Position numbers and translations under genes: made by a program
Shown here: positions 1-64,000 of the stretch, piece by piece
Layout: each line of letters begins with the position of its first letter
Position numbering within the stretch: position 1 is the stretch's first letter
DNA from: Gammaproteobacteria bacterium
GTDB taxonomy: Bacteria > Pseudomonadota > Gammaproteobacteria > JAABTG01
Length of the DNA stretch: 64,000 nt
Direction: 5' to 3'
Assembly (NCBI GenBank): GCA_034522055.1
Contig: JAXHLS010000002.1
Location: 930,001 to 994,000, forward strand
Notes under the pieces: generated by a model
Database searches by the model: none
What the model was told of the DNA's origin: nothing
The model's input: only the letters and a program-made list of their open reading frames with translations

Positions 1-55
1 GATCACATAACTCCTTCGGCAGCGTGACTTGCCGCTTTGCGCTGACTTTATGCAT
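1..55 (-). CDS. AbrB/MazE-type antitoxin, N-terminus only (runs off the window)
   Basis: Reading the minus strand from the ATG at 55 gives MHKVSAKRQVTLPKELCD before the window ends. The pattern K-V-S-A-K-x-Q-V-T-L-P-K-E is typical of the first strand pair of the SpoVT/AbrB swapped-hairpin DNA-binding domain, which forms the N-terminus of MazE-like and related type II antitoxins. A purine-rich stretch (AGGG) lies just before the ATG, and an inverted repeat lies 20 bp further upstream. The rest of the gene and any toxin partner lie to the left of the window, so the TA assignment is inferred from the N-terminal motif alone. Confidence 0.6.
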   Translation of the reverse strand, partial: MHKVSAKRQVTLPKELCD

Positions 56-74
56 AGACCCTGCCGTACGCAGT

Positions 75-89
75 TTTACCTTTTGTAAA
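75..89. promoter_or_regulatory. Possible autoregulatory operator of the edge antitoxin gene
   Basis: TTTAC, five bases, then GTAAA form a perfect inverted repeat in an AT-rich patch directly upstream of the antitoxin-like start codon at 55. AbrB/MazE antitoxins usually repress their own operon through such short palindromes. The role is inferred from position and symmetry. Confidence 0.35.
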
Positions 90-214
90 TAGTAAAGCCT
101 GGCGGGGGCGACGGCAAACGGGAGCGCCACACGGCGGCCCTGCGGTTGCTCCACCGCCTGGTGGCGTGCGGGGCCCTCAGGCGGGTGTCGCCGTAATGAG
201 TCGCCGACAGGACC

Positions 215-1963
215 TCAGCCGGCCACGGGCTCCACGTGCTCCACCATGAGCTGCAGGCTGCGGCGGCCACGGTAGTGGTTGACGTCCAGTCGGTAGACCA
301 ACACCACCCGCCGCACGCCCCCCGGCCACTCCTCGTCCGTGTGATTGAAGGCGATGGCATCGGCCACCCGTTCGGTGCCGGGTATACGCACCGTCATCTT
401 GAGGTGCTGATCCCCCAGCACCCGCCGGTCCAGCAGCTCGAACTCGCCATCGAATACCGGCTCGGGGAAGCCCTGGCCCCAGGGTCCCGCATCCCGCAGG
501 GCGGCGGCGGTGGCGAGGCAGAACTCCTCCGCTCCCACCGCGCCATCGGAATGGACCACCGCCTCCAGCATGTCCCCGTCCACGAGCCCGCCCACCACGG
601 CCTGGAAGGCGCCGGTGAAGGCCTCCAGGCGAGCGGTGTCCAGGGACAGGCCGGCCGCCATGGCGTGGCCGCCGAAGCGATCCACCAGCCCCGGATGGCC
701 GGCGGCCACGGCATCCAGGGCATCGCGGATGTGCAACCCGGGGATGGAGCGGGCCGAGCCCTTGATCTCCCCGTTGCCCCGCGCCGACGGCGCGAAGGCG
801 ATGACCGGCCGGTGTACGCGCTCCTTGATGCGGGAGGCGAGGATCCCCACCACCCCCTCGTGCCACGACGGATCGTAGAGGCACAGGGCGGGAGGCAGCC
901 GGCTGCTGTCCAGCTTCATGCTCCGCAGGATGGCGAGCGCCTGGGCCTGCATGTCCGCCTCCACGGCGCGGCGCTCCTGGTTGAGGGCGTCCAGCTCCCG
1001 GGCCATCTCGAGGGCCTGCGCCTCATCCGTGGCCAGCAGGCATTCGATGCCCAGGGCCATGTCCGTCAGGCGCCCCGCCGCATTGAGCCGCGGCCCGACG
1101 GCGAAGCCGAGATCCTTGGCCACCAGCTCCGCCGGCTCCCGCTTCCCCACCCGGCACAGGGCGGCGATGCCGGGGCGCCCGCGGCCGCCGCGGATGCGCG
1201 CCAGGCCCTGGGACACGAGGAGGCGGTTGTTGGCATCCAGGGCCACCACATCGGCCACCGTGCCGAGGGCCACCAGGTCGAGCCAGTCCGCAAGGTTGGG
1301 TCGGGCCACCCCCGTGCCTTCGAACCAGCCGCGGGCCGCGAGCACCGCCCGCAGGGCCGCCATGAGGTAGAAGGCGACACCCACCCCGGCCAGGGCCTTG
1401 CTGGGAAAGTCACAGCCGGGCTGGTTGGGGTTGACGATGGCATCGGCGGCCGGCAGCTCGGCGCCGGGCAGGTGGTGGTCCGTGACGATGACCCGCATCC
1501 CCGCCTGCCGGGCCGCCGCCACGCCGGCGACGCTGGAGATGCCGTTGTCCACGGTGATGATGAGGTCCGGCGGCGGGTCCTGGGCCGCCGCCACCGCCAC
1601 GATCTCGGGGCTGAGGCCGTAACCGAACTCGAAACGGTTGGGCACCAGATAGGCCAGATTGCGGTGGCCGAGGGCCTGCAACACCCCCATGATGAGGGCG
1701 GTGCTGGTGGCACCGTCGGCATCGTAATCCCCCACCACCAGGATGCGGCCACCCGCCGCCATCACCTCGGCCAGCAGCGCCGCGGCCCCTTCGATGCCCT
1801 TGAGGCGGCTGTAGGGCAGCAGGCGGGCGAGGGAATAGTCCAGCTCTTCCCCGCAGGCCACCCGGCGGCTGGCGTAGATCCGCGCCAGCAGCGGCGGCAG
1901 GCTCCCGGCCAAGGCCGGGGGCACCGGCCCGGGGTCCCGCCGCAGGATGCGCCGCGGGGTCAT
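215..1963 (-). CDS. recJ: Single-stranded-DNA-specific exonuclease RecJ
   Basis: RecJ degrades single-stranded DNA 5' to 3' in recombination and mismatch repair. The 582-residue product matches the usual RecJ length. The DHH phosphoesterase motifs are visible: GDYDADG at residues 78-84, then ITVDNG and VTDHH. A DHHA1-type GGHAMAAG motif lies towards the C-terminus. The ATG at 1963 is chosen because it yields the family N-terminus; the open frame upstream reads through the preceding gene and shows no RecJ similarity. Its start overlaps the stop of the RpfE-type gene by four bases, so translation is probably coupled. The rpfE-recJ pairing is also known from Xanthomonas. Confidence 0.95.
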   Translation of the reverse strand: MTPRRILRRDPGPVPPALAGSLPPLLARIYASRRVACGEELDYSLARLLPYSRLKGIEGAAALLAEVMAAGGRILVVGDYDADGATSTALIMGVLQALGHRNLAYLVPNRFEFGYGLSPEIVAVAAAQDPPPDLIITVDNGISSVAGVAAARQAGMRVIVTDHHLPGAELPAADAIVNPNQPGCDFPSKALAGVGVAFYLMAALRAVLAARGWFEGTGVARPNLADWLDLVALGTVADVVALDANNRLLVSQGLARIRGGRGRPGIAALCRVGKREPAELVAKDLGFAVGPRLNAAGRLTDMALGIECLLATDEAQALEMARELDALNQERRAVEADMQAQALAILRSMKLDSSRLPPALCLYDPSWHEGVVGILASRIKERVHRPVIAFAPSARGNGEIKGSARSIPGLHIRDALDAVAAGHPGLVDRFGGHAMAAGLSLDTARLEAFTGAFQAVVGGLVDGDMLEAVVHSDGAVGAEEFCLATAAALRDAGPWGQGFPEPVFDGEFELLDRRVLGDQHLKMTVRIPGTERVADAIAFNHTDEEWPGGVRRVVLVYRLDVNHYRGRRSLQLMVEHVEPVAG

Positions 1964-3006
1964 CGTTCCAGTACTTGCCACAGGTCCACCGCCACGGGCG
2001 CCACCGGCCGCCGCCACCAGCGGCGGGCGGCGCGGCGATCGAGGGCCAGGCTGCGATTCTCCGTATGGAGTACCAGTTCGGCGATGGCGCCACCGCGCAG
2101 GGCCTCCTCCAGGGGGGCGAGCCAGTTCCGCTCCACGGTCCCCAGAGCCTCCCGCCACGCCTCCACGTCGCCGTAGCAGACCGCCTGCCAGGCGTCCTCC
2201 ACCATGAAGAGATGGACCCCCGGCGCCATGTCGCGGGGGGGCGGGGCGGCGGCGGGCGCGGGGCCGCGCCAAGCCTCTCCGGCGAGGGCGCGCAGCAGGT
2301 CGTCGCCGCCCCATACCCCCGTCCAGCGGTGGGCGCCCGGTGCCACGGGCACCCCGCCACCCCAGATCCACAGGCTGTTCACGACGGGCTCCCCCCGGGC
2401 CTCCCGGGCCCGGTTCACCGGATGGTCGTGGAGGGTCATCTGGATCTCGTTCAACACCCCCCGCCACTGGGCACCCTCCGGCCCGCCCGGCAGGTGCCGG
2501 CGCACATCCGCCCCGGCCAAGCGCTTCGGGCTCCCCGCCTCGATGGTCAGGGGTTCGTCGGCGACCAGGTACCAGCGTGCGGGGGCCGGCATCTCCAACC
2601 GCCAATCCCGGGCCGCCGCCAGGGGCACGATGTCCCGGACGAGCGCGGTAGCCTCGGCGGCGTCCAGGCGAAAGGTGTCGGGTCCGAAGAGGATGGCCTT
2701 GCTGATGTCGGTGTGCAGGTGCACCGGATCGGCCCGCAACACCCAGTGTCCATCCGCGGCCACCCCGTCCATCACGGCCGTGGCCGCGGCGGCCGATGGT
2801 GGCTCCCGGGTGGGATGACCGAAGAGGTGGAACAGGGCCGTCTCGATGCCCCGCGCCGGTGCCGGGGCGGCGGCGCCACGGCCCAGCAGGCGCGCCAGTA
2901 CCGGTAGCCCCAGCCCCGCAAGCAGGGCCGCGGGCGCCTCCCGCAGGGGCAGGGTGAAGAGTCCGGGCAGGAACAGGGTGATACGTGGCGCGTCAGCGGC
3001 CACCAT
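1960..3006 (-). CDS. RpfE-type regulatory/phosphoglycerate-mutase-like protein (COG4255)
   Basis: This 348-residue protein resembles the conserved proteobacterial family annotated as RpfE-type regulatory protein or cofactor-independent phosphoglycerate-mutase-like protein. It is typically encoded next to recJ, as here. Visible family-like stretches are the central HWVLRADPVHLHTD segment, LNEIQMTLHDHPVN, and NSLWIWGGGVPV. No signal peptide or membrane segment is evident, so it is probably cytosolic. Its stop overlaps the recJ start by four bases and it follows thrC on the same strand after 14 bases, so it likely lies in one transcript with hom-thrC. The biochemical function is not established. 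Confidence 0.75.
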   Translation of the reverse strand: MVAADAPRITLFLPGLFTLPLREAPAALLAGLGLPVLARLLGRGAAAPAPARGIETALFHLFGHPTREPPSAAAATAVMDGVAADGHWVLRADPVHLHTDISKAILFGPDTFRLDAAEATALVRDIVPLAAARDWRLEMPAPARWYLVADEPLTIEAGSPKRLAGADVRRHLPGGPEGAQWRGVLNEIQMTLHDHPVNRAREARGEPVVNSLWIWGGGVPVAPGAHRWTGVWGGDDLLRALAGEAWRGPAPAAAPPPRDMAPGVHLFMVEDAWQAVCYGDVEAWREALGTVERNWLAPLEEALRGGAIAELVLHTENRSLALDRRAARRWWRRPVAPVAVDLWQVLER

Positions 3007-3020
3007 ACACCGCCGTCTCC

Positions 3021-4163
3021 TCAGGCGAGGTTATCAAGGATGGCCTGGCGCACGGCACCCAGCTCGGCGTCGATGGCCAGCATGGGAGCCTTGCTTTGGC
3101 TGATGGCGGTATCCGGATCCTTGAGGCCGTGTCCCGTGAGGGTGCACACGACGGTGCTGTGCTCCGGGATGCGCCCGCTCTCCAAGTCCCGCAGGGCGCC
3201 CGCCACGGAGGCGGCGGAGGCCGGCTCGCAGAACACCCCCTCCTTCTCGGCCAGCAGCTTCTGGGCCAGTAGGATCTCGTCGTCGGTACACTCGTCGAAC
3301 CAGCCCCCCGACTCCTTGGAGACCTTCCAGGCATAGTCCCAGGACTGGGGATGGCCGATGCGGATGGCGGTGGCCACGGTCTCGGGATCGTCCACCATGG
3401 CGCCGCGTATGAAGGGGGCGGAGCCGGCGGCCTGGTAACCCACCATCTTGGGCCGCGTACCCACCAGGGAGCCGCCGGCATAGGTGCAGTTGCCGTGACA
3501 GAAGCTGCAGGCCTCCGTGAGGTGCTCGCCGGAGCCGGAGGAGGCCTCGCAGTAGCCGATCCAGTGGGCCGTGATGTTGCCGGCATTGCCCACGGGCAGG
3601 CAGTGGTAGTCGGGGGCCCGTTCCAGTTCCTCGATGATCTCGAAGGCCGCCGTCTTCTGGCCCTGCAGGCGATAGGGATTGATGGAGTTGACGATCGTCA
3701 CCGGGGCCTCCTCCGCCACGTCCTTCACCAGCTGCATGCCGGCATCGAAGTTGCCTTTGATCTGGATGATGGTGGCGCCGTGCATCATGGCCTGGGCCAG
3801 CTTGCCCATGGCGATCTTGCCGTCGGGTATGAGCACGAAGGCGGTGATGCCGGCGCGGGCGGCGTAGGCCGCCGCCGACGCCGAGGTGTTGCCGGTGCTG
3901 GCACAGATGATGGCCCGGCTGCCCTCCTCCACCGCCTTGGTCACCGCCATGGTCATGCCCCGATCCTTGAAGGAGCCGGTGGGATTGAGGCCCTCGTACT
4001 TGAGGTATATCTCCACCTCCCGGCCCAGGGCCCGGGGGATGTTGTTCAGGCGGATGAGGGGCGTGTTGCCCTCCCCGAGGCTGATGATGCGGGTGTCGTC
4101 ATGGATAGGCAGCCGGTCGCGGTACTTCTCGATGAGGCCGGTGTAGCGGGGGCGGAAGGTCAT
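3021..4163 (-). CDS. thrC: Threonine synthase
   Basis: ThrC converts O-phosphohomoserine to threonine with pyridoxal phosphate. The Schiff-base lysine is K66 in GSFKDRGM, and the phosphate-binding loop VGNAGNIT is at about residues 191-198. The ATG at 4163 gives a family-like start ([14 protein letters not shown]). The upstream in-frame extension is only translated repeat DNA ([11 protein letters not shown]) and is rejected. The 380-residue enzyme carries an extra loop after VGNAGNIT with Cys205, Cys219, Cys222 and Cys226, absent from the short classical bacterial form I compared from memory. It lies downstream of hom and serves the same pathway. Confidence 0.95.
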
Positions 4164-4183
4164 GGCAGGAACTTGTTCCCTTT

Positions 4184-4311
4184 GGTGAATGGAGAATGGA
4201 TGAAGGTGAATAGTGAATGGTGAATAGTGAATGGTAAAAGCAACCACTGAGCGAGTGTCTACTATTCACCATTCACTATTCACTATTCACTGCCTTATCA
4301 CTATTCACTAG
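4184..4311. repeat. Paired inverted arrays of a GTGAATA/G heptad (locus 1)
   Basis: Copies of GTGAATA and GTGAATG run in tandem at about 4184-4234. The same array occurs in reverse complement at about 4261-4311, separated by a 26-base core. The transcript could fold into a long imperfect hairpin between hom and thrC. The hom stop codon sits inside the right array. The same architecture recurs near 10.0, 28.3-28.6 and 38.9-40.9 kb. Confidence 0.85.
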
Positions 4312-5624
4312 CTGTTGAGATACTCCACCCGGATACGCGTCACGCCGCCGGCCACGGGCTCCAGGGCCTCGATGCGGACCAGGGCCTCGTTCATGCTGCA
4401 TTCGCGCACGCGGTGGGTCAGGAGCACCAGGGGCACCCGCTCGGTGCCGATGGCCTGCTCCTTCTGGATGACGGCCTCGATGGAGATGCCGGAGTCGGCG
4501 AGGATACGGGTGATGTCCGCCAGCACGCCGGCCTGGTCCCGCACCTGCATGCGCAGATAGTAGGCGGTCTCCACCTCCTCCATGTCCACCATGGCCAGCT
4601 CGGTGTTGAGGGCGTCGGGCTGGAATGCCAGATGGGGCACGCGGTTGTTGGGGTCGGTGGTCAGGGCCCGGGTGACGTCCACCAGGTCCGCCACCACCGC
4701 CGATGCCGTGGGTTCGGCCCCGGCACCGGCGCCGTAGTAGAGGGTGGGACCCACGGCATCGGCCATCACCAGCACGGCATTCATCACGCCGTCCACGTTG
4801 GCGATGAGGCGGCGCTCCGGAATGAGGGTGGGATGCACCCTGAGCTCGATGCCACCGTTGGTACGGCGGGTGATGCCGAGGTGCTTGATGCGGTAGCCCA
4901 GCTCCTCGGCGTAGGCCACGTCTTCCGGGGCGATGCCGGCGATACCCTCGGTATAGCACTTGTCGAACTGCAGGGGCACGCCGAAGGCGATGGAGGCCAG
5001 GATGGTGAGCTTGTGGGCGGCGTCGATGCCCTCCACGTCGAAGGTGGGGTCGGCCTCGGCATAGCCCAGCGCCTGGGCCTCGGCCAGCACGTCGGCGAAG
5101 GCACGGCCCTTGTCCCGCATCTCGGTGAGGATGAAGTTGCCGGTGCCGTTGATAATGCCGGCCACCCACTGAATGTGGTTGGCGGCGAGCCCCTCGCGCA
5201 TGGCCTTGATGATGGGTATGCCCCCCGCGACCGCCGCCTCGAAGGCCACCATGACGCCGCGACGCTGGGCGGCCAGGAAAATCTCGTTGCCGTGGTGGGC
5301 GATGAGGGCCTTGTTGGCGGTCACCACGTGCTTGCCGTTCTCGATGGCCTTGAGGATGAGGATGCGGGCCAGGTCGTAGCCGCCGATGAGTTCCACCACC
5401 ACCTCCACGGCGGGGTCATCCACCACCGCCATGGCATCGCTGCTCTGGCGCACCCCGTCGAGGCCGAGCTCGGCGACGCGATCGAGATTGAGGGCCGCCA
5501 CGTGGCTGATCTCGATACCGCGACCGGCCCGCCGGGCGATCTCCGCACCGTTACGGCGCAGCACGGTGGCGGTGCCCCCGCCCACGGTGCCGAGCCCCAT
5601 CAAACCCACTCTTACCGGTTCCAA
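4308..5624 (-). CDS. hom: Homoserine dehydrogenase
   Basis: This enzyme reduces aspartate semialdehyde to homoserine for threonine and methionine synthesis. The Rossmann motif GLMGLGTVGGGT is at the N-terminus. The catalytic region follows, and a C-terminal ACT domain (YYLRMQVRDQAGVLADITRI) probably gives feedback control. The start is taken as TTG at 5624, with GGGGG nine bases upstream, because it gives the family N-terminus (fMet-EPVRVG) and starts four bases beyond the alaC stop. The longer frame back to 5780 runs through alaC and adds 52 unrelated residues. The last codons lie in a repeat array. It is monofunctional, with no aspartokinase domain. Confidence 0.93.
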   Translation of the reverse strand: MEPVRVGLMGLGTVGGGTATVLRRNGAEIARRAGRGIEISHVAALNLDRVAELGLDGVRQSSDAMAVVDDPAVEVVVELIGGYDLARILILKAIENGKHVVTANKALIAHHGNEIFLAAQRRGVMVAFEAAVAGGIPIIKAMREGLAANHIQWVAGIINGTGNFILTEMRDKGRAFADVLAEAQALGYAEADPTFDVEGIDAAHKLTILASIAFGVPLQFDKCYTEGIAGIAPEDVAYAEELGYRIKHLGITRRTNGGIELRVHPTLIPERRLIANVDGVMNAVLVMADAVGPTLYYGAGAGAEPTASAVVADLVDVTRALTTDPNNRVPHLAFQPDALNTELAMVDMEEVETAYYLRMQVRDQAGVLADITRILADSGISIEAVIQKEQAIGTERVPLVLLTHRVRECSMNEALVRIEALEPVAGGVTRIRVEYLNS

Positions 5625-5628
5625 GGTA

Positions 5629-6822
5629 TCAATCCCCCGTAATGCCGTCTTTGCGCAGCATGCTGCGGATACCGCGTACCGCCTGGCGGGTGCGGTGCTC
5701 GTTTTCGATGAGGGCGAAGCGCACGTGAGCGTCGCCGTAAGCCCCGAATCCCACCCCCGGCGAGGCCGCCACCTTGGCATCCCGCAGCAGCTTCTTGGAG
5801 AACTCCAGGGACCCCATCTCCCGGTAGGGCTCCGGGATGGGAGCCCACACGAACATAGTGGCCTTGGGGGGCTCCACCGGCCAGCCGGCGGCGTTCAGCC
5901 CCTGGCACAGCACGTCGCGGCGGTTGCGATAGGTGGTGCGGATCTCCTCCACGCAGTCCTGGGGCCCCTCCAGGGCGGCGATGGCGGCCACCTGCACCGG
6001 GGTGAAGATACCGTAGTCCAGGTAGGACTTGATGCGCCGCAGGGCCCCCACCAGGGTGCGGTTACCCACCATGAAACCGACCCGCCAGCCCGGCATGTTG
6101 TAGCTCTTGGAGAGGGTGAAGAACTCCACCGCCACCTCCTTGGCGCCGGGCACCTGGAGGATGGAGGGGGCCTCGTAACCGTCGAACACCAGGTCGGCGT
6201 AGGCGAGGTCCTGGATCACCCAGATCTCGTGCTCGCGGGCGATGGCCACCACCTTTTCGTAGAACTCCAGGTCCACGCACTGGGTGGTGGGGTTGCTGGG
6301 GAAGTTGAGCACCAGCAGCTTGGGCTTGGGCCAGGAATCCTTGATGGCCTTCTCCATCTCGGCGAAGAAGTCCACGTCGGCGCCGATGGGCACGTGGCGG
6401 ATGTCGGCCCCGGCGATGACGAAGCCCCAGGGGTGGATGGGATAGGAGGGGTTGGGCACCAGTACCGCATCCCCCGGCTCCACGGTAGCCAGGGCCAGGT
6501 GGGCCAGCCCCTCCTTGGAGCCGATGGTGACGATGGCCTCCTCGTCCATGTCGAGGTCCACATCGTAGCGAACCTTGTACCAGTTGCAGATGGCGCGGCG
6601 CAGGCGCGGGATCCCCCGGGACATGGAGTAACGGTGGGTATCGTTGCGCTGGGCCACTTCCACCAGCTTGTCCACGATGTGGCGGGGCGTGGGCCGGTCG
6701 GGGTTGCCCATGCCGAAATCGATGATGTCCTCGCCCCGGGCCCGCGCCTCGGCCTTGAGTTGATCGACCGACGCAAAGACGTACGGCGGCAAACGCTTGA
6801 TACGCGGGAATTCTTCAATCAC
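5629..6822 (-). CDS. alaC: Alanine/glutamate-pyruvate-type class I aminotransferase
   Basis: This fold-type I PLP aminotransferase is of the AlaC kind, transferring amino groups between glutamate and pyruvate; older annotations often call it aspartate aminotransferase. The sequence shows [12 protein letters not shown] near the N-terminus, [21 protein letters not shown], and the lysine motif [18 protein letters not shown] at 6822 is preferred because the product then begins [17 protein letters not shown], as in family members; the upstream extension to 6888 looks random. It is the first gene of the alaC-hom-thrC run, which begins in the gap shared with a divergent gene at 6943. Confidence 0.88.
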
Positions 6823-6942
6823 GAGGCAGCAATCCTGAGGAGGGGGCCGGAACGGGGCGGACACCCGGAAACGTCGAACCATAGCCAAGGGGTATTCGGA
6901 CTGTCAATCGGGACGCGCCCCGCTTCTGCCGTGATATTCTGG

Positions 6943-7278
6943 ATGGACATGAAAACCCTGCCGATCTGTTTCGTCCTGGCCGCCGCCGCGGCCGGCGCCG
7001 CCGAGCCCGTGCGCGAACTCACCGCCGCGGACTGGGACCGCCCCCGCAGCGGCGACTTCGTCACCGGCATCCCGGTATTGCGCGACACCATGCAGGCCGT
7101 CGACCGGCCCGCCGGCCGCCATCTGCGGATACGTCACCCGGGGGGCGAGCAGGGACTGCTGTGGGCCGAGGAACTGCGCGGCTGGCTGGTGGCCCTGGGG
7201 CTCGGCTCCTCCCGTATTCACCTGGTACCCGGGGCCGGGCGCCCCGATGTCCTGGAACTGGTAGTGGAAACACCCTGA
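6943..7278 (+). CDS. Small exported protein of unknown function
   Basis: The 111-residue product starts MDMKTLPICFVLAAAAAGAA, a short basic N-region followed by an alanine-rich hydrophobic core that resembles a Sec signal peptide, so it is probably periplasmic. The mature part (about 90 residues) is charged, has no cysteines and no family I recognise. An alternative ATG lies two codons in. Its stop is three bases from the start of the amidase gene, implying co-transcription. The fixed linkage to the amidase is the only clue to function. Confidence 0.6.
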   Translation: MDMKTLPICFVLAAAAAGAAEPVRELTAADWDRPRSGDFVTGIPVLRDTMQAVDRPAGRHLRIRHPGGEQGLLWAEELRGWLVALGLGSSRIHLVPGAGRPDVLELVVETP

Positions 7279-7281
7279 GCC

Positions 7282-8109
7282 ATGCCTCGTGTCGCCGCCA
7301 TACAGATCGCCGCCGGCCCCATCCTGGCAGCCAACCTGGACGAGGCCAAGCGGCGCATCGCCGAGGCCGCGGCCGCCGGCGCCGGCCTGGTGGTGCTGCC
7401 GGAGAATTTCGCCCTCATGGGGGAGCAGGAGGCCGACAAGCTGGCAGTGGCGGAGACCGACGGCGACGGCCCCATCCAGACATTCCTCGCCGAGCAGGCG
7501 GCACGCCACGGCATCTGGCTGGTGGGGGGCACCATCCCCATGGCCACCCCGAGGCCGGGGCGCGTGCGCGCCGCCTCTTTGGTCTACAACCATCAGGGCA
7601 CGCGGGTGGCCCGCTACGACAAGATCCACATGTTCGACGTCACGGTGGATGCCGACAGCGGCGAGGTCTACGTGGAATCGGAGACCACCGAGCCCGGCGA
7701 GCGGGCGGTGGTGGTGGACACCCCCTTCGGCCGCCTGGGCCTCGCCGTGTGTTACGACCTGCGCTTCCCGGAGCTGTTTCGTTACCTGGTGGCCCGCGGC
7801 ATGGAGATCCTCGCCCTGCCCGCGGCCTTCACGGCGGCCACCGGCAAGGCCCACTGGGGCATGCTGTTGCGGGCGCGGGCGGTGGAGAACCTGTGCTACG
7901 TGGTGGCGGCCGCCCAAGGCGGCTTCCATGTGGGTGGCCGCGAGACCTACGGCCACAGCATGGTGGTGGACCCCTGGGGCGCCGTGCTGGCGGAGATGGA
8001 GCGCGGCCGCGGCGTGGTCAGCGCGGACATCGACCTGGACCGCCTGCGCGAACTCCGCCAGCGCTTCCCCGCCCTGCAACACCAGCGCTTCGTGTGCGGG
8101 CCTCCCTGA
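7282..8109 (+). CDS. Nitrilase-superfamily amidohydrolase (Nit1/omega-amidase type)
   Basis: The protein has the Glu-Lys-Cys triad of the carbon-nitrogen hydrolase superfamily: Glu in LPENFALMG, Lys in RYDKIHMFD, and Cys in CYDLRFPELFR. The context GQ/QIAAGPILAANL, TAATGKAHWGMLLRARA and YGHSMVVDPWG matches the Nit1 branch, whose members hydrolyse deaminated glutathione or alpha-keto-acid omega-amides. Length (275 residues) is normal and there is no export signal. It is translationally close to the upstream exported protein. Substrate is not determinable from sequence alone. Confidence 0.85.
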   Translation: MPRVAAIQIAAGPILAANLDEAKRRIAEAAAAGAGLVVLPENFALMGEQEADKLAVAETDGDGPIQTFLAEQAARHGIWLVGGTIPMATPRPGRVRAASLVYNHQGTRVARYDKIHMFDVTVDADSGEVYVESETTEPGERAVVVDTPFGRLGLAVCYDLRFPELFRYLVARGMEILALPAAFTAATGKAHWGMLLRARAVENLCYVVAAAQGGFHVGGRETYGHSMVVDPWGAVLAEMERGRGVVSADIDLDRLRELRQRFPALQHQRFVCGPP

Positions 8110-8145
8110 CCCACGGTCGCGGATTGCGGTTCACCGCCATTTTTT

Positions 8146-8499
8146 TCAACTACGAAAGGCGCGAAATACGCGAAAAAAGAGGCGCTTCAACAGAATTCGT
8201 AGGTGTAGATGAGGAGAATTTTCTCTCGCCAAGGCGCCAAGAACGCCAAGGAAAAGCGGATCTTTCACGGCGGCACGGAGACTCAGAGAAGGCGAGAAGA
8301 ATGCACAGTTCCGGAGACCTCGCAGGCCCCGTGAGGGCGCCCTGGTACCGGTAAAGGCTCCATTCGCTGGTCCGATCCGCCAAGCCTAGCGATAAACACC
8401 GTGCCTCTGTGCTCCTGTGAAAGAAATCAATGCTTTTCTTGGCGAGCTTGGCGCCTTGGCGAGAGCAACAAGAAACATTTCGCGTCTTTCGTAGTTATT
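8146..8499. repeat. Three-part nested inverted repeat filling the gap between amidase and leuC
   Basis: This gene-free stretch of about 350 bases is a nested palindrome of three motifs. Left to right, motif A (ACTACGAAAGGCGCGAAA, from 8149), B (CTCGCCAAGGCGCCAAGA, from 8225) and C (CTTTCACGGCGGCAC, from 8262) are followed by inverse C (8399-8423), inverse B (8435-8466) and inverse A (8470-8497). It lies between convergent genes, so it could end transcription from both sides. Related motifs recur at 17364-17527, 44104-44180 and 55305-55350. No coding potential was seen. Confidence 0.8.
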
Positions 8500-8517
8500 C
8501 TTCTGGGTTTTCCCGGC

Positions 8518-9927
8518 CTATTCCGCCAGCAGTTCCCGCACGTCCACGAAGTGGCCGGCGACGGCGGCGGCGGCGGCCATGGCGGGGCTCACCAGGTGAG
8601 TGCGCCCGCCCTGGCCCTGGCGGCCCTCGAAGTTGCGATTGGAGGTGGAGGCGCAGCGCTCGCCGGGCTCCAGGCGATCGGCATTCATGGCCAGGCACAT
8701 GGAGCAGCCGGGCTCGCGCCACTGGAAGCCCGCGTCCAGGAATACCTGGTCCAGCCCCTCCGCCTCGGCCGCGGCCTTCACGGGACCGGAGCCCGGGACC
8801 ACCATGGCCAGCTTGATGTTGGGGGCCACCCGCCGGCCCCGGATCACCGCGGCCGCTTCCCTCAGGTCCTCGATGCGGGAGTTGGTACAGGAGCCGATGA
8901 ACACCTTGTCCAGGGGGATGTCCGCCAGGGCCGTGCCCGGTGCCAGGTCCATGTAGGCCTGGGCCCGGCTCCAGCCCTCGGCCTTCACCGGGTCCGGCGC
9001 GGCGGCGGGATCGGGCACACGGCCATCCACCGGCAGCACCATCTCCGGCGAGGTGCCCCAACTCACGTAGGGCTTGAGGGCGGTGGCGTCGAGATGGATC
9101 TCGCGATCGAACTCCGCCCCCGGGTCGCTGTGCAGCTTGGACCAGGCGGCCACGGCGGCCTCCCATGACTCACCCGTGGGCGCATAGCGCCGCCCGCGCA
9201 CGTAGTCCACGGTGGTCTCGTCCACCGCCACCATGCCGGCCCGCGCCCCCGCCTCGATACTCATGTTGCAGATGGTCATGCGGCCTTCCATGGACAGGGC
9301 CTGGATGGCCGTCCCGGCGAACTCGATGGCATAGCCGGTACCGCCCGCCGTGCCCATCTCGCCGATGATCGCGAGGATGATGTCCTTGGCGTAGACCCCC
9401 GGCCCCAGGCGGCCGCCCACCACCACCCGCATGTTCTTCGACTTGGACTGCACCAGGCACTGGGTGGCCAGGGCGTGCTCCACCTCCGAGGTGCCGATGC
9501 CGAAGGCCAGGGCCCCCAGGGCGCCGTGGGTGGAGGTATGGGAGTCGCCGCACACCACGGTCATGCCCGGCAGGGTCGCCCCCTGCTCGGGGCCGATGAC
9601 GTGGACGATGCCCTGGCGCGGGTCCCCCATAAGGAATTCCGTGATGCCAAAGCTGCGGCAGTTGGCGTCGAGAGTCTCCACCTGGAGGCGCGATACCGGA
9701 TCGGCGATGCCCCGGGCCCGATCGGTAGTGGGTACGTTGTGGTCCGCCGTGGCCAGGTTGGCGGCGGCCCGCCACGGCTGGCGACCGGCCAGGCGCAGCC
9801 CCTCGAAGGCCTGGGGCGAGGTGACCTCGTGGATGAGCTGGCGGTCGATATAGATGAGGCTGGTACCGTCCTCGTTCTCCCGCACCACGTGGGCGTCCCA
9901 GAGTTTGTCGTAGAGGGTCTTGGGCAT
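8518..9927 (-). CDS. leuC: 3-isopropylmalate dehydratase large subunit
   Basis: LeuC is the [4Fe-4S] subunit of isopropylmalate isomerase in leucine synthesis. The aconitase-family signatures are present: [25 protein letters not shown], the cluster cysteine in [14 protein letters not shown], and the late C-x2-C motif in [10 protein letters not shown]. The ATG at 9927 gives the family start [15 protein letters not shown] and 469 residues; the longer frame is translated repeat DNA. The small-subunit gene leuD, usually immediately downstream, is absent; a palindromic repeat and a convergent gene follow instead. Confidence 0.95.
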
Positions 9928-10000
9928 GGGGGCTCTGCTGGCGTTGGGGAGACGGATGGGTGGGGGATTATAGCAGCGGTGGGGTGGGGGAATGAGATAA

Positions 10001-10158
10001 AGTGAATAGTGAATGGTGAATAGTGAATAGAAAAAGCGGGGCCGTGGTGGATCCTTGAGACAATCGGCATGCAAAAGGTTAACACTCGAGCGCGAAAAGG
10101 TTGGCAGGGTGTCTGCCCAACCATTCACCATTCACTGTTAACTGTTCACTATTCACTC
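10001..10158. repeat. Paired inverted GTGAATA/G arrays (locus 2)
   Basis: Tandem GTGAATA/GTGAATG copies at 10001-10030 are mirrored by reverse-complement copies at about 10121-10158, around a core of about 90 bases. The right array contains the stop codon and last codons (VSE) of the MFS gene. The structure separates that gene from leuC on the same strand. Confidence 0.85.
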
Positions 10159-11306
10159 ACTTCTTTATCTATCCACCCCCACACCACCAGCAGGCCAATG
10201 AGGCAGGCGGCGGCGGCGGTGAGGTAGGTGGCGGTGGGGCCCACGGTCTCCCAGGCGTGGCCAGCCAGATAGCTGCCCGCGGCGCCGCCGGCGCCGAAGC
10301 TGACGCTGCTGTAGAGGGCCTGGCCGCGGCCCTGGTTGCGGCCCACGAAATAGCGGTGGATGAGCTGGATGCCGACGGCGTGATAGAGGCCGAAGCTGGC
10401 GGCATGGAGCAGTTGGGCCGCCACCAGGAACGGCCAGTGGGCGGCCAGGGTGCCGATGACGACCCAGCGCAGGGTGGTGAGGACGAAGGTGACCAGAAAC
10501 AGGGCGCGCAGGGTGTAACGCCGCACCAGGCGGTGCATGTAGATGAACAGCACCACCTCCGCCAGAACCCCCAGGGCCCACAGCTGGCCGATGGTGGCAC
10601 CGCGATATCCCAACTCATCGAGGTGGATGGAATAAAAGGAATAGTAAGGCCCGTGGCTGCCCTGGATGAGGAAACAGGCCACCAGCAGGGCCAGTACCCG
10701 GGGCCGGCGCAACACCCGGGAGAGGCCGTCGTGGGGGGGATGCTCCGCCGTCGCCCGGTGCTCCGGCGACACCAGGGCGGCCACCCAGATCCCCACCAGC
10801 AGTCCCAGCACCACCTGGGGCATGAGGCCCACGCCCACCCGATCGAGCAGGGGCCCCAGGGACACCACTGCGACGATGAAGCCCACCGAGCCCCACACCC
10901 GGACGTGGGTATAGCGGTGGGTGTCCTGACCCAGCTGGTTGAGGGTGTTAGCCTCGAACTGGGGCAGGGCCGCGTTCCAGAAGAAGCTGAAGGTGGCCAT
11001 CACCAGGGCCAGGGGCCAGTAGCCGCTCACCAGGAAGATGCCGGCGAAGCACACCGCGGCCAGGGCCGAGGCCACCCGCACGATGAACATGCCGCGGCCC
11101 CAGCGGTCCGCAATCCACCCCCAGATGAAGGGCGCCACCATCTTGGTGGCCATGAGGATGGCCAGCAGTTCACCGATCTCCGACGACGAGTACCCCAGGG
11201 ACTTCAGATAGAGGCCCCAATAGGGCACCAGAGCGCCGAGGACGGCGAAGTAGAACAGGTAGAAATTGGAGAACCGCCAGTACGGAAAGGCGTTGCCGGA
11301 CACCAC
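10149..11306 (-). CDS. Major facilitator superfamily permease (HcaT-like/MFS_1-like)
   Basis: A 385-residue inner-membrane protein with about twelve hydrophobic segments. The loop 2-3 signature GWIADRWGRG is present, as is the RVWGSVGF motif typical of the HcaT/LacY-like MFS_1 group. HcaT homologues are linked to import of aromatic acids such as 3-phenylpropionate, but the substrate here is unknown. It sits 13 bases after aroC on the same strand, an arrangement I have seen in other gammaproteobacteria. Its 3' end is made of repeat DNA. Confidence 0.8.
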   Translation of the reverse strand: MVSGNAFPYWRFSNFYLFYFAVLGALVPYWGLYLKSLGYSSSEIGELLAILMATKMVAPFIWGWIADRWGRGMFIVRVASALAAVCFAGIFLVSGYWPLALVMATFSFFWNAALPQFEANTLNQLGQDTHRYTHVRVWGSVGFIVAVVSLGPLLDRVGVGLMPQVVLGLLVGIWVAALVSPEHRATAEHPPHDGLSRVLRRPRVLALLVACFLIQGSHGPYYSFYSIHLDELGYRGATIGQLWALGVLAEVVLFIYMHRLVRRYTLRALFLVTFVLTTLRWVVIGTLAAHWPFLVAAQLLHAASFGLYHAVGIQLIHRYFVGRNQGRGQALYSSVSFGAGGAAGSYLAGHAWETVGPTATYLTAAAACLIGLLVVWGWIDKEVSE

Positions 11307-11319
11307 GGTGCGGCGGCCG

Positions 11320-12420
11320 TCAGCCGGCGCTGGCGGGGATGATCGGCGTGGCCGATTGCACCTCGGCGTTCTGGCCGCGCTGGCGCAGCAGGTGGTCCAT
11401 GATCACCATGGCCATGGCGGCCTCGGCGATGGGGGTCGCCCGGATCCCCACGCAGGGGTCGTGACGGCCCTTGGTGACCACCTCCACGGCGTTGCCGTGG
11501 ACATCCACGCTGCGCCCCGGCAGGCGGAGACTGGAGGTGGGTTTGAGGGCGATGCTGGCGACGATATCCTGGCCACTGGAGATGCCGCCGAGGACGCCGC
11601 CGGCGTGGTTGGACAGGAAACCCGCGGGCGTCATCTCGTCGCGATGCTCCGTGCCCTTCTGCTCGACCGCCGCGAAGCCGGCACCGATCTCCACCCCCTT
11701 GACGGCGTTGATGGCCATGAGGGCCTTGGCGAGATCCGCATCCAGGCGGTCGAAGATGGGTTCGCCGAGACCCGGCGACACCCCTGTGGCCACCACCGTG
11801 ACCCGGGCGCCGATGGAGTTGCCCTCCTTGCGCAGGGCGTCCATGTAGGCCTCGAGTTCGGGTACCCGGGCGGCGTCGGGAAAGAAGAAGGGGTTGTCCT
11901 CCACCACCTCCCAATCGAAGCTTTGGGGGCGGATGGGGCCGAGTTGGGCCACGTAGCCACGGATGCGGATGCCGTGGCGATCCGCCAAGTACTTCCTGGC
12001 CACCGCGCCGGCCGCCACCCGCAGGGCCGTCTCACGGGCCGACGAGCGGCCGCCGCCGCGGTAATCGCGCACTCCATACTTCTGGGTGTAAGTGTAATCC
12101 GCATGGCCGGGCCGGAACTTCTCGGCGATGTCGCCGTAGTCCTTGGAGCGCTGATCCACGTTGTCGATGATGAGGCCGATGGGGGTGCCGGTGGTACGAC
12201 CCTCGAACACGCCGGACAGGATGCGCACCGCGTCGGGCTCGCGGCGCTGGGTAGTATGACGGGTCTTGCCGGGCCGGCGCCGCTCGAGATCGTGCTGGAT
12301 GTCCGCCTCCGACAGTTCGAGGCCGGGCGGGCAGCCGTCGATGATGCCCCCGATGGCGGGACCGTGGCTCTCGCCAAAGGTGGTGAGAGTGAACAGGATA
12401 CCGGTGGTGTTTCCAGACAT
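11320..12420 (-). CDS. aroC: Chorismate synthase
   Basis: AroC makes chorismate from EPSP using reduced FMN, the last shikimate step. Family motifs are clear: [19 protein letters not shown] near the start, [21 protein letters not shown] and [17 protein letters not shown]-like text near the end. The ATG at 12420 gives [20 protein letters not shown] and 366 residues, the normal length. The in-frame extension to 12813 is translated REP sequence. prmB, often directly upstream of aroC, is here about 25 kb away at 37.9 kb. Confidence 0.96.
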
Positions 12421-12507
12421 CGGGCTATTGTAGCGGCCCCGGCGCCCGGAAGGCAGCATTGGAATTGCAAGGGTTCCGGGCTGGAGGCGTCCGTTCCTGT
12501 GGCACGG

Positions 12508-12767
12508 CTGTAGGTCGGGATTCATCCCGACATGAAAGCCCGCCGCGCGCACCACGGGCCGGGACGGAATCCGCACCGTCGGCTGTCGGGCTGAAGCCCG
12601 ACCTACAGCCCGACCTACAAACACCCCCCACCGCTCGTTCCCGGGGCACGACTGTAGGTCGGGATTCATCCCGACATTAAACCCCGCCGCACGCACCTCG
12701 GCCGGGACGGAACCGCCCGCGGGCTGTCGGGCTGAAGCCCGACCTACAGCCCGACCTACAACCCGGC
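12508..12767. repeat. Two REPIN-like palindromic doublets
   Basis: The 431-base gap between aroC and the hydrolase holds two copies of a composite unit of about 95 bp. Each has GTCGGGATTCATCCCGAC, a GC-rich core of about 50 bases, then GTCGGGCTGAAGCCCGAC, with GTAGG/CCTAC at the outer ends. Such inverted pairs resemble REPIN elements spread by RAYT transposases; no RAYT gene is in the window. Other copies lie at 28.4, 44.2 and 55.3-55.8 kb. Confidence 0.85.
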
Positions 12768-12851
12768 CTGCAAGCGAGGCCCGTTCCCCGCACGGGCACC
12801 GGGGGGTTAGCATGTGGGGTCATCCCTTTCCCCCGCCGCAGGAGGACCACC

Positions 12852-13592
12852 ATGGCCATCAAGACCCACACCATCGAATACCACCACGACGACACCCTGC
12901 TGGAGGGCCTCATGGCCTGGGACGATGCCGCAGCCGCACCCCGCCCCGGGGTGCTGGTGGCCCCGGTGTGGGCGGGCCGCAACGCCCAGGCGGACCACAA
13001 GGCCGAGGCCCTGGCGGCCCTGGGCTATGTGGGCTTCGCCCTCGACATGTATGGCAAGGGCGTGCTGGGCAACAGCATCGACGAGAATGCCCGCCTGATG
13101 CAGCCGTTCGTGGATGATCGGGCCCTGCTCCAGCAGCGTATGCAAAGAGCCCTCGACGTCATGCGCGCCCAGGACCAGGTGGACGACACCCGCACCGCCG
13201 CAATCGGCTTCTGCTTCGGCGGCATGTGCGTGCTGGACCTGGCACGCTCGGGGGCCGAGATCGGCGGCGTAGTGAGTTTCCATGGCCTGCTCAAGGCCCC
13301 GGGCAACACGGCGGGCACCGCCATCAAGGCCAAGGTCCTGGCCCTGCACGGTCACGACGACCCCCTGGCGCCGCCGCAGGACGTGCTGGCCCTGGAGCAG
13401 GAACTCACGGCGGCCGGCGCCGACTGGCAGGTCCATGTCTATGGCCACGCCATGCATGCCTTTACCAACCCCGCCGCCAATGACCGGGACTTCGGCACCG
13501 TCTACCAGCCGGATGCCGACCGCCGCTCGTGGCGCAGCATGGAAGACTTCCTCGCGGAGGTGCTCGGGGCGGAGGTGCCCGGACCCGCCTGA
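12852..13592 (+). CDS. Dienelactone hydrolase family protein
   Basis: A 246-residue alpha/beta hydrolase with the dienelactone-hydrolase triad: nucleophile Cys in GFCFGGMC, Asp in LHGHDDPLAPP and His in YGHAMHAFTNP. Classical members open dienelactones in chloroaromatic breakdown. There is no signal peptide. A strong AGGAGG-like site (CAGGAGGACCACC) precedes the ATG. It is nine bases upstream of the IclR-RidA gene and co-directional with the aminophenol cassette, so a role in ring-cleavage metabolism is plausible but not proven. Confidence 0.85.
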   Translation: MAIKTHTIEYHHDDTLLEGLMAWDDAAAAPRPGVLVAPVWAGRNAQADHKAEALAALGYVGFALDMYGKGVLGNSIDENARLMQPFVDDRALLQQRMQRALDVMRAQDQVDDTRTAAIGFCFGGMCVLDLARSGAEIGGVVSFHGLLKAPGNTAGTAIKAKVLALHGHDDPLAPPQDVLALEQELTAAGADWQVHVYGHAMHAFTNPAANDRDFGTVYQPDADRRSWRSMEDFLAEVLGAEVPGPA

Positions 13593-13601
13593 GGCCCGGC
13601 C

Positions 13602-14780
13602 ATGGCCACCCCCAGGAACGCCTCCGTCCAGAAGGCCTTCCAGATCCTGGAAGTCTTCGCCCCCGCCGGTTGTCAGCTCACCGCCACCGAGGTGGCGAGC
13701 CGCACCGCCATGACGGTGGCTACCGCCCACCGCTTCCTCCTCACCCTGGAGCACCTGGGAGTGGTGTCCCGGGCCGGCGGCAACCGCTTCCAGCTCGGCA
13801 CCCTGCTGGCGGAACTGGGGGACCGGGTGGAGCACGACAAGCTCATGGCCCGCATCGCTCAGTCCCACGTAGATACCCTGACGGCCCGCCTGGGTGGGGC
13901 CGTGGCGGCGGCGGTCCTGAGCGGCCGCAAGGCCATCCAGATGGCCATGAGCCACGGTCCGGCGGCCGGCGCCGGGGAGCCCCCGGACCCCCGCCTGCCG
14001 GTGCACTGTACGGCCGCCGGCAAGGTGCTTCTGGCGGGCCTGCGGCCCGCCATGCTGGAGACCATCCTCGAAGACTTGGAGCTTACCGCCTACACCCCCC
14101 GCACGGTAACCGACGGGGTCGCCCTGCGGGCGGAACTGGAGACGGTCAGGGCCCGCGGCTGGGCCCTGGAGGACGCCGAGTTCGCCGCCGACACCCGCGG
14201 CCTCGCGGTGCCCATCCTGGACGCCCATGACCGGGTGGTGGCGGCACTAGCGGTGACCGCGGCACAGCACGAGATGGGCGATGCGGAAATGGAGCGCTGC
14301 CGGGAAGATCTGGCCCACCACGCGGCCCAGATCCACCGCGAACTCTACATGGAGAACAAGGTCCTGCCCACCAAGGCCCGGCCGCGGGGAAACTTCCCCC
14401 ATGCCAAGCGCATCGGCGACCTGATCCTGGTATCCGGCACCAGCGCCCGCCAGCCCGACGACACCTTCCCCGGCGTCTCTCCGGGGGCCGACGGCGTGCC
14501 TGTCTTCGACTTCCGTATTCAGGCACGAGCCACCCTGACCAATCTCTTCGACATCGTCGCCAGTTTCGGCGCCGCCCGCGAGGACATCGTGGAAATCCAG
14601 GCCTTCCTGGTGGGCATGAAGCACTACGATGCCTTCAACGAGGTCTACGGCGAGTTCTACGACCGGAGCGGCCCGACCCGCACCACCGTGGGGGTGAGCG
14701 AACTCCCCCACCCCCATCAGTTGCTGATGTTGAAGGCCATGGCCTACAAGCCCGCCCACACCTCCCGAGGGACCCTGTGA
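13602..14780 (+). CDS. IclR-family regulator fused to a RidA (YjgF/2-aminomuconate-deaminase-like) domain
   Basis: Residues 1 to about 70 form the IclR winged helix-turn-helix (VASRTAMTVATAHRFLLTLEHLGVV). About 75-250 form the IclR ligand-binding domain (CTAAGKVLLAGL; VTDGVALRAELETVRARGWALEDAEF). About 255-385 form a RidA domain similar along its length to the separate RidA protein 176 bases downstream ([36 protein letters not shown]). No stop or frameshift separates the halves. An internal ATG at 14349 lacks a convincing ribosome site. Arg360 of the RidA pocket is kept, but the glutamate found in VEMKAIA of the neighbour (Glu130) is Met376. I infer a regulator with an added imine/enamine-binding sensor. 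Confidence 0.85.
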   Translation: MATPRNASVQKAFQILEVFAPAGCQLTATEVASRTAMTVATAHRFLLTLEHLGVVSRAGGNRFQLGTLLAELGDRVEHDKLMARIAQSHVDTLTARLGGAVAAAVLSGRKAIQMAMSHGPAAGAGEPPDPRLPVHCTAAGKVLLAGLRPAMLETILEDLELTAYTPRTVTDGVALRAELETVRARGWALEDAEFAADTRGLAVPILDAHDRVVAALAVTAAQHEMGDAEMERCREDLAHHAAQIHRELYMENKVLPTKARPRGNFPHAKRIGDLILVSGTSARQPDDTFPGVSPGADGVPVFDFRIQARATLTNLFDIVASFGAAREDIVEIQAFLVGMKHYDAFNEVYGEFYDRSGPTRTTVGVSELPHPHQLLMLKAMAYKPAHTSRGTL

Positions 14781-14837
14781 TGACGGATGACACCACAGGC
14801 CCGGCCCGTGCCGTGACACCCGAGGTTTGCCCGGATG

Positions 14838-14887
14838 GAAAAAATTCTCAATAAATTAGATTTTTTTCTTGATATATAAGATTTTTA
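14838..14887 (+). promoter_or_regulatory. AT-rich promoter/operator candidate before the ridA-amnBA genes
   Basis: An AT-rich island in otherwise GC-rich DNA contains two direct repeats, TTAGATTTTTT (from 14856) and AAGATTTTTA (from 14878). A TTGATA hexamer lies at 14869, but no good -10 follows at 17 bases. It lies between the fusion regulator and the ring-cleavage genes, so it is the natural place for that regulator to bind. Function is inferred. Confidence 0.45.
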
Positions 14888-14956
14888 CCCGCTAGACTCC
14901 TCCAAAAGCCTCTGCCCCCATGGGCAGGGTGAACCGGCGCGACGAGGCGGAAGACG

Positions 14957-16331
<1,375 letters not shown>

Positions 16332-16341
16332 GGAGCAGTCC

Positions 16342-17166
16342 ATGCCCATCGTCTCCGCTTTCCTGGTACCCGGCAGCCCGCTGCTGATGCTCAAACCCGA
16401 CAACCCCCCGTGGCGGGAGCTGGTGGCGGCCTATGGCGAAGCCGGCGAGATCCTGGCGGCCTCCAAACCGGACGTCATCGCCATCTACTCCACCCAGTGG
16501 ATGGCGGTGCTCGACGAGCTGTGGCAGACCCGCCCCCGCGTGGCGGGAGAGCACGTGGACGAGAACTGGCACGAGTACGGCGTCATGCCCTTCGACATGC
16601 ATATCGACACCGAACTCACCACGGCCTGCATCGAACGCACCAATGAATTCGGCATACGCTCCAAGGGTGTGGACTACGACCAGTTCCCGGTGGACTCCGG
16701 CACCATCACAGCCACCCATTTCCTCAATCCCCAACTCAATCCCCAAGGCCGGCTGCCCCTGGTGATCGCCGCCAACAACCTCTACCACGACGGTGCCGTC
16801 ACCGAACGGCTGGCGGCCACCGTGCGCCAACAGGCGGATGCCCTGGGCCGGCGCGTCGCCCTGGTGGGGGTGGGGGGCCTGTCCGGCACCATCTTCCGGG
16901 ACGACATCGACCCCGGCGCAGACCACGTGGCCTCGCCGGCGGACGACGAGGAGAACCGGCGCATGCTGGACCTCATAGCCGCCGGCGACGCCGCTGCGGT
17001 GCGGGCGGCCCTGCCCGCCTATGCCCGCGCCGCCAAGGCGGACATGGGTTTCAAGCACATGTCCTGGCTGCTGGGCGGCCTGGGCGACGGCTACGCATCC
17101 GCCCGAGTCCTGGGCTACGGGCCCACCTGGGGGGCGGGCTCCGCCGTGGTGGCCTTCACGCCCTGA
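16342..17166 (+). CDS. amnA: 2-aminophenol 1,6-dioxygenase, non-catalytic alpha subunit
   Basis: A 274-residue LigB-fold protein, the usual partner of AmnB in a mixed oligomer. It parallels the beta subunit but lacks its metal ligands; for example LAPHPP of beta corresponds to LVPGSP here. Both keep similar secondary features (VIAANNLYHDG; HMSWLLGGLGDG). It ends the operon: a strong factor-independent terminator follows 140 bases downstream. No genes for later steps (semialdehyde dehydrogenase, decarboxylase, hydratase, aldolase) follow. Confidence 0.82.
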   Translation: MPIVSAFLVPGSPLLMLKPDNPPWRELVAAYGEAGEILAASKPDVIAIYSTQWMAVLDELWQTRPRVAGEHVDENWHEYGVMPFDMHIDTELTTACIERTNEFGIRSKGVDYDQFPVDSGTITATHFLNPQLNPQGRLPLVIAANNLYHDGAVTERLAATVRQQADALGRRVALVGVGGLSGTIFRDDIDPGADHVASPADDEENRRMLDLIAAGDAAAVRAALPAYARAAKADMGFKHMSWLLGGLGDGYASARVLGYGPTWGAGSAVVAFTP

Positions 17167-17305
17167 ATTTAAAGGGGAGCACCGAAAAGTCAGCGCTCCC
17201 CAAGGAGCCCACGGATGGACCGCCGCACCACCGCAACCGAACGAAGCCAGGAAAGACTCCGTTCATTGCGTACCCAGTCCCTGAGTCCAGAGGGGATGCA
17301 GCACC

Positions 17306-17342
17306 ACGGCCGGGGCCGGGGCCGGATGCCCCGGCCGTTTTT
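17306..17342 (+). terminator. Factor-independent terminator of the amn operon
   Basis: ACGGCCGGGGC (17306-17316) pairs perfectly with GCCCCGGCCGT (17328-17338) across an 11-base loop and is followed by a T run. It is the clearest hairpin terminator downstream of amnA. Confidence 0.9.
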
Positions 17343-17363
17343 GTCCAACCCATCACCGAATTT

Positions 17364-17527
17364 CTTTACTCTCGCCAAGACGCGAGGTTCGCCAGGATTT
17401 CTGGAGAGCAGCACCCCCAATATCCCGACCCGATGGGAAGAACGGTGCCAGGCGACCGCGCCGGTGGGTGGCGTAGCAAGAGTACCGACCCACAGAACCT
17501 TGGCGCGCTTTGCGCCTTGACGAGAGA
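17364..17527. repeat. Inverted pair of B-type CGCCAAG repeats
   Basis: CTCTCGCCAAGACGCGAGG-like sequence near 17368 is mirrored near 17497-17527 (CTTGGCGCGC...GCGCCTTGACGAGAG) around about 100 bases of unrecognised sequence. It is the same motif family as the nested palindrome at 8146-8499. Together with the terminator it accounts for most of the 432-base gap before the rhomboid gene; the rest holds nothing I recognise. Confidence 0.65.
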
Positions 17528-17598
17528 TCCAGGATCGGTGGGTTGAACAGGGCACAAAGGTCCGCCACCTTTGATGGACGCCCGCTCGAGGATCCAAC

Positions 17599-18222
17599 GT
17601 GCACGAGGAATACGCCCCCCGCCCCTTGCGGCCCGCCTTCGTCAAGACGGCCCTGATGGTGGCGCTGCTGTGGGCCGTCTGGCTGGCCGATCAACTGTTC
17701 GATCTGCACCTGGCACGCTTCGGCGTGCGGCCCGGCGAGATCACGGGTTTGCTGGGGGTGGTCACTGCCCCCTTCATCCACGGCGACTTCGCACACATCT
17801 TCGCCAATACCCTGCCGCTCCTCCTCCTCGGGGGTGCCCTGCTGTGGGCCTATCCCCGCGCCGCCCCGTGGGTGGTACTGCTGGTGGTGCTGGGCTCGGG
17901 TCTCGGCACCTGGCTGCTGGCGCGGCCGGCCTACCACTTCGGTGCCAGCGGCCTCACCCACGGCCTCATGATGTTCCTGTTCGTGGCCGGCATCCTGCGT
18001 CGCGACCGGCCTTCCATCGTGGTGGCCATGCTCACCTTCTTCCTCTACGGCGGGATGATCGCCAGCATCTTTCCCCAGGAACCAGGTATTTCTTTCGAGA
18101 TGCACCTGTTCGGCTTCGCCGCCGGGTTCATCGTGGCCCTGGCCCTGTACCGCATGGACCCGCCACCACCGCGCAAGAGATACGCCTGGGAAGACGAGGA
18201 CGAGGAGGATGGGCCATCATGA
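17599..18222 (+). CDS. Rhomboid-family intramembrane serine protease
   Basis: A 207-residue polytopic membrane protein with the rhomboid core: HIFANTLPLLLLGG (conserved His and Asn of TM2), the nucleophile Ser117 in HFGASGLTHG (GxSG), and the catalytic His169 in FEMHLFGFAAG. It ends in an acidic cytosolic tail (EDEDEED). GTG at 17599 is the start. The natural substrates are unknown. It stands alone between a terminator and the methyltransferase gene. Confidence 0.85.
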   Translation: MHEEYAPRPLRPAFVKTALMVALLWAVWLADQLFDLHLARFGVRPGEITGLLGVVTAPFIHGDFAHIFANTLPLLLLGGALLWAYPRAAPWVVLLVVLGSGLGTWLLARPAYHFGASGLTHGLMMFLFVAGILRRDRPSIVVAMLTFFLYGGMIASIFPQEPGISFEMHLFGFAAGFIVALALYRMDPPPPRKRYAWEDEDEEDGPS

Positions 18223-18351
18223 GGCGGGCGCCCTGCCGGCAGGGCGGGTGAGCACCGGCCCCGTTACCGCTATGATGGCCTCGTCCGGGGCGACGTCGCC
18301 CCGGAGGGAGAATTTTTCGACCTCAGGGCGGCCAACTGGTAAATTCCGGGC

Positions 18352-18957
18352 ATGGACAAAAACAACTCTTCTTTTATGGGCCTGAACGGCCGCATGGCGT
18401 TTTTCACCGAGTTCCTGCGCCACCCCCTGCAGGTGGGCTCGGTGATTCCCAGTTCGCGATTCCTGGAGCGCCGCATCGTGGCGGCCGCCGGCATTGCCAT
18501 GGCCCGCACGGTGGTGGAACTCGGGCCCGGCACCGGCGGCACCACCCGCGCCATGTTGCGAGCCATGCCCGGTGATGGCAGGCTCCTCAGCATCGAACTG
18601 AACCCACGACTGCACCGCCTGCAGCAGCACATCGAGGATGAACGACTCATCGCGCACCTCGGCAGCGCCTGCGATCTGGAAGAGATCATCGCTTCTTATG
18701 GTCTGGGGGCGCCGGATGCGGTGGTGTCGGGGATCCCCTTCTCCACCATGAGCGCCGAGGCCGGCACAGGCGTCATCGAGGCCGTATCCTCCGTCCTTGC
18801 ACCCGGGGGGCGCTTCGTGGCCTACCAGTGGAGCGGGCGGGTGGGGACCCTGTGCGAGCCGAGGTTGGGCCGCGGCGAGGCCGCCATGGAGCTGCGCAAT
18901 ATCCCGCCCATGCGGGTATATCAGTGGGAGAATCGCGCCGGCGAGCCGGCTCTGTAA
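18352..18957 (+). CDS. SAM-dependent methyltransferase, phospholipid N-methyltransferase-like (PmtA type)
   Basis: The 201-residue protein has a class I SAM motif (VVELGPGTGGTTRAML) and the acidic loop LSIELNPRL. It has the PmtA-like overall order starting with FFTEFLRHPLQVGSVIPSS, which matches the amphipathic N-terminus of bacterial phospholipid N-methyltransferases and related rRNA-dimethylase-like proteins. Such enzymes methylate phosphatidylethanolamine at the membrane. The neighbouring rhomboid and CPBP membrane proteins do not clarify its substrate. Confidence 0.7.
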   Translation: MDKNNSSFMGLNGRMAFFTEFLRHPLQVGSVIPSSRFLERRIVAAAGIAMARTVVELGPGTGGTTRAMLRAMPGDGRLLSIELNPRLHRLQQHIEDERLIAHLGSACDLEEIIASYGLGAPDAVVSGIPFSTMSAEAGTGVIEAVSSVLAPGGRFVAYQWSGRVGTLCEPRLGRGEAAMELRNIPPMRVYQWENRAGEPAL

Positions 18958-19044
18958 GCCTCGGATACGCGGCACGGGAGAGCCGTGGGAGGGCTTGGCC
19001 CCGCCAGCGACCCGGGTAGGTGACGCGGGTGACCGGAAGGAGGT

Positions 19045-19120
19045 CCCGGCACGGCTTGAGCCGTGCCGGGCTTCGCCCCTTCGACTCTTAGATGGGTCGA
19101 AGGGATGGGTCGAAGGGGCG
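19045..19120. terminator. Two strong hairpins between methyltransferase and cold-shock genes
   Basis: CCCGGCACGGCT (19045-19056) pairs with AGCCGTGCCGGG (19059-19070). CGCCCCTTCGAC (19074-19085) pairs with GTCGAAGGGGCG (19109-19120). They lie between two convergent genes and could stop both transcripts. No T run follows, so a transcript-stabilising or attenuating role is equally possible. Confidence 0.6.
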
Positions 19121-19131
19121 TTTCAGCTGGT

Positions 19132-19335
19132 TTAACGCGGGGTGACGTTGGTCGCCTGAAGACCCTTGGGGCCGTTCTCCACGTCGAAGCTGACGGGCTG
19201 GCCATCGGCCAGGGACTTGAAGCCGCTACCCTGGATGGCGCTGAAATGCACGAAGACGTCCGCGCCGCCATCGTCCTGGGTGATGAATCCAAAGCCTTTC
19301 GACTCGTTAAACCACTTGACGGTTCCTGTAGCCAT
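19132..19335 (-). CDS. Cold-shock protein (CspA family)
   Basis: A 67-residue single cold-shock domain, a nucleic-acid chaperone. RNP1 (KGFGFIT) and RNP2 (VFVHFSAI) are intact, and the start is [19 protein letters not shown] purine-rich site (AAAAGG) precedes the ATG. The upstream gap to 19480 leaves room for the long structured leader typical of cold-inducible csp genes, but that has not been shown here. Confidence 0.95.
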
Positions 19336-19576
19336 GAAAATGTTACCTTTTCAAATATTGATCGTTGGGGTTGGTGCGTGCAGGTACTGAAGATGGATTT
19401 CGAGAAGTAACCGGTAGGAACTACTGGAAGTGCCGTTAACAATAGCCTTGTCGCGTGAATTACTATAGGCCAAGCAGAAGGCTTCCGCCACTACAATTTT
19501 TACGGCGTCCGGAACAGGACCCTCCGGCGCTCTCCGAAAGCATCATTGCATCGTCTTTCAGCCGGCGGGATCCCTT

Positions 19577-20116
19577 ATGGCCATGGCCTATCCAGGCGAT
19601 TATCTGCGCAGGAACCTATGGGCGGGCCTCAAGACCCCGCCCCGCGACATTCCTCCCTGGCTGTGGCTGCTAATCGCGGGCTACGCCGTCGCGGCGGTGG
19701 GCCTAGGCCTCGGTATCGGCCTGCTGGAGTTCGGGCTGCTGGATGATCGGCGCGCCGCCATCCTGCCCTTCACTCTGCTGGTATTCCCGTCCCTGCTGGA
19801 GGAGGCCCTGTTCCGCGGCCTGGTGATCCCCCGGGATGTCCTCGCCCGTGGTCGCGGCACCGCGGCGGCCTACGCTGTCCTCAGCACCACCCTGTTCGTG
19901 TCCTGGCATCCCCTCAACGCGGCCACCATCAACCCCGGCGCCGCGGGTCTCTTCTTCGATCCCGGGTTTCTCGCCATCACCGCCCTCCTCGGCATCACCT
20001 GTGCCGTGGCCTATATCCGCACCCGCTCCCTGTGGGCCCCCATCCTCATCCACTGGACGACGGTAGTGGCCTGGGTGCTGTTCCTGGGCGGGCGCAACCT
20101 GCTGCTCGAGGCCTGA
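19577..20116 (+). CDS. CPBP-family intramembrane glutamic protease
   Basis: A 179-residue membrane protein with the CPBP/Abi motifs: Glu75-Glu76 followed by Arg80 (LLEEALFRG), the downstream SWHPLNAA histidine, and WAPILIHWTTV. Such proteins cleave transmembrane substrates or act in self-immunity. No bacteriocin genes are nearby, so a general role is assumed. Confidence 0.8.
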   Translation: MAMAYPGDYLRRNLWAGLKTPPRDIPPWLWLLIAGYAVAAVGLGLGIGLLEFGLLDDRRAAILPFTLLVFPSLLEEALFRGLVIPRDVLARGRGTAAAYAVLSTTLFVSWHPLNAATINPGAAGLFFDPGFLAITALLGITCAVAYIRTRSLWAPILIHWTTVVAWVLFLGGRNLLLEA

Positions 20117-20200
20117 GGCGCCCGGCCTGCTCCGGCCAGACCTTGACCGGGAGCAACTCGGCAAACGCTGGGGATATGCCCTTGCCTATATTGAATAGCT

Positions 20201-20215
20201 GATTCGATTGGAATC
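20201..20215. promoter_or_regulatory. Possible operator ahead of the metal-efflux operon
   Basis: GATTC and GAATC flank a 5-base spacer in an AT-richer stretch upstream of the small His-rich gene that opens the efflux cluster. Metal-responsive repressors often use such sites. The assignment rests only on symmetry and position. Confidence 0.25.
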
Positions 20216-20285
20216 GGCTCATTGCGCCCACTGGGTCGACTGGCTATCCTGCCAACCGTCTGTACCCTGTTGGAGTCGGCCGCCC

Positions 20286-20597
20286 TTGGCTTTCAAACGT
20301 CTCATAGCTGTCGCAGTCATGCTGTCGCTGTTCGGATTGTCGACGGCCTGGGCGTTCGACGGGCATGGGGTGGGAGATGCCGCACACTGCCACGAGGCCC
20401 ATGAGTCCGGGAACCCGCTGAATGACGACGGCTCCGGCTGTGGTCATGTCTGCCACGCCGGTGCCCATCTGTTCGGATTGGATTCCGCTCCAGGCCACTT
20501 CTCCATGGTCGCCCGGGCCGTCCCGCGCCCGGCGACATCCGCCATACTCCTGGTCAGCAGAACCACCGCCCCACCCCTGAAGCCTCCCCAGTCCTGA
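20286..20597 (+). CDS. Small His/Cys-rich exported protein heading the metal-efflux cluster (CzcI-like)
   Basis: From TTG at 20286 the product is 103 residues. It opens with a signal peptide (LAFKRLIAVAVMLSLFGLSTAWA), followed by a histidine- and cysteine-rich stretch (DGHGVGDAAHCHEAHES; GCGHVCHAGAH) that looks suited to metal binding. Small periplasmic proteins of this kind (CzcI and relatives) commonly precede czcCBA operons. The upstream 26 in-frame codons lack signal character, so the later start is chosen. The precise family is uncertain. Confidence 0.6.
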   Translation: MAFKRLIAVAVMLSLFGLSTAWAFDGHGVGDAAHCHEAHESGNPLNDDGSGCGHVCHAGAHLFGLDSAPGHFSMVARAVPRPATSAILLVSRTTAPPLKPPQS

Positions 20598-20666
20598 TCC
20601 CCGTTCGAACGGCCGCCGTGGGCCTCGGCGCGCGGCGCTCCTGAATCGACCCACAGGACTGTCTCC

Positions 20667-22259
20667 ATGTTGCTTTTCCGTCGTCACGGGCGCCGTGCCC
20701 GTGTCTTATCTCGTGACGGTACCCGGCGCCCCCGGATGGGCGCGCCGCTGAGCCGTCGTCGCCCCGGCGCCACGTCGGGGTTGCCCCCGTCCCGCGGCCG
20801 CCGTCATGCCGTGGTCATCGTGGTGCTGGGCCTGGCCGGCTGCACCGCGCAGGGCCTCGACCCGACCCTCGACCCTGGCTTGGACCCTGGCTTGGACCGT
20901 GGCTTGAACCGTGGCTTGAACAATACCCGCTGGGCTCCACCACGAGCCCTCGGTGAAGGCGTGGAGTCCTACCGGCCGCCGCCGTCACCTGCGGCCGCGG
21001 CGTCCATCGAGGGCCGGCCGTCCCCTCGACCCCAAGGCACCATTACCCTGCGCCAGGCCATGGCGCTGGCACTGGCCCATCACCCGGATCTGCAGGCCTT
21101 CGCCTGGGAGGTGCGCGAGGCCGGGGCCCGCGCGCTCCAGGCCGGGCTCGGCCCCAACCCCGAACTCGAGGCGGAGTTCGAGAACTTCGCCGGCGGCGGC
21201 GATCTGGCGGGCACCCGGTCCCTGGAGACCACCCTCAGCCTGGCCCAGACTTTTCCCCTGGGCGGCGATATCGAACGGCGGCGGGCGCTGGCGGACCTGC
21301 GGTCGCAGCAGGCCGGCTGGGACTACGAGGCGGCGCGGCTGGAGGTGTTGACCGAGGTGACCCGCCGCTACGTGGAACTGCTGGCGGCCCAGCGGCGGGT
21401 GGCATTGTCCGGCGACGCCCTGACCCTGGCCGAGCGGGTACGCGACGCCACAGAGAAGCGCATCGCGGCGGGGGACGCGCCGCCCATCGCCGCCGCCCGC
21501 GCCGCCGTGCCGATGGCCACCGCCCGGCTCGACCTGCGCCGCGCCGAGCGCCAGCAGGAGGCTGCCCGCCGGCGGCTGGCCCTGACGTGGGCGGCGCGGG
21601 CAGTCACCTTCCAGGGGGTGGAGGGCGCGCTGGAACGCTTGCTGCCGCCCCCCGCGCCGGAGCGGCTGGTGGCGCTGGTTAGTGAGAACCCGCAGGTGGC
21701 ACGCTGGGCGGTGGAGATCAGTGCCCGGCGCGCCGAGGCCGCCCTGGCCCAGGCCGAGGCGATACCGGATGTCACGGTGCGCGCCGGTTACAGATATGAC
21801 CGCGCCGGCGACGCCGGCGCGCTGGTGGCCGGTATCTCCCTGCCCCTGGCCATCATCGACCGGCGCCAGGGCGACGTGCTGGCCGCCCGCCTGGGCGAGG
21901 CCGCCGCCGCCGACCGTCGGCGCAATGCCGAGCGGCGGGTGGAGGTGGCGCTGTCCGATGCCTATATGCGCTTGGCTGCGGGCTACGACGAGGCATCGGC
22001 CATCCACGACGAGGCCCTGCCACCCGCCACCGAGGCCTTCGAACTCACCCGGCGGGCATTCGAACAGGGGGACGTGGCCCTCATCGACCTCCTCGACGCC
22101 GAACGTACCCTCGTCGAGCTGCATTCTGCCTACCTCGACGCCCTGACGAGCCATCACCTCGCGGTCGCGGACATCGAGGGCCTCATCGGCCGGCCCCTGA
22201 CCGGGCTCGACGCAGCGCCCCACGGGGCGAACACCCGCAGCAACCCGGAGCAACCATGA
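20667..22259 (+). CDS. Outer-membrane efflux lipoprotein (CzcC/TolC type)
   Basis: The outer-membrane channel of a tripartite metal exporter. A lipobox (LGLAGC) follows a hydrophobic segment that begins around residue 47, so the true start may be one of several ATG codons downstream of the one given. A linker with tandem LDPGLDPGLDRGLNRGLN repeats follows. Two outer-membrane-efflux repeats fill the rest (TLRQAMALALAHHPDLQAF; ALIDLLDAERTLVELHSAYL). The stop overlaps the next start as ATGA, so translation is coupled. Confidence 0.85.
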   Translation: MLLFRRHGRRARVLSRDGTRRPRMGAPLSRRRPGATSGLPPSRGRRHAVVIVVLGLAGCTAQGLDPTLDPGLDPGLDRGLNRGLNNTRWAPPRALGEGVESYRPPPSPAAAASIEGRPSPRPQGTITLRQAMALALAHHPDLQAFAWEVREAGARALQAGLGPNPELEAEFENFAGGGDLAGTRSLETTLSLAQTFPLGGDIERRRALADLRSQQAGWDYEAARLEVLTEVTRRYVELLAAQRRVALSGDALTLAERVRDATEKRIAAGDAPPIAAARAAVPMATARLDLRRAERQQEAARRRLALTWAARAVTFQGVEGALERLLPPPAPERLVALVSENPQVARWAVEISARRAEAALAQAEAIPDVTVRAGYRYDRAGDAGALVAGISLPLAIIDRRQGDVLAARLGEAAAADRRRNAERRVEVALSDAYMRLAAGYDEASAIHDEALPPATEAFELTRRAFEQGDVALIDLLDAERTLVELHSAYLDALTSHHLAVADIEGLIGRPLTGLDAAPHGANTRSNPEQP

Positions 22260-23479
22260 AATCATTACACAGACTCGCCACGCCGCTCCTGGTGGGCGTC
22301 CTCGGGCTGGTAGCCGCCCTGCCGGGGCCACTGGGGCCACCCGATGCTCATGCCGCCGAGGGTGACGCCCATGGCCATAACGAGGGCCACGAGGAGGAGG
22401 AGAATGAGGGCAGTCAGATCCGCCTGTCACCTGACGTCATGGACGAGTTCGGCATCGAGGTCCGGGTCGCCACGGGCGGCACCGTTGCCCAAACCGTCAC
22501 GCTCCCCGGCGAGGTGGTCTACAACGCCGATGGCATCGCCCATGTCCGGCCCATGGTGTCCGGCATCGTGCAGCGCGTCGAGGCCTCTGTGGGCGACCGG
22601 GTGGCGCCCGGTCAACGGCTCGCGGTGCTGAACAGCCGTGAGTTGGCGGCCACGCGCAGCGCGTACCTGGCCGCCACGGCGCGGCTCGAGCTGGCCCGGG
22701 AGAACCTGGAGCGGGACCGCCGGCTGTTCACGCAGAAGGTGGGAACGGAGCGGGCGGTGCTGGCCGCGGAGCAGGCCTTCCGGGAAGCGCAGATCGACCG
22801 CAACCAGGCCCGCAGTGCACTGCAGGCCCTCGGCTATTCCAAGGGGAAGATCGGCCGGCTTGGCGATCTGGATGAACACGCCTTCAACACCTACGACCTG
22901 CTGGCGCCCCTCAAAGGCATCGTGACCCGCCGTCACGCCGTCATCGGGGAGATCATCGGGCCGGAAGTGAGCGATGCGCCCTTCGTGGTGGCCGACCTGT
23001 CGTCGGTGTGGGTCAACCTCACCGTCTATCAGCGCGACCTGGTGCGGGTGCAAGCGGGCCAGCCGGTGACCATCACCTTCGGCCACGGCATCCCCGATGC
23101 CCACGGCACCATCGCCTTCGTCAGCCCCGCCCTTGACGCGGCCACCCGCACGGCCACGGCGCGGGTGGTACTAGCCAACCCGCGGGGGGAGTGGCGGCCC
23201 GGCCTGTTCGTCTCCGGCCTCGTCGAGACGGGTGAGAAACCGGCGGCCGTGGTGCTGCCGCGATCTGCCCTTACCCGCCTCGACGGCAGAACGGTGGTGT
23301 TCGTTGCGGGCGAGTCCGGCCTCGAGCCGCGGGAGATCCGCCTGGGGCAGGTGAGCCCGAACACCGTGGAGGTGGCCGGCGGTCTTACCGCGGGCGAGCG
23401 CTACGTGGCGACGAATGTCCTGGCCGTGAAGGCCGAGCTGAACCGTGCGGCCCTCGAGCACGCCGGCCACGCCCACTGA
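22256..23479 (+). CDS. Periplasmic adaptor (membrane fusion protein) of heavy-metal RND pump (CzcB/CusB type)
   Basis: A 407-residue adaptor linking pump and channel. It has a signal peptide, then a His/Glu-rich N-terminus (AEGDAHGHNEGHEEEENEG) as in many CzcB proteins. A biotinyl-lipoyl half-domain (VRPMVSGIVQRVEASVGDRV), a coiled-coil hairpin (about residues 125-190) and beta-barrel segments follow. It begins four bases inside the channel gene and ends 22 bases before the pump gene. Confidence 0.88.
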   Translation: MKSLHRLATPLLVGVLGLVAALPGPLGPPDAHAAEGDAHGHNEGHEEEENEGSQIRLSPDVMDEFGIEVRVATGGTVAQTVTLPGEVVYNADGIAHVRPMVSGIVQRVEASVGDRVAPGQRLAVLNSRELAATRSAYLAATARLELARENLERDRRLFTQKVGTERAVLAAEQAFREAQIDRNQARSALQALGYSKGKIGRLGDLDEHAFNTYDLLAPLKGIVTRRHAVIGEIIGPEVSDAPFVVADLSSVWVNLTVYQRDLVRVQAGQPVTITFGHGIPDAHGTIAFVSPALDAATRTATARVVLANPRGEWRPGLFVSGLVETGEKPAAVVLPRSALTRLDGRTVVFVAGESGLEPREIRLGQVSPNTVEVAGGLTAGERYVATNVLAVKAELNRAALEHAGHAH

Positions 23480-23501
23480 GCCGGTTTGGGGGCCCCTTAC
23501 C

Positions 23502-26500
23502 ATGATTGAGAAGCTTATCGACTTCGCCCTGGGCAACCGGCTGCTGGTGGTGGTGCTAGTGTTGCTGGTGATGGCAGCCGGCTACCGTGCCTACACCCAG
23601 CTCCCCGTGGACGCCTTCCCCGACGTGTCGCCGAACCTGGTGCAGGTGTTCACCGTCACCGAGGGCCTGGCGCCGGAGGAGGTGGAGCGTTACGTCACCT
23701 ATCCCGTGGAGGCGGCCATGACGGGGCTGCCGGGGATCGAGCGCATCCGCAGCATCTCCAACTTCGGGTTGTCGGTGGTCAACGTCTACTTCGACGACGC
23801 CATGGACATCTATTTCACCCGGCGGCTGGTGGGCGAGCGACTCCAGGAGGCCCGGGAGCAGATCCCCGCGGGCTTCGGCGAGCCCCGGCTGGGACCTATC
23901 TCCACCGGCATGGGGCTCATCCTCTACTACTACCTGGAGGACACCGCCGGCCACTACGACCTTACGGAGTTGCGTACCCTCCAGGATTGGATCGTCAAGT
24001 ACCAGCTCCAGACCGTGCCCGGGGTCACGGAGGTGCTGGGCATCGGCGGCTTCGAGAAGCAGTTCCAGGTACGGGTCGACCCGGCGACCCTCCTGCGTTT
24101 CGACCTGACGCTCCATGACGTGATCCGACGCATCGAGGAAAACAACGTCAGTGTGGGGGCCCAGTTCCTGACCCTGAACGACGAGGAGTACGTGGTGCGC
24201 TCCGAGGGCCTCGCCCGCGGCGTCGATGACCTGGCGGACATCGTGGTCAAGACCGTGGATGGGCGGCCGGTGTACCTCCATGACGTGGCGGACATCGAGG
24301 CGGGCGGCGCCATACGGCGAGGCCTCCAGACCCTCGACGGCGAGAAGGAGGTGGTGGCGGGCATGGTGGTGCAGCTCTACGGCACCAACGCCTCCACGGT
24401 GATCGAGCGGGTCGAGGCCAGGCTGGCCAAGGTGCAGAAGGCCCTGCCCGAGGGCGTGCGCATCGTGCCCTACTACCAGCAACGGGAGCTGGTGCAGGCC
24501 TCGGTCACCACCGTGCGCAACGCCCTGCTCCAGGGCATCGGCCTGGTGGTCATCGTGCTCCTGGCCTTCATGGGAGGGCTGCGGCCCTCCATGGTCGTCG
24601 CCCTGTCCATCCCCTTCTCGGTGCTGTTCGCGACCCTGGCCATGGGGTATTTCGGCATCTCGGCCAACCTGATGTCCCTCGGCGGGCTGGCCATCGCCAT
24701 CGGCATGATGGTGGACGGATCCATCGTGATGGCCGAGAACGTCGACCGCCTGCTGCACGAGGCAGGCCCGGACGAGCCGCGGCACCGCGTCGTCGCCCGT
24801 GCCTGCCGCGAGGTGGCCCGGCCCATCGTCTTCGCCATCGCCATCGTCATCATCGTGTTCCTGCCGCTGTTCACGCTCGAGGGCGTGGAGGGCAAGACGT
24901 TCCGCCCCCTGGCCTACACGGTGGCTTTGGCGATGCTGGGCTCGCTGCTGTTCGCCGTGATGGCCGCGCCGGTGTTCGCCGACCTGGTGATGCGCCGGCG
25001 CCGGGCGTGGCGCAGGCAGGGCTCCGCAGGAGAGGGCGGACCGCTGGCCCGCGAGCCCATCATCGTCCGCGGCCTGCTGCTGGCGTACCGGCCCCTGGTA
25101 CGTTTCTTCATCCGGCGGCGCTGGGCGGCGGTGGTGCTGGCGGGAGGCATGGTAGCTGCCGGTGCCGGCGTCTTTCCCCTCCTGGGCAGCGAATTCACGC
25201 CGCGCCTCAACGAGGGTGACCTCATCGTCAACATGACCATGGCGCCGTCCATCTCGCTGGCCCAGACAAAGCGCCTGACGCTGATCGCCGAGGAGCGCAT
25301 GATGGAGATCCCCGAGATCAAATCCGTGGTCAGCCGTATCGGCCGTGGTGAGGTGGGCGCCCACGCGGATCCCGTCAACAGCGTCCACTCGCTGGTGGTG
25401 CTCAAACCCGTGGAATCCTGGCGTGCCGGTGTCGACCAGGTAGCCATCGAGTCCGAACTGCGCCGGAGACTGAGTGGCATGCCCGGCATTCTGGTAAATC
25501 TGACCCAGCCCATCCAGCTCACCGTCGACGAACTGGTGGGCGGTGTCAAGGCGGAACTCGCCGTCAAACTATTCGGCGACGACCTGGACGTACTGAAGAG
25601 CCATGCCGACGAGATCGCGGCCGTCATCGGCGGCCTGCGCGGGGCCGCGGATGTCCAGACGGAGCAGATCATCGGCTCGCCGCAGTTGCTGATCCGCCCC
25701 GACCGCGGGGCCCTGGCGCGCTACGGCATCAATCTGGGCGAGGTGCAGGAGACCATCCGCGCGGCCATCGGTGGAGTCAGCGCGGGACAGGTATTCGACG
25801 GCGTGCGCCGCTTCGACATCAACGTCCGCTACCAGGAGCCCTACCGCGACACGCCGGAGGACATCGGCCGGCTGCTGGTCAAGGCGCCGGATGGCCAGCG
25901 CATCCCCCTTGGAGAATTGGCCGCCATCGAGACCCTCGTCGGTCCACGCCAGATAACCCGCGAAGACAACCAGCGTTTCATCACCGTACAGGCCAACGTG
26001 GTGGGGCGGGATATCGTTGGTTTCGTGGCCGAGGCCCAGGCGGCCATCGAGGACGAGGTGGAGCTGCCACCCGGCTATGTCGTCACCTGGGGCGGACAGT
26101 TCGAGCTGGCACAGCAGGCCAACCGGCGCCTGGCCCTGGTGGTGCCAGTCACCCTCGGTTTGCTCTTCCTGCTGCTGTACTCCAGCTTCGGCTCCGTCAG
26201 GAGTACGGCGCTGATCCTGCTCAACATTCCCCTGGCCCTGGTGGGCGGCGTGCTCGGCCTGTGGCTGCTGGGCGAGAACCTGTCGGTACCGGCCTCGGTG
26301 GGCTTCATCGCCCTGTTCGGCATCGCCCTCGGAAACGGCATGGTGCTGGTCACCTACCTCAACCAGCTGGTGCGCGAGGGGCGGCCCGTCGACGAGGCCA
26401 GCCTCGATGGCGCATCCCTGCGCCTGCGGCCGGTGCTGATGACCGCGGTGACTACCGCCCTCGGCCTCATTCCCCTGCTGCTCGCCACGGGTACGGGCAG

Positions 26501-26654
26501 CGAGGTGCAACGCCCCCTGGCGGCGGTGGTGATAGGTGGCCTGGTCACCTCGACGATCCTCACTCTGCTGGTCATCCCGGCCATGTACCGCTGGTTTTCT
26601 CCCCGACCTGGGCTCGGAAGTGATCCTTCAAACAACGCGGGAGAACCGTCATGA
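23502..26654 (+). CDS. Heavy-metal efflux RND transporter (CzcA/CusA family)
   Basis: The 1050-residue inner-membrane proton/metal antiporter of the operon. The start MIEKLIDFALGNRLLVVVLVLLVM is typical; the ATG at 23502 is preferred over upstream in-frame codons inside the adaptor gene. Two RND halves are clear (PVDAFPDVSPNLVQVFT; YLNQLVREG). The TM4 motif reads LAIAIGMMVDGSIVMAEN, keeping one Asp and the Glu. Position 1 of the DFG motif known in CzcA is Ala, closer to CusA (AIGAMVD). The His-rich adaptor suggests divalent cations, so substrate is ambiguous between Zn/Co/Cd and Cu/Ag. Confidence 0.92.
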   Translation: MIEKLIDFALGNRLLVVVLVLLVMAAGYRAYTQLPVDAFPDVSPNLVQVFTVTEGLAPEEVERYVTYPVEAAMTGLPGIERIRSISNFGLSVVNVYFDDAMDIYFTRRLVGERLQEAREQIPAGFGEPRLGPISTGMGLILYYYLEDTAGHYDLTELRTLQDWIVKYQLQTVPGVTEVLGIGGFEKQFQVRVDPATLLRFDLTLHDVIRRIEENNVSVGAQFLTLNDEEYVVRSEGLARGVDDLADIVVKTVDGRPVYLHDVADIEAGGAIRRGLQTLDGEKEVVAGMVVQLYGTNASTVIERVEARLAKVQKALPEGVRIVPYYQQRELVQASVTTVRNALLQGIGLVVIVLLAFMGGLRPSMVVALSIPFSVLFATLAMGYFGISANLMSLGGLAIAIGMMVDGSIVMAENVDRLLHEAGPDEPRHRVVARACREVARPIVFAIAIVIIVFLPLFTLEGVEGKTFRPLAYTVALAMLGSLLFAVMAAPVFADLVMRRRRAWRRQGSAGEGGPLAREPIIVRGLLLAYRPLVRFFIRRRWAAVVLAGGMVAAGAGVFPLLGSEFTPRLNEGDLIVNMTMAPSISLAQTKRLTLIAEERMMEIPEIKSVVSRIGRGEVGAHADPVNSVHSLVVLKPVESWRAGVDQVAIESELRRRLSGMPGILVNLTQPIQLTVDELVGGVKAELAVKLFGDDLDVLKSHADEIAAVIGGLRGAADVQTEQIIGSPQLLIRPDRGALARYGINLGEVQETIRAAIGGVSAGQVFDGVRRFDINVRYQEPYRDTPEDIGRLLVKAPDGQRIPLGELAAIETLVGPRQITREDNQRFITVQANVVGRDIVGFVAEAQAAIEDEVELPPGYVVTWGGQFELAQQANRRLALVVPVTLGLLFLLLYSSFGSVRSTALILLNIPLALVGGVLGLWLLGENLSVPASVGFIALFGIALGNGMVLVTYLNQLVREGRPVDEASLDGASLRLRPVLMTAVTTALGLIPLLLATGTGSEVQRPLAAVVIGGLVTSTILTLLVIPAMYRWFSPRPGLGSDPSNNAGEPS

Positions 26655-27094
26655 AACACTGTTTCTGCAAGCGTCTACAGGGCCATCGACGGGTACGTCA
26701 GGGCATGAGGAGGGGCGCGCTGGCAGCGGCATTGGCGTTCCTGGCCGGCGCCGGTTGCAGCAGCCTGCCCGCAAATCTGGCGGCAGACGGCGACGTGCAG
26801 GTCGAGTGCGTGGATTCACGGGATGCCCATATCGGCGCAGTGCGGGTGGGCGCCGTACCCGAGGGGCTTCGAGTCTCTGGAGAGCTTCGCAAGGCATTCC
26901 TGCTCCGCGGCTGGATCCCGGGGCATCTGCACCTGGAGGCCATGGCTGCGGATGGTGCTGTCCTCAGCACCGCGCTCGTGCCCTACCACAGGCGACGGGC
27001 GAAGTCCGGCCAAGCATACTTCGCACGGACGATGGCGGTTCGGCCCGAAGCCGTCCACACGGTGAAGGTGGTGCACCATGGCCTGGGTAATTAG
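26651..27094 (+). CDS. Small lipoprotein-like protein ending the metal-efflux operon
   Basis: 147 residues beginning with a basic leader, a hydrophobic stretch ([14 protein letters not shown]) and a possible lipidation cysteine, then about 100 residues without recognisable domains. It overlaps the pump gene by four bases (ATGA), which ties it to the efflux operon. Its stop overlaps that of convergent purT by four bases. Function unknown. Confidence 0.7.
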
Positions 27095-28272
27095 AGGCGA
27101 ATATCCACCGCCTCGGAGGCCCGCAGGGCCCGTTCCCGGGCGGCCTCCACCGAGTCGGCCCGGGCCAGCACCACCCCCATGCGGCGACGCCCGGCCACCT
27201 CGGGCTTGCCGAACAGCCTGAGCTGGGTGTCGGGTTCCGCAAGCGCGGCCTCGAGGTTGCCGAAGGTGGTGCTGCGGGACTGACCCTCCACCAGGATGAC
27301 GCTGGAAGCGGAAGGTCCGTGGAAACGGATATCGGGGATGGGCAGGCCGAGGATGGCGCGGGCGTGGAGGGCGAACTCCGACAGGTCCTGGGAGATCAGG
27401 GTCACCATGCCGGTGTCGTGGGGCCGCGGCGACACCTCGCTGAACCACACCTCGTCGCCGCGGACGAAAAACTCCACGCCGAACAGGCCATGGCCACCGA
27501 GGGCCGCCGTCACCCGGCCCGCCATGTCCCGGGCCGCGGCCAGGGCGGCCTCGGACATGGGCTGGGGCTGCCAGGACTGGCGATAGTCGCCCTCCTGCTG
27601 GACGTGGCCGATGGGGGCGCAGAAGCTGGTGTCCTCCCCGTGGCGCACGGTGAGCAGGGTGATCTCGTAATCGAAGACCACCAGGCCCTCCACGATGACC
27701 CGCCCCTGGCCGGCCCGCCCCCCCACCTGGGCATATTCCCAAGCCGCGGCGACACCGCCAGCGTCGCGCACCATGCTCTGACCCTTGCCCGAGGAACTCA
27801 TGACGGGCTTCACCACGCAAGGCAGGCCGATGGCCTCCACCGCGGCCAGATATTCCGCCTTGTCCCCGGCGAAGCGATAGGAAGAGGTGGGCAGCCCCAG
27901 CTCCTCGGCCGCCAGGCGGCGTATACCCTCGCGGTTCATGGTCAGATGGGCAGCGCGGGCGCTGGGGATGACGTTATACCCCTCGGCCTCCAGCTCCATC
28001 AGGGTCCCCGTGGCGATGGCCTCGATCTCGGGGACGATATAGTGGGGTCGTTCCCGTTCCACGATCCCGCGCAGGGCATCGCCGTCCAGCATGGAAATGG
28101 TGTGGCTGCGATGGGCCACCTGCATGGCCGGGGCATTCCGGTAACGGTCCACGACGATGACCTCCACCCCCAGTCGCTGGAGTTCGATGACCACCTCCTT
28201 GCCCAGCTCGCCGCCTCCCAGCAGCATGACGCGGGTCGCCGATGGAGAAAGGGAGGTGCCGATGGATGTCAT
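27091..28272 (-). CDS. purT: Formate-dependent phosphoribosylglycinamide formyltransferase
   Basis: PurT makes formyl-GAR from GAR, formate and ATP in purine synthesis. The ATP-grasp protein shows [24 protein letters not shown] at the N-terminus, [14 protein letters not shown] (ATP lid), and [27 protein letters not shown] (metal/ATP binding). The ATG at 28272 gives 393 residues, the family length, and follows GGACCTCCCC. The open frame to 28545 is translated repeat DNA. Confidence 0.96.
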
Positions 28273-28317
28273 GGGGAGGTCCTTGTGCGGTGGAATGGTT
28301 AACGGTCGGGATCGAAG

Positions 28318-28592
28318 GATAAAGGGAATAGGGAATAGGGAATAGCGAATGACGGAGCGTGGCTGGCGTGATCCATTTGTGGGTCGGGATTCATCCCGAC
28401 ATCCGACCCCGCTGCAGGCACCCTGCGCCGGCTGGCAATTCCTTATGTTGGAGTGTCGGACTGAAGTCCGACCTACAGTCCGCCCTACAATCCGACCTAC
28501 AGTTTCCAGAGCCCGGGGGCATAACAGGGGGGTGGCCGCCGGCACGGCATCGCCTTTACTATTCCCTATTCCCTATTCCCTATTCCCCAATA
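28318..28592. repeat. Inverted GGGAATA arrays flanking a REP doublet (locus 3)
   Basis: The gap between purT and the CDF gene (divergent) has GGGAATA tandem copies at 28322-28346 and their reverse complement at about 28557-28590. The core of about 200 bases holds a REP unit (GTCGGGATTCATCCCGAC at 28384) and degenerate partners (TCGGACTGAAGTCCGACC near 28459). No gene is seen. Promoters for both flanking genes must lie at its edges. Confidence 0.8.
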
Positions 28593-28597
28593 CCCCC

Positions 28598-29269
28598 GTG
28601 TCCGATTGTTGCTCCAATGCCGGCTGCGAGACGGCCAAGCTGAGGGAGAGCCAGGCCGGCACCCTCAAGGCCGTGCTCCTGATCAACGCGGCCATGTTCG
28701 CCGCGGAGTTGACGGCCGGCCTGGTGGCCGGCTCCACGGCCCTGCTGGCCGACTCCCTCGACATGCTGGGGGATACCCTGGTCTACGGCTTCAGCCTCTA
28801 CGTGGTGGCGCGCAGCGACGGCTGGAAGGCGGGGTCCGCCTTCGTGAAGAGTGGCATCATGGCCGCCTTCGGCCTGTTCGTGCTGGGTCAGGCGGTGTAC
28901 AAGGTCCTGCACCCGGCGCTACCCGAGGCCGGGATCATCGGCGCCATGGGCCTGCTGGCCCTGGCCGCCAATACTGTCTGCTTCGCATTGCTATGGCGCC
29001 ATCGGGCCGCCGACGTCAATATGCGCTCGGTGTGGTTGTGCTCGCGCAACGACATCATCGCCAACCTCGGGGTGCTGGCTGCGGCGGCGGGGGTATGGCT
29101 GCTCCACAGCCAGTGGCCGGACGTGGTGATCGGCCTGGCCATCGCCCTGCTGTTCCTGCACTCGGCCCTGGCTGTGTTCCGGGACGCGCTCCAGACCCAC
29201 CGCGCCCACCGGCGCCGCCTGACGGAGGCATGGCCCACCACGGGCGGCCCCCGCAGCGGGAAACACTGA
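28598..29269 (+). CDS. Cation diffusion facilitator-like metal transporter
   Basis: A 223-residue membrane protein with about six transmembrane segments. It has CDF-style metal motifs in TM2 (ALLADSLDMLGDTL) and TM5 (LCSRNDIIANLGV). The N-terminus has a cysteine cluster (DCCSNAGC), as in several short cation transporters. GTG at 28598 is the start; upstream in-frame sequence is repeat-derived. The C-terminal cytosolic domain is short. The metal is not predictable. The next gene, a glutaredoxin, follows after 18 bases. Confidence 0.75.
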   Translation: MSDCCSNAGCETAKLRESQAGTLKAVLLINAAMFAAELTAGLVAGSTALLADSLDMLGDTLVYGFSLYVVARSDGWKAGSAFVKSGIMAAFGLFVLGQAVYKVLHPALPEAGIIGAMGLLALAANTVCFALLWRHRAADVNMRSVWLCSRNDIIANLGVLAAAAGVWLLHSQWPDVVIGLAIALLFLHSALAVFRDALQTHRAHRRRLTEAWPTTGGPRSGKH

Positions 29270-29287
29270 CCGACGGAGAATTCACCC

Positions 29288-29659
29288 ATGGAAATCATAC
29301 GCTGGCTGCTGGGACGGACCGTGCTGTTCGTCAACCGGGTCACCTGGCCGCCCGAGGGCAGGCGTCCACCGGAGGAGCAGGCCCGGGTGGAGCAGGAGCT
29401 GAAGGGTCATGCCCTCTACCAGTTCAATGCCTGCCCGTTCTGCGTCAAGGTGCGCCGGGAGATGCGGCGCCTCAACCTGCCCATGGAGTTGCGCGACGCC
29501 CGCGCGGCGGGGCCCCATCGCCGGGATCTCCTGGAACAGGGTGGCCAGTTCAAGGTGCCCTGCCTGCGCATAGAACAGGAGGACGGCAGCAGCCGCTGGA
29601 TGTACGAGTCGGACGACATCATCGCCTACCTCCAGGCCCGTTTCCCCCTGGCGGACTGA
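29288..29659 (+). CDS. Glutaredoxin-like protein
   Basis: 123 residues with an N-terminal hydrophobic stretch (about 1-20) and a glutaredoxin fold carrying CPFC (NACPFCVKVRREM), a cis-proline region (FKVPCLRIEQ) and a GST-N-like end (MYESDDIIAYLQARF). It probably reduces disulfides or glutathione adducts. A further Cys sits after the cis-proline. It is clustered with metal transport and channel genes. Confidence 0.82.
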   Translation: MEIIRWLLGRTVLFVNRVTWPPEGRRPPEEQARVEQELKGHALYQFNACPFCVKVRREMRRLNLPMELRDARAAGPHRRDLLEQGGQFKVPCLRIEQEDGSSRWMYESDDIIAYLQARFPLAD

Positions 29660-29678
29660 CGTCCGGAGCCCTGCACCC

Positions 29679-30320
29679 ATGCTCATGGACGGCCACTCCC
29701 TCACCCAGCTCCAGGACATCCTGTTCTGGCTCATGCTGGTGGCGGTGGCGGTGACCGCCACGTCGGCGGTGCTCATCGCGGGACGTCACGGCTTCGACCT
29801 CTTCGGCATGAGCATGATCGCCCTGGCCACGGCCCTGGGGGGCGGCTCCGCCCGGGACCTGTTGCTGGACCGGCCGGTGTTCTGGGTGGAGAACCAGACC
29901 TTCCTGGTGGTGGCCCTGGCCGCCGGGGCCGCCACCTTCTTCGCGGCCCGGGCCTTTCGCTTTTCCGTCAGCCTGTTCCTCATCCCCGACGCCATCGGGC
30001 TGGCCACCTTCTCCATCGCCGGCACCCTGAAGGCCCTGTCCTTCGGCGCGCCGTGGCTGGTGGCGAGCTTCATGGGGGTGATCACAGGGGTGGTGGGGGG
30101 GATCCTGCGGGACATGATGTGTAACGAGACCCCCATCGTGTTCCGCAGCACCATCTACGCCACCGTCTCCTGGGGCGGCGGGATCCTGTTCATCCTGCTC
30201 ATCCGCTACGGCATGGATGCGGCCGTGGCGGCCATCGTGGCGGGCCTCGGGATCTTCGCCACCCGCATGGCCGCCATCCGCTGGGGCCTCAGCCTGCCGG
30301 TGTTCCGGGCGCGGGAATAG
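29679..30320 (+). CDS. TRIC/UPF0126-family membrane channel
   Basis: A 213-residue, seven-helix inner-membrane protein with two internally repeated three-helix halves. Each half carries a glycine-rich motif (ALGGGSARDLLLD and VVGGILRDMMCNETP), the signature of the UPF0126/TRIC family of trimeric channels. Potassium or glycine conduction has been proposed for relatives. It follows the glutaredoxin gene after 19 bases. Confidence 0.85.
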   Translation: MLMDGHSLTQLQDILFWLMLVAVAVTATSAVLIAGRHGFDLFGMSMIALATALGGGSARDLLLDRPVFWVENQTFLVVALAAGAATFFAARAFRFSVSLFLIPDAIGLATFSIAGTLKALSFGAPWLVASFMGVITGVVGGILRDMMCNETPIVFRSTIYATVSWGGGILFILLIRYGMDAAVAAIVAGLGIFATRMAAIRWGLSLPVFRARE

Positions 30321-30338
30321 GTAGCGGCTACGAGGCCC

Positions 30339-31445
30339 TCACTCGAACAGGGCCGCATACTCCCCGTAGCCCTCCGCCTCCAGGCGGTCCCTGGGAATGA
30401 AACGCAGGGAGGCGGAGTTGATGCAGTAGCGCAACCCGGTGGGCCGCGGACCGTCATCGAAGAGATGGCCGAGATGGGAATCGCCGTGGCGGCTGCGCAC
30501 CTCGGTGCGGGGCAGCACCAGCTTGAAGTCCTTCTCCTCGACGACGTGGTCGGCCTCCAGGGGCCGGGTGAAGCTGGGCCAGCCGGTGCCCGAGTCGTAC
30601 TTGTCGCGGGACGAGAACAGGGGCTCCCCCGACACCACGTCCACGTAGATCCCCTCCTCCTTGGTGTCCCAGTACTCGTTGGCGAAGGGACGCTCGGTGG
30701 CGTCTTTCTGGGTGACGTCGTACTGCAGGGGCGTGAGACGTTCCCGCAACACCTCGTCCGCGGGTTTGCCGTAGGCAGGATGGGCGTCGCCAATAGTCTT
30801 TTCGCTGGTCATCTCTCTGTCCTCTCCCCAGGTGGCGTCGAGGAAATCATCGCGCCCGGATCCGAAACGGTAGAAGCGGTATTTCAGGGGGTTTTTCTTG
30901 TAGTAGTCCTGATGGTACTCCTCGGCCCGGTAGAAATTCTCCAGGGGCAGGATCTCCGTGGCCACGGGCTCTTCCAGCACCCCGGATGCCTCCAGCCGGC
31001 GGCGCGAGGCCTCGGCGGCCTGCCGTTGGGCCTCGTCGGCGTAGAACACCACCGGCCGGTACTGGGGGCCCCGATCCACGAACTGCCCGCCGCCGTCGGT
31101 GGGATCGATATGGCGCCACAAGTAATCCAGCAACTCGTCGTAGGCCAGCCGCTCCGGGTCGTAGTGCACCTGCACCGCCTCCACGTGCCCGGTGCCGCCA
31201 CCCGACACCTGCTTGTAGGTGGGGTCCTTGACCTGCCCGCCGCTGTAGCCCGACACCGCCTCCGCCACGCCGGGCAGCTTCTCGAAGTCGGCCTCCACGC
31301 ACCAGAAACAACCGCCGGCGAAGGTGGCCACGGCCAGGTCCGCGGACACCCCGGGGCGGTCCGCGTCCCCGGATCCGCCATCACCGAGGGCATACACGGC
31401 CGCGGCGGCGACGACCGCCAGCACCGTAATCCACCATCTTTTCAT
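30339..31445 (-). CDS. msrAB: Bifunctional methionine sulfoxide reductase MsrA-MsrB, membrane-anchored/exported
   Basis: The fusion repairs both S- and R-methionine sulfoxide. An N-terminal signal or anchor ([20 protein letters not shown]) places it in the periplasm. The MsrA domain (about 38-200) has the active GCFWC at 45-49. The MsrB domain (about 225-368) has [17 protein letters not shown] and the catalytic Cys in RYCINSASL. The paired CxxC zinc cysteines of some MsrB are absent. The ATG at 31445 with AGGTCC upstream is preferred. The reductant partner is not adjacent. Confidence 0.93.
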
Positions 31446-31711
31446 GGTCTGGGACCTCATGGGATGTGATGACAACAAGACCCGTCGCGCCAGGCGATCC
31501 GTACACCGGGACGAGCCTCATGGGATCTTTGAGGCCGACGCGGCCCGAGGGTTCAGTGCCCGGGTAACACCCCGCAGAACTCAGGGCCAGGAGGCGCACC
31601 GGCAGGAAGGCAAAGAACTCCTGGAGGCATGGACATACTCGTTCTGCCCCCACGCAGGATGGCGTAGCTATGGCCTCGCCCCTCCCCCCGCCAGTACGGC
31701 GATGCCGGGGC

Positions 31712-32218
31712 TCAACCTGTGTCACCAAGATTTACCGCAGTCCGGACGGCCGGGAGGGTAATCTTGGGCAGGTTCGTACGCAGGCACTGGGCGGAGAGAT
31801 ACTCGCGCCAGTAAGGCCACACGTGATAGCTGGCGTTACTGTGGGCAAACAAGCGCTGGGACTCGTCGTCCAGAAATTCCCGCATCAGGTATTCCGCGAC
31901 CATGGTACCGTCGATGCGCGCCCTCTCTGGCGCCGCATCGGCCGAGGGTGCGGCCGGCATCGACGCGCCCTCCTCGGCATCCACCCAGCGCGCACCCAGG
32001 TCGATATATACACGAAAGAGAAGCTGCATCGAGCCGTTCTCGTCTTCGAGTTCCATCACCTCCGAGCGCCGCACGCGATGTTTGAACTGGACCAGCAGAG
32101 ATTCGGCATCGGAATCGTACTTGGGCTCGAAGTCCTCCGCGAGGACGATACTGGCCGAGCGCAGGTAGACATCGTGGATCTCGAGGTTCTCGATGGCCCG
32201 TTTCAGAGCGGCTTCCAC
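31712..32218 (-). CDS. SecB-like chaperone of a toxin-antitoxin-chaperone module
   Basis: 168 residues with the SecB-type ending HVWPYWREYLSAQCLRTNLPKITLPAV and a beta-rich first half (VYLRSASIVLAEDFEPKY...LLFRVYIDLGARW). It is not housekeeping secB by context, since it begins three bases after the hicB stop on the same strand. SecB-like proteins in TAC modules bind the antitoxin, protect it from proteolysis and so hold the toxin in check. I infer that role here. Confidence 0.8.
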   Translation of the reverse strand: MEAALKRAIENLEIHDVYLRSASIVLAEDFEPKYDSDAESLLVQFKHRVRRSEVMELEDENGSMQLLFRVYIDLGARWVDAEEGASMPAAPSADAAPERARIDGTMVAEYLMREFLDDESQRLFAHSNASYHVWPYWREYLSAQCLRTNLPKITLPAVRTAVNLGDTG

Positions 32219-32221
32219 TGC

Positions 32222-32695
32222 CTAGACCACCTCTGAAAGTTCGGTGGCACGAACCAGCCTGAGGTGCCGCCTAGACTTCGTCCTGTCCATCGCGGGACGA
32301 CCCACGCTCTCCCAGGGAGATCCGCCCTCGTGCCGCTGGCCGGCGGCGAAGCCGGAGTAATAGGTCAGGACGTTGACCAGGTGCTGATTGAGGCTGACGC
32401 CCTCGGCCTCGGCCGCCTCCACCAGGGCGCGATGGAAGCTCTTCGCAATACGCAGGGTCACCCGGCCGCTGTAGTCATCGGCGGGCTCGATGGGCCGGGG
32501 CAGCGTCCGGCCCTGCTCCGCCCAGGCCTCGGCGGTGGTTTCGACGGCATCGACGGCGAGTTCATAGGCCTCGTCGTAGCTTTCCCCATACTCCACTAGG
32601 TCGGGCAACTCTCGCACCCGAGCCTCGAACAGCGTCTCCCCGTCGAAGTCGCCGCGACGAACGGTGATGTTGTAGGTGTGGGCGTCAATGGTCAT
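32222..32695 (-). CDS. hicB: HicB-family antitoxin with ribbon-helix-helix and C-terminal tail
   Basis: 157 residues. The N-terminal HicB partial RNase-H fold (ITVRRGDFDGETLFEARVRELPDLVEYGESYDEAYELAVDAVE) is followed by an Arc-type ribbon-helix-helix (SGRVTLRIAKSFHRALVEAAEAEGVSLNQHLVNVL). An extra basic/hydrophobic tail of about 40 residues could be the chaperone-addiction segment that makes TAC antitoxins unstable without SecB. It overlaps hicA by 11 bases. The ATG at 32695 is preferred over an upstream in-frame ATG at 32731, inside hicA. Confidence 0.85.
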   Translation of the reverse strand: MTIDAHTYNITVRRGDFDGETLFEARVRELPDLVEYGESYDEAYELAVDAVETTAEAWAEQGRTLPRPIEPADDYSGRVTLRIAKSFHRALVEAAEAEGVSLNQHLVNVLTYYSGFAAGQRHEGGSPWESVGRPAMDRTKSRRHLRLVRATELSEVV

Positions 32696-32987
32696 GGTCT
32701 TGCTCCAGGAGTTCGATAAACTCCGATTCATAGCGCCGAATCAACCGTATGATCTGGGTGACGTAGGCGGGCTTAATCTCCGGGTTCTTGCCGTGGCCGC
32801 AGGTGAAAGCGCCGGAACGAAATGCCTGGATACCATGGTGAACGAACACCCGGTGCCCCGATTTCTTGCCTTCCCGCACCTCGAACCCCAGCCGCTGCAG
32901 GCAATCGATCATGTGCTGACAGCGGACCGATGCCTTCGAGCGCTCAAGATCCGCGACTAAACCGTACAGGCGGTCTCGAGCGTTCAT
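32685..32987 (-). CDS. hicA: HicA-family mRNA interferase toxin
   Basis: A 100-residue small basic protein with the HicA core QRLGFEVREGKKSGHRVFVHH. His45 sits in the G-x-K-S-G-H position expected for the catalytic histidine of the dsRBD-like fold. The second half (FTCGHGKNPEIKPAYVTQIIRLIRRYE) matches a longer HicA subfamily. HicA toxins cleave mRNA and tmRNA. It is the first gene of the hicA-hicB-secB-like operon; its start codon touches the operator. Confidence 0.82.
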   Translation of the reverse strand: MNARDRLYGLVADLERSKASVRCQHMIDCLQRLGFEVREGKKSGHRVFVHHGIQAFRSGAFTCGHGKNPEIKPAYVTQIIRLIRRYESEFIELLEQDHDH

Positions 32988-32988
32988 C

Positions 32989-33025
32989 TGACACCATATT
33001 TAGTGTCACCAAGGCACTTTGTCAA
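32989..33025 (-). promoter_or_regulatory. Promoter and overlapping palindromic operator of the hicA-hicB-secB operon
   Basis: On the minus strand a perfect -35 TTGACA (33025-33020) is followed after 17 bases by TAAATA (33002-32997). The palindrome TGACAC/GTGTCA (32989-33008, 8-base spacer) covers the -10 and reaches within one base of the hicA ATG. It is a good binding site for the HicB ribbon-helix-helix. The leader would be very short. Confidence 0.7.
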
Positions 33026-33278
33026 CCGCTGGTCTTTGTCATCATCGGTATCCCAACGTGCCGAAAAAACGCAACGATCTGTTTTATTTAGCATTCCCTG
33101 CTCCTGCGATTAACGATGCAGCCGCTACCCCCATCCATCAACACCTTTCTGCCAGCATTCTTCTGTCCGGACTGCCCGCATCCTGATCACGCGCAGATTC
33201 GTGCGCAGGTTTCGATGGGCTCTCCGGAGCCGGGTCGCGACCTCGGGTTTAACTGCCAGGGGCGCCCATCCCGGTTCA

Positions 33279-34097
33279 TCACAGACCGGCCAGGATGCGC
33301 ACCAGCAGGGGGCCGTCCCGGGGGGTCAGGAGGTGGCCGCCGTCGCTCATCACGGAGCGGGCGCGGCCCTGCAACGCGGGGACGTTGCCGAGGTGCTGGC
33401 TGGCCTCCGGCACCACCAGGTCACCGTCCTTCCAGCCGCCCTCGCGGCGCACGATGGAGACGTAGGGTATGTCGGGATGCTCCTGGTGGTTGAGCCAGAA
33501 AAGCGTGCTGCGGGGACGGGCCGGCAGGAGATCGGCGAACAGGCCCTGGGAGCGGTTGAGGCCGCCGAGCCCTACGAAGGGGGCCATCATGCCCAGGGGA
33601 CTCTGGCCGGCCATGAGGCCGAGACCCGCCTTGCTGGTGCCGAGGTGGGGGCTGGCGATGGTGACGAGCCCACCCACGGGGGCCTCCGGCTGGGTGACCA
33701 CGTAGAGCCGGGCCACCACGCCGCCGGCGGAGTGGCCCACGAGGATGAACTCCTGATCTGGAAAATGGCGCGTAAGCTCGGCCATGGCGTCGGCCAGGCG
33801 CCCGGCCTGGAAGGCCAGGGGGGCCTCGGAGGGCAGCTCCACCGCGAAGAAGCTGGGGGTTACCGGTCGGCGGGTGAAAGGCTGGAGCCGCGCACCCTGG
33901 GGCGTGGTGAGCACGTGGCCGCCATGGACCCAGCCGGCGCCCGTCAGGGCCTTGGGGATCTCGGCCTCGGCCCAGCTGTCCCGGTCCCCCAGGTAGCCAT
34001 GCACCAGCACCACCACCTCGGCCCCGGCAGAGACCGGGCCCAGCATGAAGAGCAGGAACACCCAACACAGGGCGCGCAGAGAAGGTCTGGCGATCAT
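33279..34097 (-). CDS. Exported alpha/beta-hydrolase (lipase-like)
   Basis: 272 residues with a signal peptide (LRALCWVFLLFMLGPVSAGA). The oxyanion-region motif VVVLVHGYLGDRDSW and the nucleophile elbow FILVGHSAGGVVARLYV (GHSAG) follow. A plausible acid lies in GWKDGDLVVP and the final His in MSDGGHLLTP. It resembles periplasmic or secreted lipases/esterases. The ATG at 34097 fits the signal peptide. The 250 bases between it and the hicA promoter hold nothing I recognise. Confidence 0.8.
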   Translation of the reverse strand: MIARPSLRALCWVFLLFMLGPVSAGAEVVVLVHGYLGDRDSWAEAEIPKALTGAGWVHGGHVLTTPQGARLQPFTRRPVTPSFFAVELPSEAPLAFQAGRLADAMAELTRHFPDQEFILVGHSAGGVVARLYVVTQPEAPVGGLVTIASPHLGTSKAGLGLMAGQSPLGMMAPFVGLGGLNRSQGLFADLLPARPRSTLFWLNHQEHPDIPYVSIVRREGGWKDGDLVVPEASQHLGNVPALQGRARSVMSDGGHLLTPRDGPLLVRILAGL

Positions 34098-34155
34098 GAT
34101 TTCCCCCACAGGCACACGGGCCTTCCCGCCCGACGGCGGCATGCCCTGGGTGCCC

Positions 34156-35556
34156 TCAGATGACCTTGGAGTAACGATGGCCTTCCCGGGCCTCCCGCAG
34201 GTAGCGGTCGAACACCATGCAAATATTACGAATGAGCAGCTTACCCTGAAGGGAGACGCGGATCCCCCAGGACGAGACCTCCAGCAGGCCGTCGGCGGCC
34301 ATAGCCTCGAGTTCCGCCAACTCGCTGGCGAAGTAGTGGTTGAACTGAATGTTCCAGCGCGTCTCTATGGGGGCGAAGAGCAGTTCGAAGTGGCAGATGA
34401 GGGTGGAAATCACCTGGCGGCGCAACACGTCGTCGGGCTCCAACTCCACACCCCTGAACACCGGCAGGCGGCTGCCGCCGATGCGCTCGTAGTAGCCATC
34501 CAGGGTCTTCATGTTCTGGCTGTAGCTCTCGCCCACCATGCTGATGGCGGACACGCCCATGGCCACCAGGTCGCATTCCGCGTGGGTGGAATAGCCCTGG
34601 AAGTTGCGGTAGAGGGTGCGGTTGCGCTGGGCCACCGCCAGCTCGTCCCCCGGCTTGGCGAAATGGTCCATGCCGATGAACACATAACCGGCGTCGGTGA
34701 GGCGCTGGATGGCCATATCCAGGATGGCGAGCTTCTCCTCCGGCGGCGGCAACTGGGCGGCATCGATCTGGCGCTGGGTCTTGAACAGTTCCGGCAGATG
34801 AGCATAGTTGAACAGGGACAGGCGGTCCGGATCCATATCGATGATGGTGTCCAGGGTGCGCCCGAAGCTGACCACGTCCTGCAACGGCAGGCCGTAGATG
34901 AGGTCCACGCTCACCGACTTGAAGCCCTCGGCGCGGGCGGCATCCAGCACTGTGGCAGTCTCGTCCACCGACTGAATGCGGTTCACCGCCTGCTGGACCG
35001 CCGGGTCGAAGTCCTGGATCCCGAGGCTCATGCGGTTGAAACCCAGTTCCCGCAGCAGGGCCACGGTGTCGCTCCCCGCCTCCCGCGGGTCGATCTCGAT
35101 TGAATACTCCCCCTCGTCATCGTCCCGCAGGCGGAAGAAACGGCTCGTGATCTCCATCAGCTCCCGCATCTGCGGGTGGCTGATGAAGGTGGGTGTGCCG
35201 CCGCCCCAGTGGAGCTGGTCCACCACTCGGTCAGTATCGAACAAGGCCGCCTGAATGGCGATCTCGCGGTACAGGTGACTCAGGTAGTCGGTGGCCCGGT
35301 TACGATTCTTGGTAACCACCTTGTTGCAGGCACAGTAGAAACAGATGGTGTCGCAGAAGGGCAGGTGGAAATAAAGGGACAGGGGCCGCGGGATGGGCTC
35401 GGCGTTGCTATCGCGGGCGAACGCGACGTACTCCTCCTCCCCGAAGCCGTCGGTGAACTGCACGGCGGTGGGATAGGAGGTGTAGCGCGGCCCGGATTTG
35501 TCATAGCGCCGTATCAGGTCCGGATCGAATATGACCGACGCCTCTCCCTGTAACAT
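34156..35556 (-). CDS. hemN: Oxygen-independent coproporphyrinogen III dehydrogenase
   Basis: A radical-SAM enzyme decarboxylating coproporphyrinogen III in anaerobic haem synthesis. The cluster motif CDTICFYCACN (C-x3-C-x2-C plus the extra Cys typical of HemN) and GGGTPTFIS (SAM binding) are clear, as is the HemN start SGPRYTSYPTAVQF. Length 466 fits. The ATG at 35556 gives the usual spacing to SGPRYTSYP. An FNR-like site lies 45 bases upstream. Confidence 0.95.
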   Translation of the reverse strand: MLQGEASVIFDPDLIRRYDKSGPRYTSYPTAVQFTDGFGEEEYVAFARDSNAEPIPRPLSLYFHLPFCDTICFYCACNKVVTKNRNRATDYLSHLYREIAIQAALFDTDRVVDQLHWGGGTPTFISHPQMRELMEITSRFFRLRDDDEGEYSIEIDPREAGSDTVALLRELGFNRMSLGIQDFDPAVQQAVNRIQSVDETATVLDAARAEGFKSVSVDLIYGLPLQDVVSFGRTLDTIIDMDPDRLSLFNYAHLPELFKTQRQIDAAQLPPPEEKLAILDMAIQRLTDAGYVFIGMDHFAKPGDELAVAQRNRTLYRNFQGYSTHAECDLVAMGVSAISMVGESYSQNMKTLDGYYERIGGSRLPVFRGVELEPDDVLRRQVISTLICHFELLFAPIETRWNIQFNHYFASELAELEAMAADGLLEVSSWGIRVSLQGKLLIRNICMVFDRYLREAREGHRYSKVI

Positions 35557-35594
35557 ATAGGCCCGGAGCGTAATCCAGCGCCGCCCCCACCCGC

Positions 35595-35608
35595 ATGATC
35601 TAAGTCAA
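35595..35608 (-). promoter_or_regulatory. FNR/ANR-like box upstream of hemN
   Basis: On the minus strand TTGAC-TTAG-ATCAT matches the FNR consensus TTGAT-N4-ATCAA at eight of ten positions. Its centre is about 45 bases from the hemN start. Activation from -41.5 would leave a very short leader, so geometry is only marginally good. Anaerobic induction of hemN by FNR is well known. Confidence 0.45.
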
Positions 35609-35699
35609 ACGAATGAATTTCGGAATTTCGGGTAGAGTAGAGAGCAGGCCCTAACGCCCGTAGGTCCGGCTTAGCGGTTCCCGCCCCTTTCGTTTGGCG

Positions 35700-37640
35700 G
35701 TGCCTAAATAGCCGGGCCGTAGCCACCAGGGCCAGCCCTCCCTCATCAAACCGTGCATACGGTTCTCCCGTACACGGCTTTCCGATGTGCTTCACGCCAA
35801 GGCATGCGCTGAGCGCCAGCCTGCTTTGTGGGATAGCTTGAGTAATCCAAGGGCGTCGTGGAGGTGGGCGTAGGGAAAGCGTTCGTAACCGCGCGTGCGA
35901 GTGCGCACTTTGTGACGCCGCCGCAGTTGGGTACGCACGCGTTCCTCAGTGAACCACCGGACGCGTCCGAAAGCCTTGGTGCAGTTGCCGTAGTGGAAGT
36001 AGCCCGACCAGCCGCGTAGCACTTGGTTCACTTCCGTGATCATACGCGGCATCGGCACCGGGGTGCGGCGCCGCGCGGTGAGTTCCTTGATGCGCGCCTT
36101 GATCCTTCGTTCGGCGCGACGGCTCGGCTCAACGTGAGGGTAGCCGTTGCCGGTTCGTCGGCTGCGTGCCCATTTGATGCTGAAGCCAAGAAAGTCGAAC
36201 GCCTGTCGGCGGGCATCGACCTCGTGGGTTTTCTCCCGGTTGAGCGTCAACTCCAGGCGTGTCAGCACCGTCTCAAGCACCGCCATGGCCGGCGCGGTGT
36301 CCCCACGACACAGAATCACGGCATCGTCAGCGTAACGCACGAGGCGCGCCCCTAACCGCCGTTCCAAGTCGTGCCGTTCCCAAATCCGGTCCAGCAGATG
36401 TAGATAAAGATTGGCCAGCAGCGGGGAAACAACCCCGCCTTGCGGCGTCCCTTTCCGATTCCCTTTACCGCCACTCGGGCGTTGCTTGCCTCGCCCATCC
36501 TCTTCGATGACCGGGGCCTTGAGCCATTGCTGAATGAGGGCGAGGACGCCTCCATCGGCAAGGCGCTCGGCAACCACGGCCATGAGCTTGGCGTGCGGGA
36601 TCGTATCGAAATACTTCGATAGATCCGCATCGATGATTTGGGTCTTTCCCTGAAACAGACCGTCGGTGACGGCCTTCACCGCATCATGGGCCGAGCGCTG
36701 CGGGCGAAATCCATAGGAGTGCTCGCAGAAATCAGCCTCGAAGATCGGCTCCACCACCAGCTTGAGCGCCATCTGTACGATCCGATCCCGGATTGTGGGG
36801 ATCCCCAATGGGCGCTCACTGCCATCCGGCTTGGGTATCCAGACCCGACGCACGCCGTCCGCGCCGTACGTCTTCTGCTCCAGTTCCCGTTGCAATTCCG
36901 CCAAGTAGGCGTCTCTTCCGACCCCCGCCTCGATGGCCTCACAGGTCACACCATCGATTCCTGGCGCGCCCCGATTGGACCTGACACGATCATAGGCGTG
37001 ACCGAGAGTGTCTGCCCGATAGACCTTGTCATACAAGGCGTAGAAGCGAAACGCCGGCTCTTGCTTGGCCTTGACGTAGAGCTTCCTCTGCAGCGTCCTG
37101 ATCTTTTCCGGAGTTGTTAGCGACATCGCCGCAATCTCCTGACCCTCTGCGTTTCGGTTGCGTGCACAAAGTAGGGTCCCTTCCCTCAGGTCGGGTTATG
37201 TTGTCCCAGACCCTCAATCGGTACTATGAACCCCTCCGACTCCCACGACGGTCGATGACGACTTCGGACTGGCCTTATACGCCACCGTCGGCAGTTCTCA
37301 CCTGCCACCGCCGCGGGCCTCCCGCACTGGGACCAATCAACTTCCACCACATGCCACCCGTACTACCCCGGAAGACTCAGCGGGACGCTCTCGTCGTCTC
37401 CTCCCACCAACAGCGGCCTTCCCCGACTGTCCACCGGGTCGGCATCTTCACTTTGTTCACGAGGCTACATATCGGTTCGCTTGCGCTGCGGCCTGCGGTT
37501 TTGCATCTACGTAACTTACGACCCCCGGTTACCCGGACGCCGCTCCGCGACACTACAAAGGTGTACGAGCAACTCCTTTGGCGGGACTCTAACCCGCTAG
37601 TTAATCAGCGTGTTACGGCATACGGACAGTATACTAATTA
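35700..37640 (-). mobile_element. Group II intron with reverse transcriptase
   Basis: The minus strand reads: a GC-rich structured 5' region (about 37640-37127, containing GCGGGTTAGAGTCCCGCC, characteristic of domain I), the maturase ORF, then a domain V hairpin (35748-35781; AGCCGTGTACGG-GAGA-ACCGTATGCACGG) and a domain VI-like stem near 35705-35745. The ends are approximate. The 5' end abuts an inverted repeat (GTATACTGTCC) downstream of prmB, as if inserted at a hairpin, reminiscent of terminator-targeting introns. Confidence 0.75.
35792..37126 (-). CDS. ltrA: Group II intron-encoded reverse transcriptase/maturase
   Basis: 444 residues with the RT blocks: RSNRGAPGIDGVT (RT0-1), RVWIPKPDGSERPLGIPTIRDRIVQMAL (RT2), YGFRPQRSAHDAV, DADLSKYFDTIPH, GTPQGGVVSPLLANLYLHLLD and the catalytic RYADDAVI. 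The maturase X domain (VNQVLRGWSGYFHYGN) ends the protein. No HNH endonuclease domain is visible, so mobility would depend on RT/maturase only. The gene appears intact. Confidence 0.93.
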   Translation of the reverse strand: MSLTTPEKIRTLQRKLYVKAKQEPAFRFYALYDKVYRADTLGHAYDRVRSNRGAPGIDGVTCEAIEAGVGRDAYLAELQRELEQKTYGADGVRRVWIPKPDGSERPLGIPTIRDRIVQMALKLVVEPIFEADFCEHSYGFRPQRSAHDAVKAVTDGLFQGKTQIIDADLSKYFDTIPHAKLMAVVAERLADGGVLALIQQWLKAPVIEEDGRGKQRPSGGKGNRKGTPQGGVVSPLLANLYLHLLDRIWERHDLERRLGARLVRYADDAVILCRGDTAPAMAVLETVLTRLELTLNREKTHEVDARRQAFDFLGFSIKWARSRRTGNGYPHVEPSRRAERRIKARIKELTARRRTPVPMPRMITEVNQVLRGWSGYFHYGNCTKAFGRVRWFTEERVRTQLRRRHKVRTRTRGYERFPYAHLHDALGLLKLSHKAGWRSAHALA

Positions 37641-37908
37641 AACCCCATCTCGAACCTTACGCCCCCGTTTGCGCGGCCCAAGGGACCACCCCGTGAGGCA
37701 TTCCCATTGCTCCACGAGGGCCTGCGAGCCCGGCGGAGGCCCCGCGCAGGAAGGCCTCTCCACGAAGTCATCATCACTCTCCGCTCTCACAGGCAGGCGG
37801 GCCCGTCGTCGATGCCCTCCGGTGCCGGTGCCACCGTGACCAATGACCAATTCGTCATCGATACCGTCGATGTGGGGCAGGCACTCGACGAAAATTAGTA
37901 TACTGTCC
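37624..37908. repeat. 285-bp segment with perfect 16-bp terminal inverted repeats
   Basis: GGACAGTATACTAATT at 37624-37639 is repeated in inverse as AATTAGTATACTGTCC at 37893-37908. The 253 bases between have no convincing ORF. The right arm supplies the last codons (GTVY) and stop of prmB; the left arm touches the group II intron. It looks like a small non-autonomous (MITE/REP-like) element. Confidence 0.75.
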
Positions 37909-38830
37909 CCGAAATAGCGGCGGCCTCGAGGATGAACACGCCCTCGCCACCGCGCTCGAAATCGGGCCAGTAGAAAGGCAGGTTGGGATAGGCGGCCTCC
38001 AGGGCGGGGCGGCTGGCCCCCACCTCCACCACCAGGATCCCACCGGGGGCCAGGAAACGGGGGGCGCCCTCCAGGATGCGCCGCACCACATCCAACCCGT
38101 CCTCCCCCGCCTCCAGGCCCAGCAGGGGCTCGCGGCGGTACTCCGCCGGCATACGGCGCAGTTCGCGACGGTCCACATAGGGCGGGTTGCTGACGATGAT
38201 GTCGTAGCCCGCGGCGGGCTCCAAGCCCTGGAATACATCCGCGCGATGCAGGTGCACCCGCTCCACCAGGCCATGGCGCTTGACGTTCTCCAGGGCCACG
38301 TCGAGGGACTGGTCCGATATGTCCGTGGCATCCACCCGGGCATGGGGAAAGGCCATGGCGCAGGCGATGGCGATGCAGCCACTGCCGGTACCGATCTCCA
38401 GCACCGCCTTCACTTCATCGCCGGCGACCCAGGGCTCGAAGCCCGTCTCGATGAGTTCGGCGATGGGTGAACGCGGCACCAGCACCCGCTCGTCCACGTA
38501 AAAGGGCAGGCCCGCGAACCAGGCCTCGTGGGTCAGATAGGGCAGCGGCACCCGATCCTCCACGCGCCGTCGCAACAGCCCCAGCACCGTGCCCTTCTCC
38601 GCCTCCGTGAGCCGCGCGCCGAACACCTCCACGGGGGGTGCGGGATCGAGATGCAGGGCATGGAGCACGAGGGCCGCCGCCTCGTCCAGGGCATTGTCCG
38701 TGCCGTGGCCGAAGAACACCCCCGCCTCGTTGAGCCGGCTCGCCCCCCAGCGGATGAAGTCGGCGACGGTGGCGAGCTCCCGGGCGGCGGACTGAAAGGG
38801 TTCGGGGAGGTGGAAGGGGTCGGTGGTCAT
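37895..38830 (-). CDS. prmB: Ribosomal protein L3 N5-glutamine methyltransferase
   Basis: A class I methyltransferase modifying a glutamine of L3. Motifs: LEIGTGSGCIAIACA (SAM), DATDISDQSLDVALENV and the glutamine-binding SNPPYVDRRELRRMP. An N-terminal helical domain (about 1-100) contains DNALDEAAALVLHALHL, and VLVPRSPIAELIE matches PrmB rather than PrmC. The ATG at 38830 gives 311 residues. The last four residues come from a repeat. aroC, the common partner gene, is far away. Confidence 0.9.
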   Translation of the reverse strand: MTTDPFHLPEPFQSAARELATVADFIRWGASRLNEAGVFFGHGTDNALDEAAALVLHALHLDPAPPVEVFGARLTEAEKGTVLGLLRRRVEDRVPLPYLTHEAWFAGLPFYVDERVLVPRSPIAELIETGFEPWVAGDEVKAVLEIGTGSGCIAIACAMAFPHARVDATDISDQSLDVALENVKRHGLVERVHLHRADVFQGLEPAAGYDIIVSNPPYVDRRELRRMPAEYRREPLLGLEAGEDGLDVVRRILEGAPRFLAPGGILVVEVGASRPALEAAYPNLPFYWPDFERGGEGVFILEAAAISGTVY

Positions 38831-38907
38831 GGGGGGCTTGGAAGTGAGTGAAGGGGGTCTAGAGACAAGGGAATGGGGTCGAGAAACGGGTGAGGGTTTA
38901 GAAACCG

Positions 38908-38946
38908 GTGAATAGTTTAGAAACCAGTGAATAGTGAATAGTGAAT
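38908..38946. repeat. GTGAATA array, left part (locus 4)
   Basis: GTGAATAGTTTAGAAACC is followed by several GTGAATA copies upstream of prmB. The insertion sequence begins immediately after the last GTGAAT. The mirrored array is at 40796-40864 beyond the IS. Confidence 0.8.
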
Positions 38947-40650
38947 GGGTGCAGATCTTATAGAACGAGTTGATCGGCCAATAGAAACAAGTAGTTGCAT
39001 ATTTCATGGAGAAAATACAGGGTGTAACCAACGGGGAGACAAGCAGTTTGAGGCCAACTCCCCCCATTGGAGACACCCTGTGCAAAAAGCATATACGAAA
39101 GTCGAGCCGACCACATTCGATGAATTCACCGCAACGAGGGATCAGCTAGAGCGAGTGATCAGCCGTTTGCGGTCGCCTGAAGCGTCCAATCAGCGCCATG
39201 ACGAACTGGAAAGCATGATCCACCAGGAAGGGCAGGAGCTGTGCCGGCTGCTGTATCAGGCGGGGCTTGATGTGCGCTCGAATGAAGAGGTGAAGCGGGA
39301 AGCCGTGACGGGCCATGACAACGTCGTGCGCACCTATTACCGGGAAGGCTGCGAGCGCCAGATAGAGAGTATGTTTGGCGAAGTCATCTATCGCAGAAAG
39401 GGTTACAGCCACCCCCAGGGTGAGTGTCTTTTTCCGCTGGATGAAGCCCTCAATATGCCGAAGAGGAAGTACACCTACGGTCTGAGGGCATGTATCAGTC
39501 TGGCCGTGTGTCAGAACGCATTCGATGCCTCGCTTGAAGGACTGTCCACTTTGATAGAGGGCAAGATACCGAAGCGTCAGGCACAAGAGCTGGTGTCGGA
39601 GGTGAGCACGGATTTCGAGGCATTCTACGCCCAGCGCGCCATCACGCCGGTACAGTTGCCGGGCACCGTGCTGGTGATGAGCCAGGATGGCAAGGGGATC
39701 GCGCTACGTCATGAGGATCTGCGCGAGGCCACACGCAAAGCGGCACAGCAGGAGCACCATACGCTGTGTACGCGTCTGAGCACGGGGGAGAAACGCAACC
39801 GCAAGCGCATGGCGACGGTAGCCACGGTCTATGATGTGGCGCCCCACGTTCGCTCAGCGGTGGACGTGATAGGGAGACAGGGGGAGGACGGTAAGCCTTC
39901 ACGCAAGGACGCGCCGAAGGCGCAGAACAAGCGAGTATGGGCCTCGATCGAAGCAGACATGGAGCGGGTCACGGAGCAAATTGTGGAGGAATCCCTGCGC
40001 CGGGATCCGAAACGCGAGCGGCCTTGGGTGATGCTGGTTGACGGGCACAAGGACCAAATCAAGGTAATCAAGCGGGTGTTCAAGCGACACGCCATTAAGG
40101 TCCCGCTGATCCTGGACTTCATCCATGTCCTGGAATACCTGTGGCGCGCGACCTGGTGCTTCTTTGACAGCAAAGATAAGGAGCAGGCGCAGGCGGCCGA
40201 GCACTGGGTGTTGGAGAAGGCGCAAGCCATCCTTGAAGGACGTTCCGGCCCAGTGGCGGCCGGGATAAGGATCAAGGCCAAGCGCTGCGCGCTGTCAGCG
40301 AAGAAGCAAGAGGTCATCGCGACAGTGGCGAATTACTTGACCAACCATACTGCGATGTTGCGTTACGACCAGTTCATGCAACAGGGTTACCCGATAGCAA
40401 CCGGCGTGATCGAAGGCGCGTGCCGCCATCTGATTGCTGATCGGTTCGAAATAACGGGGGCGCGTTGGTCGCTAAAAACCGCGGAGGGCATCCTTCGGCT
40501 TCGTGCGATCCGCGCCAGTGGCGACTGGGATAGGTATCAGGCATTCCACAAGAAGCAGGAGTGGAAAAGAAACCACCTTCAGCGCTTCCACGGGCCGGAA
40601 ACACAAGCCATGGTTTGGGCGGAATGAGTCGTTCTAAAAGAGCCGCACCC
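38947..40650 (+). mobile_element. ISKra4-family insertion sequence with terminal inverted repeats and 9-bp duplication
   Basis: The left end GGGTGCAGATCTTATAGAAC and the right end (read inverted, GGGTGCGGCTCTTTTAGAAC) match at most of 20 positions. ATAGTGAAT occurs on both flanks (38938-38946 and 40651-40659), an apparent 9-bp target duplication, in line with lengths reported for part of this family. It inserted into the heptad array between prmB and rimO. Because the target itself is repetitive, the duplication could partly be fortuitous. Confidence 0.8.
39080..40627 (+). CDS. ISKra4-family transposase
   Basis: From GTG at 39080 the product is 515 residues. It carries the family text MSQDGKGI (first catalytic Asp), MLVDGHKDQIKVI, LDFIHVLEYLW, and GYPIATGVIEGACRHLIADRFEITGARWSL with the late Glu. 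ACAGGGTGT (39017) and ACACCCTGT (39074) could pair around the start codon and limit translation. An in-frame ATG at 38945 precedes the IS end and is unlikely to be used. The frame is intact, so the element may be active. Confidence 0.88.
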   Translation: MQKAYTKVEPTTFDEFTATRDQLERVISRLRSPEASNQRHDELESMIHQEGQELCRLLYQAGLDVRSNEEVKREAVTGHDNVVRTYYREGCERQIESMFGEVIYRRKGYSHPQGECLFPLDEALNMPKRKYTYGLRACISLAVCQNAFDASLEGLSTLIEGKIPKRQAQELVSEVSTDFEAFYAQRAITPVQLPGTVLVMSQDGKGIALRHEDLREATRKAAQQEHHTLCTRLSTGEKRNRKRMATVATVYDVAPHVRSAVDVIGRQGEDGKPSRKDAPKAQNKRVWASIEADMERVTEQIVEESLRRDPKRERPWVMLVDGHKDQIKVIKRVFKRHAIKVPLILDFIHVLEYLWRATWCFFDSKDKEQAQAAEHWVLEKAQAILEGRSGPVAAGIRIKAKRCALSAKKQEVIATVANYLTNHTAMLRYDQFMQQGYPIATGVIEGACRHLIADRFEITGARWSLKTAEGILRLRAIRASGDWDRYQAFHKKQEWKRNHLQRFHGPETQAMVWAE

Positions 40651-40795
40651 ATAGTGAATGGCAACAGCGTGGGGGCCGCGTGGGCCGGTCCATTAGGCCC
40701 GCGCTGTCGTAACGGGTAACCGATCGTGGATCTTTTTTGCGTACCCGTCGGCAGGCTCCACTATGGCCGCTTTGTGCGTTCTGTTTTCTGTTTTT

Positions 40796-40864
40796 ACCAT
40801 TCACCATTCACCATTCACTATCCTCATGAACTATTCACCATCCTCATGACCCATTCACCATCCT
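40796..40864. repeat. Inverted GTGAATG array, right part (locus 4)
   Basis: Tandem CATTCAC copies mixed with CCTCATGA spacers form the mirror of the array at 38908-38946. The rimO stop and last codons lie inside it. The 145 bases between the IS duplication and this array have no recognisable feature. Confidence 0.8.
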
Positions 40865-42198
40865 ATCCTTTCCCCCCACAAATCATGCTCATCCGAGTCC
40901 ACGATGCGCACCGGATAGCGCCGGCCCACGGCCATATCGCCGGGGGCCTCGACGATGATCACGCCGTCCACGTCCGGGGCCTCCAGGTCGCTGCGACACA
41001 GGGCGGCCTCGGGGGCCACTTCGTCCACCACCACCTCGGTGACCTCGCCGTGGCGGGCGGCCAGGCGCTCCCGGCTGATGGCGCCCTGGGCTTCCATGAG
41101 GCGGGCCAGACGCTCCTCTTTGAGCTCCTCGGGCACGGGGTCTCCGAGGGCATTGGCCGCGGCGCCCTCCACGGCTGAGTAGGTGAAGGCCCCCACGCGG
41201 TCGAGGCGGGCCGCGGCGAGGAAATCCAGCAAATCCCCAAACTCCGCCTCGGTCTCGCCGGGAAAGCCGACGATGAAGGTGCTGCGCAGGGCGATGCGCG
41301 GACACAGGGCCCGCCAGGCAGCGATGCGCCGGGCCATGTCCTCGGCGTCCGCGGGGCGGCACATGGCCTTGAGGACCCGGGGACTGGCGTGCTGCAGGGG
41401 GACGTCCAGGTAGGGCAGGATGGCGCCCGCCGCCATGAGTTCCACCAGCTCGTCCACGTGGGGATAGGGGTAGACGTAGTGCAGGCGGACCCACGCGCCG
41501 AGGCCCCCGAGGGCGGCGGCCAGTTCGGTGATGCGGGTCTTGAGGGGCCGGCCACCCCAGATGTCGCTGCGGTAACGCCGATCCACGCCGTAGGCGCTGG
41601 TGTCCTGGCTGATCACCAGCAACTCCCCCACGCCGGCCTGCACCAGGCCCTCGGCCTCGGCCATGACGTCGCCGGCGGGGCGGCTCACCAGGCGGCCGCG
41701 CATGCTGGGAATGATGCAGAAGCTGCAATGGTGGTTGCAGCCCTCGCTGATCTTGAGATACGCATAATGGCCCGGCGTGAGGCGCACGCCCTGGGGCGGC
41801 ACCAGGCTGGTGAAGGGATGGTGGGGCGCCGGCAGGTGGCGGTGGACGGCGTCCATCACGGCGCCGGGGGCGTGGGGCCCGGTGACCGCCAGCACCGCGG
41901 GATGGGTGCGGCTGACCACGTCCCCCTTGGCCCCCAGGCAACCGGTGACCACCACCCGCCCGTTCTCTTCCAGGGCCTCGCCGATGGCCTCCAGGGACTC
42001 CTCCACCGCCGCATCGATGAAGCCGCAGGTGTTGACGATCACCAACTGGGCGTCTTCGTAGCTCGGCACGATGCGGTAGCCCTCGGCCCGCAACCGGGTG
42101 AGGATGTGCTCGGAATCCACCGTGGCCTTGGCACAGCCCAGGCTGACGAAGCCCACCCGGGGGGCGGCGGCATCGCTGAGGGACAGGGCGTCGTTCAC
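40855..42198 (-). CDS. rimO: Ribosomal protein S12 methylthiotransferase
   Basis: RimO methylthiolates Asp88 of S12 using two Fe-S clusters. The UPF0004 domain ([16 protein letters not shown]...[14 protein letters not shown]...VTGCLGAK) supplies three cluster cysteines. The radical-SAM motif is [13 protein letters not shown]-terminal TRAM domain ends at the repeat. GTG at 42198 is chosen since it leaves the usual short lead before VGFVSLGC (447 residues). It overlaps the stop of a seven-codon open frame (MANSRRP), GTGA, hinting at coupled initiation; an in-frame ATG at 42288 is the alternative. Confidence 0.93.
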
Positions 42199-42336
42199 GG
42201 GCGCCGGGAATTGGCCATGGGATACACGGGATTCACTCCAGAGAAAAGCTAAGGTCTGAAGCGCCCTATTGTGCCACGGTGAAGGCACCTCTGCGCTGCC
42301 GGACCAGGAGGATGGATGATGGGCGGACGCCCCGCC

Positions 42337-43962
42337 TCAGGGCGCCGCCTTGCCCAGGAGCCTGTCGTGATCCACCTCGTCGATCTGCTCGGGCTCCAAG
42401 AAGCGCCGGGCGTAGTCCAGGTAGACCCCTTCGCGCACGAAGACCTCGAAGATATCCGGGTCGATATGGTGGTCCTCACGCATGCAGCAGAGGATCTCCA
42501 GGGCCCGGGACAGCTTCATGCCCGGCTTGTAGGGGCGGTCCCGGGCGGTGAGAGCCTCGAAGATGTCGGCGATGCCCATGACCCGGGCCTGTACCGACAT
42601 CTGCTCCCGGGTCAGCCCCTTGGGGTAGCCCCTACCGTCCATGCGCTCGTGGTGGCCGCCGGCGTACTCGGGCACGTTCTTGAGGTAGGAGGGGAAGGGC
42701 AGGGCCTCCAGCATCTTGATGGTGGCCACGATGTGGTGGTTGATGATCCCCCGCTCCTTCTCGGTGAGGGTGCCCTTGCGTATGCACAGGTTGTGGAGTT
42801 CATCCTCGGTAAGCAGGTTGACCTCCCTTCCGGCGGCGTTCTTCCAGCGGTAGCGGGCGATGCGCCGGATGCGCTCGATGTCCTCGTCGGACATGAACTC
42901 GCCGCCGACGTTGCTGGTGCGCAGGAAGTCCCGGTCGTCCTGCAGCGCCGCCATCTCCGTCTGCAGGCCCGCCTGCTCGGCGTCGTGGTCCACCCACTCC
43001 CCCCGGGCCTGGGCCGCCAGCACCCGTTGCAGCATGCGGATGGCGGCGTCCCGCTTCAACACCTCGAAACGGGCGTCCACCTCGTGGATGCGGTCGTGGA
43101 TGGTCTCCAGCTTGGTGGACTTGTCCACCACGTACTCCGGCGTGGTGACCTTGCCGCAGTCGTGGAGCCAGCCGGCGATCTTCAACTCGTAGCGGTCTTC
43201 TTCGGTCATGGCGAAGTCCGCCAGGGGGCCGCTGGCGGCGCGGGAGGCGGCGTCCGCCAGCATCATGGTGAGTTCCGGCACCCGGCGGCAGTGGCCCCCG
43301 GTGTAGGGGGACTTGTCGTCGATGGCGCCGGCGATGAGTTCGATGAAGGCCTCGAACAGGCGCCGCTGGGCGTCGATGAGCCTCTTGTTGGTCAGCGCCA
43401 CCGCCGCCTGGGAGGACAGGGACTCCACCAGTTGCTGGTCCTCGGCGGAGAAGGGCACCACGGTGCCGCCGCTGCGGGCGTTGATGAGCTGCAGCACGCC
43501 GATGACCCGGCCCTCGTGGTTGACCATGGGCACGGTGAGAAAGGACTTGGAGCGATAGCCCGTCTTGGTATCGAAGGCCCGGGTGCCCGAGAGGTCGAAG
43601 GCCTCCACCTCGTAGGCATCGGGGATGTTGACGGTGACCTTTTCCAGGGCCGCGTGGGCGGCCACCATGGTGTGGTTGGGGCGACCCGCCTCGTCGTAGA
43701 GGGGCAGGGGGTCGAAGCCGATGGCCTCGCCGCTGGTGCCCCCGAGCCTGATGCCCAGGGACTCGTTCAACATGATCTCGAAGTAGAGGCTGTCCTCGTC
43801 GCCGCGCAGGTAGAGGGTGCCGCCGTCGGCGTTGGTCAGCTCCTTGGCGCTCTCCAGGATGCGTTCCAGCAGGCGTTCCGTACTCCCCTCCGCCGACAGG
43901 GCGACGCCGATGTCATTGAGGCGGCGCAACCGTTCGAGGAGAGTGGATGTCTCTGAGTCCAT
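42337..43962 (-). CDS. GAF-domain HD-GYP phosphodiesterase
   Basis: 541 residues. The N-terminal GAF sensor (about 20-190; LERILESAKELTNADGGTLYL, KSFLTVPMVNHEGRVIGVLQLIN) is followed by an HD-GYP output domain (AGWLHDCGKVTTPEYVVDK, HHERMDGRGYPKGLT). HD-GYP enzymes hydrolyse cyclic di-GMP. The helical stretch between HD and GYP (about 320-400) is longer than in minimal domains. No membrane segment, so cytosolic. It is a stand-alone gene with its own upstream region. Confidence 0.9.
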   Translation of the reverse strand: MDSETSTLLERLRRLNDIGVALSAEGSTERLLERILESAKELTNADGGTLYLRGDEDSLYFEIMLNESLGIRLGGTSGEAIGFDPLPLYDEAGRPNHTMVAAHAALEKVTVNIPDAYEVEAFDLSGTRAFDTKTGYRSKSFLTVPMVNHEGRVIGVLQLINARSGGTVVPFSAEDQQLVESLSSQAAVALTNKRLIDAQRRLFEAFIELIAGAIDDKSPYTGGHCRRVPELTMMLADAASRAASGPLADFAMTEEDRYELKIAGWLHDCGKVTTPEYVVDKSTKLETIHDRIHEVDARFEVLKRDAAIRMLQRVLAAQARGEWVDHDAEQAGLQTEMAALQDDRDFLRTSNVGGEFMSDEDIERIRRIARYRWKNAAGREVNLLTEDELHNLCIRKGTLTEKERGIINHHIVATIKMLEALPFPSYLKNVPEYAGGHHERMDGRGYPKGLTREQMSVQARVMGIADIFEALTARDRPYKPGMKLSRALEILCCMREDHHIDPDIFEVFVREGVYLDYARRFLEPEQIDEVDHDRLLGKAAP

Positions 43963-44027
43963 AGGCCCTGGGCCGCGGCAGCAGGTGAGACTCAGAGTTT
44001 AGCAGGCGCGGCGATCCCCCTGAAACA

Positions 44028-44066
44028 ACTACCGCATACGGCTTTCCCATGTCCTTCCCCCGGCGG
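44028..44066 (-). other. Short sequence resembling the 3' end of a group II intron
   Basis: On the minus strand ACATGGGAAAGCCGTATGCGG resembles the stretch just before and into domain V of the intron at 35.8 kb (CACATCGGAAAGCCGTGTACGG). The second half of the hairpin is missing. It may be an intron remnant; the match is short. Confidence 0.3.
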
Positions 44067-44103
44067 ACGCGCCAAGTGCCCGCCTCGGCGGATTGAAGAC
44101 ATA

Positions 44104-44283
44104 AAAAGGGGCTCGTCAGCAGAATTTGTGGGCGTAGAGAGGAGAATTTCCTCTCGCCAAGTCAAGAACGCCAAGGAACCTGTTTGATTGTCGGGATGAA
44201 TCCCGACCTACATCCGAGCCAAAGGAATGGGCGGTGGGGGGTGTTGTGTAGGTCGGACAAGGTCGGGCTTCAGCCCGACAGGC
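44104..44283. repeat. Composite intergenic repeats (B motif plus REP units)
   Basis: Within the 565-base gap before the porin, 44104-44180 repeats most of the sequence found at 8176-8255 (GGAGAATTTCCTCTCGCCAA then AAGAACGCCAAGG). A REP unit (GTCGGGATGAATCCCGAC, 44193) and its partner (GTCGGGCTTCAGCCCGAC, 44263) follow. The remaining 240 bases up to the porin are AT-richer and presumably carry its promoter; no clear Pho box was found. Confidence 0.75.
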
Positions 44284-44527
44284 GGGGCTTCGCGCTCGCC
44301 GCGAGCGAAACATTCACCCACAGATTCTGCGGACGAACTCATTTTTCTCCACTGCAAAAAAACCGAAACGGGGTAAAAAAACCGTCGCAAAACGCCAAGA
44401 AAAACTTAACCCCCCAGTAACTGATCTGCAAATACCGCCCCCTACCATACGTTGCGTATTCGGCACATGTTGCTTCTACGCTACCCGCGAACCTGATCTG
44501 GCACACCATTAACGGGAGATCTCACCC

Positions 44528-45667
44528 ATGAAACACAATACCCTTTACCTTGCTTTCGCTTCCGCTCTTGGACTGGCCGTCGCAGCCCCCACCCAGGCCG
44601 GCGTGACCGTCTACAAGGACGGCGCAAAATACATCGAGATCGGCGGGCGCCTGCAACTGCAGTACCATCACGAAAACCCGGATGCGGGGGAATCCACGGA
44701 CGAGGTAATCTTCCGCCGCCTGCGCCCGTATATCGAAGGCTCGTTCCATAAGGATTGGAAGGCGAAGATCCAGTTCGATGTCGGCAAAGCCGAAGACGGC
44801 AATGAGGTCGCCATCAAGGATGCCTACTTTCAGTACAAGGGTCTCGACAACGTCAAGGTCACCGTCGGCAACGCCAACTTCCCCTTCTCCCGGGAGTTGC
44901 TGACATCTTCCAAACGCCAACAACTGGTGGAAAGGACCTTCGTGGGCGACCACAACTACGGGACCCCGGACCGCAATGCCGGTATCCACCTCACTGGCCA
45001 CTCAAACTCCAAGAAATTTACCTGGGGCGCGTCGGCGACCAGCGCGTCCATCGATCCCGATAATGACAAGCTGGATTTCGACACCCCCATAAACGCCAAC
45101 TCCGACTTCAATCAGGGCTGGATGGCGGGTGGCCGCATCGACTTCCACCCCCTCGGCTACTTGAAGATGTCCCAGGGACATTTTGACCGGGACAAGACCC
45201 GCTTCACCATCGGCGCCGGCGCCTTCACCTGGAGCAACGACGACGACAATAACAGCAACCAAGCCGGGAAGAACGACGTGGATGAGATCACGGGATTGGA
45301 GCTGAGCGCCGCACTACGGGTCGCTGGCCTGTCGGTTGATGCGGAATACAACACCTTCGACGCCGAACTGGTCCAGAACGGCATCACCGATGGCATATAT
45401 GAAAACAGTGATACCACTTTGGAGAATTTCGCCGTCGAAGGGGGTTACATGCTTCCCGGCAACCAGTTCGAACTGGTAGCCGGTTACCAGTCGCAGGACG
45501 CCGACAACTATGCGGAAGAGTGGACCCGCTCTTCCTTCGGCGCCAACTGGTATCTGCACGAGCACAAGGCCAAGGTTCAGCTCACCTACCGCATCGGCGA
45601 GAATCTCGACGGCGTCGACGGCGACGATGCAGACGAGATATTCCTCCAGGGACAGTTCGTCTTCTAG
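44528..45667 (+). CDS. Outer-membrane porin of the OprO/OprP (phosphate-selective) family
   Basis: 379 residues with a signal peptide ending near APTQAG, alternating beta-strand pattern and a C-terminal phenylalanine (FLQGQFVF). The family text VIFRRLRPYIEGSFHKDWKAKIQFD, LTVGNAN-like FPFSRELLTSSK and RNAGIHLTGHSN-like parts match OprO/P-type porins. GGGAGAT precedes the ATG and a perfect terminator follows. Link to phosphate is suggested by family and by the pst operon 11 kb away, not by a visible Pho box. Confidence 0.85.
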   Translation: MKHNTLYLAFASALGLAVAAPTQAGVTVYKDGAKYIEIGGRLQLQYHHENPDAGESTDEVIFRRLRPYIEGSFHKDWKAKIQFDVGKAEDGNEVAIKDAYFQYKGLDNVKVTVGNANFPFSRELLTSSKRQQLVERTFVGDHNYGTPDRNAGIHLTGHSNSKKFTWGASATSASIDPDNDKLDFDTPINANSDFNQGWMAGGRIDFHPLGYLKMSQGHFDRDKTRFTIGAGAFTWSNDDDNNSNQAGKNDVDEITGLELSAALRVAGLSVDAEYNTFDAELVQNGITDGIYENSDTTLENFAVEGGYMLPGNQFELVAGYQSQDADNYAEEWTRSSFGANWYLHEHKAKVQLTYRIGENLDGVDGDDADEIFLQGQFVF

Positions 45668-45700
45668 GCGGAGAGCGATTCGGAACGAGTCGCGACTCGA

Positions 45701-45733
45701 GGGGCCCGCCCGCTGGACCAGGCGGGCCCCTTT
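45701..45733 (+). terminator. Factor-independent terminator after the porin
   Basis: GGGGCCCGCC (45701-45710) and GGCGGGCCCC (45721-45730) form a perfect 10-bp stem with a 10-base loop followed by TTT. Confidence 0.9.
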
Positions 45734-45766
45734 CCATTCAAGCCCCTTATCCCTGGATCCCACACC

Positions 45767-46111
45767 ATGAAGCCTTGGGTGATGTTGCTACCCGTAAGCC
45801 TCGTCATGACCAGCGGTTGCATGATGAACCACACACCCGATTGCGGAACCTATGACTTCGACTGTCGGGATGCCCCCACAGGCCCGGCCCTGGTTACGGG
45901 TTCCACCAGCCCGGCGCAGCCGGCCCCGGTGGAACAGTCTCCATCGGCACGCCCTGCCCCCAGAACTGATAATCCCAGAACCGATGATTCCAGCACCGGT
46001 GATCCCAGAACCGATGTTCGGGTAAACCGATTGGAACGCAGACTCGATACGCTGGAAACCAAGGTGGATCGGATCCTCCGCGTCCTGTCGGCGGAGTACG
46101 AGAGGCGCTGA
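45767..46111 (+). CDS. Small lipoprotein with C-terminal coiled coil
   Basis: 114 residues. A short signal (MKPWVMLLPVSLVMTSGC) ends in a lipobox cysteine. A proline/threonine/aspartate-rich linker with repeated PRTD follows, then a heptad-patterned helix (VNRLERRLDTLETKVDRILRVL) likely to trimerise, reminiscent of Lpp-like or porin-associated lipoproteins. It follows the porin terminator by 33 bases. Function unknown. Confidence 0.65.
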   Translation: MKPWVMLLPVSLVMTSGCMMNHTPDCGTYDFDCRDAPTGPALVTGSTSPAQPAPVEQSPSARPAPRTDNPRTDDSSTGDPRTDVRVNRLERRLDTLETKVDRILRVLSAEYERR

Positions 46112-46205
46112 CGTCTCTCGATAGCAACGCGGGGCTCAATAGCACCGCGGGCGGCGTCCGGACGACCCGGGCCCGCAGCAGCCGGCAGGCCCGCGAAGCT
46201 GGCCG

Positions 46206-48158
46206 TCAGGCCTGCCCCCCGCCGCCCAGCCTCATCATCATGTCGTTGAGGCGGCGTACGAAGGCCCCCGGGTCCCGGGGCTTGGCCCCCTCGGCCAGCA
46301 CCGCCTGGTCGAACAGGATGCGGGCCCAGTCGGCGAACTGCTCCTCGTCCTGCTCGTCGGCCATGCGGCGCACCAGGGGATGGTCCGGATTCACCTCGAA
46401 TATGGGCTTGGAGTGGTGGATGGGCTGGCCCGCGGCCTCGAGGATGCGCTCCATGTGGGCTCCCATCTCGTAGTCGCCCGCCACCAGGCAGGCCGGGGAA
46501 CGGGTGAGGCGCCGGGTGGCCCGCACCTCCTGCACCTCGTCCGCCAGGGTGGTCTTGAGACGCTCCAGCAGGGGCTTGTGGGCCTCGTCGTCGGGCTTGT
46601 CCGCGGCCTCGTCTTTTGCCTCCTCCCCACCCGCCAGCTCGCCCAGGTCCAGCTCGCCCTTGGTGATGGACTTGAGGGACTTGCCGTCGAACTCGTCCAG
46701 GTGGCCGGTGACCCACTCGTCCACGTTGTCCGTGAGCAGCAGCACCTCCACCCCCTTGTCGGCGAACACCTCCAGGTGGGGCACGTTGCGGGCCGCCGCC
46801 GGCGAATCGGCGGTGACGTAGTAGATGTGCTGCTGGCCCTCCTTCATGCGGCCCACGTAGTCGGCCAGGGACGCCGTCTGCTCGTCGTCGTCGCTGTGGG
46901 TGGAGGCGAAGCGTACCAGGGCGGCGATGCGCTCGCGGTTGGGCATGTCCTCGATGATGCCCTCCTTCAGCACGCGGCCGAACTCGCCCCAGAACTTCTG
47001 GTACTGCTCGGGCTCGTGGGCCGCCATGTGCTCCAGCATGCCCAGCACCTTCTTGACCGAGCCACTGCGCATGGCGTCGATCTGGCGGTTCTGCTGGAGG
47101 ATCTCCCGGGAGATATTGAGGGGCAGGTCCGCCGAATCGACGATACCGCGCACGAAGCGCAGGTAGGCCGGCATGAGCTGCTCCGCGTCGTCCATCACGA
47201 ACACCCGCCGCACGTAGAGCTTGACGCCGTGGCGGGCGTTGCGATCCCACAGGTCGAAGGGGGCCCGGGCCGGGATATAGAGCAGCGACGTGTACTCCAG
47301 CGTCCCCTCCACCTGGTTGTGGGACCATGCCAGGGGGTCCTCGAAGTCGTGGGCCACGTGCTTGTAGAACTCCTTATACTCGTCGTCCGTGATCTCCGCC
47401 TTGGACCGCGCCCACAGAGCGGTGGCCCGGTTCACCACCTCGAACTCGGGGCTGGCGGGTTGCGCCTGCTCCTCGCCCTCGGCGGCCGGGGGCTGCTCCT
47501 TCTCCATCTCGATGGGCAGGGAGATGTGATCCGAGAAGCGCCGCACGATGCCGCGCAGCCGCCAGCCGTCGGCGAACTCCTCCTGGTCCTCCCTGAGGTG
47601 CAGGGTGACGTCGGTGCCGCGCCCCTCACGGTGGATGGTCTCGATGGTGTACTCGCCCTCGCCCGCCGATTCCCAGCGCACCCCGTGCTCGGGGGCGAGG
47701 CCGGCGCGCCGGGTCTCCACGGTGACGCGGTCGGCGACGATGAAGCTGGAATAGAAACCCACGCCGAACTGGCCGATGAGGCGGCTGTCCTTGGACTGGT
47801 CACCGGTGAGGGCCTCGAAGAACTGGCGGGTACCCGAGCGGGCGATGGTGCCCAGGTTCTCCAGCACCTCCTGGCGGCTCATGCCGATGCCGTTGTCGCT
47901 CACGGTGACGGTGCGGGCCGCCTTGTCGAAGGTGATGCGTATGCCGAGATCCCCTTCTCCTTCGTAAAGGGCATCATCGGCCAGGGCCTCGAAGCGCAGC
48001 TTGTCGGCGGCATCGGAGGCGTTGGAGATGAGCTCGCGCAGGAAGATCTCCTTGTTGCTGTAGAGGGAGTTGATGACCAGATTGAGGAGTTGCCTGACCT
48101 CGGCCTGGAAGCCCAGGGTCTCCTTGTGAGAGTCGATGGTTGCGTTGGTTTCTGACAT
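46206..48158 (-). CDS. htpG: Chaperone protein HtpG (Hsp90)
   Basis: 650 residues with the GHKL ATPase N-domain ([51 protein letters not shown]), the middle domain (catalytic-loop region [14 protein letters not shown]) and a C-terminal dimerisation domain. The ATG at 48158 gives [18 protein letters not shown]; the frame upstream is promoter DNA. A sigma32-type promoter lies 60-90 bases upstream. Confidence 0.97.
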
Positions 48159-48216
48159 GGCTGGACGGCTACCGTTATGATTCCGTGACTGGTTGAAAGG
48201 GTTTGGAACCCAGACG

Positions 48217-48244
48217 ATGGGGATGTCGAGGCAATTTTTCAACC
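48217..48244 (-). promoter_or_regulatory. Sigma32 heat-shock promoter of htpG
   Basis: The minus strand reads GGTTGAAA (48244-48237), a 14-base spacer, then CCCCAT (48222-48217). The consensus is CTTGAAA-N11-16-CCCCATnT. Transcription would begin near 48208, about 50 bases ahead of the htpG ATG. Confidence 0.8.
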
Positions 48245-48419
48245 TCGCCGCCACCGTGCAGGGCTCCGAAAGCCCCGCCGGCCCGGGTTACTCGGTGCCC
48301 CATGACCCGGGCCGCCACTGACACCGCGCTCCATATCTCCATGAGACACGGGCGCACACCTTCGCACGGCCTGTGTAGGAATGAGATAACGATTCCCAGG
48401 CCCAGAACCATTCTTCAGA

Positions 48420-49478
48420 TCACGCGGCGCTATACCAGGTTCCCCGGCCTGCCCCATGCCGCTGGAGATGACCCGCTGCGGCCAGGGCCTTGATGTGGTC
48501 CTTGACGGTGTTGCGGTTGGCCCCGGTGAGCTTCACGGCTTCAGCGACGGTGACGCAGCCGTGGTCGCGGGCGATCTCAAGGATCTGGATGGAGAGCCGC
48601 GGCCGGGAACCCAGGATGATGCGCTCGCGCCGAATCTTCTCTTCCAGCGCGTGTTTCTGAGAGCGCAAGGCCGACAGCAAGTACTCGATCCATGGCTGCC
48701 AGTCAGGTTCGGTCGTCCGCAACGTGACCTGCGTGCGGCGGAGGGCGCGGTAATACTGATCCTTGCTGCGCTCGATAACGCCTTCGAGCGAAGAGTAAGG
48801 CACGTAGCGGTAACCGGCTCTTAGCAGGAGCAGGGTTGTCAACACGCGGGCAAGGCGACCGTTGCCGTCCTGGAATGGATGGATTGCAAGGAAGACAACG
48901 ACAAAGACGGCGATAACCATGAGGGGGTGAAGGGCGCCTTGGTGTAGAGCCTGCCGGGTCCAGGCAACGAGGCCTTCCATCCGGGCCGGCGTTTCGAAGG
49001 GCGTTGCGGTCTCGAAGATGACTCCGAGAGATTCGCCGTCCGGCCCGAACGCCTCGACGTGGTTATCGAGCGTTTTGTATTCGCCCCGGTGGCGCTCGTC
49101 TTTGGAGGCATACTGAAGAAGATCACGGTGGAGCTGCCGGATGTGGTTTTCCGTCAGGTCGATGGCCTCGTGGTTGGCAAACACCGTCTCCATCACGGCC
49201 GCGTAACCCGCCGCCTCTTGTTCATCGCGCGTTCCGAACGTCTGGATGTCGATCCGGGAGAGCAGACGGTCGACTTCCTGATCGCTGAGCTTCGCCCCTT
49301 CGATGCGCGTCGACGAGCCGATGCTCTCAACGGTGGCGACGTGCCGTAGCCGATTCAGACGCTCAGGCGCAAGCCGCCCGAGCGCCTGCCAGGCGCCCTT
49401 GAACTCATCGATCTCCGCGATCGCCCTCAAAATCGCGGGGGTGATCCGTATCGTTATTGTTTTCAGGCGGTTATCCAT
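48420..49478 (-). CDS. Fic-domain protein (AMPylator-like) with winged-helix tail
   Basis: 352 residues. The Fic motif HPFQDGNGRLAR is intact, so nucleotidyl transfer is plausible. An N-terminal inhibitory helix motif (S56-x3-E60-G61, SSTRIEG) marks a class II, self-inhibited Fic. The C-terminus has a helix-turn-helix-like segment (CVTVAEAVKLTGANRNTVKDHIKALAAAGHL), as in many stand-alone Fic proteins. It stands alone, next to Doc-module debris. Confidence 0.9.
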   Translation of the reverse strand: MDNRLKTITIRITPAILRAIAEIDEFKGAWQALGRLAPERLNRLRHVATVESIGSSTRIEGAKLSDQEVDRLLSRIDIQTFGTRDEQEAAGYAAVMETVFANHEAIDLTENHIRQLHRDLLQYASKDERHRGEYKTLDNHVEAFGPDGESLGVIFETATPFETPARMEGLVAWTRQALHQGALHPLMVIAVFVVVFLAIHPFQDGNGRLARVLTTLLLLRAGYRYVPYSSLEGVIERSKDQYYRALRRTQVTLRTTEPDWQPWIEYLLSALRSQKHALEEKIRRERIILGSRPRLSIQILEIARDHGCVTVAEAVKLTGANRNTVKDHIKALAAAGHLQRHGAGRGTWYSAA

Positions 49479-49550
49479 TTAGCCCTCCATTTTCATCCGA
49501 TTCATCATGGCCGTCCACCACCCATTTTCCCATCCATTTACCTCCATTAT

Positions 49551-49697
49551 ATGGCGGCCGATACCCTGACCCTGGTGCGCAACGAGGACGGCAGCTTCAG
49601 CCTGACGCCTTACGACCCGGAGTTCTCCGCCACCATGGAGGCCTTCGAGCGCACCCGCCGCAAGTACCGGAACGCCCTGCACGAACTCGCCCGTTGA
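49551..49697 (+). pseudogene. Truncated Doc-partner (AbrB-type) antitoxin remnant
   Basis: A 48-codon frame encodes ADTLTLVRNEDGSFSLTPYDPEFSATMEAFER-like text. This matches the C-terminal half of the 'addiction module antidote' family that pairs with Doc toxins (the L-T-P-Y-D-P-E-F motif is characteristic). The AbrB DNA-binding half is missing, and no such sequence is seen upstream in any frame. It may still be translated from the ATG at 49551. Confidence 0.65.
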
Positions 49698-49731
49698 GCC
49701 CTCGCTGGCTGTCGAAGGCACCAGTCAGCGC

Positions 49732-49885
49732 CATGCACGTCTTCCTGCAGTTGAACGGCCAGGAACTGACGGCCACCGAGACGGAAGCCGTGGTGACCCT
49801 CCAACTGCTGGCCGGCGGCGAACTCGAAGAGGTGACGTTGGCCGAGTGGGTGCAGGAGAACAGCCGGCCCTGGCGCCAGGTTTGA
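49732..49885 (+). pseudogene. C-terminal fragment of a Doc (death-on-curing) toxin
   Basis: The frame MHVFLQLNGQELTATETEAVVTLQLLAGGELEEVTLAEWV corresponds to the last 45-50 residues of Doc toxins (FL-x-LNG followed by the final helices). The Fic-like HxFxxGNKR active site is missing, so the toxin is dead. It begins 34 bases after the antitoxin remnant, consistent with deletions that removed the N-terminal halves of both genes. Confidence 0.65.
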
Positions 49886-50162
49886 TCCGTTCCGGTCGTT
49901 CCCGGGGCAGTCCAGCGGAAGATGCGTCCCAGCAGGTCTTCTATCTCCCTGGCACCCACCTCGCTCCTTGGCAGGCCGAGGAGGACATGGTTGCCCAGTC
50001 CGCGCTGGGGCCGGCGTTTCCCCGACCGGCGAAAGGGTGGAAGATTTGGGTTTCAATGGCCTGACGGCCACCAAGGGATGGGTAAAAACTGTTGCCGGGT
50101 GGTGGGGCAGTCTGAGTGGCCATTAACGCGCCTCATATCGCTGCGCTTTCTTCATGGGTTCG

Positions 50163-50168
50163 GTACAA
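50163..50168 (+). promoter_or_regulatory. Candidate -10 element of mutS
   Basis: TACAAT lies only eight bases before the mutS ATG, so a transcript from it would have almost no leader. No strong -35 was found. The rest of the 291-base gap from 49886 shows no gene. Confidence 0.35.
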
Positions 50169-50176
50169 TTCGCGTT

Positions 50177-52744
50177 ATGAGTCAAGAACTTAAACACACC
50201 CCCATGATGCAGCAATATCTCGGCATCAAGGCGGAACATCCCGACACCCTGTTGTTCTACCGCATGGGCGACTTCTACGAGCTGTTCTTCGACGACGCGA
50301 AGCGCGCCGCCGATCTGCTGGACATCACCCTCACCGCCCGCGGCCAGTCGGCCGGAGCGCCCATCCCCATGGCCGGCGTGCCCTATCACGCCGTGGAGCA
50401 GTACCTGGCACGACTGGTGAGGCTGGGGGAATCGGTGGTGATCTGCGAGCAGATGGGGGAGCCCATGCCCGGCAAGGGCCCGGTGGAGCGCCGGGTCACC
50501 CGCATCGTCACCCCCGGCACCCTCACGGACGAGGCCCTGCTGGACGAGGCCCGGGACAACCTGCTGGTGGCCCTGCAAGCGGGTGACGGCTTCGGCATCG
50601 CCATGCTGGACCTGGCGGCAGGGCGCTTCACCCTGCTCGAAGTGGCGGACGAATCGGCCCTGGCGGCGGAACTGGAACGCCTGCGGCCCGCCGAGTTGCT
50701 GGTGCCCGATGACCGCGACCCGCCCCCCCCGGCCCGCGGCCACGGCGCCCTGCGGCGCCAGGCGCCGTGGCATTTCGACCGGGCCACGGCCGTGCGCCTG
50801 CTCACGGAGCAATTGGGCACCCACGATCTGGCCGGCTTCGGCTGTACCCCCGATCACCCTGCCCTCGGCGCCGCCGGCTGCCTGCTCCACTACGCCGCCG
50901 AGACCCAGAGGAGCGTGTTGCCCCATATCCGCACCCTGACGGTGGAACAGCGTGACGAGGCGGTGATGCTGGACGGCGCCACCCGCCGCAACCTGGAGAT
51001 CGACCGCAACCTGGGCGGCGGCACCGACAACACCCTGGCGGCGGTGATGGATCGCACCGCCACCGCCATGGGCAGCCGCCTGCTGCGGCGCTGGCTGCAC
51101 CGCCCCCTGCGCCGCCGGGATACCGTGGGCCTGCGCCACCAGGCCATCGGCGCCCTCATGGACGGCGGCCGCCACGAGACCCTGGGGACCCACCTCAAGG
51201 GCATGGGCGACATCGAGCGCATCCTCGCCCGGGTGGCCCTGGGCTCGGCGCGGCCCCGGGACCTGGTACACCTGCGCCACGGCCTCGCCACCCTGCCCGC
51301 CCTGACTGCCGTCCTGGCCGGACTGGACAGCCCCCGTCTCCAGGCCCTGGGGCCGCAGCTCGAGGGCCTGGACCCGGAACAGGACCTGCTGGAGCGGGGC
51401 CTGGTGGAACAACCGCCGGCGGTCATCCGCGACGGCGGCGTCATCGCCGCCGGCTACCACCCGCGCCTCGACGAGCTGCGCGCCATCGGCGCCGACTCGG
51501 ATACTTTCTTAAAGGAACTGGAGACCCGGGAGCGCGCGCGCACTGGGATCGCCAGCCTCAAGGTGGGCTACAACCGGGTCCACGGCTACTACATCGAACT
51601 CTCCCGCGGCCACAGCGACCACGCCCCCGCGGACTACACCCGGCGCCAGACCCTGAAGGGGGCGGAGCGCTTCGTCACCGCCGAACTCAAGGCCTTCGAG
51701 GAGCAGGCGGTGAGCGCCCGTGACAAGGCCCTGGCCCTGGAGAAGTCCCTCTACGGCGAACTCCTCGACCTCCTGGGCCGGCGCCTCGACGCGCTGCAGG
51801 CCATGGCCGAGGCGATGGCGGAGCTGGACGTGCTGGCCAATCTGGCGGAACGCGCCGTGGCCCTGGATCTGGTGCGACCGCAGTTGGTGGATGAACCCGG
51901 CCTTGTCATCCGCGGCGGGCGCCACCCGGTGGTGGAGGCGGTGCTCGAGGCCCCCTTCATCCCCAATGACCTGGAGTTCACGGACGCCCGCCGCATGCTG
52001 GTGATCACGGGCCCCAACATGGGGGGCAAGTCCACCTATATGCGCCAGACCGCCCTCATCACGCTGCTGGCCGCGGCCGGCGCCTACGTGCCCGCCGAGT
52101 CCGCGATAATGGGACCCGTGGACCGCATCTTCACCCGCATCGGCGCCAGCGACGACCTCGCCGGCGGGCGTTCCACCTTCATGGTGGAGATGACCGAGAC
52201 CGCCAACATCCTCCACAACGCCGGCCCCCAGAGCCTGGTGCTGGTGGACGAGATCGGCCGCGGCACCAGCACCTTCGACGGCCTCGCCCTGGCCTGGGCC
52301 TGCGCCGAGCAACTGGCCCGGGAGACCCGTGCCTTCACCCTCTTCGCCACCCACTTCTTCGAACTCACCACCCTGGCCGACGAGATACCCGGGGTGGCCA
52401 ACGTCCACCTCGACGCCGCCGAGCACGGCGAACGCATCGTCTTCCTGCATGCCGTCCGCGAGGGCCCCGCCAGCCAGAGCTATGGCCTCCAGGTGGCGGC
52501 CCTGGCAGGCGTCCCCGCCAGCGTGCTGGCCCGCGCCCGCGACCACCTGCGGCGCCTGGAGGACCGCGAAGCGGCATCCTTCGAGGCCCGCCCCCAGCTC
52601 GCCCTGCCCCTGGGGCCGGCCCCCGAGGCGCCGGCGGACCCCCTGCACGAGGCCCTGGCCGCCCTCGACCCCGACAGCCTCAGCCCACGGGAAGCCCTGG
52701 AGGCCCTGTACCGCCTGAAGGGCCTGCTCGGTCGCCCGGAATGA
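50177..52744 (+). CDS. mutS: DNA mismatch repair protein MutS
   Basis: 855 residues. The mismatch-binding domain carries [11 protein letters not shown] (Phe-x-Glu motif). Connector, core and clamp domains follow, then the ABC-type ATPase: Walker [15 protein letters not shown], signature region and Walker [17 protein letters not shown], and ATHFFELT. The C-terminal helix-turn-helix/tetramerisation end is present. The ATG at 50177 gives [15 protein letters not shown], the usual beginning. Confidence 0.97.
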
Positions 52745-52856
52745 ATCGGCTGAGATGGCGCCATGGCGGTCCAAGGGCAGGCAACGGGACACCGCATCGG
52801 CGTGAATCCCACCCAAGCCCACCCCTTGTCCGACAATCCAGCCGCCGGTGCTGAAC

Positions 52857-53297
52857 ATGAAGCCCGTGTCCACCCGCGATAAACCGCAAAACCACGGTCC
52901 GGCCCCAAAAGGCGCTTCGGAGGGGCGGCGTATCGCCCGGGAGAAACGTACCATCTCGGCCATGGTGGCCATCTACTGCCGCCACCACCATGCCACCTCC
53001 GCGGTGCCCTGCGAGGCCTGCCGGACACTCCTGGCTTACGCCCGCCGCCGCCTCGAGGTCTGCCCATTCCAGGAGGCCAAACCCGCCTGCAATCACTGCC
53101 AGGTCCACTGTTACAGTCCCACCATGAGGGAACGGGTCAAAGAGGTGATGCGCTACGCCGGCCCCCGCATGGTGCTGCGCCATCCCGTCCTCAGCGTCTA
53201 CCATCTCCTGGACGCCCGCCGCCCCGCGCCGGTGCTCGGCACCAAGGGCAGTCGGGTGCGACCAAGGAAAGAACGTGACCGCGATGACTCCGCCTGA
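52857..53297 (+). CDS. ygbA: YgbA family protein (nitrous oxide-stimulated promoter family)
   Basis: 146 residues with the family pattern: KRTISAMVAIYCRHHH, then C-x2-C (CEACRTLLAYARRRLEVCPF), KPACNHCQVHCYSP and MRYAGPRMVLRHPVL. The many conserved Cys and His suggest metal binding. In enterobacteria ygbA is NsrR-controlled, induced by nitric oxide, and next to mutS; the same adjacency is kept here. An in-frame GTG at 52848 is an alternative start. Confidence 0.85.
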   Translation: MKPVSTRDKPQNHGPAPKGASEGRRIAREKRTISAMVAIYCRHHHATSAVPCEACRTLLAYARRRLEVCPFQEAKPACNHCQVHCYSPTMRERVKEVMRYAGPRMVLRHPVLSVYHLLDARRPAPVLGTKGSRVRPRKERDRDDSA

Positions 53298-53487
53298 CGG
53301 CCCCCTCATCGGCCATGATCGGGCATGTGAACCGCGATGTAGATCGCCCCGCGCATGTCGGTGCGGACTCATATGGGCGTGATCTCAATTTGACCTGGAG
53401 ACGAGAAGGTTTTTAAGTAACGAATGACAAACCGCTCCAGCCCCGATCTTCCGGGGTGGTGCACGACTCTTAAACCGGAGATCCAAC

Positions 53488-53868
53488 ATGAAATGGAACA
53501 CGATCATCCTCCTGCCAGTGGCGGCCCTGGCCATGACGGCCTGCGACAGAGGGACGGAAGATGCCGAGGTGAGCTTCAGCCGGGAAGTGAAACCCATCCT
53601 CGAGGCGCGTTGCGGAGACTGCCATGCCCCAGGGGGCAAGGGCACCGAAAAGTCAGGGCTCGTATTGGAGAACTATGACGCCCTTATGAGGGGCACCCGT
53701 CTCGGGCCCGTGGTCCAACCGGGCAACGCCATCTCGAGCACATTGTATCTTGTGGTGGCGGGGAAGGCCGACCGCTCCATCCGCATGCCCCATGGCGATA
53801 GCGAACTCAGTGAGCAGGAGGTGGCCACCATCGAACGCTGGATCGACCAGGGGGCGAATAACAACTAA
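53488..53868 (+). CDS. Lipoprotein cytochrome c (planctomycete-type Cyt c domain)
   Basis: 126 residues. The signal peptide ends in LAMTAC, a likely lipidation site. One haem motif CGDCH lies in the PSCyt1-like context SREVKPILEARCGDCHAPGGKG. A probable Met ligand is in IRMPHGDSELSEQEVATIERWIDQGA. It should be an electron carrier at the outer face of the inner membrane or inside the outer membrane. No redox partner genes adjoin it. Confidence 0.82.
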   Translation: MKWNTIILLPVAALAMTACDRGTEDAEVSFSREVKPILEARCGDCHAPGGKGTEKSGLVLENYDALMRGTRLGPVVQPGNAISSTLYLVVAGKADRSIRMPHGDSELSEQEVATIERWIDQGANNN

Positions 53869-53887
53869 AGGAATTTCCCATCGATTC

Positions 53888-53985
53888 AATTTGGGGTCAG
53901 AGTAAAAACTTCGAAACTTCGTTCGAAGTTTTTACTCTGACCCCAAATAGGCTAGAAGTTTTTACTCTGACCCCAAATAGGCTAG
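53888..53985. repeat. Triplicate palindromic repeat with GGGGTCAGAGTAAAAAC core
   Basis: TTTGGGGTCAGAGTAAAAAC (53890) is followed by its inverse (TTTTTACTCTGACCCCAAAT, ending 53948) and then a direct 31-bp copy of that inverse (to about 53985). The two inverse copies end in AGGCTAG, the last of which provides the TAG stop of the kinase gene. Such units are typical of REP/RAYT-type dispersed elements. Confidence 0.8.
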
Positions 53986-55163
53986 CGGAATACCTCCCGC
54001 GGCGCCTTGTCGAAGCCCTCGGCCAGGGCGTCCACCACGATGCCCATGATCTCGTGTGCCGCGCGTTCCTTCTCGTCGTTGTTGACGATGGGCACGTTGC
54101 AGCGGTCGGCCTCGTCCAGCAGGTAGGACTGGAGGTCCCAGATGGCGTCGAAGTTCTGCTCGTAGCGTTCGGGCGGGCGTTCCTCGGCGATGCGGCCACG
54201 GCGGGCGAAACGCCGACGCAGCTGCTTGGACTTGAACACCGCCAGGGTCAGGGGCACCACCACCGCGCCGCCCCGCGCCTCGATGCGCTGATGGAGGCTC
54301 GGCTCGATGTGCACTCCCTCGAGGATCAGGGACACGCGCTCCTTGAGGGCGCGGTCGATTACCGCCTCGCAGGGCAACGCCAGCAGCTCGGCCTGACTGC
54401 GGAAGCCGTCGGCCATGGCCTCGGGGCCCGGCCGGCGTGCGGTGGTGGCGGTGGGCAGGGCCTGCCAGGCGTTGAAGGACGAGCGGTGCAGCACCGGCAG
54501 CAGGCGCTCCGGGATCAGCATGCGCATCACCTCCCGCAGCATGTCGGTGGACTGGATGCGTTGGATCTCCAGGCGGTTCGCCAGCTCAGCGACCACGGTG
54601 GACTTGCCGCAGCCGGGGGTGCCCCCCACCAGCAGGATCAGGGGGCGCCCCTGCTGGCGGTAGTCCACCCACACCATGTAGCGCCGGGCGATCTTCTCGC
54701 CCTGGGTGCGCCGCAGCCAACCGTAGGTGAGACGCCCCAGTACGGCGCTGGGGATCACGGCCTCGCGGCGCATCAGCAGATGCTCCAGCAGCTGGCGGGC
54801 CATGGTGGTGGCGGTCTCCATGTCCGTGCCGCTGGCCTCCAGGGAGCGCCGGTAGGTGAGTTCCGAGAAGGGCAGCACCTGGCCCTCGAAGTCACGGATC
54901 ATGGGCCGGGCCGGGACACCCGCCGGCATGCGATAGGCCCGTGCCACCCTGGGATCCGTGCGCAAGAGCCCCCGGTATACCCGCTCCCGCAGCTCGACGG
55001 TGGTGATCTCGGGGACCCCGGAGAGTTCGTTGCGGATGGCCGAGGAGAAATCGTAGGCGTGCTTGAACTCCAGCCCCACCTCCTGGAGGGAACGGGTGAG
55101 GATCCCCCTCAGGAAAGGCACGCGGGTATCTTCGACTTTGTCGACTACGAGGGTCTTGGCCAC
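53982..55163 (-). CDS. 2-phosphoglycerate kinase-like P-loop kinase with ATP-cone domain
   Basis: 393 residues. The N-terminal ATP-cone-like domain (about 1-100; DTRVPFLRGILTRSLQEVGLEF) precedes a P-loop kinase with Walker A GGTPGCGKST and LILEGVHIEPSLH, the arrangement of archaeal 2-phosphoglycerate kinase, which makes 2,3-bisphosphoglycerate. In bacteria the product is uncertain. The last residues (EVFR) and stop lie at the edge of a palindromic repeat, so the C-terminus may have been reset by the repeat. Confidence 0.8.
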   Translation of the reverse strand: MAKTLVVDKVEDTRVPFLRGILTRSLQEVGLEFKHAYDFSSAIRNELSGVPEITTVELRERVYRGLLRTDPRVARAYRMPAGVPARPMIRDFEGQVLPFSELTYRRSLEASGTDMETATTMARQLLEHLLMRREAVIPSAVLGRLTYGWLRRTQGEKIARRYMVWVDYRQQGRPLILLVGGTPGCGKSTVVAELANRLEIQRIQSTDMLREVMRMLIPERLLPVLHRSSFNAWQALPTATTARRPGPEAMADGFRSQAELLALPCEAVIDRALKERVSLILEGVHIEPSLHQRIEARGGAVVVPLTLAVFKSKQLRRRFARRGRIAEERPPERYEQNFDAIWDLQSYLLDEADRCNVPIVNNDEKERAAHEIMGIVVDALAEGFDKAPREVFR

Positions 55164-55274
55164 GGTGGGTCCCGATCAGATGGCACGGCCCGGGGGCCGC
55201 ATTTTCCCGGGATTGTAACGTGGAGACGGCCGCGACACAGCACGGGGCGTCGCAGAAGCGTATAAAAATTTGAA

Positions 55275-55835
55275 TGTCGGGATGAATCCCGACCTACAAA
55301 AAGCGTAACCGCGAAAGACGCGAACTGACGCGAAAAAGGAGAAGGTCAGGGAGGAGTGGCCGTTTGAAAAGGCGCAACGAATCCACCATTTCGGCGCCAG
55401 CAGAGCGGACGCACGGGGTAATCTTTTCCCATTTCCCATTTCCCATTTTCTCTAGGGAGAAGGACAGAGGGGTAGGTCGGGCTTCAGCCCGACAGCCGGC
55501 GGTGGGTTCCGACCCGGCCCGTGGTACGTGCGGCGGGGTTTGGATGTCGGGATGAATCCCGACCTACATTCGTGCCACGGGAACGGGCGGTGGCGGTGTA
55601 TCTGGCCGGGATGTCGGGATGAATCCCGATCTACATTCGTGCCGAAGCGGCGTATTTGGCCGGGATGTCGGGATGAATCCCGACCTACATTCCTGCCACG
55701 GGAACGGGCGGTGGCGGTGTATCTGGCCGGCATGTCGGGATGAATCCCGACCTACATCCGTGCCCCGGGAACGGGCGGTGGTGGCGTATCTGGCCGGGAT
55801 GTCGGGATGAATCCCGACCTACATTCGTGCCACGG
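55275..55835. repeat. REP-rich gap with a tandem array of about 67-bp units
   Basis: The 740-base gap between the kinase and phoU has one REP unit at 55275 and an A-type motif (CGCGAAAGACGCGAACTGAC) near 55312. A REPIN-like doublet lies at 55474-55575. Overlapping its end is a tandem array of five copies beginning TGTCGGGATGAATCCCGA (about 55545, 55612, 55665, 55733, 55800). Each copy is followed by CCTACATTCGTGCCACGGG-like spacer; the second is shorter. Open frames across it are translated repeat only. Confidence 0.88.
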
Positions 55836-55903
55836 GCCCCGGCATCGGGGCCCGGAACTGCGGGCGCGAGACCCGCTTTTTAAGGGGGCGAGGATGAAGA
55901 AGA

Positions 55904-56635
55904 CTAATCCAACTCCTTCAGGACCTCGTCGAGAATGGTGCTCAGCTCTACATGGCGCACGTCGCGACCGGTGGAGAGGTAGATCACATAGCCGGAGATA
56001 TTCTTGGCGTGGCCGCCGATGCGCTCCAGGGCCCGCAGGGCCAGCACGGCATCGATAGAATAGCCCACGGTGCGGGAGTCCTCGAGGACATAGGTGGCCA
56101 GGCGCCGCAGGGCGGCGCGGAACTTCTCCTCGATGCGCTCGTCCTGGTGGATCACCTCAACCGCCTTCTTCACATCCATGGTGTTGAAGGCGACCAATAC
56201 GTTGTCGAGCATGGATTTGCCGTAGACGGCGATGCCCCGCACGTCGTGTACCAGCCCCGAGTTGGGGGGGCTGGCGGCGGGGCTGCCATAGATCTCCTCC
56301 ACCAGGGAAGCCAGTTTACGGGCCTCGTCGCCGATGCGCTCGAGGTCCGACACCGTCTTGTTCATGGTCATGAGGTTGCGCAGATCCCGCGCCACCGGCT
56401 GCCGGCGGGCGATGGTGGTCACCAGTTCCTCGTCGATGCGCACGTCCATGTCATTGACCAGGCGATCGCGGGCGATGACCTCCCGTGCCGCCCCGGGGTC
56501 TTCGTCGTCCAGCGCACGAATGGCCCGAGCCAGCTGATCCTCTACGATACCGCCCATCTCCATCACCATCGAATGGAGGTTCATGAGGTCCTGGTCGAAG
56601 CCCTTGATGGTATGTCCGCCCGCTATATCGTTCAT
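55904..56635 (-). CDS. phoU: Phosphate transport system accessory protein PhoU
   Basis: 243 residues forming two three-helix PhoU repeats with the metal-cluster motifs E-x3-D (DLERIGDEARKLA and ALERIGGHAKNISG). PhoU connects PstSCAB with the PhoR kinase to repress the Pho regulon when phosphate is plentiful. The ATG at 56635 (MNDIAGGHTIKGFDQDL) is chosen over an upstream in-frame ATG. It closes the pst operon, separated from pstB by the repeat lipoprotein. Confidence 0.95.
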   Translation of the reverse strand: MNDIAGGHTIKGFDQDLMNLHSMVMEMGGIVEDQLARAIRALDDEDPGAAREVIARDRLVNDMDVRIDEELVTTIARRQPVARDLRNLMTMNKTVSDLERIGDEARKLASLVEEIYGSPAASPPNSGLVHDVRGIAVYGKSMLDNVLVAFNTMDVKKAVEVIHQDERIEEKFRAALRRLATYVLEDSRTVGYSIDAVLALRALERIGGHAKNISGYVIYLSTGRDVRHVELSTILDEVLKELD

Positions 56636-56735
56636 GCTGTGTAATCTCCGTTGCAAACGCCTGGAATCATGATGCCGGGGCCGGGAAGCGAGGCCGAAAC
56701 GCGGCGGGCGGTCTCGCCCCGTTCCCGGCAGGCCC

Positions 56736-57440
56736 TCAACCCTTGGCCGCCAGGTAGCCGTCGATGACCTCGGCCTCGGTGGAGCGGATGGTCATGCCGT
56801 TGGGTCCGGCGCCGATGCGGGTGACGATCTTGGACGGCTCGCCCGTGGTCTTGAAGTCCTTATAGGCCTTGGAATTGGCTTCGAACACCCACAGACGGCC
56901 GTCGTGGACCTCGGCCACATAGCCCGGCTTGCTGAGGAGATAGCCGTCGATGATGGCGCCCTCCGTGGAACGGACGGTCATGCCGTTGGGGCCGGCGGCG
57001 ATGCGGGTGACGATCTTGGACGGCTCGCCCGTGGTCTTGAAGTCCTTATAGGCCTTGGAATCGGCTTCGAACACCCACAAACGGCCGTCGTGGACCTCGG
57101 CCACATAGCCCGGCTTGCTGAGGAGATAGCCGTCGATGACGGCGCCATCCGTGGAGCGGACGGTCATGCCGTTGGGGCCGGCGGCGATGCGGGTGACGAT
57201 CTTGGACGGCTCGCCCGTGGTCTTGAAGTCCTTATAGGCCTTGGAATCGGCTTCGAACACCCACAGACGGCCGTCGTGGACCTCGGTGACGTAGCCGGGC
57301 TTGTCGAAAGAGACGCTCGCCTGGGTGTGGGCGGCATCCGTACGGGTAGCCTTGGGCGCTTCCTTGGGGGCCGAATTGGCATTGCAGCCGGTGATAGCGG
57401 CGGCAATGAGCAACGTGAGGGCCGTGCGTGTGAAGGTCAT
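56736..57440 (-). CDS. Lipoprotein of three near-identical 62-residue repeats inside the pst operon
   Basis: 234 residues. The signal ends in AAITGC (lipobox), followed by a short linker, then three repeats at about 47-108, 109-170 and 171-232. Each begins KPGYVAEVHDGRLWVFEA and contains KAYKDFKTTGEPSKIVTR and AGPNGMT. Differences are few (V/A, D/N, T/E), and the DNA is nearly identical, so the duplications are recent or kept alike by recombination. I do not recognise the domain by name. It lies 76 bases after pstB and 100 before phoU on the same strand, so it should be phosphate-regulated. Confidence 0.8.
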   Translation of the reverse strand: MTFTRTALTLLIAAAITGCNANSAPKEAPKATRTDAAHTQASVSFDKPGYVTEVHDGRLWVFEADSKAYKDFKTTGEPSKIVTRIAAGPNGMTVRSTDGAVIDGYLLSKPGYVAEVHDGRLWVFEADSKAYKDFKTTGEPSKIVTRIAAGPNGMTVRSTEGAIIDGYLLSKPGYVAEVHDGRLWVFEANSKAYKDFKTTGEPSKIVTRIGAGPNGMTIRSTEAEVIDGYLAAKG

Positions 57441-57516
57441 TTCGGTGTCTCCTGGTAGGTTGATATCAGCACTCGTTTGAAGGCCCCCGACCGGGAGGGC
57501 CGGACTACCGCCCCCG

Positions 57517-58347
57517 TCAGCCGAAGCGACCGGTGACGTAGTCCTCGGTCTGCTTCTTCTGGGGGTTGGTAAACAACACATCCGTTTCGCCGTACTCGAT
57601 GAGCTTGCCCAGATACATGAAGGCGGTGTTGTCCGAGACCCGAGCCGCCTGCTGCATGTTGTGGGTGACGATGACGATGGAATACTGGCCCTTGAGTTCG
57701 TCGATGAGTTCCTCGATCTTGGCCGTGGCGATGGGGTCGAGGGCCGATGCCGGCTCGTCCATGAGCAACACCTCGGGGTCGGAGGCGATGGCGCGGGCGA
57801 TGCACAGGCGCTGCTGCTGGCCGCCGGACATGGACAGGGCGCTCTCCTGCAGTCGGTCCTTGGCCTCGTCCCACAGGGCGGCACTGCGCAGGGCGCGTTC
57901 GCAGGTCTCCTCCAGGACGGCCCGGTTGGTGATGCCGTCCACCCGCAGGGGGTAGACCACGTTATCGAAGATGGACATGGCGAAGGGATTCGGCTTCTGG
58001 AACACCATCCCCATGCGCTTGCGCAGGGAGATGACATCGACCCCCTTACTGTAGATATCCCGCTCATCCACCGCCATGCGACCGTCCACCCGCACCTCGT
58101 CGATGAGGTCGTTCATGCGGTTTATGCACCGCAGCAGGGTGGACTTGCCACAGCCGGAGGGTCCGATGAGGGCCGTCACCAGCCCCCGGGGGACTTCCAT
58201 GGAGATGTCGAACAAGGCCTGCACATCCCCATACCAGAGGTTGAAATCCCTGATATCGATGATCTCGCCCTGGTCGGATTTCTGGACGTGATAGGCCGTA
58301 TCATCGCTGGCGGTGGAAACCGCTGCTGCGGTTGCGTTCATGGTCAT
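57517..58347 (-). CDS. pstB: Phosphate ABC transporter ATP-binding protein
   Basis: 276 residues with Walker [15 protein letters not shown]-loop ([17 protein letters not shown]), signature [16 protein letters not shown], Walker [14 protein letters not shown] and H-loop VTHNM. It powers high-affinity phosphate import. It is 20 bases downstream of pstA. Confidence 0.97.
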
Positions 58348-58367
58348 GCTCCCGGTCTAGCCTGTAA

Positions 58368-60113
58368 TCAAAAGGTACCGCCGGCGTATTTCTTCTTCAG
58401 GCGGTTGCGTATATAGATGGCCGATGCGTTCATCAACACGATGAGGGCGAGCAACAGCATGGTGGTCACGTAGACCATGGGCTTGCCGGCCTCGGAATTG
58501 CGGGACTGAAAGCCCACATCGAAGATATGAAAGCCCAGGTGCATGAAGCTGCGCTCCAGGTGCACGAAGGGGAAGAAGCCATCGATGGGCAACTCCGGCG
58601 CCAGTTTCACCACGCCCACCAGCATCAACGGCGCCACCTCGCCGGCGCCCCGCGCCATGGCCAGGATGAGGCCGGTCATGATGCCGGGCATGGCGCGCGG
58701 CAGCACCACGAAGCGCAGGGTCTGCCAGGTGGACGCACCACAGGCCAGGGAGCCCTCGCGCATGGAGCGTGGCACGGCGGACAGGGCCTCCTCGCTGGCC
58801 ACGATGACCACCGGCACCGTCAGCAGGGCCAGGGTCAGGGAGGCCCACAGGATGCCGCCGGTACCGAAGGTGGGGCTGGGCAGGCGCTCGGGAAAGAACA
58901 GGGCATCGATGCCGCCGCCGAGGGTGTAGGCGAAGAAGCCGAGACCGAACACGCCATAGACGATGGAGGGCACGCCGGCGAGGTTGTTCACCGAGATGCG
59001 CACCATGGACACCAGCCGCCCCTGCTTGGCGTACTCGCGCAGATACAGCGCCGTGATCACCCCCAGGGGGGCGACGAAGATCACCATGATGAGGGTCATG
59101 GCCACGGTGCCGAAGATGGCGGGCAACACCCCGCCCTCGGTGTTGGCCTCGCGGGGCTCGGCGGTGAGGAACTCGCCCCAGCGGGAAAGATAGATACCGG
59201 CCTTGTCGAGGCCCGACAGGTCGTTGGCGGGATAGAAACGCACGATCTGCGACAGGGGCAGCTCCTTCTCGCGTCCTCCGATCTCTTCCAGGGTGATGCG
59301 GTAGCGCCGGTCCTCTTCCTTGATGGCGTCGGCCCGCGCGGCCAGTTCCTCGTATTCTTTTTCGAGTTCGGCGATACGCTGGGCCGTATCCCGTTCGGCC
59401 TGCCGGTACTCGGCGCTGCCTTCCTCATGGTCCAGGGCGACACGCTTGAGGTCGAGGCGGGCCTCTTCGATGTAATGGTTGATGGCGCCGATCTCTTCCC
59501 GCTCGATGTGGCGGATCTCATTAAAGCGTTCCCGCGCGGCCGTCTGCTGCTCCTGCAATGCCCCGTAGCCGTACCCGCCGATGTCATATTGCTTGCCGTC
59601 GATGGTGACCCCGGCGATGCGCCCCACGAAGACCCCCCACTCCTGGCGCTCGAACAGGTACATGTCCGACGGTGTCTCGACCTTCTCCACCGCGAAATCC
59701 GAGACCCAGCGGAAATCCTCGTTATAGATGTCGTAGTTGCCGGTGCGATAGAGCACCCGATGAGCGAAACCGCTGTTGGCCTCGATGGCCTCGCGGTCTC
59801 CTTCCGTGAGCTTCTCCAGCAATTCCGCGCCGGGCTGGAAGACATTGTCACGGGTAGGCTCGCCGGCCACCACGCCGCCATCATTCAGGGTTACCACGTG
59901 GATGGGTTTGGGCCAGAAGGTGGCGGCACCGTTCCAGAAGATCATCACCAGGAACCCCACCACCAGCAGGACCCCCAGGGCCAGGGCCCCGCCGAGCCCC
60001 CACAGGAAGGGCTCGCCGGTGGCGTTGAGGTCCGTGGTGTAGCGCCGGGAGGCCGCGCTCACGCTCTCATCCTGAGGCGCCATCCCGTTGACAGTACTCA
60101 CATTGGCAGACAT
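58368..60113 (-). CDS. pstA: Phosphate ABC transporter permease PstA, large form with periplasmic coiled coil
   Basis: 581 residues, about twice the E. coli PstA. One N-terminal TM (about 35-60) precedes a periplasmic region of about 280 residues. That region includes a long charged helix pair (about 180-270; EQQTAARERFNEIRHIEREEIG, AEYRQAERDTAQRIAELEKEYEELAARADAIKEE) predicted to be a coiled coil. The permease domain follows (AIFGTVAMTLIMVIFVAPLGVITALYLREY; EALSAVPRSMREGSLACGA is the EAA loop). Large forms of this kind occur in other gammaproteobacteria. Confidence 0.9.
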   Translation of the reverse strand: MSANVSTVNGMAPQDESVSAASRRYTTDLNATGEPFLWGLGGALALGVLLVVGFLVMIFWNGAATFWPKPIHVVTLNDGGVVAGEPTRDNVFQPGAELLEKLTEGDREAIEANSGFAHRVLYRTGNYDIYNEDFRWVSDFAVEKVETPSDMYLFERQEWGVFVGRIAGVTIDGKQYDIGGYGYGALQEQQTAARERFNEIRHIEREEIGAINHYIEEARLDLKRVALDHEEGSAEYRQAERDTAQRIAELEKEYEELAARADAIKEEDRRYRITLEEIGGREKELPLSQIVRFYPANDLSGLDKAGIYLSRWGEFLTAEPREANTEGGVLPAIFGTVAMTLIMVIFVAPLGVITALYLREYAKQGRLVSMVRISVNNLAGVPSIVYGVFGLGFFAYTLGGGIDALFFPERLPSPTFGTGGILWASLTLALLTVPVVIVASEEALSAVPRSMREGSLACGASTWQTLRFVVLPRAMPGIMTGLILAMARGAGEVAPLMLVGVVKLAPELPIDGFFPFVHLERSFMHLGFHIFDVGFQSRNSEAGKPMVYVTTMLLLALIVLMNASAIYIRNRLKKKYAGGTF

Positions 60114-60124
60114 GGGCTAACCCC

Positions 60125-62755
60125 TTAGAGCTGGAAGGCACGCTTGCGGAAACGCTGGCGAATGGTTTCCGCGACGGTGTTGATGGTGAAGGTAAGGACG
60201 AACAGGGTCAGGCCGGCCAGGAACAGCATGCGATAATGCGTGCCATCCTGGGGCGCCTCGGGCAGCTCCACGGCGATGTTCGCCGACAGGGTGCGCAGGC
60301 CGTTGAAGATGTTCCAGTCCAGCACCGGGGTGTTGCCCGCGGCCATGAGCACGATCATGGTCTCGCCGACCGCGCGGCCCATGCCGATCATGCAGGCGGC
60401 AAAGACCCCCGACAGGGCCGTGGGCAGGATCACCCATATGGCAGTCTGCCAGGGCGTGGCCCCCGCCGCCAGGCTGGCGGACCGCACGTGATTGGGCACC
60501 GCGCTCAAGGCATCCTCGGAAAGGCTGTAGATGGTGGGGATGATAGCGAAACCCATGACGAAGCCCACCACCAGGGCGTTGCGCTGTACGTAGGTATCCA
60601 CCACGCCGCCGCGGGGGTCGAAACCTGCCGCGGTCAAGATGCTGGCGGTCGCCAGGCTCAATACCACCGCCCCGATGAGCAGCCCCACCCAGCGCAGGAA
60701 CTCCAGGCCACCGGCGTGGCTCTTGGTGAGCCCGCGCTGATAGTTCCGCAGCCGATCACCGAAGACGCGTTGGACCAGCCATCTGGCGGCGAAGAAACCC
60801 ACCGGCAGGAGCACCAGGAACATGAAGGGTGTGCCGGTGCCGATATCGCCGTTGGTCCAGGCCATGAAGTCGTCATAGAAAAACACGCGCTCGAAGGCGG
60901 GGCCAAACCCGTAGGCCACGTAGAGGGACAGGGCGATGACCACGAACATGAGAAAGAACTTGGGCAGCCCGTCCAGCTTCAGGACCACGTCCAGGGGCAG
61001 CAGTTGCCACAGGAAGGCGGCCAGCATCAAGCCCATGGGCAGAGCGACGAAGGCCAACAGCACCGCCGCGATCCAGGTCTCGACGATGGGCGCCAGCACC
61101 AGGGCGGCGATGAAGCCCACCACCACCGTGGGCATGGACTCCATGGTCTCCATCATGGGCTTGACGGTGGCGCGCACCCGGTGGTGCACGAACTCCGAGG
61201 TATAGATGGCACCGAGCAGGCCGATGGGAATGGCGAACACCAGCGAGTAGATGGTGGCCTTGAGGGTGCCGAAGATCAGCGGCACCAGGGAATACTTGGG
61301 CTCGAAGACATCGGTGCCGGAGGACGACTGCCAGGTGTAGGTGGGCTCCTCGTAACCCTCGTACCAGACCTTGCCGAACACGGCGTCGAGGGTGGTTTCC
61401 GGATGGGGGTAATAGAAGGACCAGTAATCCGTCTCGCCGCTGTCGGCGACCCGCACCACGCCGTCCACCCGGGGCAGCAGCAGCAACTGGGCCGACCCCT
61501 CCTGCACGCCCCCGTGGTCGTATCGGAGCAGCACCTGGTCCGAGGTGGAGTGACGCACCCACACCTCGCCGTTGGCGGCCTCGGTGGTGAGGGTCTTGCT
61601 GCGCTGGCTGACACTGATGCCGGTGACGGCGGCGCCGTGGGGCTCGTGCACCCGGGACCGCACCAGCTTGTAGCCGTCCGGCGCCGCCCCCTGCTCCGGG
61701 CTGAGCTTGAAGTAGACATGCACGGCACCGTTGCTGCCACCCACCACCAGGGCCTGCTCGCCCACCAGGTAGTCCATGGTCGTCACGGTGGCCCCGCTGG
61801 GAAAGGCGTCCACGGTCTCCGATAGCACCGGGTTGCTGAAATCACGGGCATCGAAGCGATACAGCCGGCCACGATCTGAGGCCACCAGCACGGTATCGGC
61901 CAGGGTGTTGAGGGCCACCGCCGTGACCCGGGTGCCTTCCGGCAGAGGCGGGAGTTCCGTGGTGCGCACCTTGGTGGTGAGCTTGCGGGTCATGATGTTG
62001 AGCTTGGCCGTGGCGCGGCTGAGGCGGCCCACGCCTTCGGCATCGACGGTCACGAAGGAGCGGGTGGGTCGCTCGGCGGTGCCGCCTACCCGGTAGGCAA
62101 CGGCCACGATGGGGGCATCGACTACTTTCGTCGGCTCCTGGACCTCGGCGCGCAGGCGCACCCGCCGCAGCTGGTCGCCCGGCAGGCTGGAATAGACCGC
62201 GTCTCCCGCCAGACGGTCCCGCTGATCGAGCACCTCGGTCACCGCCGTCACGTCGGACGGCCGCAGGATGTCCACCTCGAAGGTCAGTTCCGCGAAACGG
62301 ATGGTGCCATCCGCGAAAGCGAAGGCCACCTGGTCACGCTCCACCACGCCGCCCACCGCGGTGGCGGACTGGCCACCGAAATCCAGTTGTCCGGCGGTGA
62401 CGAAACGCCCGCTGGCGAGGTGGAACACCCGGTAGGCCCCATCCGCGGCCACCCTCACCCCCAGGGTGCCGTACTCGTCGGCGTTGAGCCACAGCGTGCG
62501 CTTGGCCGGGAGTTCGTACTCGGCATGGGCCAGGGTATCGCCGCCGCCGCTTAGGGGCAGGGCCACCTTGACCAGGAAGACCATGATGCCGATGACGGCG
62601 AAGATCACCAGCAGGCCGCCGATGGTGATGCCCCAGCCGGCGGCGCGGTCCATCAGCAGCACGGATTTGCGGGTGCTCTTGTCCCGCCGGCGCTGAGTGA
62701 CCGCGCTGCGGCGGTCCGCCTTGTCCGAGTCGGATTGTCGAGTCGTGGTGCTCAT
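60125..62755 (-). CDS. pstC: Phosphate ABC transporter permease PstC, large form with beta-propeller-like periplasmic domain
   Basis: 876 residues. TM1 (about 40-62) is followed by a periplasmic region of about 400 residues with repeated beta-strand blades (VTAVALNTLADTVLVASDRGRLYRFD; YLVGEQALVVGGSNGAVHVYF; ITGISVSQRSKTLTTEAANGEVWVRH-like), suggestive of a WD40-like propeller. The permease core follows (LIFGTLKATIYSLVFAIPIG; EDALSAVPNHVRSASLAAGA EAA loop). It is 11 bases from pstA and 150 from pstS. Confidence 0.9.
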   Translation of the reverse strand: MSTTTRQSDSDKADRRSAVTQRRRDKSTRKSVLLMDRAAGWGITIGGLLVIFAVIGIMVFLVKVALPLSGGGDTLAHAEYELPAKRTLWLNADEYGTLGVRVAADGAYRVFHLASGRFVTAGQLDFGGQSATAVGGVVERDQVAFAFADGTIRFAELTFEVDILRPSDVTAVTEVLDQRDRLAGDAVYSSLPGDQLRRVRLRAEVQEPTKVVDAPIVAVAYRVGGTAERPTRSFVTVDAEGVGRLSRATAKLNIMTRKLTTKVRTTELPPLPEGTRVTAVALNTLADTVLVASDRGRLYRFDARDFSNPVLSETVDAFPSGATVTTMDYLVGEQALVVGGSNGAVHVYFKLSPEQGAAPDGYKLVRSRVHEPHGAAVTGISVSQRSKTLTTEAANGEVWVRHSTSDQVLLRYDHGGVQEGSAQLLLLPRVDGVVRVADSGETDYWSFYYPHPETTLDAVFGKVWYEGYEEPTYTWQSSSGTDVFEPKYSLVPLIFGTLKATIYSLVFAIPIGLLGAIYTSEFVHHRVRATVKPMMETMESMPTVVVGFIAALVLAPIVETWIAAVLLAFVALPMGLMLAAFLWQLLPLDVVLKLDGLPKFFLMFVVIALSLYVAYGFGPAFERVFFYDDFMAWTNGDIGTGTPFMFLVLLPVGFFAARWLVQRVFGDRLRNYQRGLTKSHAGGLEFLRWVGLLIGAVVLSLATASILTAAGFDPRGGVVDTYVQRNALVVGFVMGFAIIPTIYSLSEDALSAVPNHVRSASLAAGATPWQTAIWVILPTALSGVFAACMIGMGRAVGETMIVLMAAGNTPVLDWNIFNGLRTLSANIAVELPEAPQDGTHYRMLFLAGLTLFVLTFTINTVAETIRQRFRKRAFQL

Positions 62756-62859
62756 ATACGGGTTCCGCCGGGGTTAGGTTGTGAGCAGTAAATAGGTAGC
62801 GGTAAAAGACGCCGGTGGTACGGCACCTTTCCCGCTCCCCACTCGAAGAACCTTACTGA

Positions 62860-62884
62860 ACCGGGGCGGCGACGCCGCCCCGGT
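62860..62884. terminator. Intercistronic hairpin between pstS and pstC
   Basis: ACCGGGGCGGC (62860-62870) pairs perfectly with GCCGCCCCGGT (62874-62884) over a 3-base loop. No T run follows on the minus strand, so it more likely attenuates or protects the pstS message, allowing more PstS than permease. Confidence 0.7.
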
Positions 62885-62905
62885 ATCCAACACGAGGTTG
62901 TCGGC

Positions 62906-63871
62906 CTACTTCAGGCCCAGGGCCTCGAGGTCGTCATCGGCGATGGCCTTGGTGATCGGGTAGTAACCGTCCTTGATCACGTCCAGCTGCCCATCCCGTG
63001 AGAGCATGTAGCGGATGAACTCGCCGCGCAGCGGGTCCAGGCTCTCGTTGGGATTCTTGTTGACGTAGACATAGAGGAAGCGCGAGATGGGATAGTCACC
63101 CGCGTAGGCGTTCTCGGCATTGGCATCGAAGCACTCGCCGCCGGCGCTGCTCTTGAGCGGCACTGAGCGCACATCCGCGGTCTTGTAGCCCACGCCGGAA
63201 TAGCCGACGCCTGCCTTGTCGGAGGCCACGCCCTGCACCACCGTGGACGAACCCGGCTGCTCCTTCACCTCATCCTTGTAGTCGCCGTTGAACAGGGCGA
63301 CCTTCTTGTAGTAGCCATAGGTGCCGGAAGCGGAGTTACGGCCATATAGGGAGATGGGCATACTGGCCCACTCGCCCTTCAGCCCGACGTCGCCCCAGGT
63401 GGTGATGTCCTTGGGGTAGCCGCCATTGCGGGTCTTGGAGAAGATCGCGTCCACCTGCTTCATGGACAGGCACTCGAGGGGGTTGTCCTTGTGCACGTAG
63501 ACGGCGAGTGCGTCCACCGCGCCGCGGATGGAGCTAGGCTTGTAGCCGTACTTGGACTCGAACGTCTCCTCTTCCTTGGATTTCATGGGGCGGGACATGG
63601 GCCCGAACTGGGCGGTGCCGGCGATGAGGGCGGGCGGCGCGGTGGATGAACCCTTGCCCTCGATCTCGATCTTGACGTTGGGATACTGGCCCAGGAAGCC
63701 CTCCGCCCACAGGGTCATGAGATTATTCAGGGTGTCGGAGCCGATGGACTTGAGGGAGCCGGAGACACCGCTGACCGGCTTGTAATCCGTCAGCGCGGGA
63801 TCCACTTCCACCGCGGTCGCCGGCATGGCCAGCGCGAGGCCCACGGACATGGCTAGGAGTTGCTTTTTCAT
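62906..63871 (-). CDS. pstS: Phosphate-binding periplasmic protein PstS
   Basis: 321 residues with a signal peptide (MKKQLLAMSVGLALAMPATA). The phosphate-binding features are present: GSDTLNNLM near the N-terminus, FGPMSRPM, and ISLYGRNSASGTYGYYKK. AAAGGACG precedes the ATG at 63871; an in-frame ATG six codons earlier is less likely. It is the first gene of pstS-C-A-B-lipoprotein-phoU. Confidence 0.95.
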   Translation of the reverse strand: MKKQLLAMSVGLALAMPATAVEVDPALTDYKPVSGVSGSLKSIGSDTLNNLMTLWAEGFLGQYPNVKIEIEGKGSSTAPPALIAGTAQFGPMSRPMKSKEEETFESKYGYKPSSIRGAVDALAVYVHKDNPLECLSMKQVDAIFSKTRNGGYPKDITTWGDVGLKGEWASMPISLYGRNSASGTYGYYKKVALFNGDYKDEVKEQPGSSTVVQGVASDKAGVGYSGVGYKTADVRSVPLKSSAGGECFDANAENAYAGDYPISRFLYVYVNKNPNESLDPLRGEFIRYMLSRDGQLDVIKDGYYPITKAIADDDLEALGLK

Positions 63872-63980
63872 TACGTCTCGTCCTTTCAAGGTTAGTGAAT
63901 GAGTTTCAAAGAGATTTCACTTTTCGCGACGCCGCAGGATGAATCGCCGTTGCGACTGGACGAGACTTTAAAGCCATTGT

Positions 63981-63998
63981 GTGACAATTTGATTGCAT
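63981..63998 (-). promoter_or_regulatory. Possible Pho box upstream of pstS
   Basis: The minus strand reads ATGCAAT-4-TTGTCAC. Compared with tandem CTGTCAT halves spaced by four bases, the halves match at four and five of seven positions. The site lies about 110 bases upstream of pstS, at the window edge. Weak on its own; supported mainly by the gene it precedes. Confidence 0.35.
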
Positions 63999-64000
63999 GG

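Follow-up and report, generated by a model that had tools for sequence, protein, structure and literature searches.

The gene at 13602-14780 of the window (a stretch of 64,000 nt, positions 930,001-994,000 of contig JAXHLS010000002.1, assembly GCA_034522055.1, Gammaproteobacteria bacterium) encodes an IclR regulator fused to a RidA domain. This fusion is a real, conserved and rare regulator architecture, not a sequencing artefact. Our best reading of the sequences is that it represents an enzyme-derived sensor carried by a classical regulator. We give slightly better than even odds to its being a dedicated regulator of the amn (2-aminophenol) genes that uses a captured, probably non-catalytic deaminase as sensor of a pathway intermediate. 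The following features of the window were used in the analysis.

12852-13592, + strand: dienelactone-hydrolase-family gene, 9 bp upstream of the fusion gene and beside it in the sister species too
13602-14780, + strand: IclR-RidA fusion regulator gene, 392 aa, identified by its open frame, Pfam domains and orthologues in three other genomes
13623-13772, + strand: IclR winged helix-turn-helix (HTH), residues 8-57 (Pfam HTH_IclR)
13851-14336, + strand: IclR_C effector-binding domain, residues 84-245 (Pfam; the model fits IclR/PcaR folds)
14358-14753, + strand: fused RidA domain of the 2-aminomuconate deaminase type, residues 253-384 (phmmer, model and tree)
14679-14681, + strand: codon of Arg360, the conserved pocket arginine, aligned with E. 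coli RidA Arg105
14727-14729, + strand: codon of Met376, replacing a near-universal Glu (E. coli Glu120, AmnE Glu133, Glu130 of the neighbouring RidA)
14845-14882, + strand: predicted three-box operator TTCTCA-N5-TTAGAT-N15-TAAGAT, a site also present at each of the three remaining fusion loci
14869-14898, + strand: sigma-70-like promoter TTGATA-18-TAGACT, overlapping the predicted operator, before ridA-amnBA
14957-15391, + strand: ridA/amnD, stand-alone RidA of the 2-aminomuconate deaminase type (6izh, E=6e-52)
15405-16331, + strand: amnB, 78% identical to CnbCb of Comamonas CNB-1
16342-17166, + strand: amnA, 2-aminophenol 1,6-dioxygenase alpha subunit (Pfam domain, homology)

The frame of the fusion gene is open from 13602 up to the stop codon at 14778-14780, and all three Pfam domains score well above cut-off. 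HTH_IclR (PF09339; E=1.8e-13, 50.4 bits against a cut-off of 22) and IclR_C (PF01614; E=6.7e-27) place the DNA-binding and effector domains in the IclR family, and Ribonuc_L-PSP (PF01042; residues 260-381, E=1.2e-16) places the remainder in the Rid-fold family. The original prediction, that a complete IclR regulator and a complete RidA domain share one uninterrupted frame, is thus borne out. Under the PcaR/PcaU/PobR subfamily model TIGR02431, the protein scored 153.5 bits, below the curated NCBIfam cut-off of 284.75. In a structure model (mean pLDDT 82.9, pTM 0.65), whose input alignment left out rows from plasmid records, residues 2-250 match IclR/PcaR structures with Z up to 27. A different angle between the two IclR domains raises the rmsd to 11-14 for some full IclR chains, and the effector domain by itself gives 1.6-2.9; the KdgR effector domain (1ysp) fits with Z 26.0 and rmsd 1.6 over 162 residues. 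The last IclR helix (227-249) passes into the RidA fold with nearly no linker, and residues 251-385 superpose on 2-aminomuconate deaminase (6izh_B) with Z 20.9 and rmsd 1.5 over 134 residues.

Full-length orthologues with the same three Pfam domains were detected in a sister species (90% identity, 388 aa), on plasmid pC of Ensifer adhaerens (46%) and in Novosphingobium humi (39%). It had been considered at the outset that a missed stop or frameshift near 14345 might have joined two genes, or that homologues might always be two separate genes. The fused orthologues argue against the latter, and a frameshift or missed stop was rejected because the junction is intact in all four genomes (the three others included) and dN/dS is low on either side of it. 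Between the window and the sister species, dN/dS was 0.10 for the RidA part, 0.15 for the HTH and 0.25 for IclR_C; no other part of the protein is as constrained as the RidA domain, where purifying selection is strongest. The HTH segment HRFLLTLE is identical across the four fusions. An internal TGA flagged in the sister's fusion gene was simply the natural stop codon of the 388-aa protein.

Occurrence of the fusion was limited: it is known from four genomes of three lineages, and two of these four members belong to sister species. Each fusion gene sits in an amn cluster that also contains LigB genes of the amnB/amnA type and a stand-alone RidA gene of the AmnD type, so that the search for the architecture and its neighbours returned the conserved fused family that had been anticipated, with every known member in such a cluster. 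No further full-length fusion outside the genus was found in about 1,150 genome scans, which covered relatives, 398 genomes from the phylum, 289 from the class that includes G446, 260 from the G281 family and 151 from the G124 family, and none was found in viral contigs. A genome-collection scan with short exact peptides detected the sister species only, a result that says little on distant members because the peptides were those of the window protein. In the literature searched, no description of an IclR-RidA (YjgF, L-PSP) fusion protein was found. Sphingomonad open frames of 354-448 aa around RidA matches proved to be read-through of an unrelated upstream frame. A Paracoccus match was likewise rejected as a fusion, being two separate genes with a stop between them; in Paracoccus denitrificans (L009 7980-9110) the IclR and RidA genes are adjacent but separate and the RidA is more distant. 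In genome G245 (L018 16238-17753), an amn operon ends with an AmnD-type ridA that is directly followed by a stand-alone IclR gene, and neither the fusion-type site nor the MarR site described below was found at this unfused locus.

As suspected from their resemblance, the fused RidA part and the RidA encoded at 14957-15391 are clearly related (53% identical). The nearest solved relative of the fused domain is 2-aminomuconate deaminase 6izh (phmmer, E=2e-38). In the tree, the fused RidA domains of the window, Ensifer and Novosphingobium form one branch (100/99) inside the 2-aminomuconate deaminase (AmnD) clade; for the IclR part alone, the tree does not resolve one clade. This grouping rules out that the fused domain arose by local duplication of the neighbouring ridA, the one checkable part of the original prediction that did not stand. 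Since the fused domains branch together across genomes, the capture is older than these genomes, that of the window included.

The by-eye assignment of a retained Arg360 and of Met376 in place of the neighbour's Glu130 was the same in the alignment. Of the two pocket residues that mark active RidA and 2-aminomuconate deaminase, the fused domain therefore has the Arg and lacks the Glu. The Arg is kept in all four fusions, and the loss of Glu extends to the whole fused family, with Met in 4/4 fusions and Glu in 17/17 AmnD-type enzymes. These 17 enzymes were also compared at positions that are invariant, or invariant in all but one, among them (AmnE-like numbering). The fusions retained the cleft Ser-Gly, Asn and Arg and showed the changes Glu133 to Met, His123 to Ser, Lys or Asn, Gln124 to Glu or Ala, Leu130 to Gln, Phe99 to Tyr and Asn95 to Gly or Asp, as well as differences at Ala49, Asp52 and Ala28. 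The AmnE hexamer is built by loops Lp3 and Lp2 (PMC6742747); His123 and Leu130 fall on Lp3, and Ala49 and Asp52 on Lp2. The pattern suggests that the acid and the enzyme's hexamer contacts were lost while the pocket and the trimer core were kept.

In TdcF, the Glu equivalent to E. coli Glu120 contacts bound 2-ketobutyrate, and Arg105 binds carboxylates (PMC1884159). However, loss of this Glu alone is not decisive, because Salmonella RidA lost little activity when the equivalent Glu was changed to Ala (PMC4433059); by analogy, the fused RidA domain could still be active. The protein would then be a bifunctional regulator-enzyme that clears the reactive imine or enamine, with IclR_C doing the sensing, and both the retained cleft residues (Arg, Ser-Gly, Asn) and the strong conservation of the fused domain would agree with this. 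We nevertheless consider an active deaminase unlikely, given that a Glu kept in every Rid subfamily examined (PMC4433059) and in all 17 AmnD enzymes is Met in each fusion. In addition, a separate AmnD-type RidA is present in every fusion cluster, so enzyme supply is not the need.

The fused domain might also serve as an oligomerisation module only, its trimer imposing a larger assembly, such as a hexamer made of three IclR dimers, that suits a three-box operator, with a vestigial pocket. Rid proteins form trimers and AmnE assembles as a hexamer (PMC6742747), and the AmnE hexamer-loop positions H123, L130, A49 and D52 are changed in all fusions, so that assembly may have been altered. Such a role is rather improbable, since the residues of a vestigial pocket should drift, whereas all fusions share the pocket Arg and further cleft residues unchanged, and since ordinary IclR regulators bind three-box sites without any RidA domain (PMC8222616).

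A DNA site for the regulator had been placed at 14.84-14.89 kb, and a conserved, specific site was indeed found there. Comparison of upstream regions identified the shared site ATCTCA-N5-TGAGAT-N14/15-TGAGAT in all four fusion loci, a predicted three-box operator of the IclR type that is newly described here. Its geometry is that of the known IclR sites of PcaU, PobR and HmgR (PMC8222616). Out of 18 positions, three are mismatched in the window and one in each of the sister, Ensifer and two Novosphingobium sites. When the intergenic regions with these five sites were shuffled 1000 times, no shuffle was as good at any of them. The counts fall short of fully independent evidence, since the motif was originally spotted by eye in the very loci concerned. 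Novosphingobium has a third, weak site in front of its second amnB (4 mismatches, 13/1000 shuffles as good).

Genome-wide uniqueness and control loci are better tests and weigh more than the shuffle counts. In degenerate form, the operator has a single match in the host genome (5.1 Mb) and a single match in that of the sister (3.9 Mb), each at the ridA-amnBA promoter; a reversed control pattern had no match in either. The operator was absent from 18/18 comparison loci: six amn loci that lack the fusion had no site at 3 or fewer mismatches, and the other twelve (eight with an AmnD-type RidA, four with a stand-alone IclR gene) had none at 4 or fewer. Conversely, four ordinary amn loci carry a MarR gene together with TAGKACGTATACGTACTA, the MarR site published for amnR (PMC3790839), at 2-4 mismatches; in the fusion loci, the best match to TAGKACGTATACGTACTA had 6/18 mismatches and no MarR homologue of the reference set was found.

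The predicted operator lies upstream of ridA-amnBA in the window and the sister species, and in the divergent amn promoter region in Ensifer; in Novosphingobium, it precedes both an amnB copy and the fusion gene itself. Its overlap with promoter-like sequence, seen in both the window and Ensifer, favours repression, but Novosphingobium gave no promoter-like match, which leaves this step weak. That the fusion controls another gene, either itself or the dienelactone-hydrolase-family gene that lies 9 bp upstream and is kept in the sister species, and stands beside amn incidentally, is very improbable, since the predicted operator is placed at amn genes in all fusion loci, is unique in the host genome and, in the sister, stays with ridA despite a hydrogenase operon that splits ridA from the fusion gene.

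By homology, the LigB pair of the window is a 2-aminophenol 1,6-dioxygenase. The start codon of ridA/amnD is TTG preceded by GAGG, as in the sister species. Lower meta-cleavage genes were found in the same genome far from amnBA (C6, about 616.6-622.5 kb; L026 8641-14544) and comprise a semialdehyde dehydrogenase homologue, two hydratase/decarboxylase-type genes, acetaldehyde dehydrogenase and aldolase; no second copy of the predicted operator was detected at these genes. In the sister species (L001 5150-10051), the set between the fusion gene and ridA-amnBA, absent at that place in the window, is a [NiFe] hydrogenase set; from inspection of the sequences, it consists of genes for NAD-reductase-like and iron-sulphur proteins, the small and large subunits and a maturation protease. 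Two amnBA copies flank the fusion gene in Novosphingobium humi (L008 7597-9335 and 15888-17659); the first is preceded by a strong predicted site and the second by the weak one. Sphingomonad clusters (L040-L047) combine hydratase-type genes with an AmnD-type RidA gene, and most of them include a semialdehyde dehydrogenase and mostly they lie beside a LysR gene; no amnBA homologue was found within the stretch read, and these clusters perhaps belong to another aminomuconate route. In two records (L007 7988-9843 and L016 12001-13783), AmnB/AmnA homologues are annotated as 'tRNA U-34 5-methylaminomethyl-2-thiouridine biosynthesis protein', a misleading label as the products are 2-aminophenol dioxygenase subunits.

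For the preferred reading, a dedicated amn regulator with a captured deaminase as sensor, we propose the following mechanism. The IclR part would bind the predicted three-box site overlapping the ridA-amnBA promoter, and the fusion most likely represses these genes. The C-terminal domain would be a captured 2-aminomuconate deaminase that kept the fold and the carboxylate-binding Arg and lost the active-site acid, and its cleft most likely binds 2-aminomuconate, or its imine or semialdehyde precursor, without turnover. The ligand state would be relayed to the DNA-binding part, releasing repression and allowing induction by pathway flux. DNA binding, repression, the ligand and the loss of catalysis are steps that we infer, and the intact IclR_C domain may be the real sensor. 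RidA clefts lie between trimer subunits and IclR proteins pair on DNA; therefore, a hexamer is a natural guess for the assembly.

More tentatively, and with the odds somewhat against it, the pseudo-enzyme may sense the unstable enamine of its own pathway while IclR_C receives a second input, so that amn would answer to both substrate and flux. In a bolder form of this idea, the fused domain would enter mixed trimers with free AmnD, whose active sites lie between subunits, and the regulator would read the amount or occupancy of the enzyme. 2-Aminophenol is a toxic compound. Few regulator families are known to have gained new sensory domains by capturing an enzyme. In this case, a single small locus contains the captured enzyme and its living relative along with the predicted operator and the pathway, and the differences amount to a handful of residues, which makes the change from enzyme to sensor directly testable. 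A working ligand would also provide a biosensor for aminoaromatic breakdown; the pathway intermediate is too unstable for easy assay (PMC6742747).

Several known systems resemble the fusion in part. PcaU, PobR and PcaR share HTH_IclR and IclR_C, the predicted operator has the three-box geometry reported for PcaU, PobR and HmgR, and PcaR (8ejv) matches the model with Z 27.2 (rmsd 11.5 over both domains, the domain angle differing); however, these regulators end after IclR_C, whereas the fusion adds a 140-residue RidA domain, and their half-sites are of the GTNCG type instead of ATCTCA/TGAGAT. AmnD/AmnE (6izh; RidA subfamily) shares its fold with the fused domain, and the two are 42% identical across 134 structurally aligned residues. 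The AmnE pocket residues Arg117 and Ser35-Gly36 are kept, but Glu133 is Met, the hexamer-loop residues are changed and the domain is fused to a regulator. It has been predicted that AmnR, a MarR-type protein of Burkholderia xenovorans LB400, represses the amn operon (PMC3790839). Its gene also lies next to amnBA, but AmnR differs in protein family and DNA site, and neither its gene nor its site was found in the fusion loci. MocR regulators (PMC5320631) offer a parallel in design, a DNA-binding domain with an enzyme fold as sensor; there, a GntR HTH is combined with an aminotransferase-like domain and a PLP ligand, so that both the HTH family and the enzyme fold differ from those of the fusion.

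Follow-up and report, generated by a model that had tools for sequence, protein, structure and literature searches.

In toxin–antitoxin–chaperone (TAC) modules, a short tail can make a protein dependent on one chaperone. The HigBA1-SecB-TA system of Mycobacterium tuberculosis (Rv1955–1957) combines a HigBA pair, whose antitoxin carries a C-terminal addiction tail, with a SecB-fold chaperone of known structure (5mtw; PMC6377645). In CmdTAC (PADLOC PD-T4-9), the toxin CmdT is an ADP-ribosyltransferase and the third component is SecB-like; CmdC senses a capsid protein and the LAA-type end of the CmdA C-terminus is a ClpXP signal (PMC11618068). MqsRA-SecB TACs contain the antitoxin MqsA (PF15731).

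A HicAB pair has been shown to behave as a TAC in Methylomonas methanica (Mmet; Bordes et al. 2016, PMC5105189), which is the only experimental study of a HicAB TAC found in searches of an open-access library. According to that paper, residues 119–159 of Mmet-HicB transfer chaperone dependence in a swap of the chaperone-addiction (ChAD) tail, E. coli SecB can be substituted in export by TAC chaperones, the Mmet and Vcho chaperones (about 53% identical) show cross-talk, and the ChADs of the four tested systems share no significant similarity with each other. The HicAB-type TAC is therefore already known and less novel than assumed in the first-pass annotation, which had described HicAB versions as noted but little studied.

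The locus described here is a further member. It lies in a 64,000-nucleotide stretch of gammaproteobacterial DNA, referred to as the window, and is very probably a chromosomal tripartite HicAB-type TAC module that is addicted to its chaperone through the HicB tail. Reading from the promoter side, its features are as follows:

32997..33025, minus strand: promoter-like TTGACA-N17-TAAATA, read from the sequence, with its -10 box inside the palindrome spacer
32989..33008, no strand assigned: palindrome TGACAC-N8-GTGTCA just upstream of the hicA start, the likely operator for HicB
32685..32987, minus strand: hicA-like toxin gene, 100 aa, with a conserved G-H and an NPEIKP core
32222..32695, minus strand: hicB-like antitoxin gene, 157 aa from ATG, with a ribbon-helix-helix (RHH) domain in the C-terminal half
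32225..32356, minus strand: candidate ChAD tail of HicB, the C-terminal 44 residues after the RHH, including the W in SPWESV and an LRLV stretch
31712..32218, minus strand: SecB-like chaperone gene, opening with GTG 3 nt behind the hicB stop and encoding 168 aa

Open reading frames place hicA, hicB and the SecB-like gene head to tail on the minus strand, overlapping or 3 nt apart as had been annotated, so that a toxin–antitoxin pair and a SecB homologue share one operon-like cluster, the arrangement that defines a TAC. The longest hicB frame is open to 32731 (169 aa), but the gene probably starts at the internal ATG at 32695, because aligned relatives begin there; the overlap with hicA is then 11 nt rather than the 47 nt of the long frame. 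HicA stays under the Pfam cut-off for PF07927 (23.2 bits against 27, E 7.3e-5). In all seven aligned sequences, H45, which we take to be the catalytic residue, and much of the HicA core are unchanged. The RHH-form antitoxin domain ascribed to HicB at first reading is confirmed by PF05534 (9.4e-11).

In a module of this kind, HicA would act as a ribonuclease toxin that is neutralised by HicB, and the tail of about 44 residues would hinder the folding of HicB itself unless the dedicated SecB-like protein binds it. With the chaperone missing or occupied, HicB would misfold or be degraded and HicA would be set free. The RHH domain of HicB probably represses the operon via TGACAC-N8-GTGTCA at the hicA start. 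For the window, we infer the chaperone dependence of HicB, the activity of HicA, autoregulation and degradation alike. The assignment as a TAC is based on the gene order, the SecB fold of the third protein, a housekeeping secB located elsewhere, the association of the tail with the chaperone and the absence of both in three branches, the conserved palindrome and homology to the tested Mmet TAC.

The Mmet system is represented among the relatives by L162 (MC09), in which three published primers match exactly and HicB has the published 159 aa. Identities to its proteins are 47% for the SecB-like protein, 55% for HicB and 47% for HicA. Both loci contain HicA, a tailed HicB and a SecB-like chaperone in that order and share the same palindrome, whereas the Mmet chaperone nests with Methylococcales MqsRA-linked chaperones and not with the HicAB-linked group of the window.

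The SecB identity of the third protein had been proposed from the sequence alone. Pfam and NCBIfam return 0 families and 0 matches, respectively, and naming the gene from these collections was abandoned on that account; a single-sequence PDB search gave a chance match only. The proposal nevertheless holds at the level of the family, since a 27-sequence profile of the window chaperone family detects 5mtw, the TAC chaperone of M. tuberculosis, at E=1e-5. An AlphaFold model of the window protein (pLDDT 90.5) has 5mtw as its best match, followed by H. influenzae and E. coli SecB; identity to the M. tuberculosis chaperone is 16–18% in structural alignments, and the partners there are HigBA rather than HicAB. 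In the chaperone alignment, PF02556 reaches E 0.1 or lower for 5/27 members, the best value being 0.0089, and the window protein is under the Pfam cut-off. By family profile and predicted fold, the third protein is thus a SecB-fold chaperone. It is not the only secB of the genome, because a search elsewhere found the canonical housekeeping gene at G000:C2:2138390 (PF02556, 193 bits).

The HicB tail, counted as the residues after the RHH, is 44–57 aa long in 12/12 SecB-linked HicBs, including the 44 aa of the window. Twenty-nine HicBs were collected without a detected third gene, and the 26 counted were those with a full-length HicB and 400 nt or more of downstream sequence; L062, L071 and L132 have less sequence or are incomplete and were dropped, L062 showing a 37-aa tail at a contig edge. 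Tails in this group do not exceed 18 aa in 25 of the 26, the exception being L067 with 57 aa. The second HicAB pair of the window's own genome (L048), which is without SecB, has a HicB tail of 3 residues. In a 26-row tree built from HicB bodies, the tail excluded, one clade (100/100) holds 14 tailed and three tailless members, and a SecB-like chaperone accompanies 14/14 of the former and 0/3 of the latter. The tailless members, L061, L163 and L164, sit on three separate branches, two of them with strong support. The related loci thus represent a natural experiment, in which three separate branches lack both tail and chaperone, and this supports the earlier proposal that the tail is a chaperone-addiction segment. 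L061 is an orphan HicB without hicA, 193 nt of sequence follow hicB in L163 and about 2.8 kb in L164, and the operator palindrome is degenerate in L163 and L164.

The expectation that HicBs without SecB would not share the tail thus stands, and within this clade the chaperone-free relatives lack the extension. Exceptions outside the clade are the long-tailed L067, L181 and L169. No SecB-like gene follows hicB in L169. In L167/L181 and L067, the long-tailed HicB is followed by a third gene of 84–85 aa (L067 1075–1332 and L181 2274–2528, both minus strand; 37% identical to each other). The encoded proteins of L067 and L181 have no Pfam match, and the L181 gene of 84 aa found no match in 299 genomes in a search run without a positive control. 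Such a protein is possibly another kind of third component. In L165, SecB is present and HicB is damaged. A row consisting of a DUF4258 protein, a zinc-finger/HTH protein and a 166-aa protein of SecB-like appearance (the last two judged by eye) occupies L088 3786–5124 on the plus strand, with an orphan tailless HicB downstream at 5725–6096.

Ten of the 12 distinct SecB-linked loci carry the palindrome TGACAC-N8-GTGTCA without change, and L014 and L059 deviate from it at one position each. The palindrome spacer resembles a -10 box in 8/12 of these loci, which would put the transcription start of these eight on or close to the hicA ATG. With the -10 box of the window inside the spacer, the hicA transcript would be nearly leaderless; a consensus promoter scan reported no sigma-70 site. 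Four copies of the palindrome are present in the genome, compared with about 0.3 expected by chance for 12 fixed bases, and by ORF reading the window copy is the only one outside coding sequence. The other three were considered as additional HicB targets and rejected, as one falls within a PilY1-like gene and the remaining two within coding sequence of a duplicated stretch, one in each copy. This stretch of 3 kb (C2:1488891–1491910 and C2:3415425–3418444; L151, L153) is 97% identical between its inverted copies, and its genes resemble by eye those of integrating conjugative elements.

SecB-like relatives of the window chaperone, 73 distinct ones by adjoining antitoxin, mostly lie behind MqsA-type or HTH (HigA-like) antitoxins, the former label resting on a cysteine pattern and the latter on exclusion; Pfam found MqsA in 2/2 and an HTH domain in 4/4 of the examples tried. 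MqsRA-SecB TACs (e.g. L016, L033) provide the most numerous close chaperone relatives, while their antitoxin is MqsA and not HicB. Twelve distinct relatives, window included, are linked to HicB, and HicA adjoins all 12 of these HicBs. Since this combination of three genes is also found at 11 other distinct loci, and at three more in an additional set, its occurrence in the window is more than chance. Of 369 genomes sampled from the class, 11 contain the chaperone family, which occurs with HicAB in three (window, G512, G651); the one same-genus and two same-family genomes in the sample lack it.

A ChAD motif shared between antitoxin families was sought in both directions. A motif (LRVVSSS) trained on 28 of 35 MqsA tails after removal of redundancy gave a summed score of 60.7 over 11 of the 12 HicB tails, versus 11.3 ± 8.8 in shuffles, and scored 8.5 or higher in 4/11 HicB tails versus 7/360 natural control 48-mers. 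The window tail scores 2.1. Reverse training from HicB to MqsA failed (P 0.40), as did training from MqsA to HigA (P 0.09) and from HigA to HicB (P 0.92). A general shared ChAD motif was rejected on these grounds and because the prophage-type HicB tails described below lack it (0/12 at 8.5); the motif is common to some HicB and MqsA tails only, and no claim is made for the window. At the very C-terminus, several relatives end in AA, VA, YA or YG, and the window HicB ends in SEVV, unlike the LAA-type end of CmdA.

A second group of loci comes from 12 distinct viral contigs (within L136–L148), in which HicB tails are 80–112 aa long and a third gene of about 140 aa stands behind HicB in 11/11 inspected. 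Searches with the third proteins gave no convincing sequence match in Pfam or the PDB, and profile comparison with the window chaperone family is weak (probability 27%, E 6.5e-4). An AlphaFold model of one of them (pLDDT 88.9) again matches 5mtw best and then canonical SecB. Nine HicB bodies of this group were placed in the tree and fall beside the clade of the window (100/100). The palindrome appears as TGACA-N10-TGTCA in 10/10 of these loci whose sequence reaches upstream of hicA (L137 and L146 do not extend far enough), and no member of the no-third-gene group has it. With the fold taken from the model, the viral-contig loci look like a divergent HicAB TAC branch, whose SecB-fold third protein is missed by sequence searches.

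Chaperones also appear to have moved between toxin–antitoxin families. Trees were built from 41 and 40 rows chosen from 72, the 40-row tree including three new rows. Among the Methylococcales, chaperones of HicAB loci (L030, L161 and the tested L162) join the MqsA-linked ones (96/99), and a constraint that unites all 15 HicB-linked chaperones is rejected (p-AU 0.0012; 0.0046 with 12 rows). The other 12 fall on one side of a branch of limited support (92/83), the window chaperone grouping with 11 other HicAB-linked ones. The chaperone of Methylococcales HicAB thus seems, on tree evidence, to have come from an MqsRA-type family. Co-transfer of tail and chaperone finds no support: the HicB tails of L030, L161 and L162 remain closest to other HicB tails in local alignment, and only an exchange of the chaperone is therefore claimed. 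The reported cross-talk between Mmet and Vcho chaperones (PMC5105189) would fit such an exchange. The only tested HicAB TAC found in the literature searches may consequently carry a chaperone that is untypical of HicAB TACs, and for this reason the lineage of the window might be more suitable for studying HicB-specific addiction.

A broader history can be proposed tentatively, at slightly below even likelihood. HicAB TACs would be one old lineage, marked by an operator palindrome of its own and divided into two branches with sequence-dissimilar SecB-fold chaperones. Chaperones would have been exchanged between unrelated toxin–antitoxin families, as from MqsRA to Methylococcales HicAB, and tail and chaperone would be one dispensable unit that is lost whole, turning a TAC into a plain HicAB. 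The chaperone may serve as a sensor, which in prophage-borne members would respond to phage proteins.

A CmdTAC-like role in phage defence, which would refine the TAC assignment and not exclude it, is rather unlikely for the window. In this model, titration of the SecB-like chaperone by a phage protein leads to loss of HicB, upon which HicA cuts mRNA and the infection is aborted. The PADLOC model for the third component of PD-T4-9 matches 23/27 members of the chaperone alignment, albeit weakly (best 1.4e-6, window 0.0054), and CmdC provides the precedent of a capsid-sensing chaperone (PMC11618068). The relatives L104 and L136 lie in phage-type contigs beside integrases, and L108 has its module after hsdM and a YhcG/DUF1016 nuclease gene. 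Because such relatives adjoin integrase or restriction genes and CmdTAC sets a precedent, phage sensing by prophage-borne members is possible by analogy. A prophage is, however, a site where any toxin–antitoxin system can sit, PADLOC has no convincing family for either HicA or HicB of the window, and the neighbours examined there are msrAB, a hydrolase gene and a HemN-like gene rather than defence genes. The toxin of the window is HicA-like, unlike the ADP-ribosyltransferase CmdT. In L108, a viral-collection contig, the nuclease gene, hsdM and the HicAB-SecB module lie within 99–4471, a defence-like setting.

It is very improbable that the locus is an ordinary two-gene HicAB beside a solitary SecB-like export chaperone, the tail being a neutral extension: the replacement of E. 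coli SecB by TAC chaperones, the lack of a strong motif in the window tail and the long-tailed, chaperone-free L169 in the wider HicB family would suit it, but the three-gene set occurs in 12/12 distinct SecB-linked HicBs, tail and chaperone are both missing in 3/3 tailless members, and a close homologue is experimentally chaperone-dependent (PMC5105189). The TAC assignment itself has points against it, namely the HicA score under the Pfam cut-off, the low motif score of the window tail, a HicB terminus without the LAA-type end of CmdA, the short sequence after hicB in L163 and the missing hicA of L061.

Elsewhere in the window, a group II intron on the minus strand (35632–37590; Rfam RF02005 and RF00029) adjoins a HemN-like gene and contains a reverse transcriptase/maturase ORF at 35792–37126 (Pfam RVT_1 and GIIM). 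Positions 28280–28620 contain short repeated stretches, so that peptides such as IPYSLFP turn up again and again in several frames.

Follow-up and report, generated by a model that had tools for sequence, protein, structure and literature searches.

Why should a phosphate-uptake operon carry a gene for a repetitive lipoprotein between pstB and phoU, and what might its product do there? The question arises from the window (the whole 64,000-nucleotide stretch of DNA that was analysed), where such a gene is part of a complete pst operon with all its genes on one strand, pstS-pstC-pstA-pstB-[gene]-phoU. The features concerned are listed with family model, score and cutoff, or other basis, in brackets.

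62906–63889, minus strand: pstS (TIGR02136, 241.8 bits, cutoff 206.6)
60125–62755, minus strand: pstC, long form, 876 aa (TIGR02138, 197.8 bits, cutoff 196.45)
58368–60113, minus strand: pstA, long form, 581 aa (TIGR00974, 236 bits, cutoff 193.45)
57517–58347, minus strand: pstB, the upstream neighbour (TIGR00972, 396.9 bits, cutoff 343.2)
56736–57440, minus strand: three-module lipoprotein gene, 234 aa (ORF and translation; AlphaFold2 whole protein, pLDDT 87.3)
57387–57440, minus strand: signal peptide, residues 1–18, lipobox ITGC, then Cys19, with Asn at residue +2 (sequence)
57117–57302, minus strand: module 1, residues 47–108 (repeats; AlphaFold2 of module 1, pLDDT 95.9)
56931–57116, minus strand: module 2, residues 109–170, a hybrid whose first ~16 nt are module 3-like and the rest module 1-like (diagnostic sites)
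56745–56930, minus strand: module 3, residues 171–232 (repeats)
55904–56656, minus strand: phoU, the downstream neighbour (TIGR02135, 197.6 bits, cutoff 130.25)

Translation from the ATG at 57440 gives a 234-aa product that begins with the signature of a lipoprotein, a signal peptide and a lipobox ending in Cys (...AAAITGC, Cys19; MTFTRTALTLLIAAAITGC). A mechanical ORF finder returned a 443-aa version of the same frame with its start inside pstB; we take the start at 57440 as the sensible one because the signal peptide is found there and because it lies 76 nt past the pstB stop. General lipoprotein rules predict that the protein is lipidated and sorted to the outer membrane. Signal peptide and lipobox are followed by a low-confidence linker and then by three modules in tandem, each exactly 62 residues long, encoded by three head-to-tail repeats of 186 nt (56745–57302). 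Tandem Repeats Finder assigns the array a period of 186, 3.0 copies and 94% matches, with the top score of the window (986), and the modules share 95.7, 90.3 and 89.2% DNA identity in pairwise comparison, far above chance. Reading frame, repeats (89–96% identical as DNA) and neighbours all confirm the original prediction of a lipoprotein of three near-identical 62-residue modules between pstB and phoU. The protein matches none of the PstS, PstC, PstA, PstB or PhoU families and is not a core Pst component. No convincing second gene of its kind was found in the host's own genome; candidate further module copies there were weak matches containing stops and were discarded as chance.

Relatives were collected by a context-blind scan, a single pass of the module alignment against a genome collection of 84,980 species, which returned 38 loci encoding proteins with one to seven modules. 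Searches of genomes from the same class yielded a two-module lipoprotein (type B, about 195 aa), as well as closer types with one and four modules. Within the Gammaproteobacteria, relatives occur in Shewanella, Marinomonas, Solimonas, Ectothiorhodospira, Thioalkalivibrio and Moraxellaceae; others come from Rhodocyclaceae and from genomes labelled Planctomycetota, Geobacteraceae and others. Some of these metagenome labels are unreliable, since the near-identical proteins of L092 and L093 are filed under different names. The family is sparse: 15 of 369 genomes in a sample of the class have it, as do 8 of 398 in a sample of the phylum, and no relatives were found in the viral contigs and plasmids searched. 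Most relatives have lipoboxes similar to that of the window protein; the Shewanella, Solimonas and Moraxellaceae copies have an ordinary signal peptide. The long Ectothiorhodospira modules and those of Planctomycetota type lack about 10 residues around the first helix. One candidate relative without a signal peptide (G781/L139) was rejected as a probable false match. In a Rhodopirellula-labelled locus (L098:9383–9826), four modules are preceded by an extra N-terminal part of ~145 residues with a weak resemblance to cytochrome P460 (E 0.13, below cutoff).

The repeats also record something of their own history. Modules 1 and 3 differ at 20 sites; module 2 agrees with module 3 at the first four of these (nt 6–16) and with module 1 at 15 of the 16 others. 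The nearest relative, L081, has two modules, the first agreeing with module 1 and the second with module 3 at many diagnostic sites. The most economical account of these patterns is that the ancestor had two modules and that a single unequal crossing-over gave rise to the hybrid now found between them. Module copy number thereby appears to change through unequal crossing-over, and sequence comparison supports such change between species. The earlier expectation that copy number would vary by recombination is supported by both the hybrid middle module and the range of one to seven modules across relatives.

Other repeats are present in the window. Next to phoU, at 55542–55836, a ~67-nt unit containing the palindrome-like GTCGGGATGAATCCCGAC is repeated in tandem, in what looks like a REP/BIME-type element; related arrays, of GTAGGTCGGGATTCATCCCGAC, occupy 12502–12769. 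Two perfect 30-nt copies of GAAGTTTTTACTCTGACCCCAAATAGGCTA are found at 53925–53985, and short arrays of 7-nt units (ACTATTC, AGTGAAT, CTATTCC) at 4261–4291, 10001–10030 and 28559–28587.

If position is a guide to function, the neighbours of the relatives should be informative. We compared loci using the window PstB, PstA, PstC and PhoU as queries, together with family-model-checked ArsJ, ArsJ-associated GAPDH, Acr3, ArsR, CpdB, PhoX, PhoA-type phosphatase and PhoB-like regulator. Phosphate genes (pst, phoU, phoB, phoX, phoA, cpdB) lie within 10 kb of the module gene at 22 of the 38 context-blind loci, and at six of those 22 the module gene stands exactly between pstB and phoU (L082, L111, L112, L115, L116, L118; about five independent groups). 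In Ectothiorhodospiraceae it adjoins an alkaline phosphatase gene, with pst 4–8 kb away in several cases (L113, L142–L144, L146–L148), and two type B genes (L045, L136) lie just upstream of pstC. The 38 are a count of loci, and related genomes among them are not independent; over a dozen genus-level groups show the link. As a rough expectation rather than a formal background rate, far fewer than 1% of genes picked at random would have a pst operon within 10 kb when the genome is several megabases long.

Arsenate-resistance genes form a second link, one absent from the earlier reading: arsR, acr3 or arsJ are found beside the module gene at seven further loci of the 38. The module gene directly follows arsJ in Shewanella, diverges from arsR in Marinomonas (arsR-acr3-GAPDH-arsJ), stands beside acr3 in Thauera, and is flanked in Solimonas by phoX on one side and an ars cluster on the other. 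A type B gene (L043) lies near arsJ. The single-module homologues whose search was proposed with the original prediction do exist, and two further ones (L135 and L138, from the phylum sample) also lie within ars clusters. At 9 of the 38 loci the fetched flank holds no phosphate or arsenic marker. Separately, in the Thioalkalivibrio-like L040 and L042, what is found near the one-module gene is not phosphate genes but those for a nitrate-type ABC transporter binding protein and for a NIT-domain-like regulator.

The host operon itself adds detail. In four genomes from the same family as the host (G001–G004), phoU immediately follows pstB and the module gene is absent. The window PstC, PstA and PstB are 82–86% identical to those of L081, whose phoU is located elsewhere and encodes a protein only 48% identical to the window PhoU; the latter is 74% identical to a PhoU from a different pst operon of G001. 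The operon (55904–62755, minus strand) appears mosaic. The N-termini of PstC and PstA (58368–62755, minus strand) contain large extra parts, as they do in L081, L082, L112 and L115; the nearest genomes, G001–G004, also have Pst permeases that are shorter than, or more distant from, these long forms.

A gene that belongs to the PhoB regulon should have its own Pho box where it stands alone and none where it lies inside a pst operon. PhoB boxes were scored as a direct repeat of CTGTCAT with an 11-nt period in the 160 nt before the start codon. A score of 11 was reached by 13 of 24 stand-alone groups, against 30 of 488 regions upstream of other ORFs at the same loci (Mann-Whitney p = 1.2e-9; control ORFs were mechanical and start codons set by a simple signal-peptide rule), and copies inside operons scored no differently from these controls. 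Two further comparisons are independent of the control ORFs: dinucleotide-preserving shuffles gave a combined Z of 9.4 (25 genes, a few of which share a genus), and the heptamer CTGTCAT scored 268, with 244 for the best of 249 permuted decoys. The repeats lie about 60–105 bases upstream of genes with their own promoter, for instance ATGTCATCTTTCTGTCAT at -77 in Marinomonas L102 and CTGTCATCAAGCTGTTAT at -104 in type B L044. The window operon has a weak match, 10 of 14, 109 nt before pstS (ATGCAATCAAATTGTCAC), and no Pho box was found upstream of the ars-linked Shewanella copy. Since genes with their own promoter tend to have a PhoB-box-like repeat, in contrast to pst-operon copies, we predict that the family is part of the phosphate-starvation (PhoB) regulon. 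In the Moraxellaceae-labelled L091, two mechanical ORFs between the module gene and pstC (L091:10279 and L091:11457) also have PhoB-box-like sites upstream, with scores of 13.0 and 12.0.

The link to phosphate that had been predicted from position is thus upheld by recurrent pst and phoU linkage in distant genomes and by PhoB-box-like sites upstream of relatives with their own promoters. The more specific role proposed from position, in phosphate sensing or capture at the membrane, keeps the standing of a hypothesis. One observation named in advance as damaging, homologues scattered without pst linkage, was borne out only partly: pst is not adjacent in numerous relatives, but the majority of those have arsenate-resistance or phosphatase genes beside them and/or a Pho-box-like site. 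That the family is related to phosphate in some way is, in our judgement, very likely. The opposing reading, that the phosphate and arsenic links are coincidence or shared hitch-hiking around an unrelated role, can point to the nine loci without a marker but is scarcely credible, given pst linkage far above the rough expectation in distant lineages and Pho-box-like sites where the module gene stands outside an operon.

What the module does is a harder question. As modelled by AlphaFold2 (92 modules), following a course proposed with the original prediction, it is a compact ββαββα domain (mean pLDDT 95.9), and the whole-protein model has three such units behind a low-confidence N-terminal stretch. 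Among the 92 modules (alignment A3 numbering), Arg15 and Gly45 are invariant, Pro46 is present in 91, Thr or Ser at position 50 in all 92, and Lys or Arg at position 52 in 85. Scans of Pfam, NCBIfam, PHROGs and PADLOC assigned the module to no family. Matches to ATP-grasp, DUF3221, DUF2196, NAD-binding, Tet(X) and restriction enzyme models were below cutoff and summed over repeats, and were rejected as motif chance; a Pfam cutoff was exceeded only by the seven-module L112 (DUF2917 and formyltransferase C-terminal), and this was rejected because no single stretch passes. Neither the protein nor the 92-module profile had a significant match when searched against PDB sequences, and fold searches of the PDB and viral models (Foldseek, VIA-align) gave no E below 0.1 and a best VIA-align Z of 2.6, which does not in itself prove a new fold. 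In the open-access literature, a body that lacks most subscription journals and whose silence is not proof that the family is undescribed, no publication on these lipoproteins came to light; the phrase 'between pstB and phoU' occurred there in a single paper, on Salmonella PhoU.

Our leading explanation, advanced tentatively, is a lipid-anchored periplasmic protein of the PhoB regulon, built of tandem ~62-residue ββαββα modules that would each bind a phosphate-type oxyanion. It leads because phosphate linkage, arsenate linkage and predicted Pho control are taken together. Arsenate is a structural analogue of phosphate, and arsenic and phosphate genes are known to associate, pst genes being frequent in arsenic islands (PMC3834237), so a single oxyanion-binding module would explain both neighbourhoods. 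Since pstB and phoU of the pst operon flank its gene, the lipoprotein is probably made together with the Pst transporter when phosphate is scarce; its expression at phosphate limitation, its lipidation and its location are all inferred. We guess from conservation and neighbours that each module binds phosphate, and probably also arsenate, in the periplasm, at a site that might draw on the invariant Arg15, on the basic residue conserved at position 52 and on Thr50 together with the loop Gly45-Pro46. Such a combination of an unvarying Arg, a basic residue and a Gly-rich, Thr-containing loop would be compatible with oxyanion binding. The string of modules might hold phosphate or hand it over near PstS and PstCA, or help the cell to prefer phosphate over arsenate. 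Several observations count against this explanation: the searches matched no known phosphate-binding domain or fold, the conserved Gly and Pro may be structural only, some modules lack the ~10 residues around the first helix, nine loci have no marker, the window operon offers only the weak match before pstS, and the ars-linked Shewanella copy has no Pho box.

The same position could instead reflect protein contact, with a Pho-regulon lipoprotein docking on the long periplasmic parts of PstC and PstA, or on PstS or PhoR, and tuning transport or signalling without binding phosphate. The pstB-[gene]-phoU order in several distant genomes, the joint movement of pstCAB and the module gene (but not phoU) between the window and L081, and the suitability of tandem modules for a scaffold make this a candidate, if a doubtful one; it does not account well for relatives in ars operons or beside phoX, phoA or cpdB, whose fetched flanks contain no pst genes. 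Rather unlikely is an envelope lipoprotein for remodelling the cell surface in phosphate starvation, for example to offset phospholipid loss, without direct contact with phosphate. The lipobox or signal peptide throughout, the variable module number and the Pho-box-like sites would suit such a role, which does not predict repeated placement in ars operons beside arsJ, acr3 and arsR.

Very improbable, but retained because the order of its elements would fit a permutation and because ArsJ exports 1-arseno-3-phosphoglycerate (PMC6947025), is a diverged, circularly permuted acylphosphatase-like domain acting on periplasmic phosphoryl or arsenoryl compounds such as that ArsJ substrate. In its favour, NCBIfam acylphosphatase models are reported for many multi-module members over the same region, GYVTEVHDGRLWVF is similar to GWVRNLPDGRVEVL of acylphosphatase, circular permutation of βαββαβ would yield ββαββα, and ArsJ is linked. 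Against it, the scores are sums over repeats and below every cutoff (NAD-binding models behave alike), profile-profile comparison by hhalign is not significant (P 0.043, probability 1.2%), and neither the window protein nor the listed relatives have the phosphate-binding loop GxVQGVxxR. With no PF00708 match in addition, membership of the acylphosphatase family was rejected. The acylphosphatase (ferredoxin-like) fold was not among the Foldseek and VIA-align matches, although a circular permutation would escape these searches.

Pst-PhoU-PhoR is a textbook system of nutrient uptake and sensing. A recurrent extra gene in its operon defines a concrete new family, some of whose members are predicted to be controlled in the same way and others of which lie in operons for arsenate resistance. 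The gene is probably an undescribed part of bacterial handling of scarce phosphate. Should the module prove to bind phosphate or arsenate, cells would have in it a small oxyanion binder that can be repeated, and possibly part of the means by which they tell the two apart. More speculative, and in our view improbable in this full form, is that strings of one to seven modules constitute a widespread undescribed periplasmic phosphate/arsenate-binding device, which both high-affinity phosphate uptake and arsenate resistance would use as a hitherto missing accessory in several groups of bacteria, its capacity being tuned as unequal crossing-over adds or removes copies.

Comparison with known systems places the module protein as follows. 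With acylphosphatase (PF00708) it shares a faint profile similarity over about 45 residues and an element order that would fit circular permutation, but it differs in the non-significant profile-profile match, the missing phosphate-binding loop and its predicted secretion. Like PstS and other periplasmic oxyanion-binding proteins, it is phosphate-linked, predicted to be periplasmic and a proposed phosphate binder, whereas PstS-type proteins have ~300 residues, against 62 per module, and do not match it in sequence or fold. Ars operons with ArsJ and GAPDH accommodate relatives next to arsJ (Shewanella) or arsR-acr3-GAPDH-arsJ (Marinomonas), although the module protein is not a described ars component and a paper on an arsJ determinant mentions no lipoprotein (PMC6947025). 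Classical pst operons run from pstB to phoU without an intervening gene, whereas the window operon has the lipoprotein gene at that point. With the pstSCAB-phoU/PhoB regulon, finally, the correspondence is one of placement and predicted control: the module gene lies inside a complete pst operon, and its relatives lie near pst, phoU, phoB, phoA, phoX or cpdB or have PhoB-box-like sites.
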